The notes under the pieces are model-generated. The model had not been told where the DNA came from. It did not search any database and saw only the letters and a program-made list of their open reading frames with translations. A stretch of 64,000 bases of DNA from Bacteroidales bacterium. Its GTDB lineage: Bacteria; Bacteroidota; Bacteroidia; Bacteroidales; P3. Below are positions 1-64,000 of this stretch, piece by piece (the first letter of the stretch is position 1; every line of letters starts with the position of its first letter). Location of the stretch: positions 1 through 64,000 of the forward strand of contig JAFXXI010000003.1 of NCBI GenBank assembly GCA_017542345.1. The letters run 5' to 3'. Position numbers and translations under genes: made by a program.

Positions 1-954
1 ATGACCCACTACGAAAAACAATCAAGCAAAGAGTTGCGCGCCGGTATGGGCGAAGGCCTTGTGGAAGCTGGCAAGCGCAATGAGAATGTCGTGGCGCTGA
101 GCGCCGACGTGAAAGGCAGCGTCAAGATGGACGGCTTCGCCAAGGAATTCCCCGAGCGCTTCATCCAGTGCGGCATCGCCGAGGCCAACATGGTCGGCAT
201 CGCCGCCGGCTTGAGCCTTTGTGGCAAGGTGCCCTTCATCGGGGGCTTCGCAGAGTTTGTCACTGGCCGCGTCTACGACCAGATCCGCCAGGTCGTGGCT
301 TACAGCAACAAGAACGTCAAGATCTGCGGCTCGCACGCCGGCATCTCGCTCGGCGAGGACGGCGCCACGCACCAGACCATGGAGGACATCGCCCTGATGA
401 AGGTGCTGCCCAACATGACCGTGCTCGTGCCCGCCGACTTCAACCAGGCCAAGGCCGCCACGCTGGCCGCCGCCGAGCACGTCGGACCCGTCTACCTGCG
501 CCTCGGCCGCTCCAAGATGCCCTGCTTCCTGCCGGAGAACGAGAAGTTCGAAATAGGCAAGGCCCAGCTGCTGAGCGAGGGCAAGGACGTGACCCTCTTC
601 GCCTGCGGCCACCTGGTGTGGGAAGCCCTGCAGGCCGCCGAAGCCCTGGAGAAGGAAGGCATCAGCGCCGAAGTCATCAACATCCACACCATCAAGCCGC
701 TCGACGTGGAGGCCATCGTGGCCAGCGCCAAGAAGACCCGCGCCGTGGTGACCTGCGAGGAACACCTCTTCAACGGCGGCCTGGGCGACAGTGTGGCCCA
801 GACCCTCGCCCTCCGCTGCCCCACGCCGATGGAGTACGTGGCCGTGGACGACAAGTTCGGCGAGAGCGGCACCCCCGACGAGATGCTCACCAACTACCAC
901 CTCCGCGCCGCCGACATCATCGAGAAAGTCCACGCCGTACTGAAACGCAAATAA
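1..954 (+). CDS. Transketolase, C-terminal subunit
   Basis: This is the pyrimidine-binding plus C-terminal half of a two-subunit transketolase, which exchanges two-carbon units in the non-oxidative pentose phosphate pathway. At 317 aa it is about half of a one-chain enzyme (around 670 aa). The conserved GIAEANMVG (Glu near residue 61, which activates thiamine diphosphate) and SHAGISLGEDGATHQ (about 110-125) are present. The N terminus aligns with free-standing C subunits, so the ATG at base 1 is a plausible true start, although the window edge hides anything upstream. The matching N-terminal subunit is not adjacent; it lies at 17732-18580 on the other strand. 1-deoxyxylulose-5-phosphate synthase is a relative but would be a single longer chain. 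Confidence 0.9.
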   Translation: MTHYEKQSSKELRAGMGEGLVEAGKRNENVVALSADVKGSVKMDGFAKEFPERFIQCGIAEANMVGIAAGLSLCGKVPFIGGFAEFVTGRVYDQIRQVVAYSNKNVKICGSHAGISLGEDGATHQTMEDIALMKVLPNMTVLVPADFNQAKAATLAAAEHVGPVYLRLGRSKMPCFLPENEKFEIGKAQLLSEGKDVTLFACGHLVWEALQAAEALEKEGISAEVINIHTIKPLDVEAIVASAKKTRAVVTCEEHLFNGGLGDSVAQTLALRCPTPMEYVAVDDKFGESGTPDEMLTNYHLRAADIIEKVHAVLKRK

Positions 955-1004
955 ATCGCCTAGCCGCTGACGCGGCAGAAATCTATAAATCTTATAAATT
1001 ATTT

Positions 1005-1080
1005 CCGCCTGCGGCGGGACTTCCAAATCCGCGAAACGCAATAATCTATAAGATTTATAGATTTCGCCCGCCGCAGGCGG
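1005..1080. repeat. Intergenic inverted repeat (14-bp GC arms plus AT-rich palindromes)
   Basis: The perfect inverted pair CCGCCTGCGGCGGG (1005-1018) and CCCGCCGCAGGCGG (1067-1080) lies between the transketolase subunit and the zinc-ribbon gene. Each arm is preceded by a near-palindromic AT block built on AATCTATAARATTTATAG. There is no T tract, so it is not a standard terminator. It resembles the interspersed filler DNA seen elsewhere in this window. Confidence 0.6.
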
Positions 1081-1114
1081 GCAGGAGAATAAATAGATTA
1101 ACAGAAAGAAAGCT

Positions 1115-1387
1115 ATGGATAACCCATTCCCCAACCAGCAGCGCTTCTGCCAGAGCTGCGGAATGCCGCTGACCGACGAAGTCGTGAGCGACAATCCCGA
1201 CTACTGCAAGTACTGCTTCGCCGACGGCCACTTCACGCAGGACTGCACCATGGACGAGATGATAGAGGTCTGCGTGCAGTTCCTCGACGAGTTCAACAAG
1301 AACACCGGCCAGCACCTCACCGCCGACGAGTACCGCGAGGGTCTGCGGCAGTACTTCCCGACGCTCAAGCGCTGGCGCAAAGAGTAG
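1115..1387 (+). CDS. Small putative zinc-ribbon protein
   Basis: A 90-aa protein with two CxxC knuckles, C12-x2-C15 and C31-x2-C34, plus an extra Cys at 44; the first is in the form FCQSCGMPL. This is the arrangement of the short 'putative zinc ribbon' family (Pfam Zn_ribbon_2 type), which probably binds one zinc ion. The C-terminal half is helical and charged and ends KRWRKE. The family has no established biochemical role. It stands alone between an inverted repeat upstream and a hairpin downstream. Confidence 0.75.
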   Translation: MDNPFPNQQRFCQSCGMPLTDEVVSDNPDYCKYCFADGHFTQDCTMDEMIEVCVQFLDEFNKNTGQHLTADEYREGLRQYFPTLKRWRKE

Positions 1388-1400
1388 CCTGCGGTGGACG

Positions 1401-1433
1401 TTGAGGCCCCGCGCCGGAGGCGCGGGGCCTCAA
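1401..1433 (+). terminator. Strong GC hairpin after the zinc-ribbon gene
   Basis: Perfect 15-bp arms (TTGAGGCCCCGCGCC and its complement) close a GGA loop 13 bases after the stop codon at 1387. No T tract follows, so termination is inferred from position and stem strength only. Confidence 0.55.
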
Positions 1434-1474
1434 CAAACCCTGGCGGGAAACCGAAGTTTAACCAATAATATATA

Positions 1475-1822
1475 ATGTATATGAAGAAAGTATTTTTAGC
1501 CCTCGTGGTGCTGTGCGGTATCGGTTTCGGAGCCTCGGCGCAGAGCGTGGACACGACGAAAGTCCGCCCTGCCGACACGTTGGAGAGATTAATTCCAATG
1601 ATTACATGGTCCAGGGCAAATGATACGCCTCCCGATACCATTGCCCCCGTTTCATTGCCAAAGCCAAGGACTCCGAGAGTGCCTGGACCATACGATAAAA
1701 TCTTTGTTTGGCCTGCATCTTATGATCCGGCCTTTTTGAGCAGAGAAACCAATCCCGACATACTTTGGGAGGAAAAGAAAGAATCACAAGAACCCATAGA
1801 AGAACTAATGTTTAACCGATAA
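1475..1822 (+). CDS. Small secreted protein of unknown function
   Basis: The 115-aa protein begins with a clear signal peptide (MKKVFLALVVLCGIGFGASAQ, with likely cleavage after ASA or SAQ). The mature part is short, Pro- and Asp-rich and has no family I recognise. A second ATG at 1481 (directly before KKVFL) is the more usual start for such a signal peptide, so the first two codons may not be translated. The body is less GC-rich than its neighbours. No operon partner is evident. Confidence 0.55.
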   Translation: MYMKKVFLALVVLCGIGFGASAQSVDTTKVRPADTLERLIPMITWSRANDTPPDTIAPVSLPKPRTPRVPGPYDKIFVWPASYDPAFLSRETNPDILWEEKKESQEPIEELMFNR

Positions 1823-1827
1823 ATATA

Positions 1828-2607
1828 ATGAATATGGACTTAACCAATCAGATTCCCGACGTCACCGTCGGCCGCGCGGCCAACGCGCCCCACTACGAGT
1901 ACATGACCACCTTCGGCAAGCGCACCGCCGAGTTGCCCGTCGACCACGAGCTCTGGCGCAAGGGCAAGGACGAGTTCGACACCGCCTTCCGGGCCGAGGA
2001 CGAAGCCTTCAAGCGCTACCGCGACAGCGAGCTCACCGACCCCCTCAAGGCCGCCGACGAGGAGCGCGACAAGCTCTACGCCTCGCTGCGCGACACCGTC
2101 AAGGCCTACGCCAAGTTCCCCATCGCCGAGACCGCCCAGCACGCCGAGCCCCTGCTGCGCGTCATCAAGAACTACAAAATCAAGACCACGGAGAACTACA
2201 TGAAGGAGAGCGGCCTCATCGACAACATGCTGCAGGACCTCTTCCAGTACCGCACCCAGCTGCGCCGCCTCGGCCTCGAAATCCTCGCCGACCGCCTCAA
2301 GGCCGCCAACGACCGCGTGCGCCAGCTCCTCACCGAACGCAACGACGAGCGCTCGGCGCAAATCATGGGCGAGCTCAAGGCAGCCCGCGAGGCCACCGAC
2401 CGCGCCTACCTCACCCTCGTGCGCCTCACCAACGCCTACGCCCTCCTCAACCCCGACCGCGCCGAGGCGCAGAAACTCGTCGCCCTCGTCAGCGAAGACC
2501 TCGAATACTTCCGCAAGCACGCGATGTCGAACCCCAACGCCAACAAGAAGAAGAAAGACAGCTCCGACACCGACCCGCAGCCCGACGCGGAGCCGTCCGA
2601 GGCGTGA
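1828..2607 (+). CDS. DUF6261 family protein
   Basis: A 259-aa, almost entirely helical, charge-rich cytosolic protein without signal peptide or membrane segment. The overall pattern (short N-terminal segment, long helices, an NYMKESGLI motif in the middle, low-complexity tail NKKKKDSSDTDPQPDAEP) matches the Bacteroidetes-only DUF6261 family, whose function is unknown. Two ATGs, at 1828 and 1834, are possible starts. Directly after the stop codon comes a striking array of five phased palindromes (2618-2794), so protein and array may be functionally linked. The family assignment is from memory of its sequence style. Confidence 0.65.
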   Translation: MNMDLTNQIPDVTVGRAANAPHYEYMTTFGKRTAELPVDHELWRKGKDEFDTAFRAEDEAFKRYRDSELTDPLKAADEERDKLYASLRDTVKAYAKFPIAETAQHAEPLLRVIKNYKIKTTENYMKESGLIDNMLQDLFQYRTQLRRLGLEILADRLKAANDRVRQLLTERNDERSAQIMGELKAAREATDRAYLTLVRLTNAYALLNPDRAEAQKLVALVSEDLEYFRKHAMSNPNANKKKKDSSDTDPQPDAEPSEA

Positions 2608-2617
2608 AAACGCACCG

Positions 2618-2794
2618 CGCATATATGCGGGGTCACGAATCGGCCCGGCAAACGCACCCCGCATCGATGCGGGGCCGGTTTTCGGCCGGAAAGTGCGCTC
2701 CGCATATATGCGAGGTCTATTTTCACCCGGAAAGTGCTCCCCGCATATATGCGCGACCGATTTTCGCACCGAAAGTCCACCCCGCATATATGCG
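2618..2794. repeat. Array of five phased CGCATATATGCG palindromes (41-42 bp period)
   Basis: The palindrome CGCATATATGCG occurs at 2618-2629, 2701-2712, 2742-2753 and 2783-2794, with a CGCATCGATGCG variant at 2660-2671. Centres are 42, 41, 41 and 41 bp apart. The 29-30 bp between palindromes are related to each other (a TTTTC-then-GGAAAGTGC pattern), so this is a tandem repeat with a fixed palindromic core. The period is close to four helical turns, which would put every palindrome on the same DNA face. Confidence 0.9.
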
Positions 2795-2853
2795 CGGTGA
2801 AACTGACCGGATGAAACAACAGATTGCACGGAAACAATAAACACAGACAGACA

Positions 2854-3495
2854 ATGAAGAAGATATTGCTCCTATGCGCCGCCCTGCTCGCCGTCGCCGC
2901 CAATGCACAGGGAGTCTACAAGCCATACAAGGAGTTCATCTTCGAGGCCGAAATGAACCTGGGTGACTCTGTCCGGCAATTATATGTCAGCATGTGGACG
3001 ACGGACAGCGCGTTTTGGGGCGATGCGTCGCAACGGCAACTCTTCTACGCCTATCACGACAGCTACAACAAGGACAGCCTTGCTGCTGCGTGGCCGTACA
3101 CCGAGCATGTGGAGAGTACGGGAATCATTGAGAACGAGAAAAAGGTTTGGCTGCATCCGCCGCGCTCCGATGCGTTTGCCCTGTTCGAATATTTCCCTTT
3201 CCCCGAGATGAAGTTCCCACTCAAGTGTGACAGAAAATATCGCCGCTATTATATTGGAGATGTCGATGGCCATTTCAAGATTCTACGCTACAAGATAACA
3301 GAAAATTGCATTAACGGTAACGTTGACGATGGTGTGGTCGCCATGGGGCGGCATGTCGGCGGGGGCGGGGAATGGCATTGGCAAGTGTTCTATGATAAAG
3401 ACAGAGGTTTCACTTCCATTGCGGGATACCTTCCCGATGGTCGATTTATTGGGTTGTATTTAAAGGATGTTGTTGAACATAAAGGGATAGAATGA
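2854..3495 (+). CDS. Secreted protein of unknown function
   Basis: A 213-aa protein with signal peptide MKKILLLCAALLAVAANAQ. The ATG at 2854 is preferred because it gives this clean signal; an in-frame ATG at 2824 would place ten unrelated residues in front and lies at the edge of the palindrome array. The mature chain is mixed alpha/beta with many aromatic residues and no motif I recognise. Its stop overlaps the next start (ATGA at 3492-3495), so it is probably translationally coupled to the LOG gene. Confidence 0.6.
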   Translation: MKKILLLCAALLAVAANAQGVYKPYKEFIFEAEMNLGDSVRQLYVSMWTTDSAFWGDASQRQLFYAYHDSYNKDSLAAAWPYTEHVESTGIIENEKKVWLHPPRSDAFALFEYFPFPEMKFPLKCDRKYRRYYIGDVDGHFKILRYKITENCINGNVDDGVVAMGRHVGGGGEWHWQVFYDKDRGFTSIAGYLPDGRFIGLYLKDVVEHKGIE

Positions 3496-4073
3496 ACATC
3501 TCAGTCTTCTGCGGGGCGTCGCTCCCGCACAGCGAACAAATCACCGAGGCCGCGCGGCAGCTCGGCCGCGCCATCGCCCGCGGCGGCCACACGCTGCTCT
3601 ACGGCGGCAGCAATCTGGGGCTGATGGGCGCCATGAGCGGCGCGGCCCTGCAGGAGGGCGGCCGCGTGGTGGGCGTCATCCCCACCTTCTTCAGCGACGA
3701 CATCATCCGCTCGCAGCCCGTCAGCGAGCTCGTCCGCGTCCGTTCCCTCGCCGAGCGCAAGGAATACCTCATCGCCCACAGCGACGCCTTCGTCGCCCTC
3801 CCCGGCGGCATCGGCACCCTCGACGAGGTGCTCGAGGTCATGGTGGCCAACCAGCTGGGGCTGGTGCGCGACCGAAGTGGAGCGAATCAGTCCCAGAGCA
3901 AGCCGATGATATTATTGAACCTCGGCGGCTACTACAACCCCTTCCTCGCCCAGCTCGACGCCATGCGCGCCGAAGGCCTCCTCCGCAGCGCCGCGGGGCT
4001 GGTGGCTGCCGCCTCGGTCGAGGAGTGTCTGAATATTCTGAATACTCCGAGTAATCAGAGTAATCCGATTTAG
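3492..4073 (+). CDS. LOG family / TIGR00730 Rossmann-fold nucleotide-processing protein
   Basis: The LOG ('lonely guy') family hydrolyses nucleoside 5'-monophosphates to free base and ribose 5-phosphate; plant members activate cytokinins. The hallmarks are here: GGS at 38-40, catalytic Arg in AERK (about 89) and PGGIGTLDE at 104-112. Length (193 aa) is normal. The last 16 codons (from about 4029) read as low-complexity DNA of the gaatattctgaat / gagtaatcagagtaat type and give NILNTPSNQSNPI, which looks like an acquired end. A similar short stretch (SGANQSQS) interrupts the sequence around residue 132. It lies between an overlapping upstream gene and a nuclease gene 3 bp downstream. Confidence 0.85.
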   Translation: MNISVFCGASLPHSEQITEAARQLGRAIARGGHTLLYGGSNLGLMGAMSGAALQEGGRVVGVIPTFFSDDIIRSQPVSELVRVRSLAERKEYLIAHSDAFVALPGGIGTLDEVLEVMVANQLGLVRDRSGANQSQSKPMILLNLGGYYNPFLAQLDAMRAEGLLRSAAGLVAAASVEECLNILNTPSNQSNPI

Positions 4074-4076
4074 TTT

Positions 4077-4739
4077 ATGCCACACCTTCTCAGCAAGAGC
4101 AAGTACATCCGCGGCCTCCAGTGCGACCGCGCCCTGTGGCTCGACGTCCACGAGCCGCGCCTGGCGCGCTACACCGCCGAGCAGATGCGTCGCTTCGACC
4201 GCGGCCGCGAATTCGAGTACGCTTTCAAAGACACCTTCCCCGACGGCATCGACCTCAGCGCTGAACTAAAGCGCAACGTCGACGCCTACCCCGAGCTGAC
4301 AACTATGTATCTGGAAAAAGAAGCAGAAGTCGACCTTTTTGAGGCCGGCTTCCTCTATGATGATGTGCTGGTGCTGGCTGACGTGGTACGCAAGAACGCC
4401 GACGGCACCCTTAATATATATGAAGTAAAGAGCGGCAATGTCCTCAGTGAAACCTACAAGCGCGACGCCGCCCTGCAGCACTACGTCATCTCACATTGCC
4501 GCAGCATCAACAAGTTCTGCATCGTGTATAATGGGGAGAATAGGTTTGACATCATCGACCTTACCGAGGAACTGGAGGAACATCACGACGAGATTGCCCG
4601 TAATATCGCCGCCATGAAAGAGATATTGTCCCACGGCGAGCCGGATACTCCCACGGGCCAGCACTGTCTTGAGCCCTATGCCTGCCCCTACCAGCACTAC
4701 TGCGCCCAAGGCGTCAGGCAGATGTCGTTATTTGGATAA
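4077..4739 (+). CDS. Short Cas4-like PD-(D/E)XK nuclease with predicted iron-sulfur cluster
   Basis: A 220-aa protein resembling the N-terminal nuclease part of DUF2779 proteins (LSKSKYIRGLQC start). The PD-(D/E)XK core is visible: Asp102, then Glu116-x-Lys118 in YEVKSG. Four cysteines, C16 and C197/C203/C209, are placed as in Cas4 and AddB, where they bind a 4Fe-4S cluster. Such enzymes trim or nick DNA. The usual C-terminal DUF2779 domain is missing, so this is a minimal version. No cas genes or CRISPR are nearby; it shares a tight unit with LOG, 3 bp upstream. Function is inferred from motifs only. Confidence 0.7.
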   Translation: MPHLLSKSKYIRGLQCDRALWLDVHEPRLARYTAEQMRRFDRGREFEYAFKDTFPDGIDLSAELKRNVDAYPELTTMYLEKEAEVDLFEAGFLYDDVLVLADVVRKNADGTLNIYEVKSGNVLSETYKRDAALQHYVISHCRSINKFCIVYNGENRFDIIDLTEELEEHHDEIARNIAAMKEILSHGEPDTPTGQHCLEPYACPYQHYCAQGVRQMSLFG

Positions 4740-4758
4740 TGAATATATGTCATTAAAT

Positions 4759-4792
4759 AGACAGGGTCAGATTGAAGAATCTGACCCTGTCT
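4759..4792. terminator. Bidirectional hairpin between convergent genes
   Basis: Perfect 15-bp arms (AGACAGGGTCAGATT and its complement) around a GAAG loop lie between the convergent nuclease and lipoprotein genes. No long T tract is present on either side. Confidence 0.7.
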
Positions 4793-4815
4793 AAGTTCAT
4801 ATATGTATTGCCCTA

Positions 4816-5331
4816 TTAATCCTCGTCAACAACGATATATTCTTTATCGTGGCTGCTAATAACCTTAATCTGTTTTTCCGTACGGATATTTTTATATTTG
4901 GCACCATATCCACTCACATTTACGATATATTTTCTGAAAAGAATGCCAAGAGGTGATCTTTTTATTGTAATATCGTATTTGGGATGGACCAAAACATCAC
5001 ATTCGGGGCATGATTCAAGTGCTTTGTAGGCAGCAATAGCGCGAGCGGTAGCCCTGCCACGATCTAATATAAAACCATTTCCTTGGGAATAGGTTATACC
5101 CTCAACCTGTTTCTGTGATCTCAAACCACTGACTCTGAAGCAAAGAATATATGTTGCATATCCTTCACCCATCAGTTTCTGATCCTGATTAACCTCAATG
5201 TCTGCTTTAAGAGGATCTAATTCCACGTTTCGTGCAATTACGGGAGAGGACTGAATCATCCTTGTAGATGTAGTACAAGAACTTAATACCATTGTTGTAA
5301 TCAATGCAGCAAGTAATAATTTGTACTTCAT
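4816..5331 (-). CDS. Lipoprotein of unknown function
   Basis: A 171-aa lipoprotein from the ATG at 5331, which gives MKYKLLLAALITTMVLSSC with lipobox LSSC; the longer frame from 5361 would bury this signal. The mature part has a glycine-rich segment, GRATARAIAAYKALESC, then a beta-strand segment ending in VSGYGAKYKN. The overall plan (Ala-rich helix, then a 'hPKYDI..' strand and a final strand pair) resembles the lipoprotein at 25453, suggesting a shared fold. I do not recognise a named family with confidence. Confidence 0.6.
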   Translation of the reverse strand: MKYKLLLAALITTMVLSSCTTSTRMIQSSPVIARNVELDPLKADIEVNQDQKLMGEGYATYILCFRVSGLRSQKQVEGITYSQGNGFILDRGRATARAIAAYKALESCPECDVLVHPKYDITIKRSPLGILFRKYIVNVSGYGAKYKNIRTEKQIKVISSHDKEYIVVDED

Positions 5332-5413
5332 AATACTCCCACTAATTCGTGTCGTGTGCAACTTTTTAAATCAATTAATATGTCGGTTTATTAGTCACTC
5401 CTTTGTAGAGCCG

Positions 5414-6244
5414 TTACCTCTCCACCGGGAAGGCAATCTCGCGCTCGATGACCTGGTAGGGCACGTTGTTGCGGTAGATGGTCTGGCGCACCCAGTTGTC
5501 GTCCTCGTCGTACTCGTAGACGTAGCTGTGCTTCCAGTTGAGGTGCTCGTCATAGTTAAACGAGCTGACCTCGATGAGGTTGTCGTGGTCGTCGTAGTAG
5601 TAAGTGGTGAGGGCCGAGAGGAACTCGTCGGCATCGTAGAAACGCCACTCCACGCGGTTGCCGCGGGCGTCATACTTATAGAGGTAGTGCTGCATCAGCT
5701 CGCCGTCGCGGTTGTAGAACTCCATTTCGGTGCAGTTGCCCTTTTGGTCATATTTGTAGGTGCGTTTCTCGGTCATCTCGCCGTCGCTGTCGAAGCTCTG
5801 CTCCTCCACTTTGAGGCCGTTCTTGAAGGTGCTGCTCTCCTTCTTGGTCATCTGATTGCCGAGGAAGACAGTGCGCTCAATGCGGTTACCGTCACGGTCG
5901 TTGAGGTATGCGGTGCGACCGGTGAGCATCTTCTCGCGGTTGTATTCATTCCAGCCGAGGCTGTAGCCGTTGACGTCGAAGAAGTAGCTGTACCACGTGT
6001 AGTCGTCGGCCTTGGTGCGGAACTTATCGGCGAAGTTGCCGCGCTTGTCGAAGGTGATGCTGTCGATGCAGATGAGCTGACGGCCACCGTCGCGTCCGCC
6101 ACGGAGGTTATAAGTGTACTCAATCACATAGATTGCGTTCCCGTGGATGCCCATTTCGGTACGCGAGTTCTTGCGGGGCTTGGGGCCTGCAAATGCCGTG
6201 CCCACAACGAGCAGGGCGAGAATGAGAGCGATATTTTTCTTCAT
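5414..6244 (-). CDS. Secreted YD-repeat-like protein
   Basis: A 276-aa exported protein (signal MKKNIALILALLVVGTAFA) whose mature part is a run of imperfect repeats of about 24 residues with the core YKYDxxGNxxExxFY, from roughly residue 140 to the end. This is the YD/RHS-like or toxin-immunity-like repeat style common in secreted Bacteroidetes proteins; these repeats usually form beta-hairpin solenoids. There is no catalytic domain. A TAnnTTTG element (6267-6274) lies 23 bp upstream of the start. Function unknown; a surface or periplasmic role is inferred from the signal peptide. Confidence 0.65.
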   Translation of the reverse strand: MKKNIALILALLVVGTAFAGPKPRKNSRTEMGIHGNAIYVIEYTYNLRGGRDGGRQLICIDSITFDKRGNFADKFRTKADDYTWYSYFFDVNGYSLGWNEYNREKMLTGRTAYLNDRDGNRIERTVFLGNQMTKKESSTFKNGLKVEEQSFDSDGEMTEKRTYKYDQKGNCTEMEFYNRDGELMQHYLYKYDARGNRVEWRFYDADEFLSALTTYYYDDHDNLIEVSSFNYDEHLNWKHSYVYEYDEDDNWVRQTIYRNNVPYQVIEREIAFPVER

Positions 6245-6266
6245 TTTTCTCTATTATTTCAAAATG

Positions 6267-6274
6267 CAAAGATA
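6267..6274 (-). promoter_or_regulatory. -7 element of the YD-repeat gene
   Basis: On the minus strand this reads TATCTTTG, the Bacteroidetes -7 consensus TAnnTTTG, 23 bp upstream of the ATG at 6244. No clear TTTG is seen at -33. Confidence 0.55.
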
Positions 6275-6310
6275 CAACTTTTTCGTAACACTAACGTAAT
6301 TAATGCAAAA

Positions 6311-7765
6311 TTATTGCTGCGGCACCTCGTTTTTGTTTCGCTTACGCACGAAGAAGAGCACGCCGAGTACCAGCGTGATGGCGGCGGCGATGCCATAGCC
6401 TACCGGACGGGGCAGCACGCTGCCGAGGCCCTCCTTTTCGGCCACCAGCAGGAAGCTAATGGTCACCATGCTCATGAACAGGGCGGGGACAAGGGTAATC
6501 CAGTACCATGCCTTGCCGGGCAGGTGACGGCTGAGGAAGACGGTGATGGCCCACAGCGTGACCATCGACAGGAACTGGTTGGCCCACGAGAAGTAGCGCC
6601 AGATGACCTGGAAGCCCTCGGCGTCGGCCAGCGAGAAGATGAGCAGTGCGGCGGCCAGCACGAAGACCGGCAGGGCCACGAGCAGACGCTTGGGTATGGG
6701 CTTCTGGTCCACATGCATGAAGTCGGCCACGATGAGGCGGGCCGACCGCAGGGCGGTGTCGCCGCTGGTGACGGCGGCGCTGATGACGCCGAGGATGCAG
6801 ATGACGGCGATGACCTTGGGGAACCACTCGTTGGCGATGACGCCCACCATGTCGTTGCCACTCTTGCCGATGCAGAGCTCAGGCTTGTCGTGGAAGAAGT
6901 AGGTGGCGGCGGCAGCCCAGATGAGGGCCACAACGCCTTCGGTGATCATGGCTCCGTAGAAGATGGGACGGGCCTGCTTCTCGTTGACCATGCAGCGCGC
7001 CATGAGGGGGCTCTGCGTGGCGTGGAAGCCGCTGATGGCGCCGCAGGCGATACTGATGAACATCATGGGGAAGATGGGGTTGCTCTCGGCCTTGGGGTGG
7101 CGGTTTTCCAGGCCGTCCCACACCTCGGGCACGGGCACCCGGTAGACCACAAAGGCCACCACGATGGCCACGGCCATAGCCAGCAGCAGGATGCCGAAGA
7201 TGGGATAAATCTTGCCAATCACCTTGTCGATAGGCAGCAGGGTGGCCAGCAGGTAGTAGGCGAAGATGATGCCCACCCAGATGTAGATGTTCCAGTCTGG
7301 TGTGAAGTTCTGGTTGAGCAGCACGGCGGGCGTGTTCACGAAGACGGCGCCCACCAGGATCATCAGCAGCACCGTGAAGCCGCGCATGAACTGCTTCATG
7401 CCGTTGCCCAAGTACTTGCCGTGTATCTCTGGCAGCGAAGCGCCGTCCATGCGGATGGAGATGAAGCCGCTGATGAAATCGTGCACCGCGCCGGCAAAGA
7501 TGCAGCCGAACACGATCCACAGGAACGAGGCCGTGCCAAACTGGGCACCCATGATGGCGCCGCAGATGGGCCCCACGCCCGCGATGTTCAGGAACTGGAT
7601 GAGAAAGATGCGCCACGGCTTCATGGGCACATAGTCCACTCCGTCGGGGTGTGCCACAGCGGGCGTCACGCGCATGGGGTCGACGCCGATAATGCGTTCG
7701 ATAACCCTTGAATAAAGCCAGTAGCCAAGTACCAGCAATACGATAGCGATAATGAATGAAATCAT
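6311..7765 (-). CDS. CstA-family carbon starvation / pyruvate-type transporter
   Basis: A 484-aa polytopic inner-membrane protein with about 13 hydrophobic segments. The CstA signature is clear: FLNIAGVGPICGAIMGAQFG near residue 58, GAVHDFISG near 91 and SGFHATQSPLMAR near 250. CstA/BtsT proteins import peptides or pyruvate with protons when carbon is short. Length is that of the short CstA type (E. coli CstA is about 700 aa). It is the last gene of an operon with the export lipoprotein (2 bp away) and the acyl-CoA ligase. No BtsSR-type two-component system is nearby, so substrate and control are unknown. Confidence 0.88.
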   Translation of the reverse strand: MISFIIAIVLLVLGYWLYSRVIERIIGVDPMRVTPAVAHPDGVDYVPMKPWRIFLIQFLNIAGVGPICGAIMGAQFGTASFLWIVFGCIFAGAVHDFISGFISIRMDGASLPEIHGKYLGNGMKQFMRGFTVLLMILVGAVFVNTPAVLLNQNFTPDWNIYIWVGIIFAYYLLATLLPIDKVIGKIYPIFGILLLAMAVAIVVAFVVYRVPVPEVWDGLENRHPKAESNPIFPMMFISIACGAISGFHATQSPLMARCMVNEKQARPIFYGAMITEGVVALIWAAAATYFFHDKPELCIGKSGNDMVGVIANEWFPKVIAVICILGVISAAVTSGDTALRSARLIVADFMHVDQKPIPKRLLVALPVFVLAAALLIFSLADAEGFQVIWRYFSWANQFLSMVTLWAITVFLSRHLPGKAWYWITLVPALFMSMVTISFLLVAEKEGLGSVLPRPVGYGIAAAITLVLGVLFFVRKRNKNEVPQQ

Positions 7766-7767
7766 AA

Positions 7768-8562
7768 TTAGTTGCGTCTGGTTTTTGGGTCGAGTGCGTA
7801 TTTGTAATATATGAGATAGGCTAACTGTATGGCAGAGGCTCCGGTAGAGATATACTTAGGCCAGTTCTCGTTGCGGTAGGCCTCGCGTTTCTTCTTGCGG
7901 GTGGGCTCCACATATACGATGTCGCCTTGCTGCAGGTAGTAGCAGGGCGAATCCAGCGTGCTCTTCGAGGTCAGGTCCAGCGTGTCGACCCGTACGCTGT
8001 CGCCGTGGAAGCGCATCACCGTGACCATGTCGCGCATCCCATACATCGTTATGTCACCGCATTGGGCGATGGCTTCGAAAATGGTCAGTCGATTGCCGTC
8101 GGAGAACAGAACTCTCGGCTGTGTCACCTCGCCGATAACGCTGACGTGGAAGTTCATCAGTTTCGCGGTCACTACAGGGTCTTTCACCAACTTCTGTTCC
8201 TTCAGCCGGGTTTCGATGTAGCGCGCCAGGTCGTCGCGGGTGAGTCCGGCGGCCTGCACCTCACCCAGTATCGGGAAGTGTATCTTGCCTTCCTGATTCA
8301 CGCGGTAGCCTTTAATCTCTGTTTTCTCAACAGCCTTTCCCATGTTTGTTTCCTCGTTGAACGGAATCACACTTTCGGGCATATTGCTGCTCACATAGAG
8401 GTAGAGCAGGTCGCCTGGGAATACCAATGAACTGTAGTTGTTCTCGATTGGCATCTCCTCGTTCCGGGGAGCGTCTTTCAGGTAGGCATACTTCTGTTGC
8501 GTGCCGCATGAGGCACACAGCAGGACTGCCACAGCGATATATGTCCAGCGTCTCATGGTCAT
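7768..8562 (-). CDS. Wza-like polysaccharide export lipoprotein
   Basis: A 264-aa outer-membrane lipoprotein (signal MTMRRWTYIAVAVLLCASC, lipobox CASC). After it come a Poly_export domain (about 45-140, including the VNQEGKIHFPILGEV segment) and an SLBB-like region (about 150-225, HVSVIGEVTQPRVLF). Such proteins form the outer-membrane exit channel for capsule or exopolysaccharide. The ATG at 8562 overlaps the ligase stop (ATGA), indicating coupling, and fixes the start despite a longer open frame upstream. A C-terminal hydrophobic stretch (SAIQLAYLIYYKYAL) could be a membrane helix. No glycosyltransferases or Wzc kinase are close by, which is unusual. Confidence 0.82.
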   Translation of the reverse strand: MTMRRWTYIAVAVLLCASCGTQQKYAYLKDAPRNEEMPIENNYSSLVFPGDLLYLYVSSNMPESVIPFNEETNMGKAVEKTEIKGYRVNQEGKIHFPILGEVQAAGLTRDDLARYIETRLKEQKLVKDPVVTAKLMNFHVSVIGEVTQPRVLFSDGNRLTIFEAIAQCGDITMYGMRDMVTVMRFHGDSVRVDTLDLTSKSTLDSPCYYLQQGDIVYVEPTRKKKREAYRNENWPKYISTGASAIQLAYLIYYKYALDPKTRRN

Positions 8563-10424
8563 TTCTCGTTTTTCTTTCCCCACGGCATGGTGGGCAGCTC
8601 CACTGACTTGAAGGCCGAGAAGAAACCGGCAGCGTTGCTTCTCTCTTTGCCGAAGATGTCGGCTATCAGGTCTTTGTATTTCTCTGTCAGGGGACCGCGG
8701 CGCAACTTCAGCGTGGGCGACAACAATCCGTTGGCGGGCGTCCATTCGTCGACCACCAGGCGGAACTGTTTGATTTGCTCGTGCGGAGCCAGCGTTTTGT
8801 TGTACACATCGAGCACCTTGCGGTACTTGTCGTGCACCTGCGGCAGGCTAATCAGTTCGTTGTTGTCCCGGTAGTGCAGGTGGTATTTCAGCGCCCAGTA
8901 GTGCAAGGTGTTGAAGTTGGGGCTGATGAGGGCTGCCACCTGTTTCTCGTTCTCGCCGATGACCATCACCTGCTCGATGTATTCCGAGTCGCGCAGCATG
9001 TTCTCTATCAGCTGGGGTGCCACATACTTGCCTGCCGAAAGTTTGAAGATATCTTTCTTGCGGTCGGTTATCTTCAGGTATTTTCCACCCACCAGCTCGC
9101 CGATGTCGCCAGTGTGGAACCATCCCTCTTCGTCGATGACCTGTGCTGTGTATTCCGGGTCTTTATAGTATCCCATCATCACATGCGGTCCACGCGTCAG
9201 GATTTCGCCGTCTTCGCCGAATTTCATCTCCACACCCTTTAGTATGGGTCCCACGGTGCCAATCTTCACCATGTTGTGGGCGGGGTCGTTGACGGCAATG
9301 ACCGGGCTGGTCTCGCTCAGTCCGTATCCCTCATAGATATTGATGCCCGCGGCGGCAAAGAGGCGTACCATGTTGGGTTGTATGGAGCTGCCGCCGGTAA
9401 TGACGGTGAGGCGTTTCCCGCCGAACTTCTCGCGCCATTTGCTGTACACGGCCTTGTCGAGGAACCACTGCGCCAGCTGATAGAGGAGGCTGACCTTTTT
9501 GACGAGCGTATAGTCATAGCGTTTGCCGTGCCAGAAGGCCCAGTCGTAGATACGTTTCTTGATGCCTTTGAAGTCTTTGCCGGCGGCATACAGCTTGTCA
9601 TAGACCATCTCCAGCACGCGTGGCACGGCGCAAAAACCGTCGCCTTGTATCTCCAGCATGTTCTGCTGTATGGTGCCCAGGCTCTCGGCATAGTAGATGC
9701 TGACGCCTTTGACCTGCCAGTGGTAGTTGAGCGAGCGCTCATAGATGTGGTTCAGCGGCAGGAAACTCAAGGCGCGGCAGGAACTGTTCATGGGGTTCAC
9801 CTCGGCATGTGCCAGGAAGTTGCTGCACAGGTTGCGATGGCTCAGCATGACTCCTTTGGGCAACCCCGTGGTGCCGCTGGTGTAAATCATCGTCACCCAG
9901 TCCTCAGGCTTGATGTCGCGTTTGCGCTGCTCTATTTCCGCCATCCATTTGTCGCGGTTGGCGATACCGGCTTTCAATATCTCCAGCATCCGGTGTTCGC
10001 CTTCGATGTTGGTCAGGGTGTATACTGTCGGCTTCGGGTCCAGTTGGTCCAATGCACCGCGCAAACGGCCCAGCAGCACCTTGGTGCTCACAAACACAGC
10101 CTGTGCTTCGCTGTGGGTCAGTATGTGCTGGTAGTTCTCGGTCGAAAGGGTGGGGTAGATGGGCACATGGACAATGCCGCACAGGGCCAGCGCCATGTCA
10201 ATGAAGTTCCATTCCGGGCAGTTGCCGCTCATGGTCACCACACGGTCACCACGCTTCAGCCCCACCTCGCACAGTCCATAGGCCAGGTAGTGGGCATATT
10301 TGTAGTAGTCGTGCGACGAATATTTTACCCATTCGCCGTTCACTTTGCCGGCGAGAATGTCGTCTTTCGGGAAGCGCTCCACCAGATGGTCGAGCAAGTC
10401 AAATGTTCTAGTTATCTCTGCCAT
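8559..10424 (-). CDS. Long-chain fatty acid-CoA ligase (AMP-binding)
   Basis: A 621-aa member of the ANL adenylate-forming family. The P-loop YTSGTTGLPKGV (about 180), the GYGLSETSPV motif (about 370) and the DxxGxxDRKKDIFK-type hinge (TDRKKDIFKLSAGKYV, about 490) are all present. It activates fatty acids to acyl-CoA at the membrane surface. The ATG at 10424 is chosen because the family alignment starts there (MAEITRTF); the frame continues upstream through promoter sequence. It leads an operon with the export lipoprotein and CstA. The length and C-terminal region fit the Bacteroidetes/FACL15-like group. Confidence 0.92.
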   Translation of the reverse strand: MAEITRTFDLLDHLVERFPKDDILAGKVNGEWVKYSSHDYYKYAHYLAYGLCEVGLKRGDRVVTMSGNCPEWNFIDMALALCGIVHVPIYPTLSTENYQHILTHSEAQAVFVSTKVLLGRLRGALDQLDPKPTVYTLTNIEGEHRMLEILKAGIANRDKWMAEIEQRKRDIKPEDWVTMIYTSGTTGLPKGVMLSHRNLCSNFLAHAEVNPMNSSCRALSFLPLNHIYERSLNYHWQVKGVSIYYAESLGTIQQNMLEIQGDGFCAVPRVLEMVYDKLYAAGKDFKGIKKRIYDWAFWHGKRYDYTLVKKVSLLYQLAQWFLDKAVYSKWREKFGGKRLTVITGGSSIQPNMVRLFAAAGINIYEGYGLSETSPVIAVNDPAHNMVKIGTVGPILKGVEMKFGEDGEILTRGPHVMMGYYKDPEYTAQVIDEEGWFHTGDIGELVGGKYLKITDRKKDIFKLSAGKYVAPQLIENMLRDSEYIEQVMVIGENEKQVAALISPNFNTLHYWALKYHLHYRDNNELISLPQVHDKYRKVLDVYNKTLAPHEQIKQFRLVVDEWTPANGLLSPTLKLRRGPLTEKYKDLIADIFGKERSNAAGFFSAFKSVELPTMPWGKKNEK

Positions 10425-10451
10425 GTTTCTATATATAGATGAAACAAAATG

Positions 10452-10482
10452 CAAAAATACACACTTTTTCCGATATGGCAAA
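10452..10482 (-). promoter_or_regulatory. Promoter of the acyl-CoA ligase operon
   Basis: On the minus strand TTTG (10482-10479) and TATTTTTG (10459-10452) are separated by 19 bp, a perfect Bacteroidetes promoter. The TTTG is the end of the T tract of the terminator for the preceding operon. Confidence 0.8.
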
Positions 10483-10515
10483 AAAAACATGCACATTCTG
10501 TTGAAAATGTGCATG
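10480..10515 (-). terminator. Rho-independent terminator of the T9SS-protein operon
   Basis: Read on the minus strand: perfect 10-bp arms (CATGCACATT and its complement, 10515-10488) followed immediately by eight T. It ends the operon whose last gene stops at 10554. Confidence 0.8.
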
Positions 10516-10553
10516 TCTGATAATGGAATCTGTTGAATAAAACTGTTTGTCGG

Positions 10554-11540
10554 CTAGTGTTTCACCACTTTCCCCGACCATCCTCCGGTGCGCACAATGT
10601 ACACGCCGGTGGCAAGGCCGCGCAGGTCGAATGTGGCGCAGCCGTCCATGGCACGGCTGTCGCGCACGAGACGCCCGTCGGTGGAGTAGAGGCTGACATG
10701 CTGGCCGCTGTTGCAGCTCACCTTGACGTGGTCGGTGGCAGGGTTGGGCCAAATCACCGTCACTGGCTCGGCCGGAGACTCGTAGATGCCCATTGTCGCG
10801 CTCAGCACAGCTACGCCCGTCAGGTCGAAGCCGCCGCTGGCCCAGATGGTGTCTTTTGTAGGATAGGGGTCGTTGACCATGTGGCCGTAGGCGTCATGGG
10901 TGGCATACTGCGGGTTGATAGTGCCCACCACGTCGACTACACGCACATAGACGATGCTGTCGATGTCGATGCCGGCGCTGTCGCGCAGCTCCTCAAGGTC
11001 GAAGGGGGTGCCGTAGCCTATGCGGTACTTGCCGGCCAGGTTGTTGAGCTTCGTGGGGTCCACACTGCCGTTGCTCCCCACCTGCGTGGCGGTCGGCGTG
11101 AGCGAGGTGGATGGGAAGCGCACATAGTGCTCGCCGTCGGTGCTCACCTCGACGAAAGCCAGTTCAAGGAAACTGTCGTTGAACGAGTTCTCGAACACGG
11201 CAAAATCGGGACCTGCCACGTTGCGTATGGGGCTCTCGAAGGTCAGCACAGCACTGCCGCCGTCGCCCAGGCTCACAGCGTCGCGCGTGTCGAGGCTGGC
11301 CACACCGGTGCCGTAGCTCTCTTCGCCGAAACGCACATGGGGCCCGTTGGGGTCGACAATGTCCACCGGCCCGCGCACCACGTTGCAGCCTGTGGCCCAG
11401 CCGATGATGGCGGGGTGGGTGTGGGCGATGGCGTCACACCCCTCGGTGCCTACGGCTCCACAGAAAGAGCCCTGCCCCTGGACATGCAGGCCGCACGCCA
11501 GGAACAGGACGATGAAGATTGATGTCAACTGTCGGCTCAT
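10554..11540 (-). CDS. Secreted T9SS-sorted protein, cobalamin-riboswitch operon, second gene
   Basis: A 328-aa exported protein (signal about 1-22, LFLACGLHVQGQ) with a type A T9SS sorting domain over the last 75 residues (VIWPNPATDHVKV then GVYIVRTGGWSGKVVKH), so it should be carried across the outer membrane and anchored or released. The central domain (about 40-230) is a beta-rich 'cell-surface protein' type with GPDFAVFENSF, ELAFVEVSTDGEHYVRF and NLAGKYRIGYGTPFDL. I associate this domain with Bacteroidetes vitamin B12 loci, from memory only. It lies 13 bp after the first gene and shares its riboswitch. A corrinoid-binding role is inferred from the regulation, not shown by the sequence. 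Confidence 0.75.
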   Translation of the reverse strand: MSRQLTSIFIVLFLACGLHVQGQGSFCGAVGTEGCDAIAHTHPAIIGWATGCNVVRGPVDIVDPNGPHVRFGEESYGTGVASLDTRDAVSLGDGGSAVLTFESPIRNVAGPDFAVFENSFNDSFLELAFVEVSTDGEHYVRFPSTSLTPTATQVGSNGSVDPTKLNNLAGKYRIGYGTPFDLEELRDSAGIDIDSIVYVRVVDVVGTINPQYATHDAYGHMVNDPYPTKDTIWASGGFDLTGVAVLSATMGIYESPAEPVTVIWPNPATDHVKVSCNSGQHVSLYSTDGRLVRDSRAMDGCATFDLRGLATGVYIVRTGGWSGKVVKH

Positions 11541-11553
11541 TGTAGTTCAGTGC

Positions 11554-12825
11554 TTAGTGGCGGACGGCGACTTTGACAGTCTCGGTGCCGGCGCGCAGCA
11601 TGTAGATGCCGGCGGGCATGGCGCTGACGTCAATGCCGAGCTGTGCGTTGCGCACCTCGTAGGTGGCTACCTGGCGGCCAGCCATGTCGTAGAGCACGGC
11701 CTCGTTGGCCTGCACGCCTTCCAGCGTCACATTCATGCGGCTGCTGGCAGGGTTGGGCCAGACGGCCAGTTTGCCAGCACTGACAGCATGGATGCTGCTG
11801 GTGGAAGGCACGCTCACAGGATGGATGGTCATCGGCCACACATAGGTGTAGTCCCAGTATCCGCCCCAGTCGGGAACCCAGGTGCTGTCGGCCTTGACGG
11901 CGACATAGGTGTCGGCAAACTTCACAAAGTCACCGTTGACCACGGCGTGGCCGGCGGCGCCGACCATCGACGAGACGTGGTTGACCTGCATGTTGAAGTA
12001 TATGCTGTAGTCGCTGGGGTCGTGGGGAGTGATGCCCAGGGTGTCGGTGATGTTGGCATCGGCATAGTGGAAGTCGCTGACGAAGGTCGAGTCGCCCTCG
12101 ATGCTGAGACGCGGGTCGGCGGCCACGAGGGCACCGATAATCTCGCTCACAAAGACGCTGTCGCTGCTGAACTTGTAGCCCCAGGCCAGCGCGGTGTCGG
12201 CCCAGTTGATGGCAAAGACCACCTTGTTGTTGCCGTTGCCCACCCAGTAGACGATGTCGCTGGCGGCAATCTCGGCGTCTTCGGGCGTCGGCTCCACGGG
12301 AGTGTCGCCGTTGGGGTCGGGTGCCATAATCATGGTGTCGGCGGGATACGACTCGTAGGTATACTCATCCATCGGCAACCAGTCGACGAAATCGCCGCTA
12401 ACCATGATGTCGGCAGCTGCACCCATAGATTGCTTGTTGGAGCCGTCGGCAGCCGACCAATTGTACCACCACCAACCTTCGGGACCGACCAGATTCAGAC
12501 CCAGCTCAGTGTTTATATAGGTCAGGTTGTTGATGAGCGTGTAAGTATCGGTGCCATGCGCAATGGTGAAGTTGGCGTCGTAGGTGGCGATGGTATCCAT
12601 CAAATCGGCAACCGAGACATTGTCACCATTCCACTGCACACCCCATGCAATACCGATATTACCGGCAGTAGCGTCATTCCAGGTGACGGCAATGACAGCG
12701 CGATTGCTACCCGTACCTGTCCAGAACTGGATGTCACTCTGAGGAACCACGGGGTTCGAATACTGGGCCATGACGCCAAAAGACATCATCAGGCCTAATG
12801 CTAACGTAAGTATTTTTTTTACCAT
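11554..12825 (-). CDS. Secreted T9SS-sorted protein with duplicated YWVG-type domain, cobalamin-riboswitch operon, first gene
   Basis: A 423-aa exported protein (signal MVKKILTLALGLMMSFGVMAQ). The body holds two copies of one domain: copy 1 (about 28-150) begins SDIQFWTGTGSNRAVIAVTW, and copy 2 (about 187-310) begins SDIVYWVGNGNNKVVFAINW. Each is followed by an AWGxxxxxD segment and a DPRL/DANF-type helix. The last 75 residues are a type A T9SS sorting domain (LAVWPNPASSRMNV to GIYMLRAG). A cobalamin riboswitch precedes it. Capture of B12 or corrinoid at the cell surface is the natural inference; known surface B12 proteins of Bacteroides are BtuG and BtuH, and I cannot equate this protein with either. 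Confidence 0.75.
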   Translation of the reverse strand: MVKKILTLALGLMMSFGVMAQYSNPVVPQSDIQFWTGTGSNRAVIAVTWNDATAGNIGIAWGVQWNGDNVSVADLMDTIATYDANFTIAHGTDTYTLINNLTYINTELGLNLVGPEGWWWYNWSAADGSNKQSMGAAADIMVSGDFVDWLPMDEYTYESYPADTMIMAPDPNGDTPVEPTPEDAEIAASDIVYWVGNGNNKVVFAINWADTALAWGYKFSSDSVFVSEIIGALVAADPRLSIEGDSTFVSDFHYADANITDTLGITPHDPSDYSIYFNMQVNHVSSMVGAAGHAVVNGDFVKFADTYVAVKADSTWVPDWGGYWDYTYVWPMTIHPVSVPSTSSIHAVSAGKLAVWPNPASSRMNVTLEGVQANEAVLYDMAGRQVATYEVRNAQLGIDVSAMPAGIYMLRAGTETVKVAVRH

Positions 12826-12971
12826 ATTGATATTGTTTTAGTTTGTTAATACTTCCAATCTCAATATCGGTATCGGAAACGGGGGAAATCCGCGTGGCGG
12901 GGGCAAAAGGGCGGCCAGGCCGTCTGTCACCGGAGTGCTTTTTCCTCGAAAGCGGTACCGATTTCATCGGT

Positions 12972-13140
12972 TTGGCAGGTCTTCTGGCTTGCTCGCTTTC
13001 GCCCCGTCTTCCCATGCGCCTATGGCGACACACAGTGACGTATATCGTTGGGCTTCAGCTTGTGAGCTTACAGCAGCGGGACTGCGCCGGACTCTCACCG
13101 GCTTCCCTCTTGGCGCCCTCGTCGGGCGACCAAACCGGCG
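12972..13140 (-). ncRNA. Cobalamin riboswitch
   Basis: On the minus strand the leader contains the class hallmarks in order: GGGAAGCCGGTGAGAGTCCGG, then GCAGTCCCGCTGCTGTAA, and at the 3' end AAGCCAGAAGACCTGCC (the B12 box and kissing-loop partner region). It begins just after a perfect promoter and ends about 147 bases before the ATG at 12825. Such riboswitches turn off expression when adenosylcobalamin or a related corrinoid is plentiful. No clear terminator follows, so control is probably at translation initiation. Confidence 0.95.
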
Positions 13141-13141
13141 G

Positions 13142-13172
13142 CAAAAATAGTAAATAAAATTCACATGGCAAA
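13142..13172 (-). promoter_or_regulatory. Promoter of the cobalamin-riboswitch operon
   Basis: Minus strand TTTG (13172-13169), 19-bp spacer, TATTTTTG (13149-13142). Transcription would start a few bases inside the riboswitch 5' end. Confidence 0.82.
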
Positions 13173-13210
13173 AAAAAGTTGCCTTCCGCCCCCTTTCCAC
13201 CCCTCATTTC

Positions 13211-13331
13211 GCTCCCCTTCCCCTCCGGTTCCCCTCCGCTCGTTCTACGGTCGTTCTACGCTCGTTCTACGGTATTTCTACGGTTTTTTACCGTTAAACG
13301 AGCGTAGAAGGAGCGTTGAACGACCGTTGAA
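13211..13331. repeat. 11-bp-period inverted array, locus 1
   Basis: Eleven consecutive 11-bp units with no register slip. The left half uses units of the type CGTTCTACGGT and the right half their complements (AGCGTAGAAGG, GACCGTTGAAA), meeting at a TTTTTTACC centre. The first units drift to pyrimidine-rich CCCCTCCGGTT. It lies between the riboswitch promoter and the M3 peptidase gene. The rest of 13173-13420 holds nothing else I recognise. Confidence 0.85.
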
Positions 13332-13420
13332 ATGGTGGACAGGATGCTGGGAGTAAGGCTGTTGAGAAATATGCGGAGGCGGACACAATAAATCCGGATG
13401 CCGACGCGTTAAGAAAACAG

Positions 13421-15439
13421 ATGAATATATTGTTACAGGATTGGGAGTTACCTCCCTTCGACAAGATACATACGGATGATTTCGAACCGGCGGTGCGGGC
13501 CGCCATCGCCGAGGCCGAGGCCGCCGTCGAGGCCATCGCCGACAACCCCGCCGCGCCCACGTTCGAGAACACCGTGGAGGCTTTGGAATGCGCCGACCGC
13601 CGGCTGTGCCGTGTCAGCGCCGTGATGACCAGCCTCAACGAGTGCTGCACCGACGATGCGCTGCAGGCGGCGGTGATGCAGCTTGAGCCCGAGATTACCC
13701 GTTTCAGCATGAAGGTGGCCACCGACCGTCGCCTCTATGAGAGGGTGCTGTGCGTGAAACGTGCTGTGTGTGATGAGGTTGCGCAGGACGGACGCCAAGG
13801 AGGCACCAAACGGTTGATGCTTGATGCAGAGCAGCGTACCCTGCTCGACAACACGCTGAAGAGCTTTGTGCGTCACGGCGTGGCCTTGGAGGGCGAGGAC
13901 CGCGAGCGGTACAAGCGCAATGCCGAGGAACTGAGCGAGCTGCAGCTTCGCTTCTCGCAAAATGCCCTGGCCGACCTCAACGACTGGACGCTGCACCTGA
14001 CCGACGAGGCCGACCTCGAAGGACTGCCCGAGGCGGTGCGCGACGCCGCCCGCGAAGAGGCGCAGGCGAAGGGAAAGGAGGGGTGGCTCTTCACCCTTGC
14101 GGCGCCGAGTTACATGCCTTTTATGACCTACAGCGCACGCAGCGACCTGAGGGAACGGATGTACCGTGCCTACGGTTCGATAGGCGGGCGCGGCAACGAG
14201 CATGACAATAACGGGGTGATACGACGGATTGTGGAGCTGCGCTCGGAGCAGGCGCGGCTGCTGGGCTACGACACCTACTGCGATTACGTGCTGGAGGACC
14301 GCATGGTGCAGAGCCTGCCCAGTCTGCGCCGCTTCATGCAGGAGCTGAAGGATGCCGTGCTTCCGGCCGCCCGGAAGGATTTGGAAGATGTGGGGGCTGC
14401 CAACAGCTGGGACTTTAGCTACCTGGCCGAGAAACTGAAGCAGCAGCGCTATGACTTCGACAGCGAGGCTTTGCGCCCCTATTTCCCGCTCGATGCCGTG
14501 CGCGAGGGCATCTTCGGCCTTTATGGTCGTCTCTACGGCTTGCATTTCGTGGAAGACAAGACCGTGCCGGTGTACCACGAGGATGTGAGGGTGTACCGCG
14601 TCAGCCAGCAACCCACCCCCCAGCAGCCGCAATCCAGGGAAATGGGGTTGCTTTATCTGGATATGCACCCGAGACCGTCGAAGCGCAGCGGCGCCTGGAT
14701 GACGGAGTTCCGCGGACAGCACGGCGCCGTGAGGCCTCAGATACAGGTGGTGTGCAATTTCAGCAAACCTACGGCCGACGCCCCTTCGCTGTTGCGCTTC
14801 AGCGAGGTGGAGACCTTCATGCACGAGATGGGGCACGCCATGCACGGGATGCTGTCCGAGGTGCGGTATGAGAGCCTGAGCGGCACCAATGTGAAACGCG
14901 ATTTTGTGGAGATGCCGTCGCAGGTGATGGAGAACTGGTGCTACGAGCCAGAGTTCCTCGCCACCTTCGCCCGCCATTGGCAGACCGGCGAACCGCTGCC
15001 GACGGAGTATATAGACAAGATACGCTCCGCCCAGAACCACATGGCCGGATGGCTCTGTCTGCGTCAGCTGAACCTCGGTTTCACCGACATCGCCTTCCAC
15101 ACGGCGTCGGCCGTCGGGAAAGCCGAGGAGGTCGAGGCCCAGGCCATGGCCAACCTCTTGCCGCGGGTCCCCGGGTGCTGCACCGCCACCAATTTCAGCC
15201 ACATCTTCGGCGGGGGGTATGCGTCGGGATACTACGGCTATAAATGGGCCGAGGTGCTCGATGCCGACATCTTCAGCCGTTTCAAGCAGGAGGGCATCTT
15301 CAACCGTGAGACTGCCGGACGCTTCCGCCGCGAAATACTCTCGCGGGGCGGCTCCGAGCATCCCGCGGTGCTCTTCAGGAATTTCATGGGCCGCGAGCCC
15401 GACAATAAAGCATTACTAAAAAGAATGAATCTGATATGA
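13421..15439 (+). CDS. M3 family zinc oligopeptidase (Dcp / oligopeptidase A type)
   Basis: A 672-aa thimet-like metallopeptidase that degrades short peptides. The zinc site HEMGH is at 468-472, followed by the third-ligand Glu near 497 (VEMPSQVMENW). The C-terminal FSHIFGGGYASGYYGYKWAE motif, which lines the active site and gives the family its Tyr residues, is intact. There is no signal peptide, so cytoplasmic. Length matches the family (about 670-700 aa), supporting the ATG at 13421. Its stop overlaps the RNase R start (ATGA at 15436), so the two genes are coupled. Confidence 0.92.
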   Translation: MNILLQDWELPPFDKIHTDDFEPAVRAAIAEAEAAVEAIADNPAAPTFENTVEALECADRRLCRVSAVMTSLNECCTDDALQAAVMQLEPEITRFSMKVATDRRLYERVLCVKRAVCDEVAQDGRQGGTKRLMLDAEQRTLLDNTLKSFVRHGVALEGEDRERYKRNAEELSELQLRFSQNALADLNDWTLHLTDEADLEGLPEAVRDAAREEAQAKGKEGWLFTLAAPSYMPFMTYSARSDLRERMYRAYGSIGGRGNEHDNNGVIRRIVELRSEQARLLGYDTYCDYVLEDRMVQSLPSLRRFMQELKDAVLPAARKDLEDVGAANSWDFSYLAEKLKQQRYDFDSEALRPYFPLDAVREGIFGLYGRLYGLHFVEDKTVPVYHEDVRVYRVSQQPTPQQPQSREMGLLYLDMHPRPSKRSGAWMTEFRGQHGAVRPQIQVVCNFSKPTADAPSLLRFSEVETFMHEMGHAMHGMLSEVRYESLSGTNVKRDFVEMPSQVMENWCYEPEFLATFARHWQTGEPLPTEYIDKIRSAQNHMAGWLCLRQLNLGFTDIAFHTASAVGKAEEVEAQAMANLLPRVPGCCTATNFSHIFGGGYASGYYGYKWAEVLDADIFSRFKQEGIFNRETAGRFRREILSRGGSEHPAVLFRNFMGREPDNKALLKRMNLI

Positions 15440-17673
15440 ATGAACAACTAGCCAAACAAATACTCAAAATCTTTGCCAACAACCCCTTCGACGCCTTCAA
15501 CCACAAGCAGGTCAGCTCGCGCATCGGAGCCGGCAGCAAGGCCGAGCGGCAGGAAGTGATACGCACCATGCAGCAGCTGGCCGAAGAGAAACACCTTGTG
15601 GAGGACGACCATAAGGGGAAGTACAGAATCAATCCCAAGAGCATCGACGATGAACTGCTGCCGCGCAACTACGTCACCGGCATCATCGACATGAAGCAGG
15701 GCGGGAAAGCCTACGTCATCCCCGAGGAGGAAGGGCGCGAGGACATCCAGATAGCGCCCAACAATACCCACCACGCCCTGCATGGCGACACGGTGAAGGT
15801 GCTGATGTTCCCGCAGCGCAAGATGCACAAGCCCGAGGGGCAGGTGGTGGAAATCATCAAGCGCGCCAAGACCCGCTTCGTGGGTGTCATACAGAAGCAG
15901 GAGCGCTTCGCCTTCATGGTTAGCGATAGCCGCACCATGCAGGTCGACATTTTCATACACAACGACGACCTTGGCGGTGCCGAGAATGGCGAGAAGGTGT
16001 TGGTGGAGATGACCGAGTGGCCCGAGCGCATGAACAACCCCGTGGGCAAGGTCGTCAAGCGTCTTGGCCGCCCGGGCGACAACAACGTGGAGATGCAGTC
16101 CATATTGGCCGAATACGACTTCCCGCTCGACTTCCCCGCCGAAGTCGAGGAGGAGGCCAAGAAGATAAGGAGACCCACCAAAAAAGATGTGAATGGCCGT
16201 CGCGACTTCCGCGATGTCACTACATTCACCATCGACCCGGCCGATGCCAAGGACTTCGATGATGCGCTGTCCTTCCGCGAACTCCCTAACGGTCATGTCG
16301 AAGTGGGTGTGCATATCGCCGACGTGAGCCACTATGTCAAGCCCGGCAGCGCCATCGACCGCGAAGCATATGAGCGCGGAACGAGCGTCTATCTGGTCGA
16401 CCGCACCATCCCCATGCTGCCCGAAAAGCTCTGCAACGAGGTCTGCTCACTCCGCCAAGACGAGGACAAACTCTGTTTCTCCGTCGTCATGGAGATGGAC
16501 GCCAAGGGTAAGGTCTATGGCAATTGGTTCGGAAAGACTGTCATACGCAGTGACCGCCGCATGGCCTATGAGGAAGCGCAGGAGATAATCGAGAATGGAG
16601 AACGGAAAGTGGAGAGTGGAGAACAAGTGGTTGACGCCATTCTGAAGCTGCACGCTATCGCCACGGTGTTGCGTGCGGCGCGCTACAAGAGCGGTGCCAT
16701 CAATTTCGAGACCCAGGAGGTGAAGTTCCAGCTCGACGAAAATGCCAAGCCCATCGGTGTATACATCAAAGAGAGCAAGGAGGCCAACTGGCTCATCGAG
16801 GAGTTTATGCTCCTGGCCAACAAGAGTGTGGCCGAATACATCGGGAAGCTGAAGAACAAGACGTTTGTATACCGTGTCCATGACGAGCCCAACCCCGAGA
16901 AACTCAATGCCTTTGTGGAGTTTGTCGCCAAGCTGGGCTTCAGCATGAAGACCTCCAGCCGCAAGGCACTTGCCGAGAGCTACAACCGCCTCTTCGAGAA
17001 CATCGCCGGCCGTGGCGAGGAGCACATGGTCGACACTATCGCCATCCGCACCATGAGCAAGGCCTACTACAGCACCGAAAACATCGGGCACTACGGCCTG
17101 GCTTTTCCCTACTACACCCATTTTACCTCGCCCATCCGACGCTATCCCGACCTGATGGTGCACCGTCTTCTGGAGCGCTATCTGCAGGGCGGCGCCTCTG
17201 TCAGTGCCGATGAGTATGAGGAGTACTGCCGCCACTGCTCCGTCATGGAGAAGAAGGCCGCCGACGCCGAGCGCACCAGCGTCAAGTACAAGCAGGCCGA
17301 ATACCTGGCCGACAAGCTGGGTCAGGTCTTCCCGGCCCTTATCAGCGGTGTCAGCAAGTGGGGTATCTATGCCGAAATCGAAGACAGCAAATGCGAGGGC
17401 ATGATACCTATCGGTTCGCTGAAGGACGACTACTACATGCTTGACGAGGACAACTACCAGGTTATCGGTCGCCGTCATGGCCGCTGCTACAAGCTCGGCT
17501 ATCCCGTGCACATCCGCGTCCGGAAAGTCGACCTCCTTAAGAAGCAGATAGACTTCGACCTCGTCGACGAGGATGAGCTGAACCGTCCGCAGCCGTCCCA
17601 TCCGGACAGGAACAAGGCACCGCATGGCAAGAAAGGCTCCAAGCCCAGGGAGCGTTCCCACCGCAAGCGTTAA
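15436..17673 (+). CDS. rnr: Ribonuclease R
   Basis: A 745-aa 3'-5' exoribonuclease that degrades structured RNA. Order: N-terminal winged-helix and cold-shock domains (about 1-220), RNB catalytic domain with DPADAKDFDDALS (about 269-281, metal-binding Asp residues), S1 domain (about 635-715) and a Lys/Arg-rich tail. An in-frame low-complexity insert is visible at residues 386-397 (NGERKVESGEQ, DNA 16591-16625), where relatives have only a short EIIETGEG-type loop. Position in a surface loop would make it tolerable. Overlaps the M3 peptidase gene by 4 bp and converges on the transketolase N subunit. Confidence 0.95.
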   Translation: MNEQLAKQILKIFANNPFDAFNHKQVSSRIGAGSKAERQEVIRTMQQLAEEKHLVEDDHKGKYRINPKSIDDELLPRNYVTGIIDMKQGGKAYVIPEEEGREDIQIAPNNTHHALHGDTVKVLMFPQRKMHKPEGQVVEIIKRAKTRFVGVIQKQERFAFMVSDSRTMQVDIFIHNDDLGGAENGEKVLVEMTEWPERMNNPVGKVVKRLGRPGDNNVEMQSILAEYDFPLDFPAEVEEEAKKIRRPTKKDVNGRRDFRDVTTFTIDPADAKDFDDALSFRELPNGHVEVGVHIADVSHYVKPGSAIDREAYERGTSVYLVDRTIPMLPEKLCNEVCSLRQDEDKLCFSVVMEMDAKGKVYGNWFGKTVIRSDRRMAYEEAQEIIENGERKVESGEQVVDAILKLHAIATVLRAARYKSGAINFETQEVKFQLDENAKPIGVYIKESKEANWLIEEFMLLANKSVAEYIGKLKNKTFVYRVHDEPNPEKLNAFVEFVAKLGFSMKTSSRKALAESYNRLFENIAGRGEEHMVDTIAIRTMSKAYYSTENIGHYGLAFPYYTHFTSPIRRYPDLMVHRLLERYLQGGASVSADEYEEYCRHCSVMEKKAADAERTSVKYKQAEYLADKLGQVFPALISGVSKWGIYAEIEDSKCEGMIPIGSLKDDYYMLDEDNYQVIGRRHGRCYKLGYPVHIRVRKVDLLKKQIDFDLVDEDELNRPQPSHPDRNKAPHGKKGSKPRERSHRKR

Positions 17674-17676
17674 AAG

Positions 17677-17712
17677 CAAAGGGGGCCCTGCAGGATTGCG
17701 GGGCCCCCTTTG
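17677..17712. terminator. Bidirectional terminator between rnr and transketolase N subunit
   Basis: Perfect 12-bp arms (CAAAGGGGGCCC and its complement) around a 12-base loop, 3 bp after the rnr stop. It serves both convergent genes. Confidence 0.8.
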
Positions 17713-17731
17713 TGTTTTGTCTGAGTGCCAA

Positions 17732-18580
17732 TCAGAAGTCGCCCAGGGTCTCGGGCAACTGGGCGAGGGCCTTGGGCAGGTCCCCTTCAGATAGCACCGA
17801 GCCGTGGTATTTGTTGGTGTCCTGCATGAAGTCGACACCGTAGCCCATCTTGGTCTTCAGCAGCACGCACACCGGGCTGCCCTGGCCGCTCATCTGCTTG
17901 GCCTTGGCCATGCCGTCGAGCACCTGCTGCATGTCGTTGCCGTTCTCAATCACGACTACTTTCCAGAGGAAGCTCTCGAATTTGGCCTTGAGATCGCCGA
18001 GGGTCATCACTTCGTCCACCGTGGCGTCGATCTGCTGGTTGTTGTAGTCGACGGTGGCTATGAGGTTATCGACATGCTTGGCGCCGGCAAACATCACGGC
18101 CTCCCATATCTGTCCTTCCTCCAGCTCGCCGTCGCCGTGCATGGTGTAGACCAGGTGCTTGTCGCCCGTCATCTTCTTGCCGAGGGCGGCGCCGATGCCG
18201 ACGCTCATGCCCTGCCCCAGCGAGCCGCTGGCCATGCGGATGCCCGGCAGGCCGTGCTCGGTCGAGGGGTGGCCCTGCAGGCGGGTGCCGAACTTGCGGA
18301 AAGTCTTGAGTTCATCCACGGGGAAGTAGCCGCGGCGCGCCATGGTGCTGTAGATGACCGGCGTGATGTGGCCCTGGCTGACGAAGAGCATGTCCTCGCC
18401 CTCGCCGCTCATGGTGAAGCTCTTGGGGTCGAAGTCCATGAGGTTGAAGTTCATGGCCACGAACCAGTCGGCTGTGCCGAGTGAGCCGCCCGGGTGACCG
18501 CTCTTGGCGTTGGTGGTCATTCTCAAAATATCGCGGCGCACCTGCGTCGCAATCTGCTGGAGTTCTGCTGTCGTTTTCAT
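17732..18580 (-). CDS. Transketolase, N-terminal (thiamine diphosphate-binding) subunit
   Basis: A 282-aa protein equal to the first domain of transketolase. It has SGHPGGSLG (His29), the thiamine diphosphate motif GDGELEEGQIWEA from 149 with the matching DYNNQQ near 178, and ends directly after the first domain. The ATG at 18580 fits the family; the longer frame to 18748 reads through the upstream lipoprotein gene and is not used. Its stop-start contact with that gene is TAATG. The partner C subunit is at 1-954 on the opposite strand. The two should assemble into the active enzyme. Confidence 0.93.
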   Translation of the reverse strand: MKTTAELQQIATQVRRDILRMTTNAKSGHPGGSLGTADWFVAMNFNLMDFDPKSFTMSGEGEDMLFVSQGHITPVIYSTMARRGYFPVDELKTFRKFGTRLQGHPSTEHGLPGIRMASGSLGQGMSVGIGAALGKKMTGDKHLVYTMHGDGELEEGQIWEAVMFAGAKHVDNLIATVDYNNQQIDATVDEVMTLGDLKAKFESFLWKVVVIENGNDMQQVLDGMAKAKQMSGQGSPVCVLLKTKMGYGVDFMQDTNKYHGSVLSEGDLPKALAQLPETLGDF

Positions 18581-19047
18581 TATTCTTGTGTTTTGTTTTT
18601 CTTCAACTTGAATACATACTGGCGTGAGTTCTGGTCGACGGCGAAGAGCTCGTCGCCGTGGCGGGTGACGCTGACGGTCAGCGTGTTCTCGTCCCAGTCG
18701 TGGATGGTGCCGGTGCCGCGGTCGCCCTTCATGGTGACATGTCCCCACACGCGTCCCTGCGCTCCGTCGGTCTCCACATAGATGGTCTCGGCCTGCCCCT
18801 TGTCCTGCTTGCGCTGTGCGGCAGCGGCTGTGTTGGCCGGCGACGGGCTCTTGGCCTTCTTGTCGAAGTAGCTCTCGCCTTTCGACAGGTTGACGGGTTT
18901 CAGCTCCAGTTCTACGGTGTCTTCGAAACCGGCGACGACCACTTCGGGCTGTGCGGCGGTGGAGTCGTCTGTCGCGGCGGGTTTGGGATTGCAGGCGGCC
19001 AGAAGTGCCAGGCCGGCGATCGGGAGGATGATGTGTCTGATGTCCAT
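18580..19047 (-). CDS. Lipoprotein of unknown function
   Basis: A 155-aa lipoprotein (MDIRHIILPIAGLALLAAC, lipobox LAAC). After a disordered Ala/Pro/Asp-rich region comes a beta-rich C-terminal part (TGTIHDWDENTLTVSVTRHG, then RQYVFKLKK) that may be a small barrel. No known family recognised. It is the middle gene of a unit made of secreted nuclease, lipoprotein and transketolase N subunit; the link to sugar metabolism may be only positional. Overlaps the next start by one base. Confidence 0.6.
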   Translation of the reverse strand: MDIRHIILPIAGLALLAACNPKPAATDDSTAAQPEVVVAGFEDTVELELKPVNLSKGESYFDKKAKSPSPANTAAAAQRKQDKGQAETIYVETDGAQGRVWGHVTMKGDRGTGTIHDWDENTLTVSVTRHGDELFAVDQNSRQYVFKLKKNKTQE

Positions 19048-19065
19048 ATTGTTATTGCTCTTTTC

Positions 19066-19878
19066 TTATTGCCATGTGTTCCAGTTAATGGTTGCCTCGA
19101 CACTGTCGGGCAGGGTGGGGAAGAGGTCGGCCGGCCAGCCGTGGCGACTGCCCGCGATGGCGGCCTCCACGCTGTCCACCGTCACGGTGTAGGTGCGCGG
19201 TGCGCCGGTCTGCCGGTCGTTGGCGACGATAAATCCCACCGTCTGCCAGCCGCGTCCGGTGTTGACGGCCAGCGCTTTGAAGAAGCGGTCGGGCACCTGC
19301 ACGCATCCGGGCCCTATGTGGCACTCCTCGCCGTCATAGAGGGGGCCGCACACCACCGCCACGCTGCCGTGCCGCCGCGCCGTGCGGCGGGTCAACTCCT
19401 CGATTTTGCGCCATGCCTGGGAGTTCATCTCATGGTGCTGCGGGCAGATGTTGGTGAAGTAGTAGCTCTCCTCCAACGCTCTCTCGCTCCATTTCATGTC
19501 GGCGCGGGGTGCCATGTGCCCCTTGTCCCATCCGCTGTTGGAGTAGTCCTCGCGCGAGGCTTTGGGGCGTTGCACATCGGGGTCCCAGCTGAAGGAATAT
19601 TGTCCGTTGCACTGTCCATTTGCCTCGTCGGCGGTGAGCACCCACGCCACCCAGTCGGGGCAGAGTGTGGTGTGATTGTAGGAGGCCGTGTAGCCGGTGT
19701 GGCGCACAATGTCCTCGCCTTGGCGCATTGCCGGCAGGGCCACCGTGTCGGCCACAGGCTCCGCGTCACCCCGGATCTGCTTGTCAGCGATGCTGAAACC
19801 GCACGACACAACCATGCCTGCGGCAATGGCGGCCACCATCGCCGCCCACATCGTCCGGGGCTGCTGTCCGTGTTTCAT
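19066..19878 (-). CDS. Secreted DNA/RNA non-specific endonuclease
   Basis: A 270-aa member of the Serratia nuclease (Endonuclease_NS) family. The active-site motif is DKGHMAPRAD (118-127, catalytic His121; canonical DRGH), followed by the metal-site region NICPQHHEMNSQAW (about 140-153). The N terminus has a hydrophobic export segment, AAMVAAIAAGMVVSC, with a possible lipobox, so it is periplasmic or surface bound. It cuts nucleic acids for nutrient use or defence. A TATCTTTG element on the minus strand (19927-19920) lies 42 bp upstream. Confidence 0.88.
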   Translation of the reverse strand: MKHGQQPRTMWAAMVAAIAAGMVVSCGFSIADKQIRGDAEPVADTVALPAMRQGEDIVRHTGYTASYNHTTLCPDWVAWVLTADEANGQCNGQYSFSWDPDVQRPKASREDYSNSGWDKGHMAPRADMKWSERALEESYYFTNICPQHHEMNSQAWRKIEELTRRTARRHGSVAVVCGPLYDGEECHIGPGCVQVPDRFFKALAVNTGRGWQTVGFIVANDRQTGAPRTYTVTVDSVEAAIAGSRHGWPADLFPTLPDSVEATINWNTWQ

Positions 19879-19919
19879 TGTCAGGCCTATGCGCTACGCG
19901 CGCAACATGAAATTCGGTG

Positions 19920-19927
19920 CAAAGATA
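19920..19927 (-). promoter_or_regulatory. -7 element of the secreted-nuclease operon
   Basis: Minus strand TATCTTTG, 42 bp before the ATG at 19878. A TTTTGCC further upstream is 24 bp away, longer than the usual 19-21, so the -33 element is uncertain. Confidence 0.5.
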
Positions 19928-19978
19928 CAAAATAATATTCACACCGCGCGGCAAAAGTTACAAACAACCGGTTGAAAC

Positions 19979-20126
19979 GCCATCCCCTCCGCATCCTAAG
20001 GGGTCGTTTGACGCTCGTTTAACGCTCGTTCTACGCTCGTTTAACGCTAAAAACCGTAGAAATACCGTAGAAATACCGTAGAACGACCGTAGAACGACCG
20101 GAGGGGAAGCGGAGGGGAAGGGGAGG
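19979..20126. repeat. 11-bp-period inverted array, locus 2
   Basis: About thirteen 11-bp units. The left arm is CGTTTAACGCT / CGTTCTACGCT, the centre CTAAAAACC, and the right arm is CGTAGAAATAC, CGTAGAACGAC and then purine-rich CGGAGGGGAAG. The arms are imperfect complements of each other. It occupies most of the gap between the nuclease and pfkA genes; the remainder contains only the pfkA promoter. Confidence 0.85.
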
Positions 20127-20173
20127 AAAAAGTGACACGGGAGGGGGAGGAGGAGAAAAAAAAACGGTGCGGA

Positions 20174-20227
20174 TTTGGTGGTGTCGGATATTTTTCTTAT
20201 ATTTGTAGTCCGCAACCAGTGTTGCGG
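20174..20227 (+). promoter_or_regulatory. pfkA promoter and 5' hairpin
   Basis: TTTG at 20174-20177, 20-bp spacer, TATATTTG at 20198-20205. The transcript would begin just before a perfect hairpin (CCGCAAC-CAGT-GTTGCGG, 20210-20227), which could protect the 5' end. Confidence 0.78.
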
Positions 20228-20267
20228 ATATTGGCAAGGATTTGATATTGAACGAAAAATAGACACT

Positions 20268-21368
20268 ATGGCACTGAAAAGAGTGATGGTTTTGACTGGC
20301 GGGGGCGACTGCCCGGGCCTCAATGCGGTGATTCGCGGCATCGTGAAGCGCGCCTCGCAGGCCACCGACTGGGAGGTGATTGGCTGCATCGAGTCGTTCA
20401 ACGGTGTGCTGCGCGAGCCGACAGAGATAGTGATGCTCGACGAGAAGACCGTGGAAGGACTTCAGATACAGGGTGGTACGATACTTGGTACCACCAACAA
20501 GGGCGGTCCCTTCGCCTGGCCGGTGAAACAGGCCGACGGCAGCTGGACCACTGTGGACCGCAGCGACGAGATGCTGCGCAAGCTGCAATATATGGGCGTG
20601 GATGCCGTCATCAACATCGGCGGCGACGGCAGCCAGCGCATCTCGCTGGGGTTGAGCAAGAAAGGCCTCAATATCGTGGGCGTGCCCAAGACCATCGACA
20701 ACGACCTTTCGCTGACCGACTACACCTTTGGTTTCCAGACAGCTGTGCAGATTTGCACCGACGCCATCGACAAGCTGGTGACCACCGCCGCGAGCCACAA
20801 CCGCGTGTTCATCCTCGAGGTGATGGGACGCGACGCGGGCTGGATAGCCTTGCACTCGGCCATCGCAGGCGGTGCCGACGTGTGCCTGATACCAGAGATA
20901 CCGTATGACATTCAGAAAGTCAAGGCGAAGATAGAGCAGCGCTACAACAAACGTCGTGGCTACTGTATCATTGTGGTGGCCGAGGGCGCGATGCCCAAGG
21001 GCGGCACGGTGACGGGCAGCGTGAGCGGAGAGGTGGGCTATCAGCACATCAAGCTGGGCGGCGTGGGCGAGCAGCTGGCTGCCGACCTGAAGGCCGCTGG
21101 CGTGGAGCACGACATACGCTACACCATCTTGGGCCACCTGCAGCGTGGCGGCACACCGATTGCTTTCGACCGCGTGTTGGCCACCGAGTTCGGCGTGCGC
21201 GCCATGGAGTTCGTCATGGAGGGCCGCTTCGGCCAGATGGTGGCCTACCATCACCCCGATGTGGTGGGCATACCGCTGGAGGAGGCCGTTCGCGAGCAGA
21301 ACCTCGTGGCCCCCGACAGCCGCCTGGTGCATACCGCCAAAGGGGTTGGAATTGAGTTTGGCGATTGA
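20268..21368 (+). CDS. pfkA: 6-phosphofructokinase
   Basis: A 366-aa phosphofructokinase, the committed step of glycolysis. Phosphate-donor site residues are mixed: GGDGS at 118-122 has the Gly typical of ATP-dependent enzymes, while PKTIDND at 140-146 has the Lys typical of pyrophosphate-dependent ones. This Gly/Lys combination is found in the group III-like enzymes, so donor choice cannot be read directly. The start at 20268 gives MALKRVMVLTGGGDCPGLN; the longer frame runs into the promoter. A thioesterase gene and a flavodoxin lipoprotein follow within 20 bp each. Confidence 0.93.
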   Translation: MALKRVMVLTGGGDCPGLNAVIRGIVKRASQATDWEVIGCIESFNGVLREPTEIVMLDEKTVEGLQIQGGTILGTTNKGGPFAWPVKQADGSWTTVDRSDEMLRKLQYMGVDAVINIGGDGSQRISLGLSKKGLNIVGVPKTIDNDLSLTDYTFGFQTAVQICTDAIDKLVTTAASHNRVFILEVMGRDAGWIALHSAIAGGADVCLIPEIPYDIQKVKAKIEQRYNKRRGYCIIVVAEGAMPKGGTVTGSVSGEVGYQHIKLGGVGEQLAADLKAAGVEHDIRYTILGHLQRGGTPIAFDRVLATEFGVRAMEFVMEGRFGQMVAYHHPDVVGIPLEEAVREQNLVAPDSRLVHTAKGVGIEFGD

Positions 21369-21385
21369 TAGAAAAGACAGACAAT

Positions 21386-21799
21386 ATGGAGATTAGACCT
21401 TACAGGCACGAAGTGAAGTACTATGAGTGCGACCGCATGGGCATCACGCACCACTCGAACTACATACGCTTCATGGAGGAGGCGCGTGTGGACTGGATGG
21501 ATCAGTTGGGCTATGGTTTCGACCGCATGGAGGCCGAGGGGGTGGTGTCGCCGGTGGTATCGGTGGAGTGCCGCTACCGCCAGTCTACCACCTTCAAGGA
21601 CGTGATAGAGATTGTGCCCAGGGTGGCTGAGGCGACGACGCTGAAGCTGGTGGTCGAATACACGATGACCTGCGGCGGACGCGTGGTCTGCACCGGCACG
21701 AGCACCCACTGCTTCATGGAGAATGGGCGGCCGGTGTCGCTCGAAGCGCGCTTCCCGGAGCTGTATGCCGGGATGATGGCAAGCAAGGCAAACAAATAA
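21386..21799 (+). CDS. Acyl-CoA thioesterase (4HBT / YbgC-like hotdog fold)
   Basis: A 137-aa single hotdog domain. The catalytic region ECDRMGITHHSNYIRFMEEAR has the family's Asp (16) and the conserved Asn-Tyr and Glu. These enzymes hydrolyse short- or medium-chain acyl-CoA or aromatic CoA esters. The ATG at 21386 fits the fold start; an in-frame ATG at 21365 is less likely. It sits 17 bp after pfkA and 16 bp before the flavodoxin lipoprotein, so it is probably co-transcribed. Confidence 0.85.
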   Translation: MEIRPYRHEVKYYECDRMGITHHSNYIRFMEEARVDWMDQLGYGFDRMEAEGVVSPVVSVECRYRQSTTFKDVIEIVPRVAEATTLKLVVEYTMTCGGRVVCTGTSTHCFMENGRPVSLEARFPELYAGMMASKANK

Positions 21800-21815
21800 G
21801 AAAACAGATAGAACA

Positions 21816-22646
21816 ATGAAAACGATGAAGTTGATGCTGGCCGTGACGATAGTGGCCATGGCTGCCGCCGGATGCGGCTCGAAGAAAGCAGGGGAGAAGG
21901 TGCTGGTGCTGTACTACTCGCAGACCGGCAACACCAAGATGGTGGCCGAGGAGATTGCCAATCGCCTCGAGGCCGATATCGAGGAGATAGTGATGGTGAA
22001 CCCCTACGACCCTGACTTCCAGGCTACCATTGCGCAATGCATGAAGGACCACGAGGCAGGGGTGACGCCCGAGATTCAGCCGGTGAAGGCCGACCTGTCG
22101 AAGTATGGGGTTATCTTCCTGGGCTATCCCGTGTGGTTCGGCACCTATGCCCCGCCGGTGGCCAAGTGGCTTGAGGGCGTCGACCTCAGCGGCAAGAAGG
22201 TGGTGCCCTTCTGCACCTTTGGCAGCGGAGGATTGGAGTCGAGCGTGAAAGACCTGCGCCAGTGCCAGCCCACTGCCAATGTGCTTGACGGGTACGGCGT
22301 GCGTGCCGCGCGGCTTGAGGCCATGCCCGAGGAGGTGGATCAGTTCTTGAAAGCCAACGACTTCATGGAAGGAGCGTATCTTGTGCTGGATGAGTTTCCG
22401 GAGCAGCATCCTGTGAGCGACGAGGAGGCGGCTGTGTTCGATGCCGCCGTGGGCGGCTACCCCATGCTGCATGCCAAGGCCAAGAGCGTGGCCACCCGTG
22501 CCCTGCTGGAAGGCACCGAGTACCTCTTCACCGCCGAAGACCTTCCGCGTGAGGACAAGCCCGACATGCCTCCTGCCGGCGAAATTCAGGTCTACGTCAC
22601 CGTCCTCAACGGCCAGACTCCCGTCTTCACCAAGGTTGTGCGGTAG
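21816..22646 (+). CDS. Flavodoxin-like lipoprotein
   Basis: A 276-aa lipoprotein (AAAGC lipobox, Cys20) carrying a flavodoxin-type domain: FMN phosphate loop YSQTGNTKMV (34-43), then the YPVWFG segment near 108 that stacks on the isoalloxazine ring. The C-terminal 90 residues add an extension not found in simple flavodoxins. An exported flavoprotein implies electron transfer outside the cytoplasm or at the periplasmic membrane face. Located at the end of the pfkA unit, before the purH promoter. Confidence 0.8.
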   Translation: MKTMKLMLAVTIVAMAAAGCGSKKAGEKVLVLYYSQTGNTKMVAEEIANRLEADIEEIVMVNPYDPDFQATIAQCMKDHEAGVTPEIQPVKADLSKYGVIFLGYPVWFGTYAPPVAKWLEGVDLSGKKVVPFCTFGSGGLESSVKDLRQCQPTANVLDGYGVRAARLEAMPEEVDQFLKANDFMEGAYLVLDEFPEQHPVSDEEAAVFDAAVGGYPMLHAKAKSVATRALLEGTEYLFTAEDLPREDKPDMPPAGEIQVYVTVLNGQTPVFTKVVR

Positions 22647-22675
22647 CGTTATTTAAAATATGTTAATAAAATTAT

Positions 22676-22706
22676 TTTGCACGATTTAAAAATAGTTGTA
22701 TATTTG
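22676..22706 (+). promoter_or_regulatory. purH promoter
   Basis: TTTG at 22676-22679, 19-bp spacer, TATATTTG at 22699-22706, 95 bp upstream of the ATG. No PurR-type palindrome is obvious in the leader. Confidence 0.8.
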
Positions 22707-22801
22707 CATTCAGCGAGATTTGTGCAAAATATTGCTCAAATGGTGTATTGTCAGTGTTTTGTGCGATTATTTGCATGAGAGGAAATAGATAAATTAACAA
22801 A

Positions 22802-24331
22802 ATGGAACCCAAACGCATAAAATCAGCCCTCGTGTCGGTCTTCTACAAGGACGGACTGGAGGACATCGTTAAAGCACTTGACGCCCAGGGAGTAACCATC
22901 TACAGTACGGGCGGTACCTATGACTTCATCAGCAAACTCGGCATCCAGCCGGTGGCCGTGGAGAGCCTGACGGGCTATCCCTCCATCCTTGGCGGCCGTG
23001 TGAAGACTTTGCACCCCAAGGTGTTCGGCGGCATTCTGGCACGTCGCGACATGTTCAGCGACGGCGAGCAGCTGGCCGAGTACGAGATACCGGAGATTGA
23101 CCTCGTCATCGTCGACCTTTACCCCTTCGAGCAGACCGTGGCCAGCGGCGCGGCAGAGCAGGACATCATCGAGAAGATAGATATCGGCGGCATCAGCCTT
23201 ATCCGTGCTGCCGCCAAGAACTTCAACGACGTGGTGATAGTGCCCGCCGTGGACTACTACAAGGAGTTTCTCGACATCTACAAGGAGCAGGACGGCTGCA
23301 CCACGCTGGAGCAGCGCCACCGCTTTGCGGCATATGCCTTCAATGTCAGCAGCCACTATGACACCGCCATCTTCAACCACTTCAATGAGAGCGAGCAGTT
23401 GCCGGTGTTCAAGCAGAGCAGCCGCCACGGCGAGGTGTTGCGCTACGGCGAGAACCCCCATCAAAAGGGTGTCTTCTATGGCAATATAGAGGACTGCTTC
23501 GACAAGCTCAACGGCAAAGAGATAAGCTATAACAACCTGGGCGACATCGATGCCGCCTGCGCCCTCATCGACGACTTCGAGGGGCAGACCGCCTTTGCCA
23601 TCCTGAAGCACAACAACGCCTGCGGCATGGCTGTGCGCAAGACCCTGCTGGACGCCTGGAAGGATGCCTTGGCCGGCGACCCCGTCAGCGCTTTTGGCGG
23701 AGTACTCATCTGCAACCAGAAGGTGACCAAAGAGGTGGCCGACGAGATGCACAAGATTTTCTTTGAGGTCTGCATCGCCCCCGACTACGACGAGGATGCC
23801 CTCGCTGTTCTGAAGGGCAAGAAGAACCGCATCATCCTGCGCCGCAAAGGCTTCAAGATGGCCGACCCGATGTTCCGTTCGGTGCTCAACGGTGTGCTGG
23901 TGCAGGACCGCGACACCGTGGTGCCTACCGCCAAGGACATGGAGAAAAGTGTCACCAGCACCAAGATTACCAAGCAGCAGGCCGAGGACCTGGCGTTTGC
24001 CACCATCCTCGTCAAACATACCAAGAGCAATGCCATCGTGCTGGCCAAGGGCCGTCAGCTCTACGCCAGCGGCACGGGTCAGACCAGTCGCGTCGACGCG
24101 CTGCGCCAGGCCATCGCCAAGGCCAAGAGCTTCGGCTTCGACCTTAACGGCGCAGTCATGGCAAGCGATGCATTCTTCCCCTTCCCTGACTGTGTGGAGA
24201 TAGCCCATGAGGCTGGCATCGTGGCTGTCGCCCATCCGGGAGGCAGCATCCACGACCAGGACAGCATTGACTATTGTGAGAAGAACCACATGGGTATGGC
24301 CATTACCGGTAAACGTCACTTCAAACACTAA
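22802..24331 (+). CDS. purH: Bifunctional AICAR transformylase / IMP cyclohydrolase
   Basis: A 509-aa enzyme for the last two steps of IMP synthesis. The N-terminal cyclohydrolase (about 1-195) begins KSALVSVFYKDGLEDIVKAL and has STGGTYDFI, GGRVKTLHPKVFGGIL and DLYPF. The C-terminal transformylase (about 196-509) has RYGENPHQKG, KHNNACGMA and SDAFFPFPD, and ends ITGKRHFKH. Full length for the family. Followed 42 bp later by mreB, an arrangement I recall as common in Bacteroidales. purA is elsewhere in the window (40510). Confidence 0.97.
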   Translation: MEPKRIKSALVSVFYKDGLEDIVKALDAQGVTIYSTGGTYDFISKLGIQPVAVESLTGYPSILGGRVKTLHPKVFGGILARRDMFSDGEQLAEYEIPEIDLVIVDLYPFEQTVASGAAEQDIIEKIDIGGISLIRAAAKNFNDVVIVPAVDYYKEFLDIYKEQDGCTTLEQRHRFAAYAFNVSSHYDTAIFNHFNESEQLPVFKQSSRHGEVLRYGENPHQKGVFYGNIEDCFDKLNGKEISYNNLGDIDAACALIDDFEGQTAFAILKHNNACGMAVRKTLLDAWKDALAGDPVSAFGGVLICNQKVTKEVADEMHKIFFEVCIAPDYDEDALAVLKGKKNRIILRRKGFKMADPMFRSVLNGVLVQDRDTVVPTAKDMEKSVTSTKITKQQAEDLAFATILVKHTKSNAIVLAKGRQLYASGTGQTSRVDALRQAIAKAKSFGFDLNGAVMASDAFFPFPDCVEIAHEAGIVAVAHPGGSIHDQDSIDYCEKNHMGMAITGKRHFKH

Positions 24332-24373
24332 TAGACAGTAGTTAAGTAGATAAAGCAGTCAAGTAGAAAAGTT

Positions 24374-25399
24374 ATGGGACTTCTGTCATTTTTCAATAGA
24401 GAGGTAGCAATGGACTTGGGCACAGCCAACTCCATTGTGATATACAACGACCAGGTCGTCATCGACGAGCCTTCCATTGTAGCCTACGACCGAAACAATA
24501 ACAAGATTATCGCCGTCGGCAAGGAAGCCCAGCGCATGGACGGCCGCACCGACAACAAGAACATCGAGACGGTGCGTCCGCTGCGCGGCGGAGTCATTGC
24601 CGACTTCGAGATGGCGCAGCACCTTATCCGCGAGCTCATCGGCATGACCAATGTCAACCGCTCGTTCCTGCCGCCGTCGCTGCGCATGGTTATCTGCATC
24701 CCCAGCGGCATCACCAATGTCGAGGAGCGCGCCGTGCGTGAGAGCGCCGAGCAGGCCGGAGCCAAGGAGATACGCATGATTCACGAGCCTATGGCCGCCG
24801 CCATCGGTATCGGTATCGACGTGTTGCAGCCTGAGGGACACATGGTGGTGGACATCGGAGGCGGCACGGCTGAAATCGCCGTCATCTCGCTGGGCGGCAT
24901 TGTCTGCAACAACTCCATCCGCGTGGCAGGCGATGTGTTCAACGAGAACGTCGTGGACTATATGAAGCGCCAGCACAATATGATTATCGGTGTGCGTATG
25001 GCCGAGAAGGTGAAGATTGCCGTGGGCGCCGCCGTCAGCGAGTTGGCCGACCCGCCCGAGGACTTCCGCACCCTGGGCCGCGACCTGCTGACCGGTCTGC
25101 CCAAGGAAATTAGCGTCAACTACAAGGAGATTGCCCATGCCCTCGACCGCAGCATTGCGCAGATTGAGCAGGCTATCCTCGACACCTTGGCAGCCACGCC
25201 TCCCGAGTTGGCCGCCGATATCTACAAGACCGGCATTTACCTGGCCGGTGGCGGCGCCTTGCTGCGCGGCCTCGACCAGCGTGTGAGCAGTAAGACCAAG
25301 CTGCAGGTGCACATCGCCGACGACCCCCTGCGCGCTGTGGCCCGCGGTACCGGCATTGCTTTGAAGAACTTCAACAAGTTCTCGTTCCTTATCCGTTAG
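24374..25399 (+). CDS. mreB: Rod shape-determining protein MreB
   Basis: A 341-aa bacterial actin that forms membrane-bound filaments guiding the elongation machinery. Actin-fold motifs are intact: MDLGTANSIVIY (phosphate 1, 13-24), VVDIGGGTAEIAVISLGG (phosphate 2, about 158-175) and IYLAGGGALLRGLD (adenosine motif, about 291). The N-terminal LLSFFNREV is the amphipathic membrane-contact segment. In most Bacteroidetes mreC and mreD follow directly, but here a small lipoprotein follows, so the elongasome partners must be elsewhere or lost. Confidence 0.96.
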   Translation: MGLLSFFNREVAMDLGTANSIVIYNDQVVIDEPSIVAYDRNNNKIIAVGKEAQRMDGRTDNKNIETVRPLRGGVIADFEMAQHLIRELIGMTNVNRSFLPPSLRMVICIPSGITNVEERAVRESAEQAGAKEIRMIHEPMAAAIGIGIDVLQPEGHMVVDIGGGTAEIAVISLGGIVCNNSIRVAGDVFNENVVDYMKRQHNMIIGVRMAEKVKIAVGAAVSELADPPEDFRTLGRDLLTGLPKEISVNYKEIAHALDRSIAQIEQAILDTLAATPPELAADIYKTGIYLAGGGALLRGLDQRVSSKTKLQVHIADDPLRAVARGTGIALKNFNKFSFLIR

Positions 25400-25452
25400 A
25401 CCCCATTAATTGACCCCATAAACAATCAATACAAACCAAAACAATTACCATT

Positions 25453-25908
25453 ATGAAAAAGATTTCCGTTCTTTTAATCTGCGCAGTCTGCGCTATGATG
25501 TTTGCTAGCTGCAACGTCTACAACCACTCCATGAAGGGCCCGAACGCTCATGTCGAACTGTATGCTGGCGACTTCGAACTCTCCGGCCCCGTCACCGGTG
25601 AAGCCACCGTTACCAAAATCATCGGCATCGACTGGGAGCGCCTCTTTGGCGAACAGAAGATGGGTGTTATTGAGGAGGGTGGTGCCGGCTTTCTCAGCGG
25701 TGTCAGCATCCCCGTTATCGGTGCTTACCTGCAGTCGCATGGTGCCGACTACGCTATCTATGACATGATGCAGAAGAACCCCGGCTACGATGTGGTGTTC
25801 TATCCTCAGGTCGAGAGCCACAAGAACGCTCCTATCCTTGGTACCGACATCTTCTCCACCACCACCTACAAGGTGACCGCTCGTCTTGGCAAACTGAAAA
25901 AGAAATAA
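25453..25908 (+). CDS. Lipoprotein, possibly DUF6567 type
   Basis: A 151-aa lipoprotein (MKKISVLLICAVCAMMFASC, lipobox FASC). The mature part includes AHVELYAGDFELSGPVTGEA and GIDWERLFG, followed by YAIYDMMQKNPGYDVVFYPQ and a terminal strand TTTYKVTARLGKLKKK. This matches a family of small Bacteroidetes lipoproteins that I recall as DUF6567; the assignment is tentative and function is unknown. It ends in a strong terminator and lies 53 bp after mreB. Confidence 0.65.
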   Translation: MKKISVLLICAVCAMMFASCNVYNHSMKGPNAHVELYAGDFELSGPVTGEATVTKIIGIDWERLFGEQKMGVIEEGGAGFLSGVSIPVIGAYLQSHGADYAIYDMMQKNPGYDVVFYPQVESHKNAPILGTDIFSTTTYKVTARLGKLKKK

Positions 25909-25969
25909 GTTTCCAAAACACCTGAACTAAACGGCCCGTTCCGAATGGGGTGAGCGGGTGACAACACGA

Positions 25970-26011
25970 GAGGGGCGAAGCGCTGCAGCGCTTCGCCCCT
26001 CTTCTTTTTTT
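25970..26011. terminator. Strong bidirectional terminator
   Basis: A perfect 32-bp palindrome (16-bp arms starting GAGGGGCGAAGCGCTG, no loop bases) followed by TTCTTTTTTT on the plus strand. It separates the lipoprotein from the convergent PBP4 gene. Confidence 0.88.
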
Positions 26012-26022
26012 CTCTTACATTA

Positions 26023-27486
26023 TTAATAAAGCGTGGCTATCTTGTAGAGTATCTTGTTCAGTTTCTCGCCCACCTCGCTCCCGGAGCAGTCGTGTCCGTT
26101 GCTGATGATGGCGAAGGCCAGAGTCTCGCCCCGCTGGGTGACGATGTATCCGGCGTAGGCCTTCACGCCGTCCATCGTGCCGGTCTTCACATACACCGAG
26201 CTGCCTGTGGGCAGTGTGGGCAACAGGTTGCGTGCCGTGCCACTCTCGCCCGCCTTGGCAATTGAGTGTAGGAACTTCTCGTAGAACGGCTCCTTGGTCA
26301 TGGCTGCCAGGTAGCGGCACAGGAAGTCGGCTGTGGTGTGGTTGAGACGCGACAGTCCGCTGCCGTCGACCACCCGCACATCGCCCATGGGCAGCCCTTT
26401 CTCCTTCAAGTACTCGCACACCGCACGCTGTCCGTTCTCCCACGAGCCCTTGCCGAAGCGCGCATAGCCCAGGTACTTAAAGATGCTCTCAGCGTAGATG
26501 TTGTTGCTGGTGAGGTTGGTGTACTGCGCGATGGTGTAGTAGGGGCTGCTGCTGTAGTCCAGCACGGGGCGCAAGCTGTCGGGTATGCTATACACCTGCA
26601 TTGAGTTCGACGAGATGCCGATGCCGTGGGTGCGCAGGTAGGACGAGAAGAGGTCGGCGCAGCTCTTTGCGGGGTTGGGCAGGGCGCCACGCACCGCAAA
26701 GTCGGTCTTGCCCAGCGGCACCGTGCCGCGGTACAGCCGCTCCTTCGACGTGGGACTGCCGTAGATGACCACGTTGTCGCCCGTGTTCTCGCCGGCGGTG
26801 GTTACCTCACAGGTGCCGTGGATATCCAGGTTCTTGGGCTGGGTGCGCACCGCAGATGCGGGGTATCCCACCTTCTTGCCAGGGTTGAAGTAGACGAAGT
26901 ACATGTTCTCGTGGAAGTTTAGACCGCTGACGCCGGCAGCGTAGTAGTTGCCTACGTCGCCCCACTGCCAGCTGTCGTGCAGCGGTGCCTCGTCGAAGAC
27001 GTTGACGTTGTAGCACACGCGCCCGTCTACACGGCGGATGCCTTTCTTGTGCAACGCTGCCGTCCATCCGGCAAACAGCGAGTCGGGCGTTGTCTGGCGA
27101 TAGCGGTACGACCCCAGCAGCGGGTCGCCGCCGCCCATGAGGTATACGTTGCCGTGCAGCACCCCCTCGCGGTCCACGTTGCCGCGCATCGCCAGTTTGG
27201 TGGTGAAGCGGAAGTCGGCTCCCAGCCGTGCGAAGCCGGTGCCGGTGGTGAAGAGTTTCTGCACCGATGCCGGCGTCATCGACAACTCGGCGTTGTGGCT
27301 GTAGACGGTCTTGCCGCTGGTGGCGTTGTATACGCACACCGCCAGCACCCCGTGCTGCATTCCCGTTTCTTTGTGTGTACGGTTCACCAGTTGTTCTATG
27401 TCGGCTGTGCTCTGTGCTGCTGCAGGAAGTGGCGCCCATAAGGCGGCCAGTGCAAGCAATAGTGTGGTTGTTAGTGTTTTCTTCAT
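26023..27486 (-). CDS. dacB: D-alanyl-D-alanine carboxypeptidase/endopeptidase (PBP4 type)
   Basis: A 487-aa periplasmic class C penicillin-binding protein (peptidase S13) that trims or cleaves peptidoglycan cross-links. Signal peptide ends at APLPAAAQ (about 25). All three active-site motifs are present: SVQK (74-77), SGLSRLN (about 385) and KTG in VYVKTGTMDG (about 435). It is the last gene of a tight four-gene operon and overlaps engB by 4 bp (ATGA). Confidence 0.93.
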   Translation of the reverse strand: MKKTLTTTLLLALAALWAPLPAAAQSTADIEQLVNRTHKETGMQHGVLAVCVYNATSGKTVYSHNAELSMTPASVQKLFTTGTGFARLGADFRFTTKLAMRGNVDREGVLHGNVYLMGGGDPLLGSYRYRQTTPDSLFAGWTAALHKKGIRRVDGRVCYNVNVFDEAPLHDSWQWGDVGNYYAAGVSGLNFHENMYFVYFNPGKKVGYPASAVRTQPKNLDIHGTCEVTTAGENTGDNVVIYGSPTSKERLYRGTVPLGKTDFAVRGALPNPAKSCADLFSSYLRTHGIGISSNSMQVYSIPDSLRPVLDYSSSPYYTIAQYTNLTSNNIYAESIFKYLGYARFGKGSWENGQRAVCEYLKEKGLPMGDVRVVDGSGLSRLNHTTADFLCRYLAAMTKEPFYEKFLHSIAKAGESGTARNLLPTLPTGSSVYVKTGTMDGVKAYAGYIVTQRGETLAFAIISNGHDCSGSEVGEKLNKILYKIATLY

Positions 27487-28094
27487 AGTGTATCTGTCTT
27501 CAGTCCTTGGTTGATTTGTTCTATTTGGTCAAGCAGCGCCTCGCGTCCGTAGCCTGTGAGCGACGAGGTGAGCAGCATTGGAGGCAACTCCTCCCACAGC
27601 TCCGAGAGGGCTTGCTTCATCAGCTTTATGTTCCCCATCACCTCGCGCTGCTTCTCTTTATCGGTCTTGGTGAAAACGATGGTCAGCGGCACCCCGTTGC
27701 TTCCCAGGAAGCTTATGAACTCCAAGTCTATCCGTTGCGGTGGGATGCGGCTGTCCACCAGGACGTAGGTGTTGGTCAGCGCCTCGCGTTTCAGGAAGTA
27801 GTCCCTGATCATCGTCCCCCAGGCCTCGCGGCTGCTTTTACTTGTCCGCGCATAGCCGTAGCCTGGCAGGTCCACCAGGTACCACTCGTTGTTGATGAGG
27901 AAGTGATTAATCAGCTGCGTCTTGCCTGGCCGTCCGCTGGTCTTGGCCAGTCCCTTGACGCCCGTCAGCATATTGATGAGCGACGACTTGCCTACGTTGC
28001 TGCGCCCGATGAAGGCGTATTCAGGCCGCCCGTCCTGCGGACATTTGCGGTAGTTCGGGCTGCTGATGGCAAATTGTGCGCTGCTAATTTTCAT
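27483..28094 (-). CDS. engB: Ribosome biogenesis GTPase YihA/EngB
   Basis: A 203-aa TRAFAC GTPase needed for large ribosomal subunit assembly. G1 is GRSNVGKSS (30-38), G2 the SGRPGKTQ region, G3 DLPGYG (about 74-79), G4 TKTD (about 143) and G5 TSSLTGYG (about 175). Full length. Overlaps both neighbours, so it is translated from the same message as the lipid acyltransferases upstream and PBP4 downstream. Confidence 0.95.
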   Translation of the reverse strand: MKISSAQFAISSPNYRKCPQDGRPEYAFIGRSNVGKSSLINMLTGVKGLAKTSGRPGKTQLINHFLINNEWYLVDLPGYGYARTSKSSREAWGTMIRDYFLKREALTNTYVLVDSRIPPQRIDLEFISFLGSNGVPLTIVFTKTDKEKQREVMGNIKLMKQALSELWEELPPMLLTSSLTGYGREALLDQIEQINQGLKTDTL

Positions 28095-29184
28095 TGTTGT
28101 CCATTCTCCTTTGTTTGCGGCGGTTCCGCTTCATCTCGCGCAGTTCGCGCAATGTGGCGGCCTCTTCCTCGCTGCTGTTGCGCCACCACGGTAGACGCCT
28201 CATATCGATGTGGAACAGCCGTTTGCGGTCGAACTTACGGTTCTTCTCCGAGTAGCTGTCGATATGGCGCACGCGCTTGTCGGTGTTGATGTCTTTCAGT
28301 TTGATGAGGATGCCCACGCCGTTAGTGCCCGGCAGGCCGTGGTCGGGGCAGGTGCCGAAGTAGCGCATTGTCGAGCTGAGGTTCATATAGGCGTTCACCA
28401 GCGGCGGCACCGTGCATCCGCGCGCCCGCACGGCGTGCAGCAGTATTTGGTAGTCCTCCTTGTAGTTGCGCCCGTTGAACAGCTTCACCAGCTTGTTGTA
28501 GTCCATCTCGATGCGGGTCGGTTCATACGGCCACATCAATCCATCGGGGTCGGGGAAATATTTCTGGTAGAAGTACAGGATCAGGTCGCGAGCTTCGCTG
28601 TCCATCGAGTCGTAGATGGTGATTTTGCCCAGGAAGTAGCGTGTCTCGGGAATCTCCATGATGAGTGCTCCGAGGCCGTCCCACAGGTTGTCCAGTGAGT
28701 AGAGCCCCTTGCCCAGGTTCTGGCTGGGCTGGTAGGAGGGCTGCACGAAGGCGCGCCCCAGCTCGACGGTGTAGGGCAGGTAGTTGTCCAGGAATTCCTG
28801 GCTGAACTGATAGTGCTCGGCCGTGGGGGTCATCAGCGACCCGTCAGGCCGCTCCATCATCGTGCTGCCGTGGTTGAACCGGTAGCCGCCCACAATCTCT
28901 TCGTCTTCAGTGTTCCACACAAATAGCTGCTTGCAGCAGTAGGGGTCGGGCAGGGTGTCGTATTCGTCGATGTCCACCTCTTTGCCGGTGCCGCCTCCGT
29001 CGGCCGCGAAACTCAGCTCGCGCAGGCGGCCAATCTCGCGCATGATGTTGGGCGACAGGTGTGCGGTCGTGATATAAATCTCTTTGTTGCCGCGGTTGGT
29101 CATGCGCAGGAAGTGCTTCTGCTTCAGTTCTTTCTTAATCAGCTCGCGGTCCACCGGCGGGGCTATGTAGGATAGGTCTGTCAT
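28084..29184 (-). CDS. GNAT-type N-acyltransferase, glycine-lipid GlsB homologue
   Basis: A 366-aa protein of the 'hemolysin' acetyltransferase family (Acetyltransf_5), which uses acyl-ACP. It has the ELSFAADGGGTGKEVDIDEYD and VELGRAFVQPSYQ regions of OlsB/GlsB enzymes (about 57-77 and 141-153). In Bacteroides thetaiotaomicron, GlsB N-acylates glycine to start glycine-lipid synthesis and the adjacent GlsA O-acylates the product. The same pair is here, overlapping by 4 bp. The basic Arg/Lys-rich C-terminal tail probably contacts membrane or ACP. Ornithine-lipid synthesis is the alternative. Confidence 0.8.
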   Translation of the reverse strand: MTDLSYIAPPVDRELIKKELKQKHFLRMTNRGNKEIYITTAHLSPNIMREIGRLRELSFAADGGGTGKEVDIDEYDTLPDPYCCKQLFVWNTEDEEIVGGYRFNHGSTMMERPDGSLMTPTAEHYQFSQEFLDNYLPYTVELGRAFVQPSYQPSQNLGKGLYSLDNLWDGLGALIMEIPETRYFLGKITIYDSMDSEARDLILYFYQKYFPDPDGLMWPYEPTRIEMDYNKLVKLFNGRNYKEDYQILLHAVRARGCTVPPLVNAYMNLSSTMRYFGTCPDHGLPGTNGVGILIKLKDINTDKRVRHIDSYSEKNRKFDRKRLFHIDMRRLPWWRNSSEEEAATLRELREMKRNRRKQRRMDNNEN

Positions 29185-30038
29185 ACTTCAAATGTTGCTT
29201 CCGGGTTCGTCTTCAGTTTGTATACATGCTCTTTCACCAGCGCAGCCCATTCGCCCGGCGTGTGGCGCTCGTCGAAGGTTTGCCACGGGATGGCTTTGCC
29301 GAAGGTGATGCCGAAAGTCTTGCCGCGTTGCGCGTACATCTCGGCGGGCAGCAGCGCCATCTCGAAGCCGAACTTGATGCCCAGCCGTTTGCGCAGCCGC
29401 GCCAGGCGGTAGAACCGCTTGCGGTTGAGCGCGTCGGTGTACACCGGCACCACGTCGCGCTGGTACTTCACGCACTTCTTGATGAAGGTGGACTTCCACT
29501 CCAGGTCGCGCACCTCGCCTTTCTGCAGGCGCGAGCACAGCCCTGCGGGGAAGTAGAGCAGCGCGTTCTTCGCCGCGAAGGCGTCCTCCAGGCTCGCCAG
29601 CGTGCGCGTTTTGTTCACCTTGTCGATGGGGATGAACAGCTCGCGCAGCCCCGGCAGGTAGAGCAAGAAGTCGTTCACAGGGAACTGTATGTCCTTCCTC
29701 ACCTTTCCCACGGCACCCATCAGCGCCAGTCCGTCGGGGCCTCCCAGCGGGTGGTTGCCCACCACCATGGGGTAGCCCTCTTTCGGGATGTTCTCCTCGC
29801 CGCGCGAGACGATGGTGATGCCCAGGTCCTGCTGGTCTTTGCCCTCCAGGAACTTGTACACGAAGTCCAGCCCGAAATACTCGCGGTTTTTGTAGATGCC
29901 GTCGTTCAACTCCGGCACATGAAGCAGGCGCTCCGCCAACTTCACCACCCCCTTGGGGAGCTTCACCCCCTTGGTGGCGAGGATTTTCCCCATGTCGATG
30001 TATTTCTCTGTAATGCTGTTGATGTCAGGTCGTTCCAT
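29181..30038 (-). CDS. PlsC-like O-acyltransferase, glycine-lipid GlsA homologue
   Basis: A 285-aa 1-acyl-glycerol-3-phosphate-type acyltransferase. The catalytic motif is NHPLGGPDG (about 94-102, the HxxxxD box) and the acceptor motif is FPAGLCSR (about 163). Partner of the GNAT enzyme immediately downstream; together they would make the two-chain glycine lipid important for stress tolerance in Bacteroides. First gene of the operon. A TAATTTTG element on the minus strand (30084-30077) lies 39 bp upstream of the start and is a likely -7 box. Confidence 0.8.
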   Translation of the reverse strand: MERPDINSITEKYIDMGKILATKGVKLPKGVVKLAERLLHVPELNDGIYKNREYFGLDFVYKFLEGKDQQDLGITIVSRGEENIPKEGYPMVVGNHPLGGPDGLALMGAVGKVRKDIQFPVNDFLLYLPGLRELFIPIDKVNKTRTLASLEDAFAAKNALLYFPAGLCSRLQKGEVRDLEWKSTFIKKCVKYQRDVVPVYTDALNRKRFYRLARLRKRLGIKFGFEMALLPAEMYAQRGKTFGITFGKAIPWQTFDERHTPGEWAALVKEHVYKLKTNPEATFEV

Positions 30039-30140
30039 AGTGTTCCAGTGCTTGGTACGGATTGTACTTCCGACTGCAAAATTACGGTTTTATTTTTATA
30101 CATTGAACCTCTTTTTATTAACAGCCTGTTAGTATCTTCC

Positions 30141-30261
30141 CATCCCCCCGAGTACCCCCTCCACATCCCCTCCGTATCCGCTGGCGAATTTTTCCGAAGA
30201 TGATAGGAGGGGGAGCGGAGGGGGACCGGAGGGGGACCGGAGGGGAACCGGACCGAAAGGG
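30141..30261. repeat. 11-bp-period inverted array, locus 3
   Basis: Eleven 11-bp units in one register. The left arm is pyrimidine-rich (GTACCCCCTCC, ACATCCCCTCC), the centre CGAATTTTTCCGAAGATGATAG, and the right arm is purine-rich (GAGGGGGACCG twice, GAGGGGAACCG). Left and right are imperfect complements. It fills the gap between the divergent glsA-like and rpmG genes; the rest of that 417-base gap holds only their promoters. Confidence 0.85.
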
Positions 30262-30335
30262 TGCCTTTTTTGACCCCAAAAATGGCGACTGATGTTCCGG
30301 TCAACGGGCACTGAATTATAAAAATGAAGAAAAAT

Positions 30336-30366
30336 TTTGCCAGTTTCAAAAAAGGTTGTATCTTTG
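30336..30366 (+). promoter_or_regulatory. rpmG promoter
   Basis: TTTG at 30336-30339, 19-bp spacer, TATCTTTG at 30359-30366, followed by an 89-base leader. Confidence 0.8.
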
Positions 30367-30455
30367 CAGCCGGTTTGAATGCCTAAAAATGAATTGTTGA
30401 TGCTCTTTTCTTTTTAGGTATCAGACAGTTAAGGATAGAATAAAATACAACAGTC

Positions 30456-30644
30456 ATGGCAAAGAAAAATAAAGATGCACGCGTGCAGGTCATCCTTGAG
30501 TGCACCGAGCAGAAGAACAGCGGTGTTCCCGGCATGAGCCGTTACATCACCACCAAGAACAAGAAGAACACTCCGGAGCGTCTGGAGCTCAAGAAGTACA
30601 ACCCCTTCCTGAAGAAGGTCACCGTTCACAAAGAAATCAAATAA
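30456..30644 (+). CDS. rpmG: 50S ribosomal protein L33
   Basis: A 62-aa basic protein ([20 protein letters not shown]) matching L33, a late-binding protein near the ribosomal E site. The family's C-terminal half ([22 protein letters not shown]) is intact. Only one Cys is present, so this is the non-zinc form. In many Bacteroidetes rpmB precedes it; here rpmB is absent and a promoter lies directly upstream. The DUF4295 gene follows 17 bp later. Confidence 0.95.
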
Positions 30645-30661
30645 AATAGGAGAATTAGACT

Positions 30662-30817
30662 ATGGCAAAGAAAGTTGTTGCAACCCTCAAGACTTCGACC
30701 GGCAAGAGCTTCGCAAAGGTCATCCGCATGGTCCGCTCCGAGAAGACCGGCGCCTACATGTTCAAGGAGGAAATTGTGGCTTCCGACAATGTGCAGGAGT
30801 ATCTGAAGAAGAAATAA
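30662..30817 (+). CDS. DUF4295 family small basic protein
   Basis: A 51-aa Lys-rich protein starting MAKKVVATLKTSTGKSFAKV and ending EYLKKK. It matches the short DUF4295 proteins encoded directly after rpmG across Bacteroidetes. Their function is unproven; the constant pairing with L33 and the basic composition suggest a ribosome-associated protein. Immediately followed by a terminator. Confidence 0.88.
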   Translation: MAKKVVATLKTSTGKSFAKVIRMVRSEKTGAYMFKEEIVASDNVQEYLKKK

Positions 30818-30852
30818 TACAAGAGGAAAATTTTTTCATACGCTTTTGTTTG

Positions 30853-30886
30853 CCTCCACCGCATCTAATGTGGTGGGGGTTTTTTA
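30853..30886 (+). terminator. Terminator after the rpmG-DUF4295 unit
   Basis: Hairpin with arms CCTCCACCGCAT / ATGTGGTGGGGG around CTA, followed by a run of six T. Confidence 0.85.
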
Positions 30887-30920
30887 TTGTCGGGTGAGGG
30901 CAAGGGAGGAGGAAAAAAAT

Positions 30921-30951
30921 TTTGCCATGTCGGCTCTTTTTTGTATTTTTG
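30921..30951 (+). promoter_or_regulatory. ileS operon promoter
   Basis: TTTG at 30921-30924, 19-bp spacer, TATTTTTG at 30944-30951, 67 bp upstream of the ileS ATG. No T-box is visible in this short leader. Confidence 0.8.
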
Positions 30952-31017
30952 TTCTTTAATAATTGGCGGGTGTTCCTGCCAAACGATTGACTATTAGGCT
31001 ATATGTAATAACTGAAT

Positions 31018-34000
31018 ATGAAGTACAACGAGTATAAACAGCTTAATTTGACCCAGATCGGCCAGGATGTGCGCCGCTACTGGGAGGAGAATGAGACTTT
31101 TGAGAAGGGCCAGAAGCTGGCCGAGGGGCATCCCGCCTATGTCTTCTACGACGGTCCCCCGAGTGCCAACGGCAAGCCCGGCATCCACCATGTGATGGCC
31201 CGTACCATCAAGGATGTCTTCTGCCGCTACAAGGCGCAGAAGGGCTACTTCGTCGACCGCAAGGCGGGGTGGGACACCCACGGTCTGCCCGTGGAGCTGG
31301 GTGTGGAGAAGAACCTTGGCATCACCAAGGAGGATATCGGCAAGAAGATAAGTGTCGACGACTACAACCGCGCTTGCCGCGAGGAGGTGATGAAATACAA
31401 GGAGTTGTGGGACGAGCTGACGCGCGTGATGGGCTACTGGGTCGACCTGAAGAACCCCTATATCACCTTCAACAACGAGTATATCGAGACCCTGTGGTTC
31501 CTGCTCAAGAAACTCTATGACAAGGGATTGCTTTACAAGGGCTACACCATCCAGCCCTATAGCCCCGCCGCCGGCACGGGCCTCTCGAGCCACGAGCTGA
31601 ATATGCCCGGCTGCTATAGGGATGTGAAGGACACCACCTGCGTGGCCATGTTCAAGCTTTGCGACCAGGCCGACACATACGCCATCGCCTGGACCACCAC
31701 GCCGTGGACCTTGCCCTCGAATACCGCCCTCTGCGTGGGTCCCAATATCGACTATGTGACCCTCGAGACCACGCACCCCTATAAGGAGACTCCCTGCCGC
31801 ATCATCATGGCCAAGGCCTTGGTGGGCTCGATGTTCCCCGAGGGCAAGTCGCCCGAATACATGATTGTCAGCGAGTGCAAGGGTAAGGATCTCGAAGGCC
31901 TGCACTATGAGCAGCTTATCCCCTGGGTGAAGCCCACCGAGGTTTCTGACAAAGGCAGCTTCCGCATCATCCTGGGCGACTATGTGACCACTGAGGATGG
32001 TACCGGCATCGTGCACATCGCCCCCACCTTCGGTGCCGACGACGCGCGCGTGGCCAAGAAAGCCGGCATCGGCGACCTGCTGCTCTTCGACCGCGACGGC
32101 AAACAGCTACCCATGGTCGACAAGCAGGGCCGTTTCGCACCCGTCGAGGACCTCGACCCCGAGTGGGTGAAGGCCAATGTAGATGTGGAAGAGTACAGCA
32201 AATACGCCGGCAAGTTCGTGAAGAACGCCTACGACCCCACCAAGGGTGAGAAGGACATGAGCCTCGACGTGGAGCTGGTCATCATGCTCAAGGAGCAGGG
32301 CAAACTCTTTAAGAGCGAGAAGCACACGCACAGCTATCCCCACTGCTGGCGTACCGACAAGCCCGTGCTCTACTACCCGCTCGACAGCTGGTTTATCCGC
32401 ACCACGGCCCTCAAGGAGCGCATGATAGAGCTCAACAAGACCATCAACTGGAAGCCCGAAGCCACTGGCAGCGGCCGCTTCGGCAACTGGCTGGAGAATA
32501 TCGTCGACTGGAACCTCAGCCGCAGCCGCTACTGGGGCACCCCGCTGCCCATATGGCGCACCGAGGACGGCAAGGAGGAGAAGTGCATCGGCAGCGTCAG
32601 GGAGCTGAGCGCCGAGATTGAGAAGGCCGTCAAGGCTGGTCTCATGGCCTCGAATCCCTATGCTGGTGACTACAAGGACTTCGATCTGCACCGCCCGTAT
32701 ATCGACAATGTCATCCTGGTCAGCGACAGCGGCAAGCCTATGCGTCGTGAGCCGGACCTCATCGACGTGTGGTTCGACAGCGGTGCGATGCCGTATGCCC
32801 AGATTCATTACATGGGCGGCGAGTTGAAGCCCACCGAGTTCCCAGCCGACTTCATCGCCGAAGGCGTCGACCAGACTCGCGGATGGTTCTACACCCTCCA
32901 CGCCATCGGCACCATGTGCTTCGACAGTGTGGCCTTCAAGAACGTTATCTCCAACGGCCTGGTGCTCGACAAGAATGGCAACAAGATGTCGAAGCGCCTC
33001 GGCAACGCCGTCGACCCCTTCGAGACCCTCGGCAAGTATGGCCCCGACGCCACCCGCTGGTATATGATTACCAACAGTCAGCCGTGGGACAACTTGAAGT
33101 TCGACGTCGAGGGTGTCGACGAAGTAAGAAGAAAACTCTTCGGTACGCTGTATAATACCTACAGTTTCTTCGCCCTCTATGCCAACCTCGACGGCTTCGA
33201 CTATAGCCAGAAGGACCTCGACATTAAGGAACGTCCGGAGATTGACCGTTGGATACTCTCCGAGCTCAATACGCTGGTGAAGACTGTGGGCGACGCCATG
33301 GAAGACTATGAGCCCACCCGCGCCGGCCGTGCCATCGGCACCTTCGTCGATGCCTACCTCAGCAACTGGTATGTGCGTCTCTGCCGCCGCCGCTTCTGGC
33401 GCGGTGAGATTACCGATGATAAGAAGAGCGCCTACCAGACACTCTATACCTGCCTCGAGACCCTCAGTCGACTGATGGCCCCCATCGCGCCCTTCTTCAG
33501 CGAGCGCATGTTCCTCGACCTCAACGCCGTCACCAAGCGCTACGACGTGGAGAGTGTGCATCATCTCGGCTTCCCCGAATACCACGCCGAGATGGTCGAC
33601 AAGGCCCTTGAGGAGCGCATGCAGCTGGCCCAGAAGGTTTGTTCTATGGTCCTCGGCCTGCGCAAGAAGAGCAACCTGCGCGTGCGTCAGCCGCTGCAGA
33701 AGATTGTCATCCCGGTGCGCGACGAGAACATGAAGACTCAGATTGAGAAGGTGCAGCACCTTATCTGCTCCGAGCTTAACGTCAAAGAAATTGAGTTCCT
33801 TGCTGCCGACAACGACTTGCTCGTTAAGAAGATTAAGCCCAACTTTAAGACCCTCGGCCCGCGCTACGGCAAGGTGATGAAAGCTCTCGGCGCCGCCATC
33901 ATGGCTTTCAGCCAGCAGCAGATTAACGCCCTCGAGGCAGATGGCCGTTGTGTGGTCAATGTCGAAGGTCAGGACTGCGAAGTGCTTATCAGCGACGTGG

Positions 34001-34341
34001 AGATTGCCACGCAGGACATCCCCGGCTGGGTGGTGGCCAACGACGGCAACCTCACCGTGGCCCTCGACATCCAGCTCACCCCCGAGCTTGTCGACGAAGG
34101 CATTGCCCGCGAGCTGGTGAACCGCATACAGAATATCCGCAAGGAACAGTTCGACGTCACCGACCGCATCGTGGTTGAATTGCAGGGCGGAGAGTGGGAC
34201 AGCGCTGTGGAGCGTCACCGCGAATATATTTGCACCGAGACTCTCTGCACCTCGCTGACCCTCGTGCCCGAGGTGAAGGACGGCACCCCCATCGAGCTAC
34301 TCGACGGCCAGAACACAATGATTAAGATAGCCAAAGCTTAA
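31018..34341 (+). CDS. ileS: Isoleucyl-tRNA synthetase
   Basis: An 1107-aa class I synthetase of the longer, eukaryote-like IleS type. The HIGH-type motif appears as GKPGIHH (about 54-60), the form I know from Bacteroidetes enzymes. WTTTPWTLPSNTA (about 223-235) marks the CP1 editing domain. KMSKRLGN (about 658) is the KMSKS loop and is followed by the anticodon-binding and C-terminal domains. It charges tRNA-Ile and edits misactivated valine. Its stop overlaps the M20 start by one base (TAATG), beginning an operon that runs to 40228. Confidence 0.96.
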   Translation: MKYNEYKQLNLTQIGQDVRRYWEENETFEKGQKLAEGHPAYVFYDGPPSANGKPGIHHVMARTIKDVFCRYKAQKGYFVDRKAGWDTHGLPVELGVEKNLGITKEDIGKKISVDDYNRACREEVMKYKELWDELTRVMGYWVDLKNPYITFNNEYIETLWFLLKKLYDKGLLYKGYTIQPYSPAAGTGLSSHELNMPGCYRDVKDTTCVAMFKLCDQADTYAIAWTTTPWTLPSNTALCVGPNIDYVTLETTHPYKETPCRIIMAKALVGSMFPEGKSPEYMIVSECKGKDLEGLHYEQLIPWVKPTEVSDKGSFRIILGDYVTTEDGTGIVHIAPTFGADDARVAKKAGIGDLLLFDRDGKQLPMVDKQGRFAPVEDLDPEWVKANVDVEEYSKYAGKFVKNAYDPTKGEKDMSLDVELVIMLKEQGKLFKSEKHTHSYPHCWRTDKPVLYYPLDSWFIRTTALKERMIELNKTINWKPEATGSGRFGNWLENIVDWNLSRSRYWGTPLPIWRTEDGKEEKCIGSVRELSAEIEKAVKAGLMASNPYAGDYKDFDLHRPYIDNVILVSDSGKPMRREPDLIDVWFDSGAMPYAQIHYMGGELKPTEFPADFIAEGVDQTRGWFYTLHAIGTMCFDSVAFKNVISNGLVLDKNGNKMSKRLGNAVDPFETLGKYGPDATRWYMITNSQPWDNLKFDVEGVDEVRRKLFGTLYNTYSFFALYANLDGFDYSQKDLDIKERPEIDRWILSELNTLVKTVGDAMEDYEPTRAGRAIGTFVDAYLSNWYVRLCRRRFWRGEITDDKKSAYQTLYTCLETLSRLMAPIAPFFSERMFLDLNAVTKRYDVESVHHLGFPEYHAEMVDKALEERMQLAQKVCSMVLGLRKKSNLRVRQPLQKIVIPVRDENMKTQIEKVQHLICSELNVKEIEFLAADNDLLVKKIKPNFKTLGPRYGKVMKALGAAIMAFSQQQINALEADGRCVVNVEGQDCEVLISDVEIATQDIPGWVVANDGNLTVALDIQLTPELVDEGIARELVNRIQNIRKEQFDVTDRIVVELQGGEWDSAVERHREYICTETLCTSLTLVPEVKDGTPIELLDGQNTMIKIAKA

Positions 34342-35546
34342 TGGAAAACCTGATAGATAGAATCAAGCAGTTGGCGCATGCGCAGCGCGAGGAGGTGATA
34401 GAGTGGCGGCGGTGGATGCACCGGCACCCCGATCTCTCGCAGGAGGAGTACGGCACCATGGAGTTCGTGGCCCAACGGCTACGCGAGATGGGACTGGAGC
34501 CCAAGACTGGCATTGGTAAGACGGGAACTATGGCTTTGCTTCACGGCAAAGACCCCGACAGCTACTGCGTCGCCTTGCGTTCCGACTATGACGCGCTGCC
34601 CATCACCGAATGCACAGGTCTGCCTTTCGCCAGCGAGAAGCCCGGAGTGATGCACGCTTGCGGTCATGATATGCACACCTGCTCGCTCCTCGGCGCCATC
34701 AAGATATTGACCCAACTGAAAGACCAGCTCAGCGGCACGCTGATGTTCATCTTCGAGCCGTCGGAGGAGAAATACCCTGGCGGTGCCCGCATGATGATGG
34801 AGGACGGCCTCTTCGATGACATCACGCCCAACGAAATTTACTCCTTCCACTGCTTGCCGGAGATGGACTGCGGCAAGGTGGGCATGCGCAAGGGCAAATA
34901 CATGGCCTCGACCGACGAACTCTACTGGACCGTCAAGGGCCTCGGTGGACACGGTGCCACGCCGCACTTGAGCGTCGACCCCATCGTGGTGGCCAGCCAT
35001 ATCGTTATTGCCCTGCAGCAAATTGTCAGCCGCAACGCCGCCCCCATGATGCCTACGGTGCTCACCATCGGCAAGATACAGGAGGTGGGCGGCCGCACCA
35101 ACATCATCCCCGACACAGTGAAGATGGAGGGTATCATCCGCACCTTCGACGAGAAGTGGCGCCTCGAGGCCCACGAGAAGATTCGCAAGATAAGCACCGG
35201 CGTGGCCGAGGCCATGGGTGCCGAATGCGACCTCTTCATCGACTATGGCTACCCCTACGTCTTCAACGACGACGCCTGCACGCAGCAGGTCCACGACAAC
35301 GCCTGCGCCTATGTTGGCGAGGGGAACGTCGAGTGGCTCGACCTCCGCATGACCGCCGAGGACTTCGCCTTCTTCGCGCAGAAGATACCGGCCTGTTACT
35401 TCCGCATCGGCATCCATGAACCTGGCACCCCCTTCAGCAACCTCCACCGTCCCAACCTCATCGTCGATGAGCGCAGCCTGGAACTGGCCAACGGCCTCAT
35501 CGCCTACAATGCCATCACGGCTTTGCGCAACAGAATCAAAGAGTAA
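34341..35546 (+). CDS. M20 family amidohydrolase (hippurate / N-acyl amino acid hydrolase type)
   Basis: A 401-aa cytosolic zinc hydrolase of the M20D subfamily. Conserved metal-site stretches: RSDYDALPI (about 75), HACGHDMHTCSLLGA (about 108), FEPSEEKYPGGA (about 139) and the C-terminal TAEDFAFFAQ. The family cleaves N-acyl or N-acetyl groups from amino acids such as hippurate, acetyl-diaminopimelate or auxin conjugates; the substrate here cannot be read. No signal peptide. Adjacent to ileS and directly followed by the MATE gene, with no intervening bases. Confidence 0.9.
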   Translation: MENLIDRIKQLAHAQREEVIEWRRWMHRHPDLSQEEYGTMEFVAQRLREMGLEPKTGIGKTGTMALLHGKDPDSYCVALRSDYDALPITECTGLPFASEKPGVMHACGHDMHTCSLLGAIKILTQLKDQLSGTLMFIFEPSEEKYPGGARMMMEDGLFDDITPNEIYSFHCLPEMDCGKVGMRKGKYMASTDELYWTVKGLGGHGATPHLSVDPIVVASHIVIALQQIVSRNAAPMMPTVLTIGKIQEVGGRTNIIPDTVKMEGIIRTFDEKWRLEAHEKIRKISTGVAEAMGAECDLFIDYGYPYVFNDDACTQQVHDNACAYVGEGNVEWLDLRMTAEDFAFFAQKIPACYFRIGIHEPGTPFSNLHRPNLIVDERSLELANGLIAYNAITALRNRIKE

Positions 35547-36959
35547 ATGGACAACACAAAAGAACTCGAGACCAAGCCTATTGGCGCATTGCTGTGGCAG
35601 TACGCGTTGCCGGCGGTAATTACGCAGGTGGTGGCCTCAATCTACAATATCGTCGACCGCATATTCTTAGGTCAGTATGTGGGTGCTCTTGCCATTGCGG
35701 GCCTGGCTATCACGCTGCCCATCATGAACATCATCCACGCCCTCGGCTCGCTGGTGGGTGTCGGTGCCTCGAGTCGCATGAGTATTGTGTTGGGCCGCAA
35801 GGATGTGCGCTGGGCCGAGAAGATATTGGGCAACAGTATGCTGCTCACCTTCTTCTTCGGCTTTCTTTTTGTCACCGGCGGCTACCTCTTCATGGACCGC
35901 ATTCTCCAGCTCTTTGGGGCCTCGGCCGATACTATCGACTATGCTCGCCAGTATATGCAGATAGTGCTGCCTGGTATGTTCTTTACCACCATGACTTTCA
36001 ACCTCACAGGCCTCATCCGTGCCAGCGGATATCCCACCAAGAGCATGTGGATCATGGCAGGAGGTGCAGTGCTCAATATCTTCCTTGACGCATTGTTCAT
36101 CATGGTGCTGGGATGGGGCATCGCCGGTGCCGCCACCGCCACCACCATCTCCATGTTCAGCACCGCCGTGGTTGCCGTGCTCCATTTCGTGCAGCCGCAG
36201 TCCTTCATCCGTTTCAAGCGTCACGCCTGGTCCCCCAAGCTCTACATCTTCCGCAATGTGCTGCTTATCGGCATGAGCCCCTTCCTGATGAACTTCGCTG
36301 CCTCGTTTGTGGTGGCGCTGCTCAACCGCCAGCTCATCCGCTACGGTGGCGACCTCGCCGTGGGTGCCTATGGCATCGTCAACACCTACTGCGCGTTCCT
36401 CGTCATGCTTATGCTTGGCATCTGTCAGGGTATGCAGCCCATCGCGGGCTACAATTACGGCGCTGGGCACAACCATCGTCTGCGCGATGTCTTCGTGCTC
36501 ACGCAGAAGTGGACCGTGGGCGCCGGAGTGTTGGGGGCAGTGCTGGCTATGTTGCTTCCGCGCATCATACTGCGGGCCTTCACCGACAGCCCCGAGCTGC
36601 TCGACATCGGTGTTCCCGCCATGCGTTACCTCAATGTGATGATGCCACTCATCGCATTCACCATCGGCAACTCGCAGTTCTTCCAAAGCATCGACAAGCC
36701 GTGGATTGCAATTACTACCTCGCTTTCGCGTCAGGTGCTTTTCCTTATCCCCTTGATGTTCGTCATCCCTGCCCTGATGGTCAATGCCGGCGGCAATGGC
36801 CTTACGGGCGTATGGATTACCTGCACCGTCTGCGACATACTTGGTGCCGCCCTTGCGGCAGCGCTGCTCTCCACCCAACTCAAGGTCTTCCGTCCGGGTT
36901 ATGTGCCGCCCGTCCGCAGACCTCGCCGTGAAGCTGGTCCAACCGATAAATCAAAATAA
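35547..36959 (+). CDS. MATE family efflux transporter
   Basis: A 470-aa inner-membrane protein with twelve predicted helices in two related halves, typical of multidrug and toxin extrusion antiporters driven by sodium or protons. Signature segments include NIVDRIFLGQYVGALAIAGL (helix 1 to 2) and GICQGMQPIAGYNYGAG (about 290-306, mirrored motif of the second half). The Arg/Pro-rich C-terminal tail is cytosolic. It starts at the base after the M20 stop. Substrate unknown. Confidence 0.92.
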   Translation: MDNTKELETKPIGALLWQYALPAVITQVVASIYNIVDRIFLGQYVGALAIAGLAITLPIMNIIHALGSLVGVGASSRMSIVLGRKDVRWAEKILGNSMLLTFFFGFLFVTGGYLFMDRILQLFGASADTIDYARQYMQIVLPGMFFTTMTFNLTGLIRASGYPTKSMWIMAGGAVLNIFLDALFIMVLGWGIAGAATATTISMFSTAVVAVLHFVQPQSFIRFKRHAWSPKLYIFRNVLLIGMSPFLMNFAASFVVALLNRQLIRYGGDLAVGAYGIVNTYCAFLVMLMLGICQGMQPIAGYNYGAGHNHRLRDVFVLTQKWTVGAGVLGAVLAMLLPRIILRAFTDSPELLDIGVPAMRYLNVMMPLIAFTIGNSQFFQSIDKPWIAITTSLSRQVLFLIPLMFVIPALMVNAGGNGLTGVWITCTVCDILGAALAAALLSTQLKVFRPGYVPPVRRPRREAGPTDKSK

Positions 36960-36961
36960 AT

Positions 36962-37954
36962 ATGAAAGTCTACCGTGATATCTCGCTGAAGGCTTACAAC
37001 ACCTTCGGCATCGCCGTCAAAACCCAGCGGCTGGTGGTGATGGAGGACGATGACGATGTCGCCCTTGCCCCGATACTCATCAATCGCCACTCGCTTGTCC
37101 TCGGCGCTGGAAGCGACACCGTCTTCACCCGCGATTTCGACGGCACCGTCGTGACTTTTAGCAACGAGAAGGCCGATGGCCAAACGATTAAGCAGTCGGG
37201 CAATCAGCTTACGGTTTGGGCCGGCATGAAGATGGACGACCTCGTCCAGTGGACCCTCGACCACGGCCTTTATGGACTCGAGAACCTGAGTGCCATCCCG
37301 GGCACGGTGGGTGCCGCTGTGGTGCAGAATGTTGGCGCCTATGGTGCTGAAGCCAAAGACACTGTGGTGTCGGTCGAGGTCATTGACCTGTACACTGGCG
37401 ACATTCGCACCTACACTGGCGAAGAGTGCCGTTTCGGCTATCGCACCTCCCGCTTCAAAGAAGAGACCGCTGTCCGTGAGCTTGTCGTATATGTCACATT
37501 CGCCCTGAAAGACACCTATGTGCCCAACCTCAGTTACAAGGCTCTGGAAGGCTTGCCCCACGAGTCGGCGCAGCAGATGCGCGACGCCATCACCGCCCTC
37601 CGTTGGACCAAGCTACCGCGGCCCGAGGAGCACGGCTCTGCCGGCAGCTTCTTCAAGAACCCAGTGGTCGACGAGACTACGTACATGCGCCTCAAGTCTG
37701 AATACCCCGGCATGCCTGAGGCCCACAAGGTAAATGCCCGGGACTACAAGCTCAGCGCTGGCTGGTTGATAGACAAGGCCGGCTGGAAAGGCAAGACGAT
37801 GGGCAGGGTGGGGGTGTGGCCCGAAAATGCCTTGGTGCTGTATAACCTCGGCGGTTGCACCGGCGACGAAGTGGTGGCCCTGGCCAATGCCATACAGGCC
37901 GATGTGGAGCAGAAGTTCGGCATCGCCCTTTCCCCCGAAGCGATAATCATATAG
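36962..37954 (+). CDS. murB: UDP-N-acetylenolpyruvoylglucosamine reductase
   Basis: A 330-aa FAD enzyme making UDP-N-acetylmuramate, the second step of peptidoglycan precursor synthesis. It starts with the family's SLKAYNTFGIAV. FAD-binding segments LVLGAGSDTVF (about 45) and NLSAIPGTVGAAVVQNVGAY (about 108) are present; the catalytic region HGSAGSFFKNPVV (about 220) contains the proton-donor Ser. Full length for the type I (E. coli-like) enzyme. Two bases separate it from the MATE gene. Confidence 0.95.
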   Translation: MKVYRDISLKAYNTFGIAVKTQRLVVMEDDDDVALAPILINRHSLVLGAGSDTVFTRDFDGTVVTFSNEKADGQTIKQSGNQLTVWAGMKMDDLVQWTLDHGLYGLENLSAIPGTVGAAVVQNVGAYGAEAKDTVVSVEVIDLYTGDIRTYTGEECRFGYRTSRFKEETAVRELVVYVTFALKDTYVPNLSYKALEGLPHESAQQMRDAITALRWTKLPRPEEHGSAGSFFKNPVVDETTYMRLKSEYPGMPEAHKVNARDYKLSAGWLIDKAGWKGKTMGRVGVWPENALVLYNLGGCTGDEVVALANAIQADVEQKFGIALSPEAIII

Positions 37955-37958
37955 CCTT

Positions 37959-38567
37959 ATGGAAAAAGTAGAACAATTCTGGCAGTGGTTCCAGGACCAC
38001 AACGAGCAACTCGTTGCCCTCGGCGACCTCGACGGCAAGGAGCGCGCCCAGCTTGAAAACGCCCTCCTGTACCAGCTTACAAAGTACTGTGACGGACTCT
38101 CTTATGAAATCGGTGAGCCTACCGCCAACGGCCGCACGCTGACCTTCACTGCCGAAGGCGACACCGACCTGTTCCGCTATGTTGTTGACCTCGTCGATGC
38201 CGCCCCCGACCTGGACTGGTGGACCTTCGTGGCCTTCAAGCAGCCTCTCGGCACCGAGCTCAAGGTGCGCTTCGACAAGATGCTTTTTGATACCCGCAAG
38301 ATGTACTTCCAACAGCTTGAGTGCGAGGAAGAACCCGAAATGCTGGGTCTGCGCATCGCCGTGGAAGACGGCCAGCGCCAGGACGAGGACTTCCAGGTGG
38401 GTGTCTATGTGACCCTCGAGGCCCTGATGGGCGAGTTTGACTGCGCCACCCTTGTCGGCTACATGGAGACCGTCCCCGTGCCAGAAGAGCCCTTCAAGGC
38501 TGGTTTCCAGTCGCTTGACGACCTGCCCAAGTTTGTCGAGTGGTTCAAGCGCAAGCGCGACGAGTAA
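37959..38567 (+). CDS. Conserved-looking protein of unknown function
   Basis: A 202-aa acidic cytosolic protein with many aromatic residues (MEKVEQFWQWFQDHNEQL at the start; FVEWFKRKRDE at the end). Secondary structure appears alpha/beta, with a central segment of short strands (VRFDKMLFDTRKMYF). I recognise no characterised family, though similar proteins occur in other Bacteroidales from memory. Four bases after murB and six before the next gene, hence in the ileS operon. Confidence 0.6.
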   Translation: MEKVEQFWQWFQDHNEQLVALGDLDGKERAQLENALLYQLTKYCDGLSYEIGEPTANGRTLTFTAEGDTDLFRYVVDLVDAAPDLDWWTFVAFKQPLGTELKVRFDKMLFDTRKMYFQQLECEEEPEMLGLRIAVEDGQRQDEDFQVGVYVTLEALMGEFDCATLVGYMETVPVPEEPFKAGFQSLDDLPKFVEWFKRKRDE

Positions 38568-38573
38568 GTCCCC

Positions 38574-39068
38574 ATGCCTACCCCGCACGACCCCCGCTAC
38601 CGTGGCCGTCGCCGTTCCTCGGCGCAACGTCGTTCGGGTCATCTCCGCACCAACTATGTGGAGGATGACATCCAGGCCTTTTCCCAAGACTTGGAGCGTT
38701 TGCGGTCGGTGTGGCCCGAGAGTGTTCGCGAGGCCGACAGCAAGGCGGAGCTGCGTAAGGCATTCAAAACAAATGGCATTATCTGTCTCATCGTGATGGT
38801 GCCCCTGACGGCTATTCTGGTGTATCTTGTCGCCAGCGGTGACGCCCCCTGGTGGTCAATACCCGTTGGGCAGAGCTTCCTCCTGCTTTACCTGTGGTTC
38901 CGTCTGCTGATGTTCCACGGCGAAGACACCATGTTCCTCATCTACCGCGAGGCCGAACGCCGCGGCATCCGCTACGCCAAGGGTGACACCCCGCTGTACC
39001 ACATCATGAACCGCCTCAATGCCGACTACAATAGTCACCTCTGGAACCGTAAATTCACATGGATGTAA
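38574..39068 (+). CDS. Small membrane protein of unknown function
   Basis: A 164-aa protein with an Arg/Ser-rich cytosolic N terminus (RGRRRSSAQRRSGH), an amphipathic helix and two hydrophobic segments, about 66-86 (IICLIVMVPLTAILVYLVA) and 92-112. The C-terminal soluble part ends NRKFTWM. No family recognised. It overlaps the sialidase start by 10 bases. The frame was chosen because it fits the operon spacing; the other open frame over 38437-38796 crosses the preceding stop and shows no protein features. Confidence 0.6.
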   Translation: MPTPHDPRYRGRRRSSAQRRSGHLRTNYVEDDIQAFSQDLERLRSVWPESVREADSKAELRKAFKTNGIICLIVMVPLTAILVYLVASGDAPWWSIPVGQSFLLLYLWFRLLMFHGEDTMFLIYREAERRGIRYAKGDTPLYHIMNRLNADYNSHLWNRKFTWM

Positions 39069-40228
39069 AGCCTAACGTCTTCATCGCCATCGTGTTGCTG
39101 CTCGCGGCGACCGCCTGCCACAAAGACTCCACGCAGGACTCCGACACCACCGTCGACACCGCCGCGGTGGCCGCTGACACCCCCTTCTGCGACAGCCTGC
39201 GCCTCTACGCCCCAGGCGACTACGGCTCCACACATTGGCGCATCCCCGCCATTCTCTGTCTCGACGACGGCACCCTCTTGGCTGTCAACGACAAACGCAA
39301 GTACAACCACCGCGACCTGCCCGAGGACATCGACATCGTCTGTCGCCGCAGCACCGACCGTGGCGCCTCCTGGAGCGAACCGCAGACCATCGTCCAAGGC
39401 ACTGGCTACAAGCATGGTTACGGCGACGCCGCCCTCGTGCAATGTGCCAACGGCGACGTGCTCTGCTTCTTTGTCGGCGGCAATGGACTTTGGGCCTCCA
39501 CCGAAGCCGACCCCATCCGCAGCTATGTCTGCCGCAGCACCGACCGCGGCGCCACCTGGGACGCCCCCGTCGAGCTCACATCCCTCCTCTGGGGTTCCAA
39601 TCCGCTCAATTCCGATGGCCGCTGGTATTCAGCCTCTTTCTTTGCCTCCGGCAATGCCTTGCGGCTCACCCGCGGCCCCCACAGCGGCCGGGTGCTCGTG
39701 GCGGCCGCCATGTGCCGCACAGGGGAGCAGAAACTCGACAACTATGTCTTCTACAGCGACGACAACGGCCACTCGTGGCACCTCTCTGACCTCGCCTACT
39801 CGATGGGCGACGAAGCCAAACTCATCGAACTTGCTGACGGACGGGTACTTATCAGCGTGCGCCGCACCGGCGCGCGCGGCTTCAACCTCTCCGCCGACGG
39901 CGGGCAGACCTGGGGCACGCGCTCCTCATGGCCCGAGATGCAAGCCAACGCCTGCAACGGCGACATGCTCCGCCTCGACGACACCACCATCCTCCACAGC
40001 CTTCCCAACTCGATGGAGCGCGAGAACGTCAGCATTTTCATTTCCAGCGACGAAGGCGCCTCGTGGCACACGCCGGTGCTGCTCTGCAAAGGCCCCTCTG
40101 TCTATTCGTCCCTGACGCGGCTCCCCGACGGAACAGTGCTCGCCTATGTCGAAAAAGGCCCCGACACGGGGTGCGAGCTGTGGCTCTACCGGTTCAATGC
40201 GGCATGGCTCCGGGCACCCCGTCCGTAA
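39059..40228 (+). CDS. Exo-alpha-sialidase lipoprotein (GH33 type)
   Basis: A 389-aa lipoprotein (VLLLAATAC, Cys20) folding as a six-bladed propeller. Five Asp boxes are visible (STDRGASW, STDRGATW, YSDDNGHSW, SADGGQTW, SSDEGASW). The arginine-triad start appears as WRIPAI (about 60), a variant of the FRIP motif, and RYSASFFASGN-like and GYGDAAL segments follow the sialidase pattern. It would release terminal sialic acid from host or dietary glycans at the cell surface. No nan catabolic genes are nearby. It is last in the ileS operon; the 11-bp array begins at the base after its stop. Confidence 0.85.
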   Translation: MDVKPNVFIAIVLLLAATACHKDSTQDSDTTVDTAAVAADTPFCDSLRLYAPGDYGSTHWRIPAILCLDDGTLLAVNDKRKYNHRDLPEDIDIVCRRSTDRGASWSEPQTIVQGTGYKHGYGDAALVQCANGDVLCFFVGGNGLWASTEADPIRSYVCRSTDRGATWDAPVELTSLLWGSNPLNSDGRWYSASFFASGNALRLTRGPHSGRVLVAAAMCRTGEQKLDNYVFYSDDNGHSWHLSDLAYSMGDEAKLIELADGRVLISVRRTGARGFNLSADGGQTWGTRSSWPEMQANACNGDMLRLDDTTILHSLPNSMERENVSIFISSDEGASWHTPVLLCKGPSVYSSLTRLPDGTVLAYVEKGPDTGCELWLYRFNAAWLRAPRP

Positions 40229-40360
40229 CCTTCCCCTCCGCTTCCCCTCCGGATCCCCTCCGGTCCCCCTCCGCTCTTCGTCCGAGGGGATACTTTTTTT
40301 GATAGGAGGGGGAGCGGAGCGGGACCGGAGGGGGACCGGACCGGAACCGGAGCGATGACC
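40229..40360. repeat. 11-bp-period inverted array, locus 4
   Basis: Twelve 11-bp units with no slippage, beginning at the base following the sialidase stop. The left arm is CCTTCCCCTCC, GCTTCCCCTCC, GGATCCCCTCC, GGTCCCCCTCC; the centre has ACTTTTTTTGATAG; the right arm is GAGGGGGAGCG, GAGCGGGACCG, GAGGGGGACCG. It could fold as a long imperfect hairpin and may also end transcription of the ileS operon. Confidence 0.88.
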
Positions 40361-40436
40361 CCCCGGTTGGAGGGTGAAAAAAGTGGATTTTGGGAGCGTG
40401 TTTTTATATTTTTTACACTGGATACAAAATATTTCG

Positions 40437-40482
40437 TATCTTTGCATCGCGAAAATAGCGTCCGTCGGCCTATGGCCGACGG
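40437..40482 (+). promoter_or_regulatory. purA promoter region and leader hairpin
   Basis: TATCTTTG at 40437-40444 is a good -7 element; the -33 region (TTTTA at 40411-40415) is weak. A perfect leader hairpin, CCGTCGGCC-TAT-GGCCGACGG (40462-40482), lies between it and the ATG at 40510. Confidence 0.65.
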
Positions 40483-40509
40483 TGTATAACGATTGATAAA
40501 AGAAAGAAA

Positions 40510-41802
40510 ATGACAAAGATAGATGTTCTCTTGGGACTCCAATGGGGCGACGAAGGCAAGGGCAAGATTGTCGATGTGCTGACCCCGGGCTACGACGTGG
40601 TGGCCAGGTTCCAGGGTGGCCCGAACGCAGGGCATACGCTCGAATTCAACGGCATGAAGCATGTGTTGCATATCATCCCGTCGGGCATTTTCCACAAGGA
40701 GAAAGTGAACCTCATAGGCAACGGCGTGCTGATTGAGCCGTGCATCTTCCGTCAGGAAATCAGGGATTTGGAGGCTAAAGGCGTCGATGCGACACAGAAC
40801 CTCTATGTCTCCAAGAAGGCTCACCTCATCCTGCCGACACACCGCATGATGGATGCCGCCAACGAGCAGGCCAAGGGCAATATGAAGATTGGCTCGACGC
40901 TGAAAGGCATCGGGCCGGCCTATACCGACAAGATTGCGCGCAACGGCCTCCGCGTGGGCGACACCCTCTCGACGGACTTCCGCGAGCGCTACCTGCTGCT
41001 CAAGGAGATGCATGTGCGCCAGGCGCAGACGCTGGGCTTCGACCTTGCGGCGTTCCGTATCGACGGCATGAGCCTCGACGAGTATGAGCGTCAGTGGATG
41101 GAGAGCCTGGAGACGCTGAAGCGCTTCCGCTTTGTCAACAGCGAGTATTTCATCAACCAGTGCCTGCGCGACGACAAGAAGGTGCTGGCCGAGGGCGCCC
41201 AAGCCATGATGCTGGACATCGATTTCGGCACCTATCCCTTTGTCACTTCGAGCAATACCATCACGGCGGGTGTCTGCACCGGTCTGGGTGTGGCTCCGAG
41301 CGCCATCGGCAAGGTGATGGGTATCACGAAAGCCTACTGCACGCGTGTGGGCGCGGGTCCTTTCCCGACAGAACTCTTCGACGAGACGGGCCGTCAGCTG
41401 TGCGAATTGGGCCACGAGTACGGTGCCACGACTGGACGTCCGCGCCGCTGCGGTTGGATTGACCTGCCGGCACTGCGCTATGCCTGCATGATCAACGGCG
41501 TCACCGAGCTCTATGTCACCAAGCCGGACGTGATGAACGACTTCGAAAAGGTGTGCATGTGCATCTCGTATGAGATTGAGGGCCAGCAGACCGACGAGAT
41601 ACCCTTCGAGTACAACACCGTCGAGGTGAAGCCCTGCCTGACAGCCTATGAGGGTTGGCAGCAGAGCCTGGCGGGTATCGACGCCTACGAGGCACTGCCG
41701 GCGAAGCTGAAGAGCTATCTGGATGCGATTGAGCAGCAGACGGGTGTGCGCATTGCCGCCGTGAGCATCAGCCCCGACCGCAAGGACGTTCTGTTCAAAT
41801 GA
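40510..41802 (+). CDS. purA: Adenylosuccinate synthetase
   Basis: A 430-aa GTP-dependent enzyme converting IMP and aspartate to adenylosuccinate. The N terminus holds GLQWGDEGKGKIVD (P-loop-like, about 9-22, catalytic Asp13) and NAGHT (His42-equivalent); TTGRPRRCGWIDL (about 308-320) is the GTP/base site. Full length. Single gene with its own promoter, followed 65 bp later by a PepSY-like protein gene. Confidence 0.97.
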   Translation: MTKIDVLLGLQWGDEGKGKIVDVLTPGYDVVARFQGGPNAGHTLEFNGMKHVLHIIPSGIFHKEKVNLIGNGVLIEPCIFRQEIRDLEAKGVDATQNLYVSKKAHLILPTHRMMDAANEQAKGNMKIGSTLKGIGPAYTDKIARNGLRVGDTLSTDFRERYLLLKEMHVRQAQTLGFDLAAFRIDGMSLDEYERQWMESLETLKRFRFVNSEYFINQCLRDDKKVLAEGAQAMMLDIDFGTYPFVTSSNTITAGVCTGLGVAPSAIGKVMGITKAYCTRVGAGPFPTELFDETGRQLCELGHEYGATTGRPRRCGWIDLPALRYACMINGVTELYVTKPDVMNDFEKVCMCISYEIEGQQTDEIPFEYNTVEVKPCLTAYEGWQQSLAGIDAYEALPAKLKSYLDAIEQQTGVRIAAVSISPDRKDVLFK

Positions 41803-41867
41803 GGAGATAAGACGATACTGCAATAAATAGCAATCCGAAGATACAAAATAGAAAAACACATACAGAT

Positions 41868-42920
41868 ATGAAGAAGATAGTTTTGCTCGCACTGATGGTG
41901 TTGCCGCTGGTGGCGGGAGCCCAGACGAAGATTAAGGAGACTGCGGTGCCGCGCAGCGTGCTGCTGGCACTGGAGAAGACCTACGACTCGTACAAGGTGC
42001 GCACATGGTATCAGGCCCCCGGGCAGTACATTGCCGAGCTGGTCATTGACGGCCAGAACGGACGTTCCTATTTCACTGCCGGCGGCGACTGGCAGTATAG
42101 CACCTTCCCCGTGAAGGTGGAGGAGTGCCCCACAATGATGAACACCTATTTTGTCAACAACTACCCCGGCTACCGCATCAAGAACATTGAGTATGTCGAG
42201 GAGATGAACGGCGACAACTACTACCGCATGGTCATCATCAAGAAGGGTATTGCCGAGAACGACTGCGAGATGATTTTCGACACGCGCGGCAAGTTGATGA
42301 AGAGCAATGCGCCCGACCCCGAGGCCGTGAAGCGTGACTACTATACCCACAACAACCCCGATGCCGACGACAAGAAGGTGAGCGAGAAGACCGGCACCGA
42401 GAACAGCCGCCGCCGCGAGCGGCCGGCTCCGCAGATAGACGAGCCGCAGGTGGAAGCCTTCACGCCGAGCAGCGAGATTGCCAGCCAGTTTGACAAGGCT
42501 TTCGGCAAGCGTATCAAGGCGGGTCCCGAATGGGTGTTGCGCAACGGCGAGCAGGCGGTGGCCTACTTCACTAACTCGCAGAAGGTGGAGATGGAGGCTG
42601 TCTACCGTGTGAGCGACAACTTCTATGTAATGACTGGCAAGACTCTTCCGACGGATCGCTACAACAATTCGGTGAAGAAGTATCTGGCCGAGAAGTTCAG
42701 CGGCGAGCGCTACCGCATCGAGAAGATGGTGCAGTATGAGTACAGTTCGAAGTACCGCGACCCGGTGGACAACAAGAAGCCCAAGCCCTTCTACTATGTG
42801 GTTGTGAGTCAGAAGATTCGTGGTACGCGCGACCGTAAGTTCACGCGCCTCGAGTTCAACAGCAGCGGCCAGTTCATGCACCAGATCGCCCAGCCCCTTG
42901 ACGAGCGCGATGTGCAGTAG
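41868..42920 (+). CDS. Secreted protein with PepSY-like domains
   Basis: A 350-aa exported protein (signal MKKIVLLALMVLPLVAGAQ). Two related segments, about 30-145 and 210-345, each combine a helix such as VPRSVLLALEKTYDSYKV or SSEIASQFDKAFGKRI with a strand meander, as in the 'putative beta-lactamase-inhibitor-like, PepSY-like' family (PF11396 type) of Bacteroidetes. A charged linker (KVSEKTGTENSRRRERPAP) joins them. Function of the family is unknown. It probably depends on the purA promoter and ends at a strong terminator. Confidence 0.65.
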   Translation: MKKIVLLALMVLPLVAGAQTKIKETAVPRSVLLALEKTYDSYKVRTWYQAPGQYIAELVIDGQNGRSYFTAGGDWQYSTFPVKVEECPTMMNTYFVNNYPGYRIKNIEYVEEMNGDNYYRMVIIKKGIAENDCEMIFDTRGKLMKSNAPDPEAVKRDYYTHNNPDADDKKVSEKTGTENSRRRERPAPQIDEPQVEAFTPSSEIASQFDKAFGKRIKAGPEWVLRNGEQAVAYFTNSQKVEMEAVYRVSDNFYVMTGKTLPTDRYNNSVKKYLAEKFSGERYRIEKMVQYEYSSKYRDPVDNKKPKPFYYVVVSQKIRGTRDRKFTRLEFNSSGQFMHQIAQPLDERDVQ

Positions 42921-42939
42921 ATAATTAAGTAAACGGAAT

Positions 42940-42980
42940 AACGAGGAGGGGCCGCGGCAACGCCGCGGCCCCTCCTCGTT
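42940..42980. terminator. Very strong bidirectional terminator
   Basis: Perfect 19-bp arms (AACGAGGAGGGGCCGCGGC and its complement) around AAC, located between the convergent PepSY-like gene and mfd, only one base from the mfd stop codon. Confidence 0.88.
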
Positions 42981-42981
42981 G

Positions 42982-45900
42982 TTATGCCGTCAGCATCCGG
43001 AGCTGGTCGAGGGCGGCAGAGATGCTCTTGACGTTGGCGATGCTGAGGCTGAGACGTTCGGGGGTCTCTTTGAGGGAGGCACGACGCGGGTTGTCCTGGA
43101 TGTAGCGTATCAGTTTTGTGAAGTTGGCACTCTGGTAGAAGGGACTCTGCTGGTTGCTTACCAGGTGGCAGACCATGCGGTCTTGCTTGAGGATGAGTTT
43201 CTCAATGCCGAATTCTTTGGCGATGCGGCGCAGGGTAATGGTGCGCAGGAGTTCGTCGACACAGGCTGGTATGGGCCCGAAACGGTCCTGCAAGCGGCTA
43301 CGGTAGGCGGCCAGCTCCTCCTCGACATTGGAAAGGTTTGCTCCTGCGTCGTGGTCGACCCCAATGTCGTTGAGCTCCTTGTAGAGTACCAGGCGTTCGG
43401 TGCCGGATGTGACATAGTCATCGGGAATGAGCACCTCGAGGTCGGTCTCGATTGTGCAGTCGCGCACATATTCATGCCGTTCTTCGGCTTCGGTGGCGAA
43501 GAGCTCCTTGAAATCGCTCTCCTTGAGTTCCTCGATGGCTTCGTTGAGGATTTTGTGGTACATGTCGTAGCCCACTTCGCTGATGAAGCCGCTCTGCTCG
43601 GCGCCAAGGATATTGCCCGCGCCGCGGATGTCGAGGTCGCGCATGGCGATGTTGAATCCGCTGCCAATGGAGGAGAACTCCTCGATGGCGCGGAGGCGGC
43701 GCTGTGCGTCGGGGGTGAGGGTGAGGTAGGAGGGGATGAGGAGGTAGCAGAATGCCTTGCGGTTGGAGCGTCCCACGCGGCCGCGCATCTGGTGCAGGTC
43801 GGAGAGGCCGAACTGGTGGGCATTGTTGATAATCATGGTGTTGGCGTTGGGAATATCAAGGCCGTTCTCGACAATGGAGGTGGCCACAAGCACGTCGATG
43901 TCGCCCTCGAGGAAACGCATGAGGGTTTCCTCGGCGTCCTTGCCTTCCATGCGGCCGTGTGCCATAGCCACGCGGGCGTCGGGCACGAGTCGCTGCACGA
44001 GACCCGCCATCTCGGGCAGGTTCTCCACACGGTTGGAGATGAAGAAGGTCTGTCCTCCGCGGCTGATTTCGTAGGTGATGGCGTCGCGGATGAGCTCTTC
44101 GTTGAAGTCGGAGAGTTCGGTCTCGATGGGTTGGCGATTGGGCGGCGGGGTCTGGATGATGCTGAGGTCGCGGGCGCCCATGAGGGAGAACTGGAGGGTG
44201 CGGGGAATGGGGGTGGCGGTGAGGGTGAGACAGTCGACGCCCACCTTCATCTGCTTGAGTTTTTCCTTGACACTGACGCCGAACTTCTGCTCCTCGTCGA
44301 TGATGAGCAGGCCGAGGTCCTTAAACTTGAGATCTTTGTTGGTGATGGCGTGAGTGCCGATGAGGATGTCGATTTTGCCGTTTTCCACGTCCTTGTAGAT
44401 TTGGTTTCTCTCTTTGGTGGTACGGAAGCGGTTGAGGTAGTCGACGCGGACGGGCATGTCTTTGAGGCGTTCGCGGAAGGTGTTGTAATGCTGGAAGGCG
44501 AGGACGGTGGAAGGGACGAGGACGGCCACCTGTTTGGAGTCGCAGCATGCTTTGAAGGCAGCGCGGATGGCCACTTCGGTTTTGCCGAAACCCACGTCGC
44601 CGCAGACGAGACGGTCCATGGGGGCCTGCTCCTCCATGTCATGCTTGACAGCGAGGGTGGCTTTGAACTGGTCGGGAGTGTCTTCGTAAATGAAAGAGGC
44701 CTCCAGCTCGGTTTGCATGGAACTGTCGGGGCTATAGGCGAAGCCATGGCTGGCTTTACGTTTGGCGTAGAGGGCGATGAGGTCGCGGGCGATGTCCTTG
44801 ACGTGGCGCTTGGTCTTGGCCTTGAGCACCTGCCAGGTGTTGCTTCCGAGGCGGTTGAGCGTGGGAGACTCGCCTTCGCGGCCGACATAGCGGCTGATTT
44901 TATGGAGTCCGTGGATGGAGATGTAGAGTACGTCGTTGTTCTTGTAGATGAGACGGATGAGCTCCTGGCTTTTGCCGTTGGTGGTTACTTTCTCCAGCCC
45001 GCTGAAGCGTCCGACGCCGTAGTCAATGTGTGTCACAAAGTCGCCTGGCTTGAGTTCGAAGAGCTCCTTGAGAGTCATGGCCTCGTGGGCAGCGTTGAGG
45101 TTGCGGACAGTGTATTTGTGGTAGCGCTCGAAGATTTCGTGGTCGGTGTAGCAGAGGAGGTGTTCATCGTGGTCAATGAAGCCGTGGTTGAGGTTGAAAG
45201 TCGGGAGTTGGATGTCAATGGATGAGGTGGCATCGGTTTCTTCGAGTATCTTGCGGAGCCGCTTCTCCTGGCTGTCGTTGCTGACGGTGATGACGAGGCG
45301 GTAGCCGCGTTCGGCATAGTCGGTCAGATTCTGTGTGAGCAGGTCGAACTGCTTGTTGAATGCGGGTTGAGGGTCGGAGTGGGCCTCGAGGCGCACGGCA
45401 TTGGAAAAGTAGTGGCTGTTGCCGTATTCGACGCATTTCATGTCCAAAATCTTGTCAAGGAGATCGTGGGCGGAGCAGGTCAGCGACTCGGGGGGCGGCA
45501 GAGTGCCGACGACAGGATGGGCTGTGTCGGAGAGCCGCTCGTTATATGCCTTGCGGGTTTCCTCCAGAAGGGCATCGGTGCGTTGCAATGTGAGCATCAG
45601 GCTGGGTGTCCACACCACGTCGTTGGAGGAAAAGTATTCGAGCAGGGAAACCGTCTTGCTCGTCGTTTCGGTCAGGTCGGCGGAGTCGGACATGTCCGAC
45701 ATGCGTGGGACTATGTCGACACGGTCCAGTTGTTTGACGCTGAGCTGGCTGACGGCATCGTAGGTGCGGAGGGATTCGACGGTGTCGTCGAAGAACTCGA
45801 TGCGGTAGGGTAGGTCGGAGGCAAAGGAGAAAACGTCGAGGATGCCGCCGCGGATGGCGTACTGGCCGGGCTCCACTACAAAGTCCTCGCGCTCGAAGCC

Positions 45901-46410
45901 CAGCTCCTGAAGTCTGTCGGCGACCTGCCAGATGTCCTGCATCTGGCCGCGTGTCAGGCGCAGGATGTTCTGCTGGAGGACTCGGTTGGCCACGACTTTC
46001 TCGCCCAGCGCCTCGGGGTATGTGACCACCACTAACGGGCGGCCGAAAGAGAGCTCTTTCACCACCTCGGAGCGCAGTAGCACGTTGGCGTTGTCCGTCT
46101 CCTCGTCGGCATAATGGTATGCTTTGCGGTAGGAGGTGGGGAAAAGCATCACCTGGCGTGAATGGGACTCTGCATCCTCGGTGTCCACCATCAGGGACTC
46201 CAGGTCATTACTAAGGTAGAAGGCGTCTTCCTTGCTTGGGGCGATAACCATGTGGCTGGCGGTGGACAGCCGGTGTGCTGTCGAGGCGATGGCTACCGAC
46301 GGGAGGGAGCCTGTCATGCCGTCGATGTGGAGGCGCGCCTGTTGCTCGCCGAGGTGGTCGGTCAGCCATGCGGCGAGGGCGCTATTGTCATAGATTTCGT
46401 TCAGTATCAT
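42982..46410 (-). CDS. mfd: Transcription-repair coupling factor
   Basis: An 1142-aa ATP-dependent translocase that removes RNA polymerase stalled at DNA lesions and recruits UvrA. Order: UvrB-like N-terminal domains (about 1-330), RNA polymerase-interaction domain (about 470-540, GDFVTHIDYGVGRFSGLE), helicase motor with GDVGFGKTEVA (Walker A) and DEEQKFGV (DExx), then the C-terminal UvrA-masking domain. The ATG at 46410 (MILNEIYDN) fits the family and follows the promoter; the open frame extends through the intergenic region. Divergent from htpG. Confidence 0.95.
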   Translation of the reverse strand: MILNEIYDNSALAAWLTDHLGEQQARLHIDGMTGSLPSVAIASTAHRLSTASHMVIAPSKEDAFYLSNDLESLMVDTEDAESHSRQVMLFPTSYRKAYHYADEETDNANVLLRSEVVKELSFGRPLVVVTYPEALGEKVVANRVLQQNILRLTRGQMQDIWQVADRLQELGFEREDFVVEPGQYAIRGGILDVFSFASDLPYRIEFFDDTVESLRTYDAVSQLSVKQLDRVDIVPRMSDMSDSADLTETTSKTVSLLEYFSSNDVVWTPSLMLTLQRTDALLEETRKAYNERLSDTAHPVVGTLPPPESLTCSAHDLLDKILDMKCVEYGNSHYFSNAVRLEAHSDPQPAFNKQFDLLTQNLTDYAERGYRLVITVSNDSQEKRLRKILEETDATSSIDIQLPTFNLNHGFIDHDEHLLCYTDHEIFERYHKYTVRNLNAAHEAMTLKELFELKPGDFVTHIDYGVGRFSGLEKVTTNGKSQELIRLIYKNNDVLYISIHGLHKISRYVGREGESPTLNRLGSNTWQVLKAKTKRHVKDIARDLIALYAKRKASHGFAYSPDSSMQTELEASFIYEDTPDQFKATLAVKHDMEEQAPMDRLVCGDVGFGKTEVAIRAAFKACCDSKQVAVLVPSTVLAFQHYNTFRERLKDMPVRVDYLNRFRTTKERNQIYKDVENGKIDILIGTHAITNKDLKFKDLGLLIIDEEQKFGVSVKEKLKQMKVGVDCLTLTATPIPRTLQFSLMGARDLSIIQTPPPNRQPIETELSDFNEELIRDAITYEISRGGQTFFISNRVENLPEMAGLVQRLVPDARVAMAHGRMEGKDAEETLMRFLEGDIDVLVATSIVENGLDIPNANTMIINNAHQFGLSDLHQMRGRVGRSNRKAFCYLLIPSYLTLTPDAQRRLRAIEEFSSIGSGFNIAMRDLDIRGAGNILGAEQSGFISEVGYDMYHKILNEAIEELKESDFKELFATEAEERHEYVRDCTIETDLEVLIPDDYVTSGTERLVLYKELNDIGVDHDAGANLSNVEEELAAYRSRLQDRFGPIPACVDELLRTITLRRIAKEFGIEKLILKQDRMVCHLVSNQQSPFYQSANFTKLIRYIQDNPRRASLKETPERLSLSIANVKSISAALDQLRMLTA

Positions 46411-46493
46411 GAGGTCTGATTCAATGGCTGCAACGCAGAGAAGCGCTGAAAGACAAATAACTATCAGCGCGTCGCCTGCCGATTGCAGACGTG

Positions 46494-46501
46494 CAAAGAT
46501 A
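46494..46501 (-). promoter_or_regulatory. mfd -7 promoter element
   Basis: Minus strand TATCTTTG, 84 bp upstream of the mfd ATG; an ATTG 20 bp further upstream is a weak -33 candidate. Confidence 0.6.
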
Positions 46502-46564
46502 CAAATATTCTGGAGACTGGGCAATAATCTGAATGATTTTGTGCTATTTGGCAGCTCAAACGGG

Positions 46565-46608
46565 GACTGACATTTTGTCAGTCTTCCTACCTGTGGCACG
46601 GCATTTGC
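46565..46608 (+). promoter_or_regulatory. Sigma-54 promoter of htpG with adjacent palindrome
   Basis: TGGCACG at 46594-46600 and TTGC at 46605-46608 give the invariant GG and GC exactly 10 bp apart, matching the sigma-54 consensus TGGCACG-N4-TTGC. Eleven bases upstream lies a palindrome, GACTGACA-TTT-TGTCAGTC (46565-46583), a likely operator or activator site. The htpG ATG is 38 bp downstream. No TAnnTTTG element is present on this strand. Confidence 0.8.
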
Positions 46609-46645
46609 CTCTATGAGGGCATAGAAAATAAAAAAACAAAGATAT

Positions 46646-48610
46646 ATGGAAGGCAAACTTAACGTTCAGACCGAGAACATATTTCCGGTAATCAAGAAGT
46701 TCCTCTATTCGGACCATGAGATTTTCCTGCGCGAGCTTATCAGCAACGCCGTCGACGCCACGCAGAAGCTGAAGACCCTCTCGACCCGCGGCGACTTCAA
46801 GGGCGAACTGGGCGACCTCACCATCGACGTGAAGATCGACTCCAAGAAGAAGACCCTCACCGTCAGCGACCGCGGCATCGGCATGACGGCCGACGAGGTG
46901 GAGAAGTATATCAACCAGATAGCCTTCAGCGGCGTCACCGACTTCATGGAGAAGTACAAGGACAGCCACGAGCCGCTCATCGGCCACTTCGGCCTCGGCT
47001 TCTACAGCGCCTTCATGGTGAGCGACAAGGTGGAGATTTTCACCAAGAGCTGGAAGGACGAGCCGGCACAGCATTGGAGTTGCGAGGGCAATCCGGAGTT
47101 CACGATGGAGGAGGACAAGAAGCACACCGACCGCGGAACCGACATCGTGCTGCACATTGCCGACGACTGCAAGGAGTTCCTTGAGGAGAGCACCATCCTG
47201 CAGCTGCTGAAGAAATACTGCCGTTTCATGCCCGTGGCCATCCGCTTCGGCGAGGAGAGCGTCTGGGTCGACAGCGAGACCGACTGCGACAAGGACGGCA
47301 AGCCCAAACGCGTGGAAAAGAAACAGCCCCGCATCATCAACGACCCCGACCCGGCATGGAAGAAATCGCCCAGCAGCCTCACCGACGAGGATTACAAGAA
47401 ATTCTACCACGAGCTGTTCCCCATGAACTTCGAGGAGCCGCTGTTCCAGATACACCTCAACGTGGACTACCCATTCAATCTGACGGGCATCCTCTACTTC
47501 CCCAAGGTGCGCAAGACCATCGACCCCAACCGCAACAAGATACAGCTCTACTGCAACCAGGTCTTCGTCACCGACCAGGTGGAGGGCGTGGTGCCCGACT
47601 ACCTGATGCTGCTGCACGGCGTGCTTGACTCGCCGGACATCCCGCTGAACGTCAGCCGCAGCTACCTGCAGAGCGACGGCAACGTGAAGAAGATCTCGCA
47701 GCACATCAGCAAGAAAGTCGCCGACAAGCTCGAAGAAATGAGCAAGAGCAAAATTGAAAATGGAGAATTGAAAATTGAAAATTCGGCTGACGCAGCAACC
47801 CCGAACCCGGATAATTCTCAACTCTCAACTTTCAATTCTCAATTAGAATCGAAGTGGGACGATATCAAGATCTTCGTCCAGTACGGCATGCTGACGGATG
47901 AGAAGTTCTGCGAGCGGGCCATGAAGTTCTACCTGCTGAAGGGTGTGGACGGCAGCTACTACACGCTCGACAGCTACCGCGAGAAGATCAAGGCCCTGCA
48001 GACCGACAAGGACAAGACCGTATGCTACCTCTACGCCAGCAACGCCGAGGAGGAGCACGCCTATATCGAGAAGTCCAAGGAGAAAGGTTACGATGTGTTG
48101 CTGATGGACTCGCCCCTGGAGAGCCACTTCATCAATTTATTGGAGCAGAAGCTGGAGAAGAGCCGCTTCGTCCGCGTGGACAGCGACACCGTCGAAAAGC
48201 TCATCCCCCACGACGATGCCATCCCCGAAAAGCTCAGCAAGGAGGAGAAGGAGAAGTTGCAGCCCATCATCGAGGGCGAGGTGGACAAGCAGAAGTTCAC
48301 CGTGCAGCTGGAGAGCCTGGAGGAGGACGACGCGCCGATGCAGGTGACGCAGAGCGAGTTCATGCGCCGCTACCGCGAGATGGCGCAGACCTCCGGCGGC
48401 GGCATGGGCTTCTACGGCGAACTGCCGGAGAGCTACAACCTCGTCGTCAACATCAACCACCCCCTCATCGGCCGCGTGCTGAACGAGACCGACGCCGAGA
48501 AACAGAAAGAGCTCGTCCACCAGCTCACCGACCTGGCCCTCCTCGCCAACGGCCTCCTCAAAGGCGAAGCCCTCAGCAAGTTCCTCCAGCGCTCGGTGCA
48601 GATGATATGA
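46646..48610 (+). CDS. htpG: Molecular chaperone HtpG (Hsp90)
   Basis: A 654-aa Hsp90. The N-terminal GHKL ATPase has ELISNAVDATQKL (about 30), DRGIGM (about 78), and IGHFGLGFYSAF (about 113); middle and C-terminal dimerisation domains follow. Between residues about 369 and 402 (DNA 47751-47850) there is an in-frame low-complexity insert, KIENGELKIEN...NSQLSTFNSQLE, where relatives have a short helix leading into KWDDIKIFVQYGM. The two ends of the insert are imperfect inverted repeats. Transcription is probably sigma-54 dependent. Confidence 0.95.
   Translation: MEGKLNVQTENIFPVIKKFLYSDHEIFLRELISNAVDATQKLKTLSTRGDFKGELGDLTIDVKIDSKKKTLTVSDRGIGMTADEVEKYINQIAFSGVTDFMEKYKDSHEPLIGHFGLGFYSAFMVSDKVEIFTKSWKDEPAQHWSCEGNPEFTMEEDKKHTDRGTDIVLHIADDCKEFLEESTILQLLKKYCRFMPVAIRFGEESVWVDSETDCDKDGKPKRVEKKQPRIINDPDPAWKKSPSSLTDEDYKKFYHELFPMNFEEPLFQIHLNVDYPFNLTGILYFPKVRKTIDPNRNKIQLYCNQVFVTDQVEGVVPDYLMLLHGVLDSPDIPLNVSRSYLQSDGNVKKISQHISKKVADKLEEMSKSKIENGELKIENSADAATPNPDNSQLSTFNSQLESKWDDIKIFVQYGMLTDEKFCERAMKFYLLKGVDGSYYTLDSYREKIKALQTDKDKTVCYLYASNAEEEHAYIEKSKEKGYDVLLMDSPLESHFINLLEQKLEKSRFVRVDSDTVEKLIPHDDAIPEKLSKEEKEKLQPIIEGEVDKQKFTVQLESLEEDDAPMQVTQSEFMRRYREMAQTSGGGMGFYGELPESYNLVVNINHPLIGRVLNETDAEKQKELVHQLTDLALLANGLLKGEALSKFLQRSVQMI
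47751..47850. repeat. Low-complexity inverted-repeat insert inside htpG
   Basis: Left arm ATTGAAAATGGAGAATTG plus ATTGAAAATT; right arm AATTCTCAACTCTCAAC plus TTTCAATTCTCAATTA; they are approximate complements flanking about 35 bp of GC-richer DNA. The reading frame is kept. Same style as filler DNA often seen between Bacteroidales genes. Confidence 0.75.
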
Positions 48611-48640
48611 GAATGCGTTAACGTGAGTGATATTGAACAC

Positions 48641-48726
48641 GAATTGCCGCGAATTGCCCGTATAATTAATGGCTAATTCGCGGCAATTCATATTTTATTC
48701 TCCAATATTTATACGGAGAATAAAAT
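48641..48726. repeat. Two consecutive hairpins after htpG
   Basis: Arms GAATTGCCGCGAATT (48641-48655) and its complement (48675-48689), then ATTTTATTCTCC (48692-48703) and its complement (48715-48726). No T tract. A third small hairpin, GCGGACA-TTTC-TGTCCGC, at 48863-48880 sits before the convergent lipoprotein gene. The remaining 48611-48904 sequence shows no gene. Confidence 0.6.
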
Positions 48727-48904
48727 CACCCACGACTGCCCCGTTTCAAATTCGTTTCATACCTCCGCAATCCAACGCCCCTCCATTCACCATCCGTTTC
48801 GTATGTTGCCGTGCCAAAGCGACCTCTTTCCGCGCAAGTCGCGGCATCGCCGTAACAAAAAAGCGGACATTTCTGTCCGCCTTTGCTCACGTATTCTTAT
48901 CCTA

Positions 48905-49345
48905 TTATAGAACCGTCCTACCGACGACACCTCCTATATCCTGCTTCATAGTACTCAACAGTCGAGTATCATAGCCTTTAATCCAGTTCGGGTCACCGCC
49001 AAATTCAGCCTCTGTCTTAATGTTAACCTTTGTCCTGTCTGCTGAGAATTTAAAAATCACGCGTGTACGGTACTTCTCTGTGTATTTACCAGATTTATTC
49101 CATGTGTAAATCCAGTTAGTACGACCATATCCTCCGTCTTTTGAAATCATGTCCATTTCAAAACGAGAGGCGATGACATCCAGCACTTCAGCAAAGGCCT
49201 TGTCGTAGGTAAGGTCTTCTCTGATTAGTATAGAGGTCCATGTACCACCATCTGTAGCTTTAACAAATCCAGATGGTTTTACAGCTCCGCAAGAACTCAA
49301 CAATAATGCAACAAATCCTATTGCAACTAAAAGAATTTTCTTCAT
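48905..49345 (-). CDS. Lipoprotein of unknown function
   Basis: A 146-aa lipoprotein (MKKILLVAIGFVALLLSSC, lipobox LSSC). The mature chain is mixed alpha/beta with a probable helix, YDKAFAEVLDVIASRFE, followed by strands rich in Thr, Arg and Lys, and it ends GGVVGRTVL. No named family recognised. Base composition is lower in GC than neighbouring genes. A structured RNA candidate lies upstream on the same strand and could be its leader. Confidence 0.6.
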   Translation of the reverse strand: MKKILLVAIGFVALLLSSCGAVKPSGFVKATDGGTWTSILIREDLTYDKAFAEVLDVIASRFEMDMISKDGGYGRTNWIYTWNKSGKYTEKYRTRVIFKFSADRTKVNIKTEAEFGGDPNWIKGYDTRLLSTMKQDIGGVVGRTVL

Positions 49346-49424
49346 TTACACATCGTCTGTTATATACCATCGACCCGTCGGTTTTGATTTAATAGCATGT
49401 TATTGTAGTTCCTATGAAGAATGC

Positions 49425-49677
49425 ACATAAAAAGAGCGTGGAACTTTTAAGTCTTCATCGGATGTCTGAGGTCTTCGACTACCTATTATCCCCAACTACA
49501 ACGTACAAGTCCACGCTTATGCGGGAACGCCGTCGCTTGGTCTGGGGATAATTTGAAATTGTCGAAGTTTCAAGACATCCAGATTAGCTACTTCGCTATT
49601 TTCTATTCTATGATGTGCATACTAAACTATGCGCTTTACTTCATTGGCTTTTATTTTCGTTAATACTCCATTGAAAT
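49425..49677 (-). ncRNA. Structured RNA candidate (rod-like, possibly 6S-type)
   Basis: A good minus-strand promoter (49715-49684) reads into this region, which has no open frame of note and ends at a CTTTTTATG tract near 49430. It can form a long rod: 49461-49467 with 49573-49579 (7 bp), 49473-49479 with 49561-49567 (7 bp), and 49485-49494 with 49543-49552 (10 bp, ATTATCCCCA), separated by small internal loops and capped by a 48-base loop. Rod plus internal bubbles resembles 6S RNA, but a long 5' leader for the gene at 48905 is also possible. Confidence 0.5.
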
Positions 49678-49683
49678 CGGATG

Positions 49684-49715
49684 CAAAGATACGCACTTTT
49701 TCCGACGCGGCCAAA
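49684..49715 (-). promoter_or_regulatory. Promoter reading into the structured RNA
   Basis: Minus strand TTTG (49715-49712), 20-bp spacer, TATCTTTG (49691-49684). No coding start follows for about 340 bases. Confidence 0.75.
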
Positions 49716-49794
49716 TTATTTTTCCCCTGGACCGTATTCAGCAGTACAATATTTAATGTCGCATGGCGTTATTAACTACAAAACAAGAATATCT

Positions 49795-50925
49795 ATGAAT
49801 ATCATCATCACCGGCGGTGCCGGATTCATCGGGAGCCATGTGGTACGGCTGTTTGTCAACAAGTACCCGCAGTACAAGATTATCAACCTCGACAAGCTGA
49901 CCTATGCCGGCAACCTGGCCAACCTCAAAGACATCGAGGACAAGCCCAACTACAAGTTCGTCAAGATGGACATCTGCGACTTCGACGGTGTCTATAAGCT
50001 GATGCAGGACGAGCACGTCGACGGCATCATCCACCTGGCCGCCGAGAGCCATGTAGATCGCAGCATCAAGGACCCCTTCACCTTTGCACAGACCAACGTG
50101 ATGGGCACCCTCAGCCTGCTGCAGGCCGCCAAGCTCTATTGGGAGAGCCTGCCGGAGAAGTACGAAGGCAAGCGCTTCTACCACATCTCGACCGACGAGG
50201 TGTATGGCGCACTTGAGATGACGCACCCCGAGGGCATAAAGCCGCCGTTCACCACCAAGGCCTCCAGCGGCGAGCACCATCTGGCCTACGGCGAAAAGTT
50301 CTTCACCGAAGACCTCAAGTACCAGCCCCACAGCCCATACAGCGCCGCCAAGGCCTCGAGCGATCATTTCGTGCGCGCCTTCTACGACACCTACGGCCTG
50401 CCGACCATCGTCACCAACTGCTCGAACAACTACGGCCCCTACCAGTTCCCAGAGAAGCTGATACCGCTGTTCATCAACAACATCCGCCACCGCAAACCCC
50501 TGCCCGTCTATGGCAAGGGCGAGAATGTGCGCGACTGGCTCTATGTCGAGGACCACGCCCGCGCCATCGACCTCATCTTCCACAAAGGCAAAGTGGCCGA
50601 GACCTACAACATCGGCGGCTTCAACGAGTGGAAGAACATCGACATCATCAAGGTGGTCATCAACACCGTCGACCGTCTGTTGGGCCGTCCCGAAGGCGCA
50701 GACATGGACCTCATCACCTACGTCACCGACCGCGCCGGCCACGACATGCGCTACGCCATCGACAGCAGCAAGCTGCAGCGTGAGCTTGGCTGGGAGCCCA
50801 GCCTCCAGTTCGAGGAGGGCATAGAGAAGACCGTCCGCTGGTACCTCGACAACGAAGAATGGTTGAACAATGTGACTTCAGGTAAATATCAGGACTACTA
50901 CCACGATATGTACGACAAAAGGTAG
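49795..50925 (+). CDS. rfbB: dTDP-glucose 4,6-dehydratase
   Basis: A 376-aa extended short-chain dehydrogenase (RmlB/RfbB) making dTDP-4-keto-6-deoxyglucose, a precursor of rhamnose and other deoxysugars. NAD motif GGAGFIGSH (7-15); HLAAESHVDRS (about 82); catalytic STDEVYG with the Asp-Glu pair (about 132), and YSAAKASSDH (Tyr-xxx-Lys, about 183). Start at 49795 (MNIIITGGAGF) is clear. rmlA, C and D are not nearby. A second, unrelated-looking copy of the gene's 3' end follows at 50988. Confidence 0.95.
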   Translation: MNIIITGGAGFIGSHVVRLFVNKYPQYKIINLDKLTYAGNLANLKDIEDKPNYKFVKMDICDFDGVYKLMQDEHVDGIIHLAAESHVDRSIKDPFTFAQTNVMGTLSLLQAAKLYWESLPEKYEGKRFYHISTDEVYGALEMTHPEGIKPPFTTKASSGEHHLAYGEKFFTEDLKYQPHSPYSAAKASSDHFVRAFYDTYGLPTIVTNCSNNYGPYQFPEKLIPLFINNIRHRKPLPVYGKGENVRDWLYVEDHARAIDLIFHKGKVAETYNIGGFNEWKNIDIIKVVINTVDRLLGRPEGADMDLITYVTDRAGHDMRYAIDSSKLQRELGWEPSLQFEEGIEKTVRWYLDNEEWLNNVTSGKYQDYYHDMYDKR

Positions 50926-50987
50926 TGGATGGACAATGCGAGAAGTCCAATGGACTTCGAGGCAAGGCTCGCTTGCGAGCTTCGAGC

Positions 50988-51035
50988 ATTAACAACTATC
51001 TCAAGTATTACGAGGATATGTACGCAGGAAGATAA
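50988..51035 (+). pseudogene. Stray copy of an rmlB 3' end
   Basis: In one frame this reads INNYLKYYEDMYAGR then stop, closely similar to the real end of the upstream gene (GKYQDYYHDMYDKR then stop, to 50925). About 62 bp with two small hairpins separate the two stops. It looks like the end of a second rmlB-like gene, left behind after recombination or insertion. Confidence 0.55.
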
Positions 51036-51057
51036 TCCCTGTCATGGACGAATGATT

Positions 51058-51092
51058 ATAGCCGTGGGTGCAAACCCACGGCTATTTTTTTT
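51058..51092 (+). terminator. Rho-independent terminator downstream of rmlB
   Basis: Perfect 12-bp arms (ATAGCCGTGGGT and its complement) around GCA/A, followed by eight T. Confidence 0.9.
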
Positions 51093-51164
51093 GTCGTCCC
51101 ACCGACCCTACTGAGGCTGACTTATGCTAATGGAATACTGATAAATTTATTAACAACTGTTAAA

Positions 51165-51241
51165 CGCTTTATCATCTCCTACTTAAGTAAGGGATGATAA
51201 AGAGAGGGGTAGGAGTTGAGTAGGAGTTGAGTAAGAGGTAG
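51165..51241. repeat. 11-bp-period array, locus 5
   Basis: Seven 11-bp units: CGCTTTATCAT, CTCCTACTTAA, GTAAGGGATGA, TAAAGAGAGGG, GTAGGAGTTGA twice, GTAAGAGGTAG. The first part also forms a near-perfect palindrome (51167-51202). AT-richer than the other four loci but with the same period and arm logic. The remaining 51093-51454 sequence is AT-rich and shows no gene. Confidence 0.7.
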
Positions 51242-51454
51242 GCAGTCTTTATGCCTGACTTGTAGGCTGTTAGGAGCGTGCCCCTTGTGTGTTGTTTATT
51301 TATTTGTATTTCAATATATTATATTTTCATGTATAAAAGACGGTTTTGGGCACGAAGAAAAATATTTAAAAAATTTTTTTCATCAGCATACAATATTGAA
51401 TTAAATATGCCGTTACTTAACTAGAAAATTAATTACAAAATAGTCTTTATAGTT

Positions 51455-51820
51455 ATGAGTGCTAAAGAAAACAAAGAACTGACCAAGGCCGAGGAGCAGG
51501 TGATGCAGGCGGTGTGGAAGGTGGGCAACGGCTTTGCAAACGAAATCGTGGCCGCCGTGGAGGGTTCGCCGGCCTACAACACAGTGCTGACGGTGGTGCG
51601 CATCCTCGAGCAGAAGGGCTATGTGTCGCACGTCACCTTCAACCGCTCAAACCGCTACTACCCCGTGGTGAGCCGCGAGGAGTACATGCAGCAGCAGCTC
51701 AAGGGCTTTGCGCAGCGCTACTTCGGTTCGTCGCCCAGGGCGCTGGTGAGCTTCCTGGTGGACAAGAACGAGGTGTCGCTCGAAGATTTGGAGTCAATCA
51801 CTAAAGAACTTGAAAAATGA
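51455..51820 (+). CDS. BlaI/MecI family transcriptional repressor
   Basis: A 121-aa winged-helix repressor. The N-terminal DNA-binding domain (about 9-80) begins LTKAEEQVMQAVWKVGNGFA and includes NTVLTVVRILEQKGYV; the C-terminal helices dimerise. Cleavage by its membrane partner, the next gene, relieves repression in the classic BlaI/BlaR1 system. Overlaps that gene by 4 bp (ATGA). Probably autoregulated from the AT-rich upstream region, but I see no clear operator. Confidence 0.92.
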   Translation: MSAKENKELTKAEEQVMQAVWKVGNGFANEIVAAVEGSPAYNTVLTVVRILEQKGYVSHVTFNRSNRYYPVVSREEYMQQQLKGFAQRYFGSSPRALVSFLVDKNEVSLEDLESITKELEK

Positions 51821-53088
51821 TACGCTGGATTGTTTTTTCGACGCTTTCGGCGGGCCTGCTTTACGGCCTGTATTGTCTCACCCTGCGGCGCGACCGCTGG
51901 CTGCAGCTGAGCCTGTGGTATCTGCTGGTGGCCCTCGGCTTCAGTTTGGTGTTTCCCTTCATCTCCTTGCCCGATCGGCTGTCCGCGGCATCGCAGGCCG
52001 TCATTCCCACGGGAGAATATCTGATGACGCTGGACGAAGTCGTGATATCGGATATCACGGCACCGTATACCCTCGGCTGGATAGTGGATATCTACCTCGT
52101 CGGCTTTGCGCTGTGCGCGGCCTACCTCTTGTTCCAGATGGCGGCACAGGCGGTGGTGGTCATCAGGCTCCGTCGGAGACATTCGGTCTATCGGGCCATT
52201 GACGGTTTTGACATTCCGCGCGGCGCGGCGCTCATCCTGCTGGACGACGACACGGCGCCCTATTCCTTCTTCAACCAGATAGTGGTAGGCACGCGCGGCC
52301 TCACCGACGACGAGCTGCGCTGCATCCTCGCCCATGAGTCGCTGCATGTGCGTCAGTTCCACTCGCTCGACATTCTCTTTGCAAGGCTGATGTGCTGCCT
52401 GGCGTGGTTCAACCCCTTTGCGTGGCTGATCATGCGGGAGCTGCGTGCCGTCCAGGAATTTCAGGCTGACGCGGCGTCGCTGGGCGCCTGCGGCCGCGAG
52501 GACTATCTGCGCCTGCTCTATAGGCAGGCCACGGGTTTCGGATATGGCCATATCACAAATAATTTCAACAGTATTAACATCAAAAACCGTATCGTTATGA
52601 TGAACAAAAGCAAAACGCGCTTCGGCGCATGGAAGCTGGCGGCGGCGTTGCCCGTGGTGGCGCTGCTGTTGGTGGTGGGTTGCAAGCCTGCCGCAACGGA
52701 GACGGCGGAGCCTGCCGAGCAGGCAGCCGTAGCCGAGCCTTCGGTGGAGCCTGTGCTCTTCGACTATTCGGAGGACTCGCTCCCCGAGGGATTCAAATCG
52801 CCCGAGTATGAAGGCGGCATGGAGGCACTCTACAAGTACCTCGCCGAGAACATCAAATACCCCGAGCAGGCTAAAGCCGACGGCATCCAAGGCCGTGTGC
52901 TGATTCGCTTCGTGGTGATGAACGACGGCAGTATCGTCAACGTTGAGGTGGCCCGCGGCATCGGCGGCGGCTGCGACGAGGAGGCTGTCCGTGTGGTCAA
53001 GGGCATGTCCAAGTGGAAGCCCGCCGTCTACGAGGGCAAGGCTGTCAACGTGCAATACGCCCTGCCTATCACTTTCAAGCTGCAGTAA
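51817..53088 (+). CDS. BlaR1-like M56 metallopeptidase fused to a TonB C-terminal domain
   Basis: A 423-aa membrane protein. Hydrophobic segments at about 1-20, 27-48, 88-115 and 283-300 surround an M56 zinc peptidase with HESLH (about 172-176) and a distal Glu in QEFQAD (about 211). The C-terminal 90 residues are a TonB-type domain (YPEQAKADGIQGRVLIRFVV to YALPITFKLQ) in the periplasm. Bacteroidetes commonly fuse these, so signal sensing may use TonB-like contact with an outer-membrane protein rather than a beta-lactam sensor. Pairs with the BlaI gene upstream. Confidence 0.88.
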   Translation: MIRWIVFSTLSAGLLYGLYCLTLRRDRWLQLSLWYLLVALGFSLVFPFISLPDRLSAASQAVIPTGEYLMTLDEVVISDITAPYTLGWIVDIYLVGFALCAAYLLFQMAAQAVVVIRLRRRHSVYRAIDGFDIPRGAALILLDDDTAPYSFFNQIVVGTRGLTDDELRCILAHESLHVRQFHSLDILFARLMCCLAWFNPFAWLIMRELRAVQEFQADAASLGACGREDYLRLLYRQATGFGYGHITNNFNSINIKNRIVMMNKSKTRFGAWKLAAALPVVALLLVVGCKPAATETAEPAEQAAVAEPSVEPVLFDYSEDSLPEGFKSPEYEGGMEALYKYLAENIKYPEQAKADGIQGRVLIRFVVMNDGSIVNVEVARGIGGGCDEEAVRVVKGMSKWKPAVYEGKAVNVQYALPITFKLQ

Positions 53089-53105
53089 GGACAATAAAAC
53101 AGTGT

Positions 53106-53147
53106 AGTGTGCGTTATCTTCAAGTAAGAATAACGCACACTTTTTTT
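53106..53147 (+). terminator. Terminator abutting the HAD phosphatase start
   Basis: Perfect 12-bp arms AGTGTGCGTTAT (53106-53117) and ATAACGCACACT (53130-53141) followed by a seven-T run (53141-53147). The next gene's ATG begins at 53148, the very next base. Confidence 0.85.
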
Positions 53148-53735
53148 ATGCAAAATATCATCTTCGACTTCGGCAATGTGCTGGTGCAGTGGCACCCCGA
53201 AAAGGTGTACGCCGAGCACTTCGGCGACGAGGCACGGGCGTGGTGGTTCCTGCGGCATGTGGCCGACAATGAGTGGCGCAGCCGCATCGATGCCGGCGAG
53301 AGCTATGCCGCCTGCAGCGCCGAGCTCACGGACCGCTACCCGGAATACGCCAAAGCCATAGCGCTCTACAGCTCGCGGTGGCGCGAGATGCTGACGGACG
53401 AGGTACCGGGCATGCGCGAGGTGATAGATGAGTTGAAAGCTAAAGACTACGAGATTTATGGGCTCACCAACTGGAGTATGGAGACCTTCCCCGAGGCAAG
53501 GGCGCGTTTCGACATACTGCAGATGATTGACCGCTATGTGGTGAGCGGTGCCGAAGGCATGGTGAAGCCCGACCCGCGCCTGTTCCAGGTGCTGCTCGAC
53601 CGCTACGGCCTCAAGGCTGAGGAGTGCACGTTTATTGACGACAACCCCGACAACGTGGCTGCAGCCATCCGCATGGGCATGCAGGGCATCGTCTTCACGG
53701 GTGCCGATAATTTACGCAAACAAATAGGACTATGA
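53148..53735 (+). CDS. HAD family phosphatase
   Basis: A 195-aa haloacid dehalogenase-like hydrolase of the YihX / alpha-glucose-1-phosphatase type. Motif I is DFGNVLV (nucleophile Asp7), motif II TNW (about 107), motif III the Lys in KPDPRLF (about 142), motif IV FIDDNPDNV (about 163). Motif I is so close to the N terminus that the ATG at 53148 must be the start, although it directly abuts a terminator T tract and has no room for a ribosome-binding site. Overlaps the next gene by 4 bp. Confidence 0.9.
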   Translation: MQNIIFDFGNVLVQWHPEKVYAEHFGDEARAWWFLRHVADNEWRSRIDAGESYAACSAELTDRYPEYAKAIALYSSRWREMLTDEVPGMREVIDELKAKDYEIYGLTNWSMETFPEARARFDILQMIDRYVVSGAEGMVKPDPRLFQVLLDRYGLKAEECTFIDDNPDNVAAAIRMGMQGIVFTGADNLRKQIGL

Positions 53736-54337
53736 GAAAGATAATACCAGTACTACTGATGGTGGCGCTTGCACCGATTGCGGTGGCGCAGGGACGTTTT
53801 GACGCAAAGGTGTTCGCCGGGTTGAATATGTGCCAGATTGACGGCGACGGGGCGGGCAGCTACAGCCATCCGGGCTTGCGTGCGGGGGTGGGCACCAGTT
53901 TCGTGTTGGGCAGCGACCTGCAATCCCCTTGGCGGCTGGAGGTGGAGCTGGCCTATACGCAGAAAGGATCGCGCATCCAGCACAACGATGGCAATATCAG
54001 CCTGCAGTATGTCGAGATGCCGGTGATGCTTTCATACAGTATGCTTGAAAACCGACTGCGCATTGCTGCCGGTGTGGCGCCTGCCGTGCTGGTGGGTGCC
54101 AAGGTGACTTTCTATGGTGCTGAAGATCCGGGCCAAGCCGCCAAGTACAAGCGCATGGATTGGATGCCGCTGACATTGGCGGTGGGATACCGTTTCACGG
54201 AGCATATTGGGGCTGAAGTCCGCTACCAGAACTCGCTGTTGAGCGACTCTGATGGCGCAGGGGCCTACCGCATCTGGAGGTCCAACCACGGCGAGTTTAA
54301 CCGGCTGGTGACGCTGGGCGTAGCCTACCAGTTCTGA
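53732..54337 (+). CDS. Outer-membrane beta-barrel protein (PorT-like)
   Basis: A 201-aa exported protein (signal MRKIIPVLLMVALAPIAVAQ). The mature chain is made of alternating amphipathic strands, starting RFDAKVFAGLNMCQIDGDG and ending VTLGVAYQF with the terminal Phe of outer-membrane barrels. This matches the 'outer membrane beta-barrel, type 2' (PorT-like) family of Bacteroidetes. Role unknown. Coupled to the HAD gene and convergent with lpxA, 3 bp between the ends. Confidence 0.8.
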   Translation: MRKIIPVLLMVALAPIAVAQGRFDAKVFAGLNMCQIDGDGAGSYSHPGLRAGVGTSFVLGSDLQSPWRLEVELAYTQKGSRIQHNDGNISLQYVEMPVMLSYSMLENRLRIAAGVAPAVLVGAKVTFYGAEDPGQAAKYKRMDWMPLTLAVGYRFTEHIGAEVRYQNSLLSDSDGAGAYRIWRSNHGEFNRLVTLGVAYQF

Positions 54338-54340
54338 CAA

Positions 54341-55126
54341 TCAGTCTTTCCTGACACTTTTATAGCCGCTGAGGAGGCCGGTGTTGGCGTTGCCTATGAA
54401 GGCCAGCACCTGTTTCCCTTCGTCGGTGTGCCCGTAGCGTTCCTTGACGATTTCAAGGGCGTCGGACAGGGGGATGCCTTTGACGAAGATGTAGCGGTAG
54501 ATGTCGGAGATGGTGTTGATGCTTTCGCGCGAGAAACCGCGGCGTTGCAGGCCGAGGCTGTTGATGCCGCAGTATTGGATGGGGTAGCGGGCAGCTTTGA
54601 TGAAGGGCGGGATGTCCTTGTCGACCAGCGCGCCGCCCTGGGTGATGACGTGGGAGCCGATGTGGATGAACTGGAGGCAGGCCGTCTTGCCGCCCAGGAT
54701 GACATAGTCGCCGAGGATGATATGCCCGGCGAGGGTGGCATTGTTGGCCAAGACGCAGTTGTTGCCCACCACGCAGTCGTGCGCCACATGCACATAGGCC
54801 ATCAGCAGGTTGCCGTTGCCGATGACGGTCTTGCCGCTGGCGGCGGTGCCGCGGTTGATGGTGCAGCATTCGCGGATGACATTATTGTCGCCGATTTCCA
54901 CGGTGGTGTATTCGCCGGCAAATTTAAGGTCCTGCGGTACGGCGGCGATGACTGCGCCGGGGAATATCTTGCAGTTCTTCCCGATGCGGGCACCGGGGAA
55001 GATGGTGACATTGGGGCCTATCCAGGTGCCGTCGCCAATCACAACGTCGTCACAGATGGTGCTGAAGTTGCTAATGGTGACATTTTGGCCAATCTTGGCG
55101 TTGGGGTGGAGGTCGTAGAGAATCAT
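54341..55126 (-). CDS. lpxA: UDP-N-acetylglucosamine O-acyltransferase (lipid A)
   Basis: A 261-aa left-handed beta-helix enzyme that adds the 3-OH acyl chain to UDP-GlcNAc, the first step of lipid A. Hexapeptide repeats run from about 10 to 185; AYVHVAHDCVVG (about 114-125) contains the catalytic His. The helical C-terminal domain (about 190-255) is present. Located 19 bp after lpxC in the same operon. No lpxD is adjacent. Confidence 0.95.
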   Translation of the reverse strand: MILYDLHPNAKIGQNVTISNFSTICDDVVIGDGTWIGPNVTIFPGARIGKNCKIFPGAVIAAVPQDLKFAGEYTTVEIGDNNVIRECCTINRGTAASGKTVIGNGNLLMAYVHVAHDCVVGNNCVLANNATLAGHIILGDYVILGGKTACLQFIHIGSHVITQGGALVDKDIPPFIKAARYPIQYCGINSLGLQRRGFSRESINTISDIYRYIFVKGIPLSDALEIVKERYGHTDEGKQVLAFIGNANTGLLSGYKSVRKD

Positions 55127-55145
55127 TCTATATTTTTTCTAGTTA

Positions 55146-56072
55146 TTATTCTTCATTTTTTATTCCAAGCTCGCTCACCAGATAACGGGCGAAGGCGTTG
55201 TTGGCCTTGTGGCCGGGCTTGTAGATGTTGAACTTGGCGTTGAGGGTGCAGCCCACCAACCGGATGTCGCCCACGAAGTCGAGCAGCTTGTGGCGCGCGG
55301 GTTCGTTGGTGAAATAAGGGTCGGTGGTGTTGAGCACGCCGTCGTGCACCTTGAAATGCGATACGTCTTTGTTGAATGTCTTGGCGAGTCGTTTGAGGTG
55401 GCGAGGCGAGAGCTCCTTGTTGACGAATACAAGCGCGTTGTCGAGGCTTCCGCCCTTAATGAGGTTGAGGTGGAGGAGCGGCTCGATTTCGTGGAGGAAC
55501 ACGAAGGTGCGGCAAGGCGCTATGCTGGCGGCGTATTCGGACAGGTCGTTGATGTCGGCCTCCTGGCGGCCGATGACACTGTTGGGGAAGTCGATGACGC
55601 AGTGTACGGCAAAGTGGTCGTTGGGTTCCACGTCGAAGACCGATCCTGTGGGCGCATATTCGAAATGCAGGGGTTCCGTGATGGTGACGCTTTTGCGGGG
55701 GGCTTGCTGCTGGCGGATGCCCACGCGGATGAGCTGCAGCAGCCAGGGACGGGCCGAGCCGTCGAGAATGGGCACCTCGCCGCCGTCGAGCTCCACCAAG
55801 GCGTTGTCAATCCCCATACCATGGAGGGCAGACATGAGGTGCTCGATGGTAGCTATGGTTTGTCGTCCGGAGCCGAGGGTGGTGCCGCGCGAGGTCTCGC
55901 CCACGCGGCCGGCGAAGGCAGGCTGGGTGATGATGTTGGTGCGGTCGGTGCGACGGAAGGCAATGCCGAAGTTCTCAGGTGCCGGACGCACAGTGACGGT
56001 GACGGTGCGGCCGGTGTGCAGGCCGGGGCCTGTCAGGCGGAATTCCTTCTGTATGGTGTTCTGTAGTTCCAT
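55146..56072 (-). CDS. lpxC: UDP-3-O-acyl-GlcNAc deacetylase, not fused to FabZ
   Basis: A 308-aa zinc deacetylase, the committed step of lipid A. Zinc and catalytic residues are in place: TIEHLMSALHG (His near 78), ARHKLLDFVGD (His and Asp near 257-261) and KPGHKANNAF (catalytic His near 289). In most Bacteroidetes this enzyme continues into a FabZ dehydratase domain (about 460 aa in total); here it stops after the LpxC domain, and lpxA starts 19 bp later, so there is no hidden FabZ. Confidence 0.94.
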   Translation of the reverse strand: MELQNTIQKEFRLTGPGLHTGRTVTVTVRPAPENFGIAFRRTDRTNIITQPAFAGRVGETSRGTTLGSGRQTIATIEHLMSALHGMGIDNALVELDGGEVPILDGSARPWLLQLIRVGIRQQQAPRKSVTITEPLHFEYAPTGSVFDVEPNDHFAVHCVIDFPNSVIGRQEADINDLSEYAASIAPCRTFVFLHEIEPLLHLNLIKGGSLDNALVFVNKELSPRHLKRLAKTFNKDVSHFKVHDGVLNTTDPYFTNEPARHKLLDFVGDIRLVGCTLNAKFNIYKPGHKANNAFARYLVSELGIKNEE

Positions 56073-56089
56073 GCAGTCTTTCTATTCTT

Positions 56090-57601
56090 TTATTTCAAGC
56101 TCGCCGGAACCAGTTTCAGGTTGTCCATGCGGTAGAGTGTGGCGCGTTCGTTCTCGAGACCGGCGGCCTTTCGTACCAGGCGCAGGGGCTGCGTCATGCC
56201 TTCGGTGCTGACCACAGGTGCGCTCCAGAAGTTGGCCCCGAAGCGGTTGAGCCCTCGGAGGAGGTAGATTGTCAGGTCGTAGCCGGTGGCGGCCAAAGGC
56301 GAGGTGGGCTCGCTGCCGTAGCGGTCACGGAATTCCTTCAGGAAGGCCACATGTACCTCGTTGCCCATGTTCCAGGCGGTAGCGAAGGTGTGGTAGTTGA
56401 GCAACTGTAGTTGGTTGAAGTCCATGTCGCTGTAGTCGCGTGTCCAGTCGTTGATGGTGTATAGCGTCGGCGAGTTGCTCTTGATGGCCGACAGACGGTT
56501 GAGCAGGTTGCCCGCCATCACTCGATTGGGGTCTTTCCCCTGGTCGTAGATGCACAGCACGTTGCAGTTGGGGCTGTTCTTCAAGGTTGTGGCCAGTTTG
56601 GCGTTCTGACTCCAGTTAAAGAGGGTGTATTGTATCTCTCCCTGCTCGTCGAGTTGCCGTTTCACCTCGTTGAGCAAGGCCTGTTCCGCCTTGGCGCTGG
56701 AGTGTATGATGTAGAGGTGCCCGTCGGGACGCTCGGCCTTCATGTTCTTGAGCATCAGCTTGACGAGTCCTTCGGTCGAGGGCTGTATCTTGACCATGTA
56801 GGGGTTCTCGTCGCATATTTCGCTGCGGGTGGCCATGGGATTGACGATGTAGATGCCTGCCTCGCGAGCCAGTGCCGCGGCACGGTCGAAGGCGTCGCGG
56901 AGCAGCAGGGCGATAAGCACGTCGCTCTGTGCCACATTATGACTGACGAAGGTCTCTTCCACTTTGGCTGCTGTGTTATCGCTCACATCCACCACGTTGA
57001 GCTCGACAGAGAGGCCTTCTTCGGCCAGGCGGTCGAGGGCCATCAGGATGCCTTCGTAGAACTCGATGAACTCGAATTGGCGGTAGCTCTTCTTGCCACG
57101 TTGCTCGATATCGAATTTAGATGTTGATATCTCGTCGACCTGGTCGAGATGCAAAGGCATCATCAACGCCACCTTGAGTGTCTTGCCGGTTTTGCGTACT
57201 GTCGGAGGGGTAGCCGGCCGGGTGCTCTTTTCGCCCGTGGCCGGGGTGGGTCTTTTGGCCGATGTGGTGGCTACAGTGGGGACAGCCGTTTTCTGTTCTG
57301 GCTGTGGCGGGTCAATCTGCTGGGCCGCTCCGCTGAATTGGCCCCGACAGGGAAGCCACACCGTGTCCCCGTCATGGAGGAAGTGAATGTCGGTATGCGT
57401 TACGGCGTCGTAGCTCTCCACCTTGTAGGCTTTTGCTATGGAGTACACAGTCTGTCCCGTCTTCACGATGTGCACATAGTACTTGCGTCCATGCAGCATC
57501 TGTGTCTGGAGGCTTACCTCAACAGGCGTGGTGCCCGGCGCTTGCGACCAGACCGTTAGACCTGTCAGCAGCAGTACCAGTATTGATAATGGTCGTTTCA
57601 T
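56090..57601 (-). CDS. LysM protein with periplasmic-binding-protein-like domain
   Basis: A 503-aa exported protein (signal to about 20). A LysM domain for peptidoglycan binding lies at about 41-84 (YYVHIVKTGQTVYSIAKAY), then a Pro/Thr/Lys-rich linker (90-140), then a type 1 periplasmic-binding fold (about 142-480; ALMMPLHLDQ, YEGILMALDRLAEEG, DVLIALLLRDAF). This plan recalls LpoA-like activators of peptidoglycan synthases and is common in Bacteroidetes. It may sense cell-wall state; no ligand can be predicted. Between guaA and lpxC, with gaps of 4 and 17 bp. Confidence 0.82.
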   Translation of the reverse strand: MKRPLSILVLLLTGLTVWSQAPGTTPVEVSLQTQMLHGRKYYVHIVKTGQTVYSIAKAYKVESYDAVTHTDIHFLHDGDTVWLPCRGQFSGAAQQIDPPQPEQKTAVPTVATTSAKRPTPATGEKSTRPATPPTVRKTGKTLKVALMMPLHLDQVDEISTSKFDIEQRGKKSYRQFEFIEFYEGILMALDRLAEEGLSVELNVVDVSDNTAAKVEETFVSHNVAQSDVLIALLLRDAFDRAAALAREAGIYIVNPMATRSEICDENPYMVKIQPSTEGLVKLMLKNMKAERPDGHLYIIHSSAKAEQALLNEVKRQLDEQGEIQYTLFNWSQNAKLATTLKNSPNCNVLCIYDQGKDPNRVMAGNLLNRLSAIKSNSPTLYTINDWTRDYSDMDFNQLQLLNYHTFATAWNMGNEVHVAFLKEFRDRYGSEPTSPLAATGYDLTIYLLRGLNRFGANFWSAPVVSTEGMTQPLRLVRKAAGLENERATLYRMDNLKLVPASLK

Positions 57602-57605
57602 AAGA

Positions 57606-59132
57606 TTATTCCCATTCGATGGTTGCTGGCGGCTTGGAGCTGATGTCGTACACCACGCGGTTAACGCCCTTGACGCGGTTGATGATTTCGTTGCTCACCT
57701 TGGCCAGGAAGTCGTAGGGCAGGTGGCTCCAGTCGGCGGTCATGCCGTCGACACTCTCCACGGCGCGCAGGGCCACAACGCTTTCGTAGGTACGCTCGTC
57801 GCCCATCACGCCCACGCTCTGTACAGGCAGCAGCATGGCACCCGCCTGCCACACCTTGTCGTACAAGCCCGCGTCGCGCAGACCCTGGATAAAGATGTGG
57901 TCCACTTCCTGCAGAATGTGCACCTTTTCAGGCGTCACGTCGCTCAGGATGCGGATGGCTAGGCCGGGACCCGGGAAGGGATGGCGGCCAATGAGTTCGT
58001 CCTTGATGCCCAGCTGGCGGCCCACGCGGCGCACCTCGTCTTTGAACAGGCTGCGCAGCGGCTCCACAAGCTGCAGTTTCATATAGTCGGGAAGTCCGCC
58101 CACGTTGTGGTGACTCTTGATGGTTTGGCTCGGGCCTTTGACACTCGAGCTCTCGATGACGTCGGGATAGATGGTACCCTGTCCGAGCCATTTGGCGTCA
58201 GTGATGAGTTTGGCTTCGGCGTCGAACACGTCGATGAAGGTCTTGCCGATGCCTTTGCGCTTCTTCTCAGGGTCTTTCACGCCGGCCAACACATCGTAGA
58301 AACGTTGCTTGGCGTCGACGCCCTTCACGTTGAGCCCCATGTCTTTATAGCTCTCCAGTACTCCCTCGAACTCATTCTTGCGCAGCAAGCCGTTGTCCAC
58401 GAAGATGCAGTGCAGCTGGTGGCCGATGGCGCGGTTCAGCAGCACGGCGGCCACGGTCGAGTCCACGCCGCCGCTGAGGCCCAGCACCACCTTGTCGCCA
58501 CCCACCTTCTCGCGCAATTCCTTGACGGTGGTCTCAATGAAGCTCTCGGGCGTCCACTCCTGGCGGCAGCCGCAGATGTCCACCACAAAGTTGCGCAGCA
58601 GCTGAACGCCGTCCTTCGAGTGGTGCACCTCGGGATGGAACTGTATGGCGTAGGTCTTTTCGCCTTCAATCTGGTAGCCGGCATATTTCACGTTTTCGGT
58701 CGAGCATATGGTCTTATAGCCTTCCGGCAGCACCTCGATGGTGTCGCCGTGGCTCATCCACACTTGGCTGCCCATCGGCACACCTTTCATCAGCGGATTT
58801 GAGTCGTCAATAAAGTTGAGGTTGGCGCGGCCATATTCGCGTATCATGCTCTGCTGCACGCGTCCGCCACCCCATTTGGCCAGATATTGGGCGCCGTAGC
58901 ACACCGCCAGCAGCGGCAGCTTACCTTTGATGTTCGTCATGTCGGGAATGGGGGCGTCGGCGGCGTTGCAGCTGTAGGGGCTGCCGCTGAACACCACGCC
59001 TTTCACCTCGGCCGTCAGGGCCGGAATCTTGTCGAACGGGTGTATCTCACAGTAAACATTAAGCTCGCGGATTTTGCGCGCGATGAGCTGAGTGTATTGA
59101 GAACCAAAGTCTAAAATAATTATTGTGTCCAT
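57606..59132 (-). CDS. guaA: GMP synthase (glutamine-hydrolysing)
   Basis: A 508-aa two-domain enzyme. The class I amidotransferase half has [13 protein letters not shown] (nucleophile Cys about 79) and FHPEVHHS (about 167, His and Glu of the triad). The ATP-pyrophosphatase half has [13 protein letters not shown] (about 219), and the dimerisation domain ends [14 protein letters not shown], as in all GuaA. It makes GMP from XMP. First gene of an operon with the LysM protein, lpxC and lpxA. A TATATTTG element (59161-59154, minus strand) lies 22 bp upstream. Confidence 0.97.
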
Positions 59133-59153
59133 CTTGATTCTTTATTTAAAATG

Positions 59154-59161
59154 CAAATATA
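59154..59161 (-). promoter_or_regulatory. guaA operon -7 element
   Basis: Minus strand TATATTTG, 21 bp upstream of the ATG at 59132. The -33 region is a weak TCTG at the expected distance. Confidence 0.6.
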
Positions 59162-59240
59162 CGACTTTTTTCCGACATGTCAGAAAAAAGATGCCACCAG
59201 CCGTCCCAAATGGCGAAAATGTATTTTTTTTCACATATTC

Positions 59241-59272
59241 TTTGCTCATTCCGTGAAATTTGTGTAAATTTG
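59241..59272 (+). promoter_or_regulatory. Promoter of the LemA-like gene / fucosidase operon
   Basis: TTTG at 59241-59244, 20-bp spacer, TAAATTTG at 59265-59272, 38 bp before the ATG at 59310. Confidence 0.78.
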
Positions 59273-59309
59273 CACTTTGAACTCTTTGGAAAAACGAATG
59301 TAACTTCCT

Positions 59310-59822
59310 ATGATAGGGTGGATTATAGTAATCTTCGTCCTGGTGATGGTTGTATTTGTGCTGCCGTTTATGACGGTGATGCTGATACTGTCCATTATCT
59401 ACAACCGTCGCGAGCGTGCCATACGCAACGAGGCCGAGGCACACCGCAAGATACTGGAGAGTACCTATGACCATATCTGGAATGAGATTAAGTCCCATTG
59501 CGGCATCTCCGAGGAGTATCGCCGCTCGTTCAACAACATTTATCCCAATCTGCTCGACAAGGATATCGACGACGATACGATGCTGAACTGGATTCTCGAC
59601 TGCAATATCGATTTCGATCCGGCCGAGTATGTGACCGTCATGGACAGCATCGCCGAAGACCGGCGGCGTTTTGTGGTGCACCAGCGCCGCATGATTACCC
59701 TGCTGCGCGAACATCAGCAGCTACATAAGAAACCTTTCGCACGTCGCCTCATCAAGGACCAGACCATGATTCGCTATGTTCCTGTGGAGACCAATTATGA
59801 CCGCTGGGGCAAGTCGTTGTAG
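59310..59822 (+). CDS. LemA-like membrane protein
   Basis: A 170-aa protein with one N-terminal membrane helix (about 2-30, WIIVIFVLVMVVFVLPFMTV), then long helices. The segment IWNEIKSHCGISEEYRRSFNNIYPNLLDKDI and the C-terminal hQLHKKPFARRLIKDQTMI pattern resemble the LemA family, whose members display a short periplasmic N terminus and a cytosolic helical bundle. Function of that family is unclear. First gene of a unit with the fucosidase, which overlaps its end. Assignment is by style, not by a strong signature. Confidence 0.55.
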   Translation: MIGWIIVIFVLVMVVFVLPFMTVMLILSIIYNRRERAIRNEAEAHRKILESTYDHIWNEIKSHCGISEEYRRSFNNIYPNLLDKDIDDDTMLNWILDCNIDFDPAEYVTVMDSIAEDRRRFVVHQRRMITLLREHQQLHKKPFARRLIKDQTMIRYVPVETNYDRWGKSL

Positions 59823-61188
59823 CGCCATGTTGCTTCTGTTGGCAGCATGTGTCTCTTGCACACATGCGCCCGAACCTTTCGGTCCTGTGCCCACCGAGGC
59901 ACAGTTGGCCTGGCAGCGCATGGAGGTCAATATGTTTTGCCACTTTGGGCCCAACACCTTCACCGGTGCCGAGTGGGGCAGCGGGCAGGAGGCCGAGGAG
60001 GTGTTTGCCCCTACGGCATTAAATTGTCAACAGTGGGTCAACGTGGCCTGCCAAGCCGGCATGGGCGGCATCATCCTAACCGCAAAGCACCACGACGGTT
60101 TCTGCCTCTGGCCCAGCGCCTACAGCAATCACACCGTGAAGCCCGACCAGGACGTGCTGCGGCAGTTCACCGACGCCTGCCGCGAAGGCGGAATCAAGGC
60201 CGGAGTCTATATCTCTCCTTGGGACCGCAACCATCCCGCCTACGGCACACCGGAATACAATGCCGTCTTTTCCAACACCCTGAAGGAAGTCCATATGGGC
60301 TACGGCCCCTTCTTCGAGCAGTGGTTCGACGGCGCCTGCGGCGAAGGCCCCAACGGCAAGCGTCAGGAGTACGACTGGCCGCTGTTCGAGCGCACGGTGC
60401 TGGACGTCAACCCACTGTGTGTCCTCTTCAGCGACGTAGGCCCCGGCTGCCGCTGGGTGGGCAACGAGGAAGGCCGCGCGGAGGAGACCAACTGGAGCCG
60501 ACTGCGAGTGGAGAGTGGAGCGCGGAAAACGGAGAATGGTGGGTGCGGCGACATGGACGGCGATCGCTGGATACCGGCGGAGGTGGATGTGAGCATCCGG
60601 CCGGGCTGGTTCTGGCACGCCGACGAGCACCCCAAGACAGTCGATGAGCTGATGGAGATATACTACAACAGTGTGGGTCGCAATGGCCTGCTGCTGCTCA
60701 ACGTGCCGCCCGACGACCGCGGCCGCATCCCCGCCGAGGACAGCGCTGTGCTCTGTGCCTTCCGCGCCGAGCGCGACCGCATCTTCAGCCACGACCTGGC
60801 GCAGGGTGCCAAGACCCATGCCTGGCACCGCCGGGGAAATGGCGCCAAAAACGTCCTTGATACCGCCTATCACACCTATTGGGCCGCTACGAGCAAAAAG
60901 GCGGAACTTACGCTGGAGTTCGACAGTATCACCGAGTTCGACATCATAGTTATTCAGGAATATATCCCCCTCGGACAACGAGTCACCAGCGTCAACATGC
61001 TCCTCGACCCCGACGGTGGCCTTTATTCCTACACCCTCGGCGACCAGCCGTTGTGTACCACCGTGGGCTACAAGCGCATCATACGTCTCGACCACCCGAT
61101 ACGCTGGCGCCAGCTTGTTTTCCAGTTCGAGGGCATGGCTCCGCCCGTCATCAATCGCATAGCAGTCTATAACAGCAAAGCACAATGA
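59797..61188 (+). CDS. Alpha-L-fucosidase lipoprotein (GH29)
   Basis: A 463-aa exported enzyme releasing L-fucose from glycans. GH29 features: MFCHFGPNTFTG (about 46), TAKHHDGFCLWPS (about 93, substrate His pair) and EQWFDGACGEGPNG (about 171, nucleophile Asp), then a C-terminal beta-sandwich. Start at 59797 gives an Arg before the hydrophobic core and a CVSC/LAAC lipobox; ATG at 59827 is the alternative. Residues about 236-249 (RVESGARKTENGG) are a low-complexity in-frame insert. Its stop overlaps the M23 start (ATGA). Confidence 0.88.
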   Translation: MTAGASRCSAMLLLLAACVSCTHAPEPFGPVPTEAQLAWQRMEVNMFCHFGPNTFTGAEWGSGQEAEEVFAPTALNCQQWVNVACQAGMGGIILTAKHHDGFCLWPSAYSNHTVKPDQDVLRQFTDACREGGIKAGVYISPWDRNHPAYGTPEYNAVFSNTLKEVHMGYGPFFEQWFDGACGEGPNGKRQEYDWPLFERTVLDVNPLCVLFSDVGPGCRWVGNEEGRAEETNWSRLRVESGARKTENGGCGDMDGDRWIPAEVDVSIRPGWFWHADEHPKTVDELMEIYYNSVGRNGLLLLNVPPDDRGRIPAEDSAVLCAFRAERDRIFSHDLAQGAKTHAWHRRGNGAKNVLDTAYHTYWAATSKKAELTLEFDSITEFDIIVIQEYIPLGQRVTSVNMLLDPDGGLYSYTLGDQPLCTTVGYKRIIRLDHPIRWRQLVFQFEGMAPPVINRIAVYNSKAQ

Positions 61189-62828
61189 AACGCATAATAG
61201 CTTTATTTTTTACCTTTTACCTTTTTGCTTTTACTTTGTCGGCCCAGCAACTTCCCCAGGGCTATTTCCGCAATCCGCTGGGCATGGACATAGGCCTTAG
61301 CGCCACCTTCGCCGAGATACGCACGGGCCACTTCCATGCCGGTATCGACATGCGCACGGGCGGCGCCGTGGGACAGCCCGTCTATGCCGCCGCCGATGGC
61401 TATGTGGCCAAGGTGAGCATCTCGCCTTGGGGCGGTGGCAAGATACTCTACATCAAGCACCCCAACGGCTACACCACCGTCTACATGCACCTCAACGGCT
61501 ATGCCGGCCCCCTAGCCAAGGCAGTGCTCGACGAGCACTATGCCCGCCGCAGCTACACCATCAGCAAGCTCTTCGCCCCGGGCGAGTTTCCGGTCAAGCA
61601 GGGGCAGGTGGTGGCTTATAGCGGCAACACGGGCGGCAGCGGCGGGCCGCACCTGCACTTCGAGGTGCGCCGTGGCGGTGCCGCCGACCTGCACACCCAC
61701 TCCACCACCATCAATCCGCTGCGGTTCGGACTGCCTTACAAGGACAGCGTGAAGCCCACCATCCGTGGCTTGCGCGTCTATCCTGTCGGCGGCGCCCCCG
61801 TTCAGGTGGGTAAGGAGAACAGCGTCACCGTCGCCAGCCCTTGCTACATCGGCGTCTATGCCACCGATGCCGCCGAGGGCTCCACCGCCAAAAACGGCCC
61901 CGACCGCGTGGAGGTCTATGTCGACGGCACGCTTTTCTACGCCTACAGCACCGAGGCGCTCCCCGTGGACAGCATCCGTCTCTCCAACGCCTTGATTGAC
62001 TATCCTCACTATGCCACCCATCGTCAGGCATACCTGCTCACGCGCCTTCTTCCGGGCGCCCGCGGGCCGTGGGTGCGGGTGCCGCAGGGCGACGGCATCC
62101 TGCGCCTCAAGCCCGGCACGTCGCACAAGGTGCGTGTCCGTGTCTACGACATCAAGAACAACCTCGCCGAGCAGTCGTTTACGCTGAATGTCGCTACGTC
62201 TGCCGCCGAAATCCAAGCCTCGCAGGCCTCCAACCTCCATCCTGTCCAATACAACCGGCCGTTCATCATTCATCATTCATCATTCATCGTCGACATGCCC
62301 GCCTACACGCTCTATGCCGATGACCGCCTCTCGGCCTCGGAGCGCGGTGGTGTGGTCACCGTCGAACCTACCCTTAACCCCATCCCGCCGCAGCTCTTCT
62401 ATAAAGTGGGCATCAAGGCTGTGAAAAACCATCCGCGGACGGTGGTGGTGCGTCGCGACGGCAAGCGCCTCGTGGCCTACAAGACCACCCTCACCGACGG
62501 CTACTACATTGCCTCGGTGCGCGACTTCGGCACCTTCACCCTCGCCCTCGACACCGTGGCACCCCAGGTCAAGCCGCTCAACTTCTCCGAAGCCAAACCC
62601 CTCAAGGGAAACACCCTCAAGGTGAAGATTACCGACGACTTAAGCGGCGTGGAGACCTACAACTGCTACCTCAACGGCAATTGGGTGCTAGCTGAATTCG
62701 ACGGCAAGACAGCCACCCTCTTCATCGACGTCAAAGGCAGGCTGCGCACGGGCTCCAACGAACTCCGCGTCGAGGTGACCGACGGCGCGGGCAACGTCAC
62801 CGACCTCACCTGGAGATTAAACAAATAA
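61185..62828 (+). CDS. M23 family metallopeptidase (peptidoglycan endopeptidase)
   Basis: A 547-aa exported protein (signal about 1-20). LytM-type zinc site: His51 and Asp55 in HAGIDMR, and HLHF (156-159), with a helical insertion between. The C-terminal 350 residues are beta-sandwich-like repeats ending with ELRVEVTDGAGNVTDLTW. At residues 359-368 the DNA is a tetramer of cattcat-like units (62261-62289) giving FIIHHSSFIV, an in-frame insert. The signal peptide coding region (ttttaccttttacctttttg) also has this simple-repeat style. Coupled to the fucosidase by ATGA. Confidence 0.9.
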   Translation: MKRIIALFFTFYLFAFTLSAQQLPQGYFRNPLGMDIGLSATFAEIRTGHFHAGIDMRTGGAVGQPVYAAADGYVAKVSISPWGGGKILYIKHPNGYTTVYMHLNGYAGPLAKAVLDEHYARRSYTISKLFAPGEFPVKQGQVVAYSGNTGGSGGPHLHFEVRRGGAADLHTHSTTINPLRFGLPYKDSVKPTIRGLRVYPVGGAPVQVGKENSVTVASPCYIGVYATDAAEGSTAKNGPDRVEVYVDGTLFYAYSTEALPVDSIRLSNALIDYPHYATHRQAYLLTRLLPGARGPWVRVPQGDGILRLKPGTSHKVRVRVYDIKNNLAEQSFTLNVATSAAEIQASQASNLHPVQYNRPFIIHHSSFIVDMPAYTLYADDRLSASERGGVVTVEPTLNPIPPQLFYKVGIKAVKNHPRTVVVRRDGKRLVAYKTTLTDGYYIASVRDFGTFTLALDTVAPQVKPLNFSEAKPLKGNTLKVKITDDLSGVETYNCYLNGNWVLAEFDGKTATLFIDVKGRLRTGSNELRVEVTDGAGNVTDLTWRLNK

Positions 62829-62835
62829 CACACCT

Positions 62836-63339
62836 ATGCGCAAAAGACACCTACTATCCACCGTATTGGGCTGCCTGCTGCTGACAAGCTGCATAAGTGG
62901 CTACTGTGACAACCTTTACACCACCAGTGAAGTGTGGTTGGACAACGGCACCTCGGCACCGCTGTACTGCACCTTCTCCGACACCCCGTACCTGACGCCG
63001 GAATGCACGGTGCAGCAATTGCCGGTCATGCTGGCCTATATTCTCGACTTCAAGCAGTTCAGCCCCACGCAGGTGATGGCTGCCCCCACATACACTCCAA
63101 ACGAGCGTCGAGGCGCCGGCGACCTGTACGGGTACTACCCGTACCTGCTCCTGCTGCGCTACGACAACAGCGTCGTGGCATGCTACGACGTCACCCGCAC
63201 GGCACTGGCCAGGGCCGACTACCCTTGGTTCTCGCCCGAGGCCGACAGCACCGAGACAAGGCTCGACGCAGTGGAAGATTGCCACGACTACGAGACCCAC
63301 CACGTGTACACCTATTACATAACCGACAGCATATTATGA
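62836..63339 (+). CDS. Lipoprotein of unknown function
   Basis: A 167-aa lipoprotein (MRKRHLLSTVLGCLLLTSC, lipobox LTSC). The mature part is Tyr- and Asp-rich (YGYYPYLLLLRYDNSVVACYD), with four further Cys residues that may pair. No family recognised. Similar in size, signal type and aromatic content to the next gene, with which it overlaps (ATGA at 63336); the two may work together or be diverged paralogues. Confidence 0.6.
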   Translation: MRKRHLLSTVLGCLLLTSCISGYCDNLYTTSEVWLDNGTSAPLYCTFSDTPYLTPECTVQQLPVMLAYILDFKQFSPTQVMAAPTYTPNERRGAGDLYGYYPYLLLLRYDNSVVACYDVTRTALARADYPWFSPEADSTETRLDAVEDCHDYETHHVYTYYITDSIL

Positions 63340-63773
63340 AACGACTGACACTGTTCATCCTGATGGCCGCTCCGCTGCTGATGTGCTTCCAGTGCGGATG
63401 CGACGAGCCGGACGCCATCACACTCCTGCAACTGGAGAACGCCACCGGCGAGGACCTCTACTGGAGCCGCTCGGCACAGCCCTGGGCCAACGCCTACTGC
63501 CGCTGGCAGCGTCTCCCCGACTCGGTCTACCTGTACTATAGTGAAAGCACATCGGCGGGCGAACAATTCAGGCGCCATGTCGGTGGAGAGTACCTGTTGA
63601 TTGTCAACGGCACTATGCAGCTGCGCGCCAGCTGGCCTACCGACAGCCTGCCCATGGCCGACAGCGACCGCTGGGTGTCCGACACCGCATTGTTGGAAAC
63701 CTCCAACTGCAACGGCATCCACCCGACGCAATACACACACACCTTTACCCTAAAGGCGAGCGACTTGCTGTAA
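63336..63773 (+). CDS. Small lipoprotein of unknown function
   Basis: A 145-aa exported protein starting MKRLTLFILMAAPLLMCFQCGC; the lipobox Cys could be 17, 20 or 22. The mature chain contains LQLENATGEDLYWSR and GEYLLIVNGTMQLR, which echo the 'NGTSAPLYCTF' and strand pattern of the previous protein. No family recognised. The start is fixed by the ATGA overlap; a longer open frame to 62934 lies in the previous gene's shadow. Confidence 0.6.
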   Translation: MKRLTLFILMAAPLLMCFQCGCDEPDAITLLQLENATGEDLYWSRSAQPWANAYCRWQRLPDSVYLYYSESTSAGEQFRRHVGGEYLLIVNGTMQLRASWPTDSLPMADSDRWVSDTALLETSNCNGIHPTQYTHTFTLKASDLL

Positions 63774-63784
63774 TACAACGACAG

Positions 63785-63810
63785 GTGCCCGCCGCGTCTG
63801 CGGCGGGCAC
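63785..63810 (+). terminator. Perfect hairpin after the lipoprotein pair
   Basis: Arms GTGCCCGCCGC and GCGGCGGGCAC around GTCT, 11 bases after the stop at 63773. No T tract; it runs into the stray peptidase fragment. Confidence 0.6.
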
Positions 63811-63850
63811 CAACGAGCTGCGCGTCGAGGTGGCCGACGGCGCGGGCAAC
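63806..63850 (+). pseudogene. Stray 45-bp copy of the M23 peptidase 3' region
   Basis: 41 of 45 bases match 62751-62795 of the M23 gene. In frame it reads GTNELRVEVADGAGN against GSNELRVEVTDGAGN; two of the four differences are synonymous, suggesting descent from a related gene rather than a very recent copy. The rest of 63851-63994 is AT-rich and holds no recognisable gene. Confidence 0.65.
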
Positions 63851-63994
63851 CGCACATGTCGGATCTTAGTCTTAACGAAAAGTTAAAAAAACTTAAAAAA
63901 GCGACATAAAATCGTCACCTGTAAAATAATGAATATAAGGCGACGTTTATAATGCAGATACAAATGTATTATTAACCCTTAAAAATAAATCATT

Positions 63995-64000
63995 ATGAAA
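63995..64000 (+). CDS. Possible start of the next gene, cut by the window edge
   Basis: The window ends in ATGAAA preceded by an AT-rich leader (AAAAATAAATCATT), a usual context for exported proteins beginning Met-Lys in this genome. Only two codons are visible, so nothing can be said about the product. Confidence 0.3.

Follow-up and report, generated by a model that had tools for sequence, protein, structure and literature searches.

What would two predicted secreted proteins under putative B12 control do in an operon that encodes no B12 transporter? The question is raised by a minus-strand operon in the window (the whole 64,000-nucleotide stretch of Bacteroidales DNA analysed here), in which a cobalamin riboswitch precedes two genes, A and B, and both products end in type IX (T9SS) sorting tails (Table 1). 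From predicted folds and the comparison of loci in relatives, we propose, with a probability of about 0.75, that the operon is a surface-anchored B12-capture kit made under B12 shortage.

Table 1. Features of the riboswitch-controlled operon (window coordinates).
Feature	Position	Strand	Family or score
Bacteroidota-type promoter: TTTG 13172-13169, TATTTTTG −7 element 13149-13142	13142..13172	-	
Cobalamin riboswitch aptamer	12957..13149	-	RF00174; 111.9 bits, E 3e-27
Gene A, product of 423 aa with a likely signal peptide, two DUF4430-like repeats and a T9SS tail	11554..12825	-	
Repeat 1 of gene A	12342..12747	-	114.7 bits to repeat profile (profile built with it)
Repeat 2 of gene A	11806..12276	-	138.7 bits to repeat profile (profile built with it)
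T9SS type A sorting tail of gene A	11575..11763	-	TIGR04183/PF18962
Gene B, product of 328 aa with a likely signal peptide, a BtuH-like core and a T9SS tail	10554..11540	-	
BtuH-like core of gene B (predicted), residues 24-248	10797..11471	-	
T9SS type A sorting tail of gene B	10569..10754	-	TIGR04183/PF18962
Intrinsic-terminator-like hairpin with T tail, 3' of gene B	10485..10518	-	

The operon, its leader and its genome

The RF00174 match spans model positions 1-189 of 189, exceeds the gathering score of 31.5 bits, has its B12 box at 12974-12989, and is the sole above-threshold Rfam match within the 64-kb window. The promoter lies at the riboswitch start, and its TATTTTTG element is one that we take to match the Bacteroidota −7 consensus. 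Within the 90 bases around the riboswitch start, the motif TAnnTTTG occurs in 74 of 76 homologous loci, as compared with 7% in shuffles, and its offset among these loci is identical in 49 and shifted by two bases in 16. Folding of the leader 3' of the aptamer gave z −2.1 and no clear terminator. Genes A and B, both on the minus strand, are separated by 13 bases, and the hairpin 3' of gene B is taken as the operon end because of its position, not because of scan statistics (a terminator scan of the region found 1 site, as against ~2.5 expected by chance). The results bear out the first-pass annotation in assigning a promoter, a cobalamin riboswitch and a two-gene operon to this locus and, by the position of the hairpin, support its claim that the operon is terminated before the next gene.

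Two further features lie nearby. Between the riboswitch promoter and a divergent M3 peptidase gene (window positions 13230-13344), an 18-base unit occurs four times in direct orientation with a spacing of 11 bases, situated within a 55-base inverted repeat that is 75% complementary. An SLBB-domain polysaccharide export protein is encoded at 7768-8745 on the minus strand; SLBB and the transcobalamin beta-domain are remotely related through their superfamily, and the proximity of this gene to the operon is most likely a coincidence.

No btuB, btuFCD or tonB gene is present in the two-gene operon, and the statement that no B12 transporter lies nearby thus holds for the operon; it does not hold for the genome. 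The source assembly (1.26 Mb, 70%-complete) contains two cobalamin riboswitches, and the second, on another contig, is followed by a gene for a TonB-dependent receptor (TonB_dep_Rec 103 bits, Plug 49 bits) at a locus that also encodes a DUF5074-type protein (33.9 bits), which from these domain matches we read as a BtuB-like and BtuG-like pair. A PF02310 B12-binding-domain protein was not found in this 70%-complete assembly; the absence likely reflects assembly incompleteness, because such a protein is found in 58 of 61 family-sample genomes, including those of all seven other genus members. DUF4465 (PF14717) has no match in A, in B or elsewhere in the genome, which rules out membership of A and B in that family.

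Predicted surface display and folds of genes A and B

The sorting tails score above curated cut-offs, at 38.7 and 39.8 bits for gene A (TIGR04183/PF18962; Por_Secre_tail 39.8, cut-off 27) and at 28.2 and 34.6 bits for gene B (TIGR04183/PF18962; Por_Secre_tail 34.6, cut-off 27), so that the earlier assignment of type IX sorting domains to both products is confirmed. The N-termini of A and B are hydrophobic, and signal peptides were judged by eye from the translations. The two T9SS genes searched for, encoding SprA (2397 bits) and the PorU sortase (850 bits), are present in the same genome. Type A tails usually lead to attachment to surface LPS. Among the 120 B homologues listed, 99 carry a T9SS tail and the other 21 have a lipoprotein-like N-terminal cysteine (16 by pattern, 5 by eye), the pattern being loose enough that 11 of the 99 T9SS-tailed homologues also fit it. 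The B domain is thus seemingly displayed by a T9SS or a lipid route, which favours anchoring over release. The lipoprotein-like homologues, the encoded PorU sortase and the usual fate of type A tails argue against the alternative that A and B are released as soluble, siderophore-like corrinoid carriers and later retrieved by BtuG-BtuB, an alternative that we consider rather unlikely. Such carriers would be consistent with T9SS tails on two proteins in which a lipid anchor is not apparent by eye, and with the vesicle-borne BtuJ of B. thetaiotaomicron, which acts at a distance according to the accessible part of PMC12751083. Surface anchoring of A and B is the reading that we carry forward.

Gene A is filled by its signal region, two repeats and the tail. 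The repeats, of ~120-150 residues each, share 27% identity (BLAST E 1e-11 to 8e-11), establishing that they are homologous and that the product does contain a duplicated domain, as had been noted. In a VIA-align second look, beta-domains of intrinsic factor, haptocorrin and transcobalamin make up 13 of the 14 best rows for the model of repeat 2, the match covering about 95-100 residues of the predicted structure. The B12-binder fold relations of both A and B emerge in this second look only; with Foldseek and the same models, a B12 binder is absent among the 50 rows listed. Gene A itself has no match at E<=1 to PF14478 (DUF4430), the Pfam family that we take to cover the intrinsic factor/transcobalamin beta-domain; its longer homologues P0079, P0089 and P0218 exceed the DUF4430 cut-off (23.8 bits). 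Neither the Pfam scan nor the secondary structure of the model contains an alpha/alpha toroid. Sequence searches of the PDB gave weak matches only with gene A as a single sequence (best E 0.089), a sorting tail with P0079, and nothing significant with the repeat profile, for which the best match was a ThiS chain (E 0.62). We conclude that the gene A repeats are predicted to be similar to the beta-domains of intrinsic factor and transcobalamin, a point absent from the first-pass annotation.

In the VIA-align second look, the model of the gene B core matches the B12-binding domain of BtuH2 and, at lower Z, also CBM32 folds; its match to 8blw is tied with a CBM32 fold, which slightly lowers our confidence in the capture reading. 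Gene B and BtuH are linked in sequence weakly and over a short stretch, by hhalign with E 1.3e-5 and a probability of 80 over 52 columns, and by hmmsearch to 8blw with E 2e-5. A profile built from close B homologues alone retrieved sorting tails only, and no BtuH, from the PDB, and the single sequence gave weak matches only (best E 0.13). Two of the BtuH2 contacts, the other six not being alignable, have counterparts in gene B: N118 aligns with contact Asn399 and is kept in 20/20 and 53/53, and F120 aligns with contact Phe401 and is kept in 20/20 and 48/53. Profile comparison found no relation between gene A and BtuH. By these models and alignments, gene B looks less like a novel class of protein than like a distant, T9SS-tailed relative of BtuH.

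Riboswitch linkage and neighbourhoods in relatives

To what extent the repeat and the riboswitch occur together was assessed in three sets of loci. In named genomes, a scan yielded 288 pattern matches, of which 265 were confirmed, and the best 80 stretches represent 79 distinct gene A loci, all titled Bacteroidota or 'bacterium P3' and mostly from ruminant gut samples. By whole-genome Rfam searches, each genome has 1-6 cobalamin riboswitches. A riboswitch, placed by coordinate and confirmed by its B12 box, precedes the gene A homologue on the same strand in 76 of these best 79 loci; in the three loci without one (L045, L074 and L080), frames run off the contig. Chance juxtaposition of riboswitch and operon is thereby ruled out. 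At most 245 bases separate the riboswitch from the start of the first gene that encodes an A, B, BtuB or BtuG domain. Gene B is a separate neighbour in 27 of the 79 loci, fused to the repeats in 41 and both in 2, and is thus adjacent or fused in 70/79, with A alone in 9. BtuG was detected in 11 of the 79 and BtuB in 2, by labels that derive from phmmer searches with the two corresponding proteins of this genome and have low sensitivity.

The second set is a family sample, picked by repeat and not by riboswitch, of 61 genomes, 26 of which (this one included) have the repeat. Among its 27 further loci, 22 have a same-strand upstream B12 box, 3 are cut by contig ends and 2 have none. The repeat gene is preceded by BtuB and BtuG in 9/27; the box is 3-7 kb away there, and the genes between a distant box and the repeat gene were only partly strand-checked. 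In another family of the same order, the repeat occurs in 6/121 genomes, with a box in 1 of 5 short flanks (L151). The genome survey suggested in the first-pass annotation, of this domain downstream of cobalamin riboswitches, gives a nearly one-to-one linkage in the first two sets (76/79; 22/27).

Seven giant frames of ~1650-2380 aa also carry gene A-type repeats (L005, L081, L006, L010, L036, L054 and L072). A B12 box precedes all seven, the B domain is present in 5/7, and two of them (L005:11883-18131 and L081:6356-13492) have fn3 domains and a T9SS tail.

Across the phylum the repeat is rare, occurring in 8 of 395 sampled genomes, this one included. The seven others hold eight repeat loci, with a B12 box in 7/8 and the eighth at a contig end. 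Four of these loci, from the same class (L142, L144, L145 and L147), are riboswitch-btuB-btuG-btuH-repeat operons; in L142 (7782-10022), one protein comprises the repeat, then a DUF5074 propeller (378 bits) and a T9SS tail (53.9 bits), and L144:8717-10990 encodes the same fusion of repeat, DUF5074 (BtuG-like) propeller and T9SS tail. In L148, from the same order, a lipoprotein-like repeat gene lies behind btuB-btuG. The phylum-sample matches listed for gene B are mostly to the sorting tail alone. B-core loci were examined in 17 cases from at least 23 genomes (G350, G416, G366, G157, G089 and G443 being left out): a B12 box, with BtuB and/or BtuG in the vicinity of B, is present in 11/17; the other six are without a box. 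The 1.5 kb flanks of B homologues contain almost no B12 boxes; wider stretches show them.

Repeats also occur apart from riboswitches. On contig C4 of the window's own genome, L141:7153-8889 encodes an M14 zinc carboxypeptidase with one gene A-type repeat and a T9SS tail, with no B12 box in the 16-kb stretch examined, and the repeat on this protein may serve another ligand. L171:8266-10554 is a POT-family transporter frame of 762 aa whose N-terminal region matches the repeat profile (E 4e-27); an fn3 protein in a relative likewise bears the repeat without a riboswitch. Two of these three proteins are peptide-linked, so another ligand is possible for some repeats. According to the corresponding alternative for the operon, the ligand of both the repeats and the B domain would be something other than B12, such as haem, a peptide, a glycan or a host protein, and the vitamin would be a regulatory signal only. 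The carboxypeptidase and the transporter frame fit this alternative, as do the CBM32-like folds found at lower Z for the gene B core and the varied ligands of SLBB-type beta-grasp domains (PMC1796856, accessible part). The near one-to-one riboswitch linkage, the operons shared with btuB-btuG-btuH and the fact that the best structural matches of A and B are B12 binders argue against it, and we judge it quite unlikely for A and B.

Proposed function and known systems

According to the surface-capture reading, the riboswitch would permit expression when corrinoid is low and would shut the operon when corrinoid is high, a step that we infer from the RF00174 match and from published B. thetaiotaomicron reporters, in which B12 and pseudocobalamin nearly abolish the activity of the btu promoters tested (PMC12751083, accessible part). 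A and B would cross the inner membrane by their signal peptides and the outer membrane by T9SS, and their type A tails would attach them to the surface. There, gene A would bind corrinoids via two predicted intrinsic-factor/transcobalamin beta-domain-like folds and gene B via its predicted BtuH-like domain, and the caught corrinoid would pass to the BtuG-BtuB pair of the second riboswitch locus, a hand-off suggested by relatives' operons that join these parts. A more tentative possibility is a T9SS-displayed clamshell trap, in which beta-domain repeats might close on B12 with a second repeat or a BtuH-type domain as substitute for the toroid. It is highly improbable that the operon instead serves a B12-independent surface function replacing a B12-dependent one under scarcity: cobalamin riboswitches can also regulate B12-independent isozymes, but A and B contain no enzyme domain above curated cut-off, and relatives' copies lie within uptake operons.

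Predicted folds, sequence, operon conservation and gene fusion thus favour the corrinoid-capture role that had been suggested for A and B, but not as a role independent of BtuB and BtuG. The idea of a design apart from BtuB/BtuG does not stand, since the same genome has such a locus and the A and/or B homologues of many relatives sit in those operons.

In Bacteroides, B12 binding is established for BtuG, BtuH and BtuJ; mammalian carriers hold B12 sandwiched between a toroid and a beta-domain. Gene A resembles intrinsic factor, haptocorrin and transcobalamin (beta-domain DUF4430, SLBB superfamily) in the predicted fold of repeat 2, but has no toroid partner, has a T9SS tail, has no DUF4430 match of its own and contains two tandem repeats (up to five in relatives). 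Gene B resembles BtuH (BtuH1/2 and the BtuH part of BtuGH) in predicted fold, by the weak sequence link and in the two contacts that align, and its homologues in relatives likewise lie in riboswitch-btuB-btuG neighbourhoods; unlike BtuH, it is distant in sequence, has a T9SS tail rather than a lipid anchor, and has no PKD or propeller domain. BtuG (beta-propeller, DUF5074-like) shares operons with A and B homologues and is fused to the repeat in the same class, whereas A and B have no propeller match, and this genome has its BtuG-like gene at a different locus. BtuJ and other DUF4465 proteins are B12 binders that, like A and B, are riboswitch-linked, and part of them carry IPR026444, which we take to be the T9SS sorting domain; A and B have no DUF4465 match.

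Because 229 of 824 DUF4465 sequences carry IPR026444 (PMC12751083), the idea of a B12 binder with such a tail is not new, although the term T9SS is absent from the accessible text of that paper. The first-pass suggestion that T9SS cargo would be a different design for corrinoid scavenging accordingly keeps its riboswitch and its tails, but tailed DUF4465 B12 binders had already been published. The accessible part of PMC1796856 places the transcobalamin-like SLBB clade in animals, low-GC Gram-positives, planctomycetes and some archaea, Bacteroidota not being named there, and contains the 2007 proposal that animal B12 carriers derived from Gram-positive bacteria. In a search mostly outside the subscription literature, we found no report tying DUF4430/transcobalamin-like repeats to Bacteroidota uptake loci.

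If the surface-capture reading is true, gut-associated Bacteroidota would carry relatives of the B12-gripping half of intrinsic factor on their surface, produced when needed and acting as multivalent traps. The finding would bear on B12 competition among gut-associated Bacteroidota and on the origin of animal B12 carriers, and T9SS proteins whose only Pfam domain is the tail could now be assigned a testable function.
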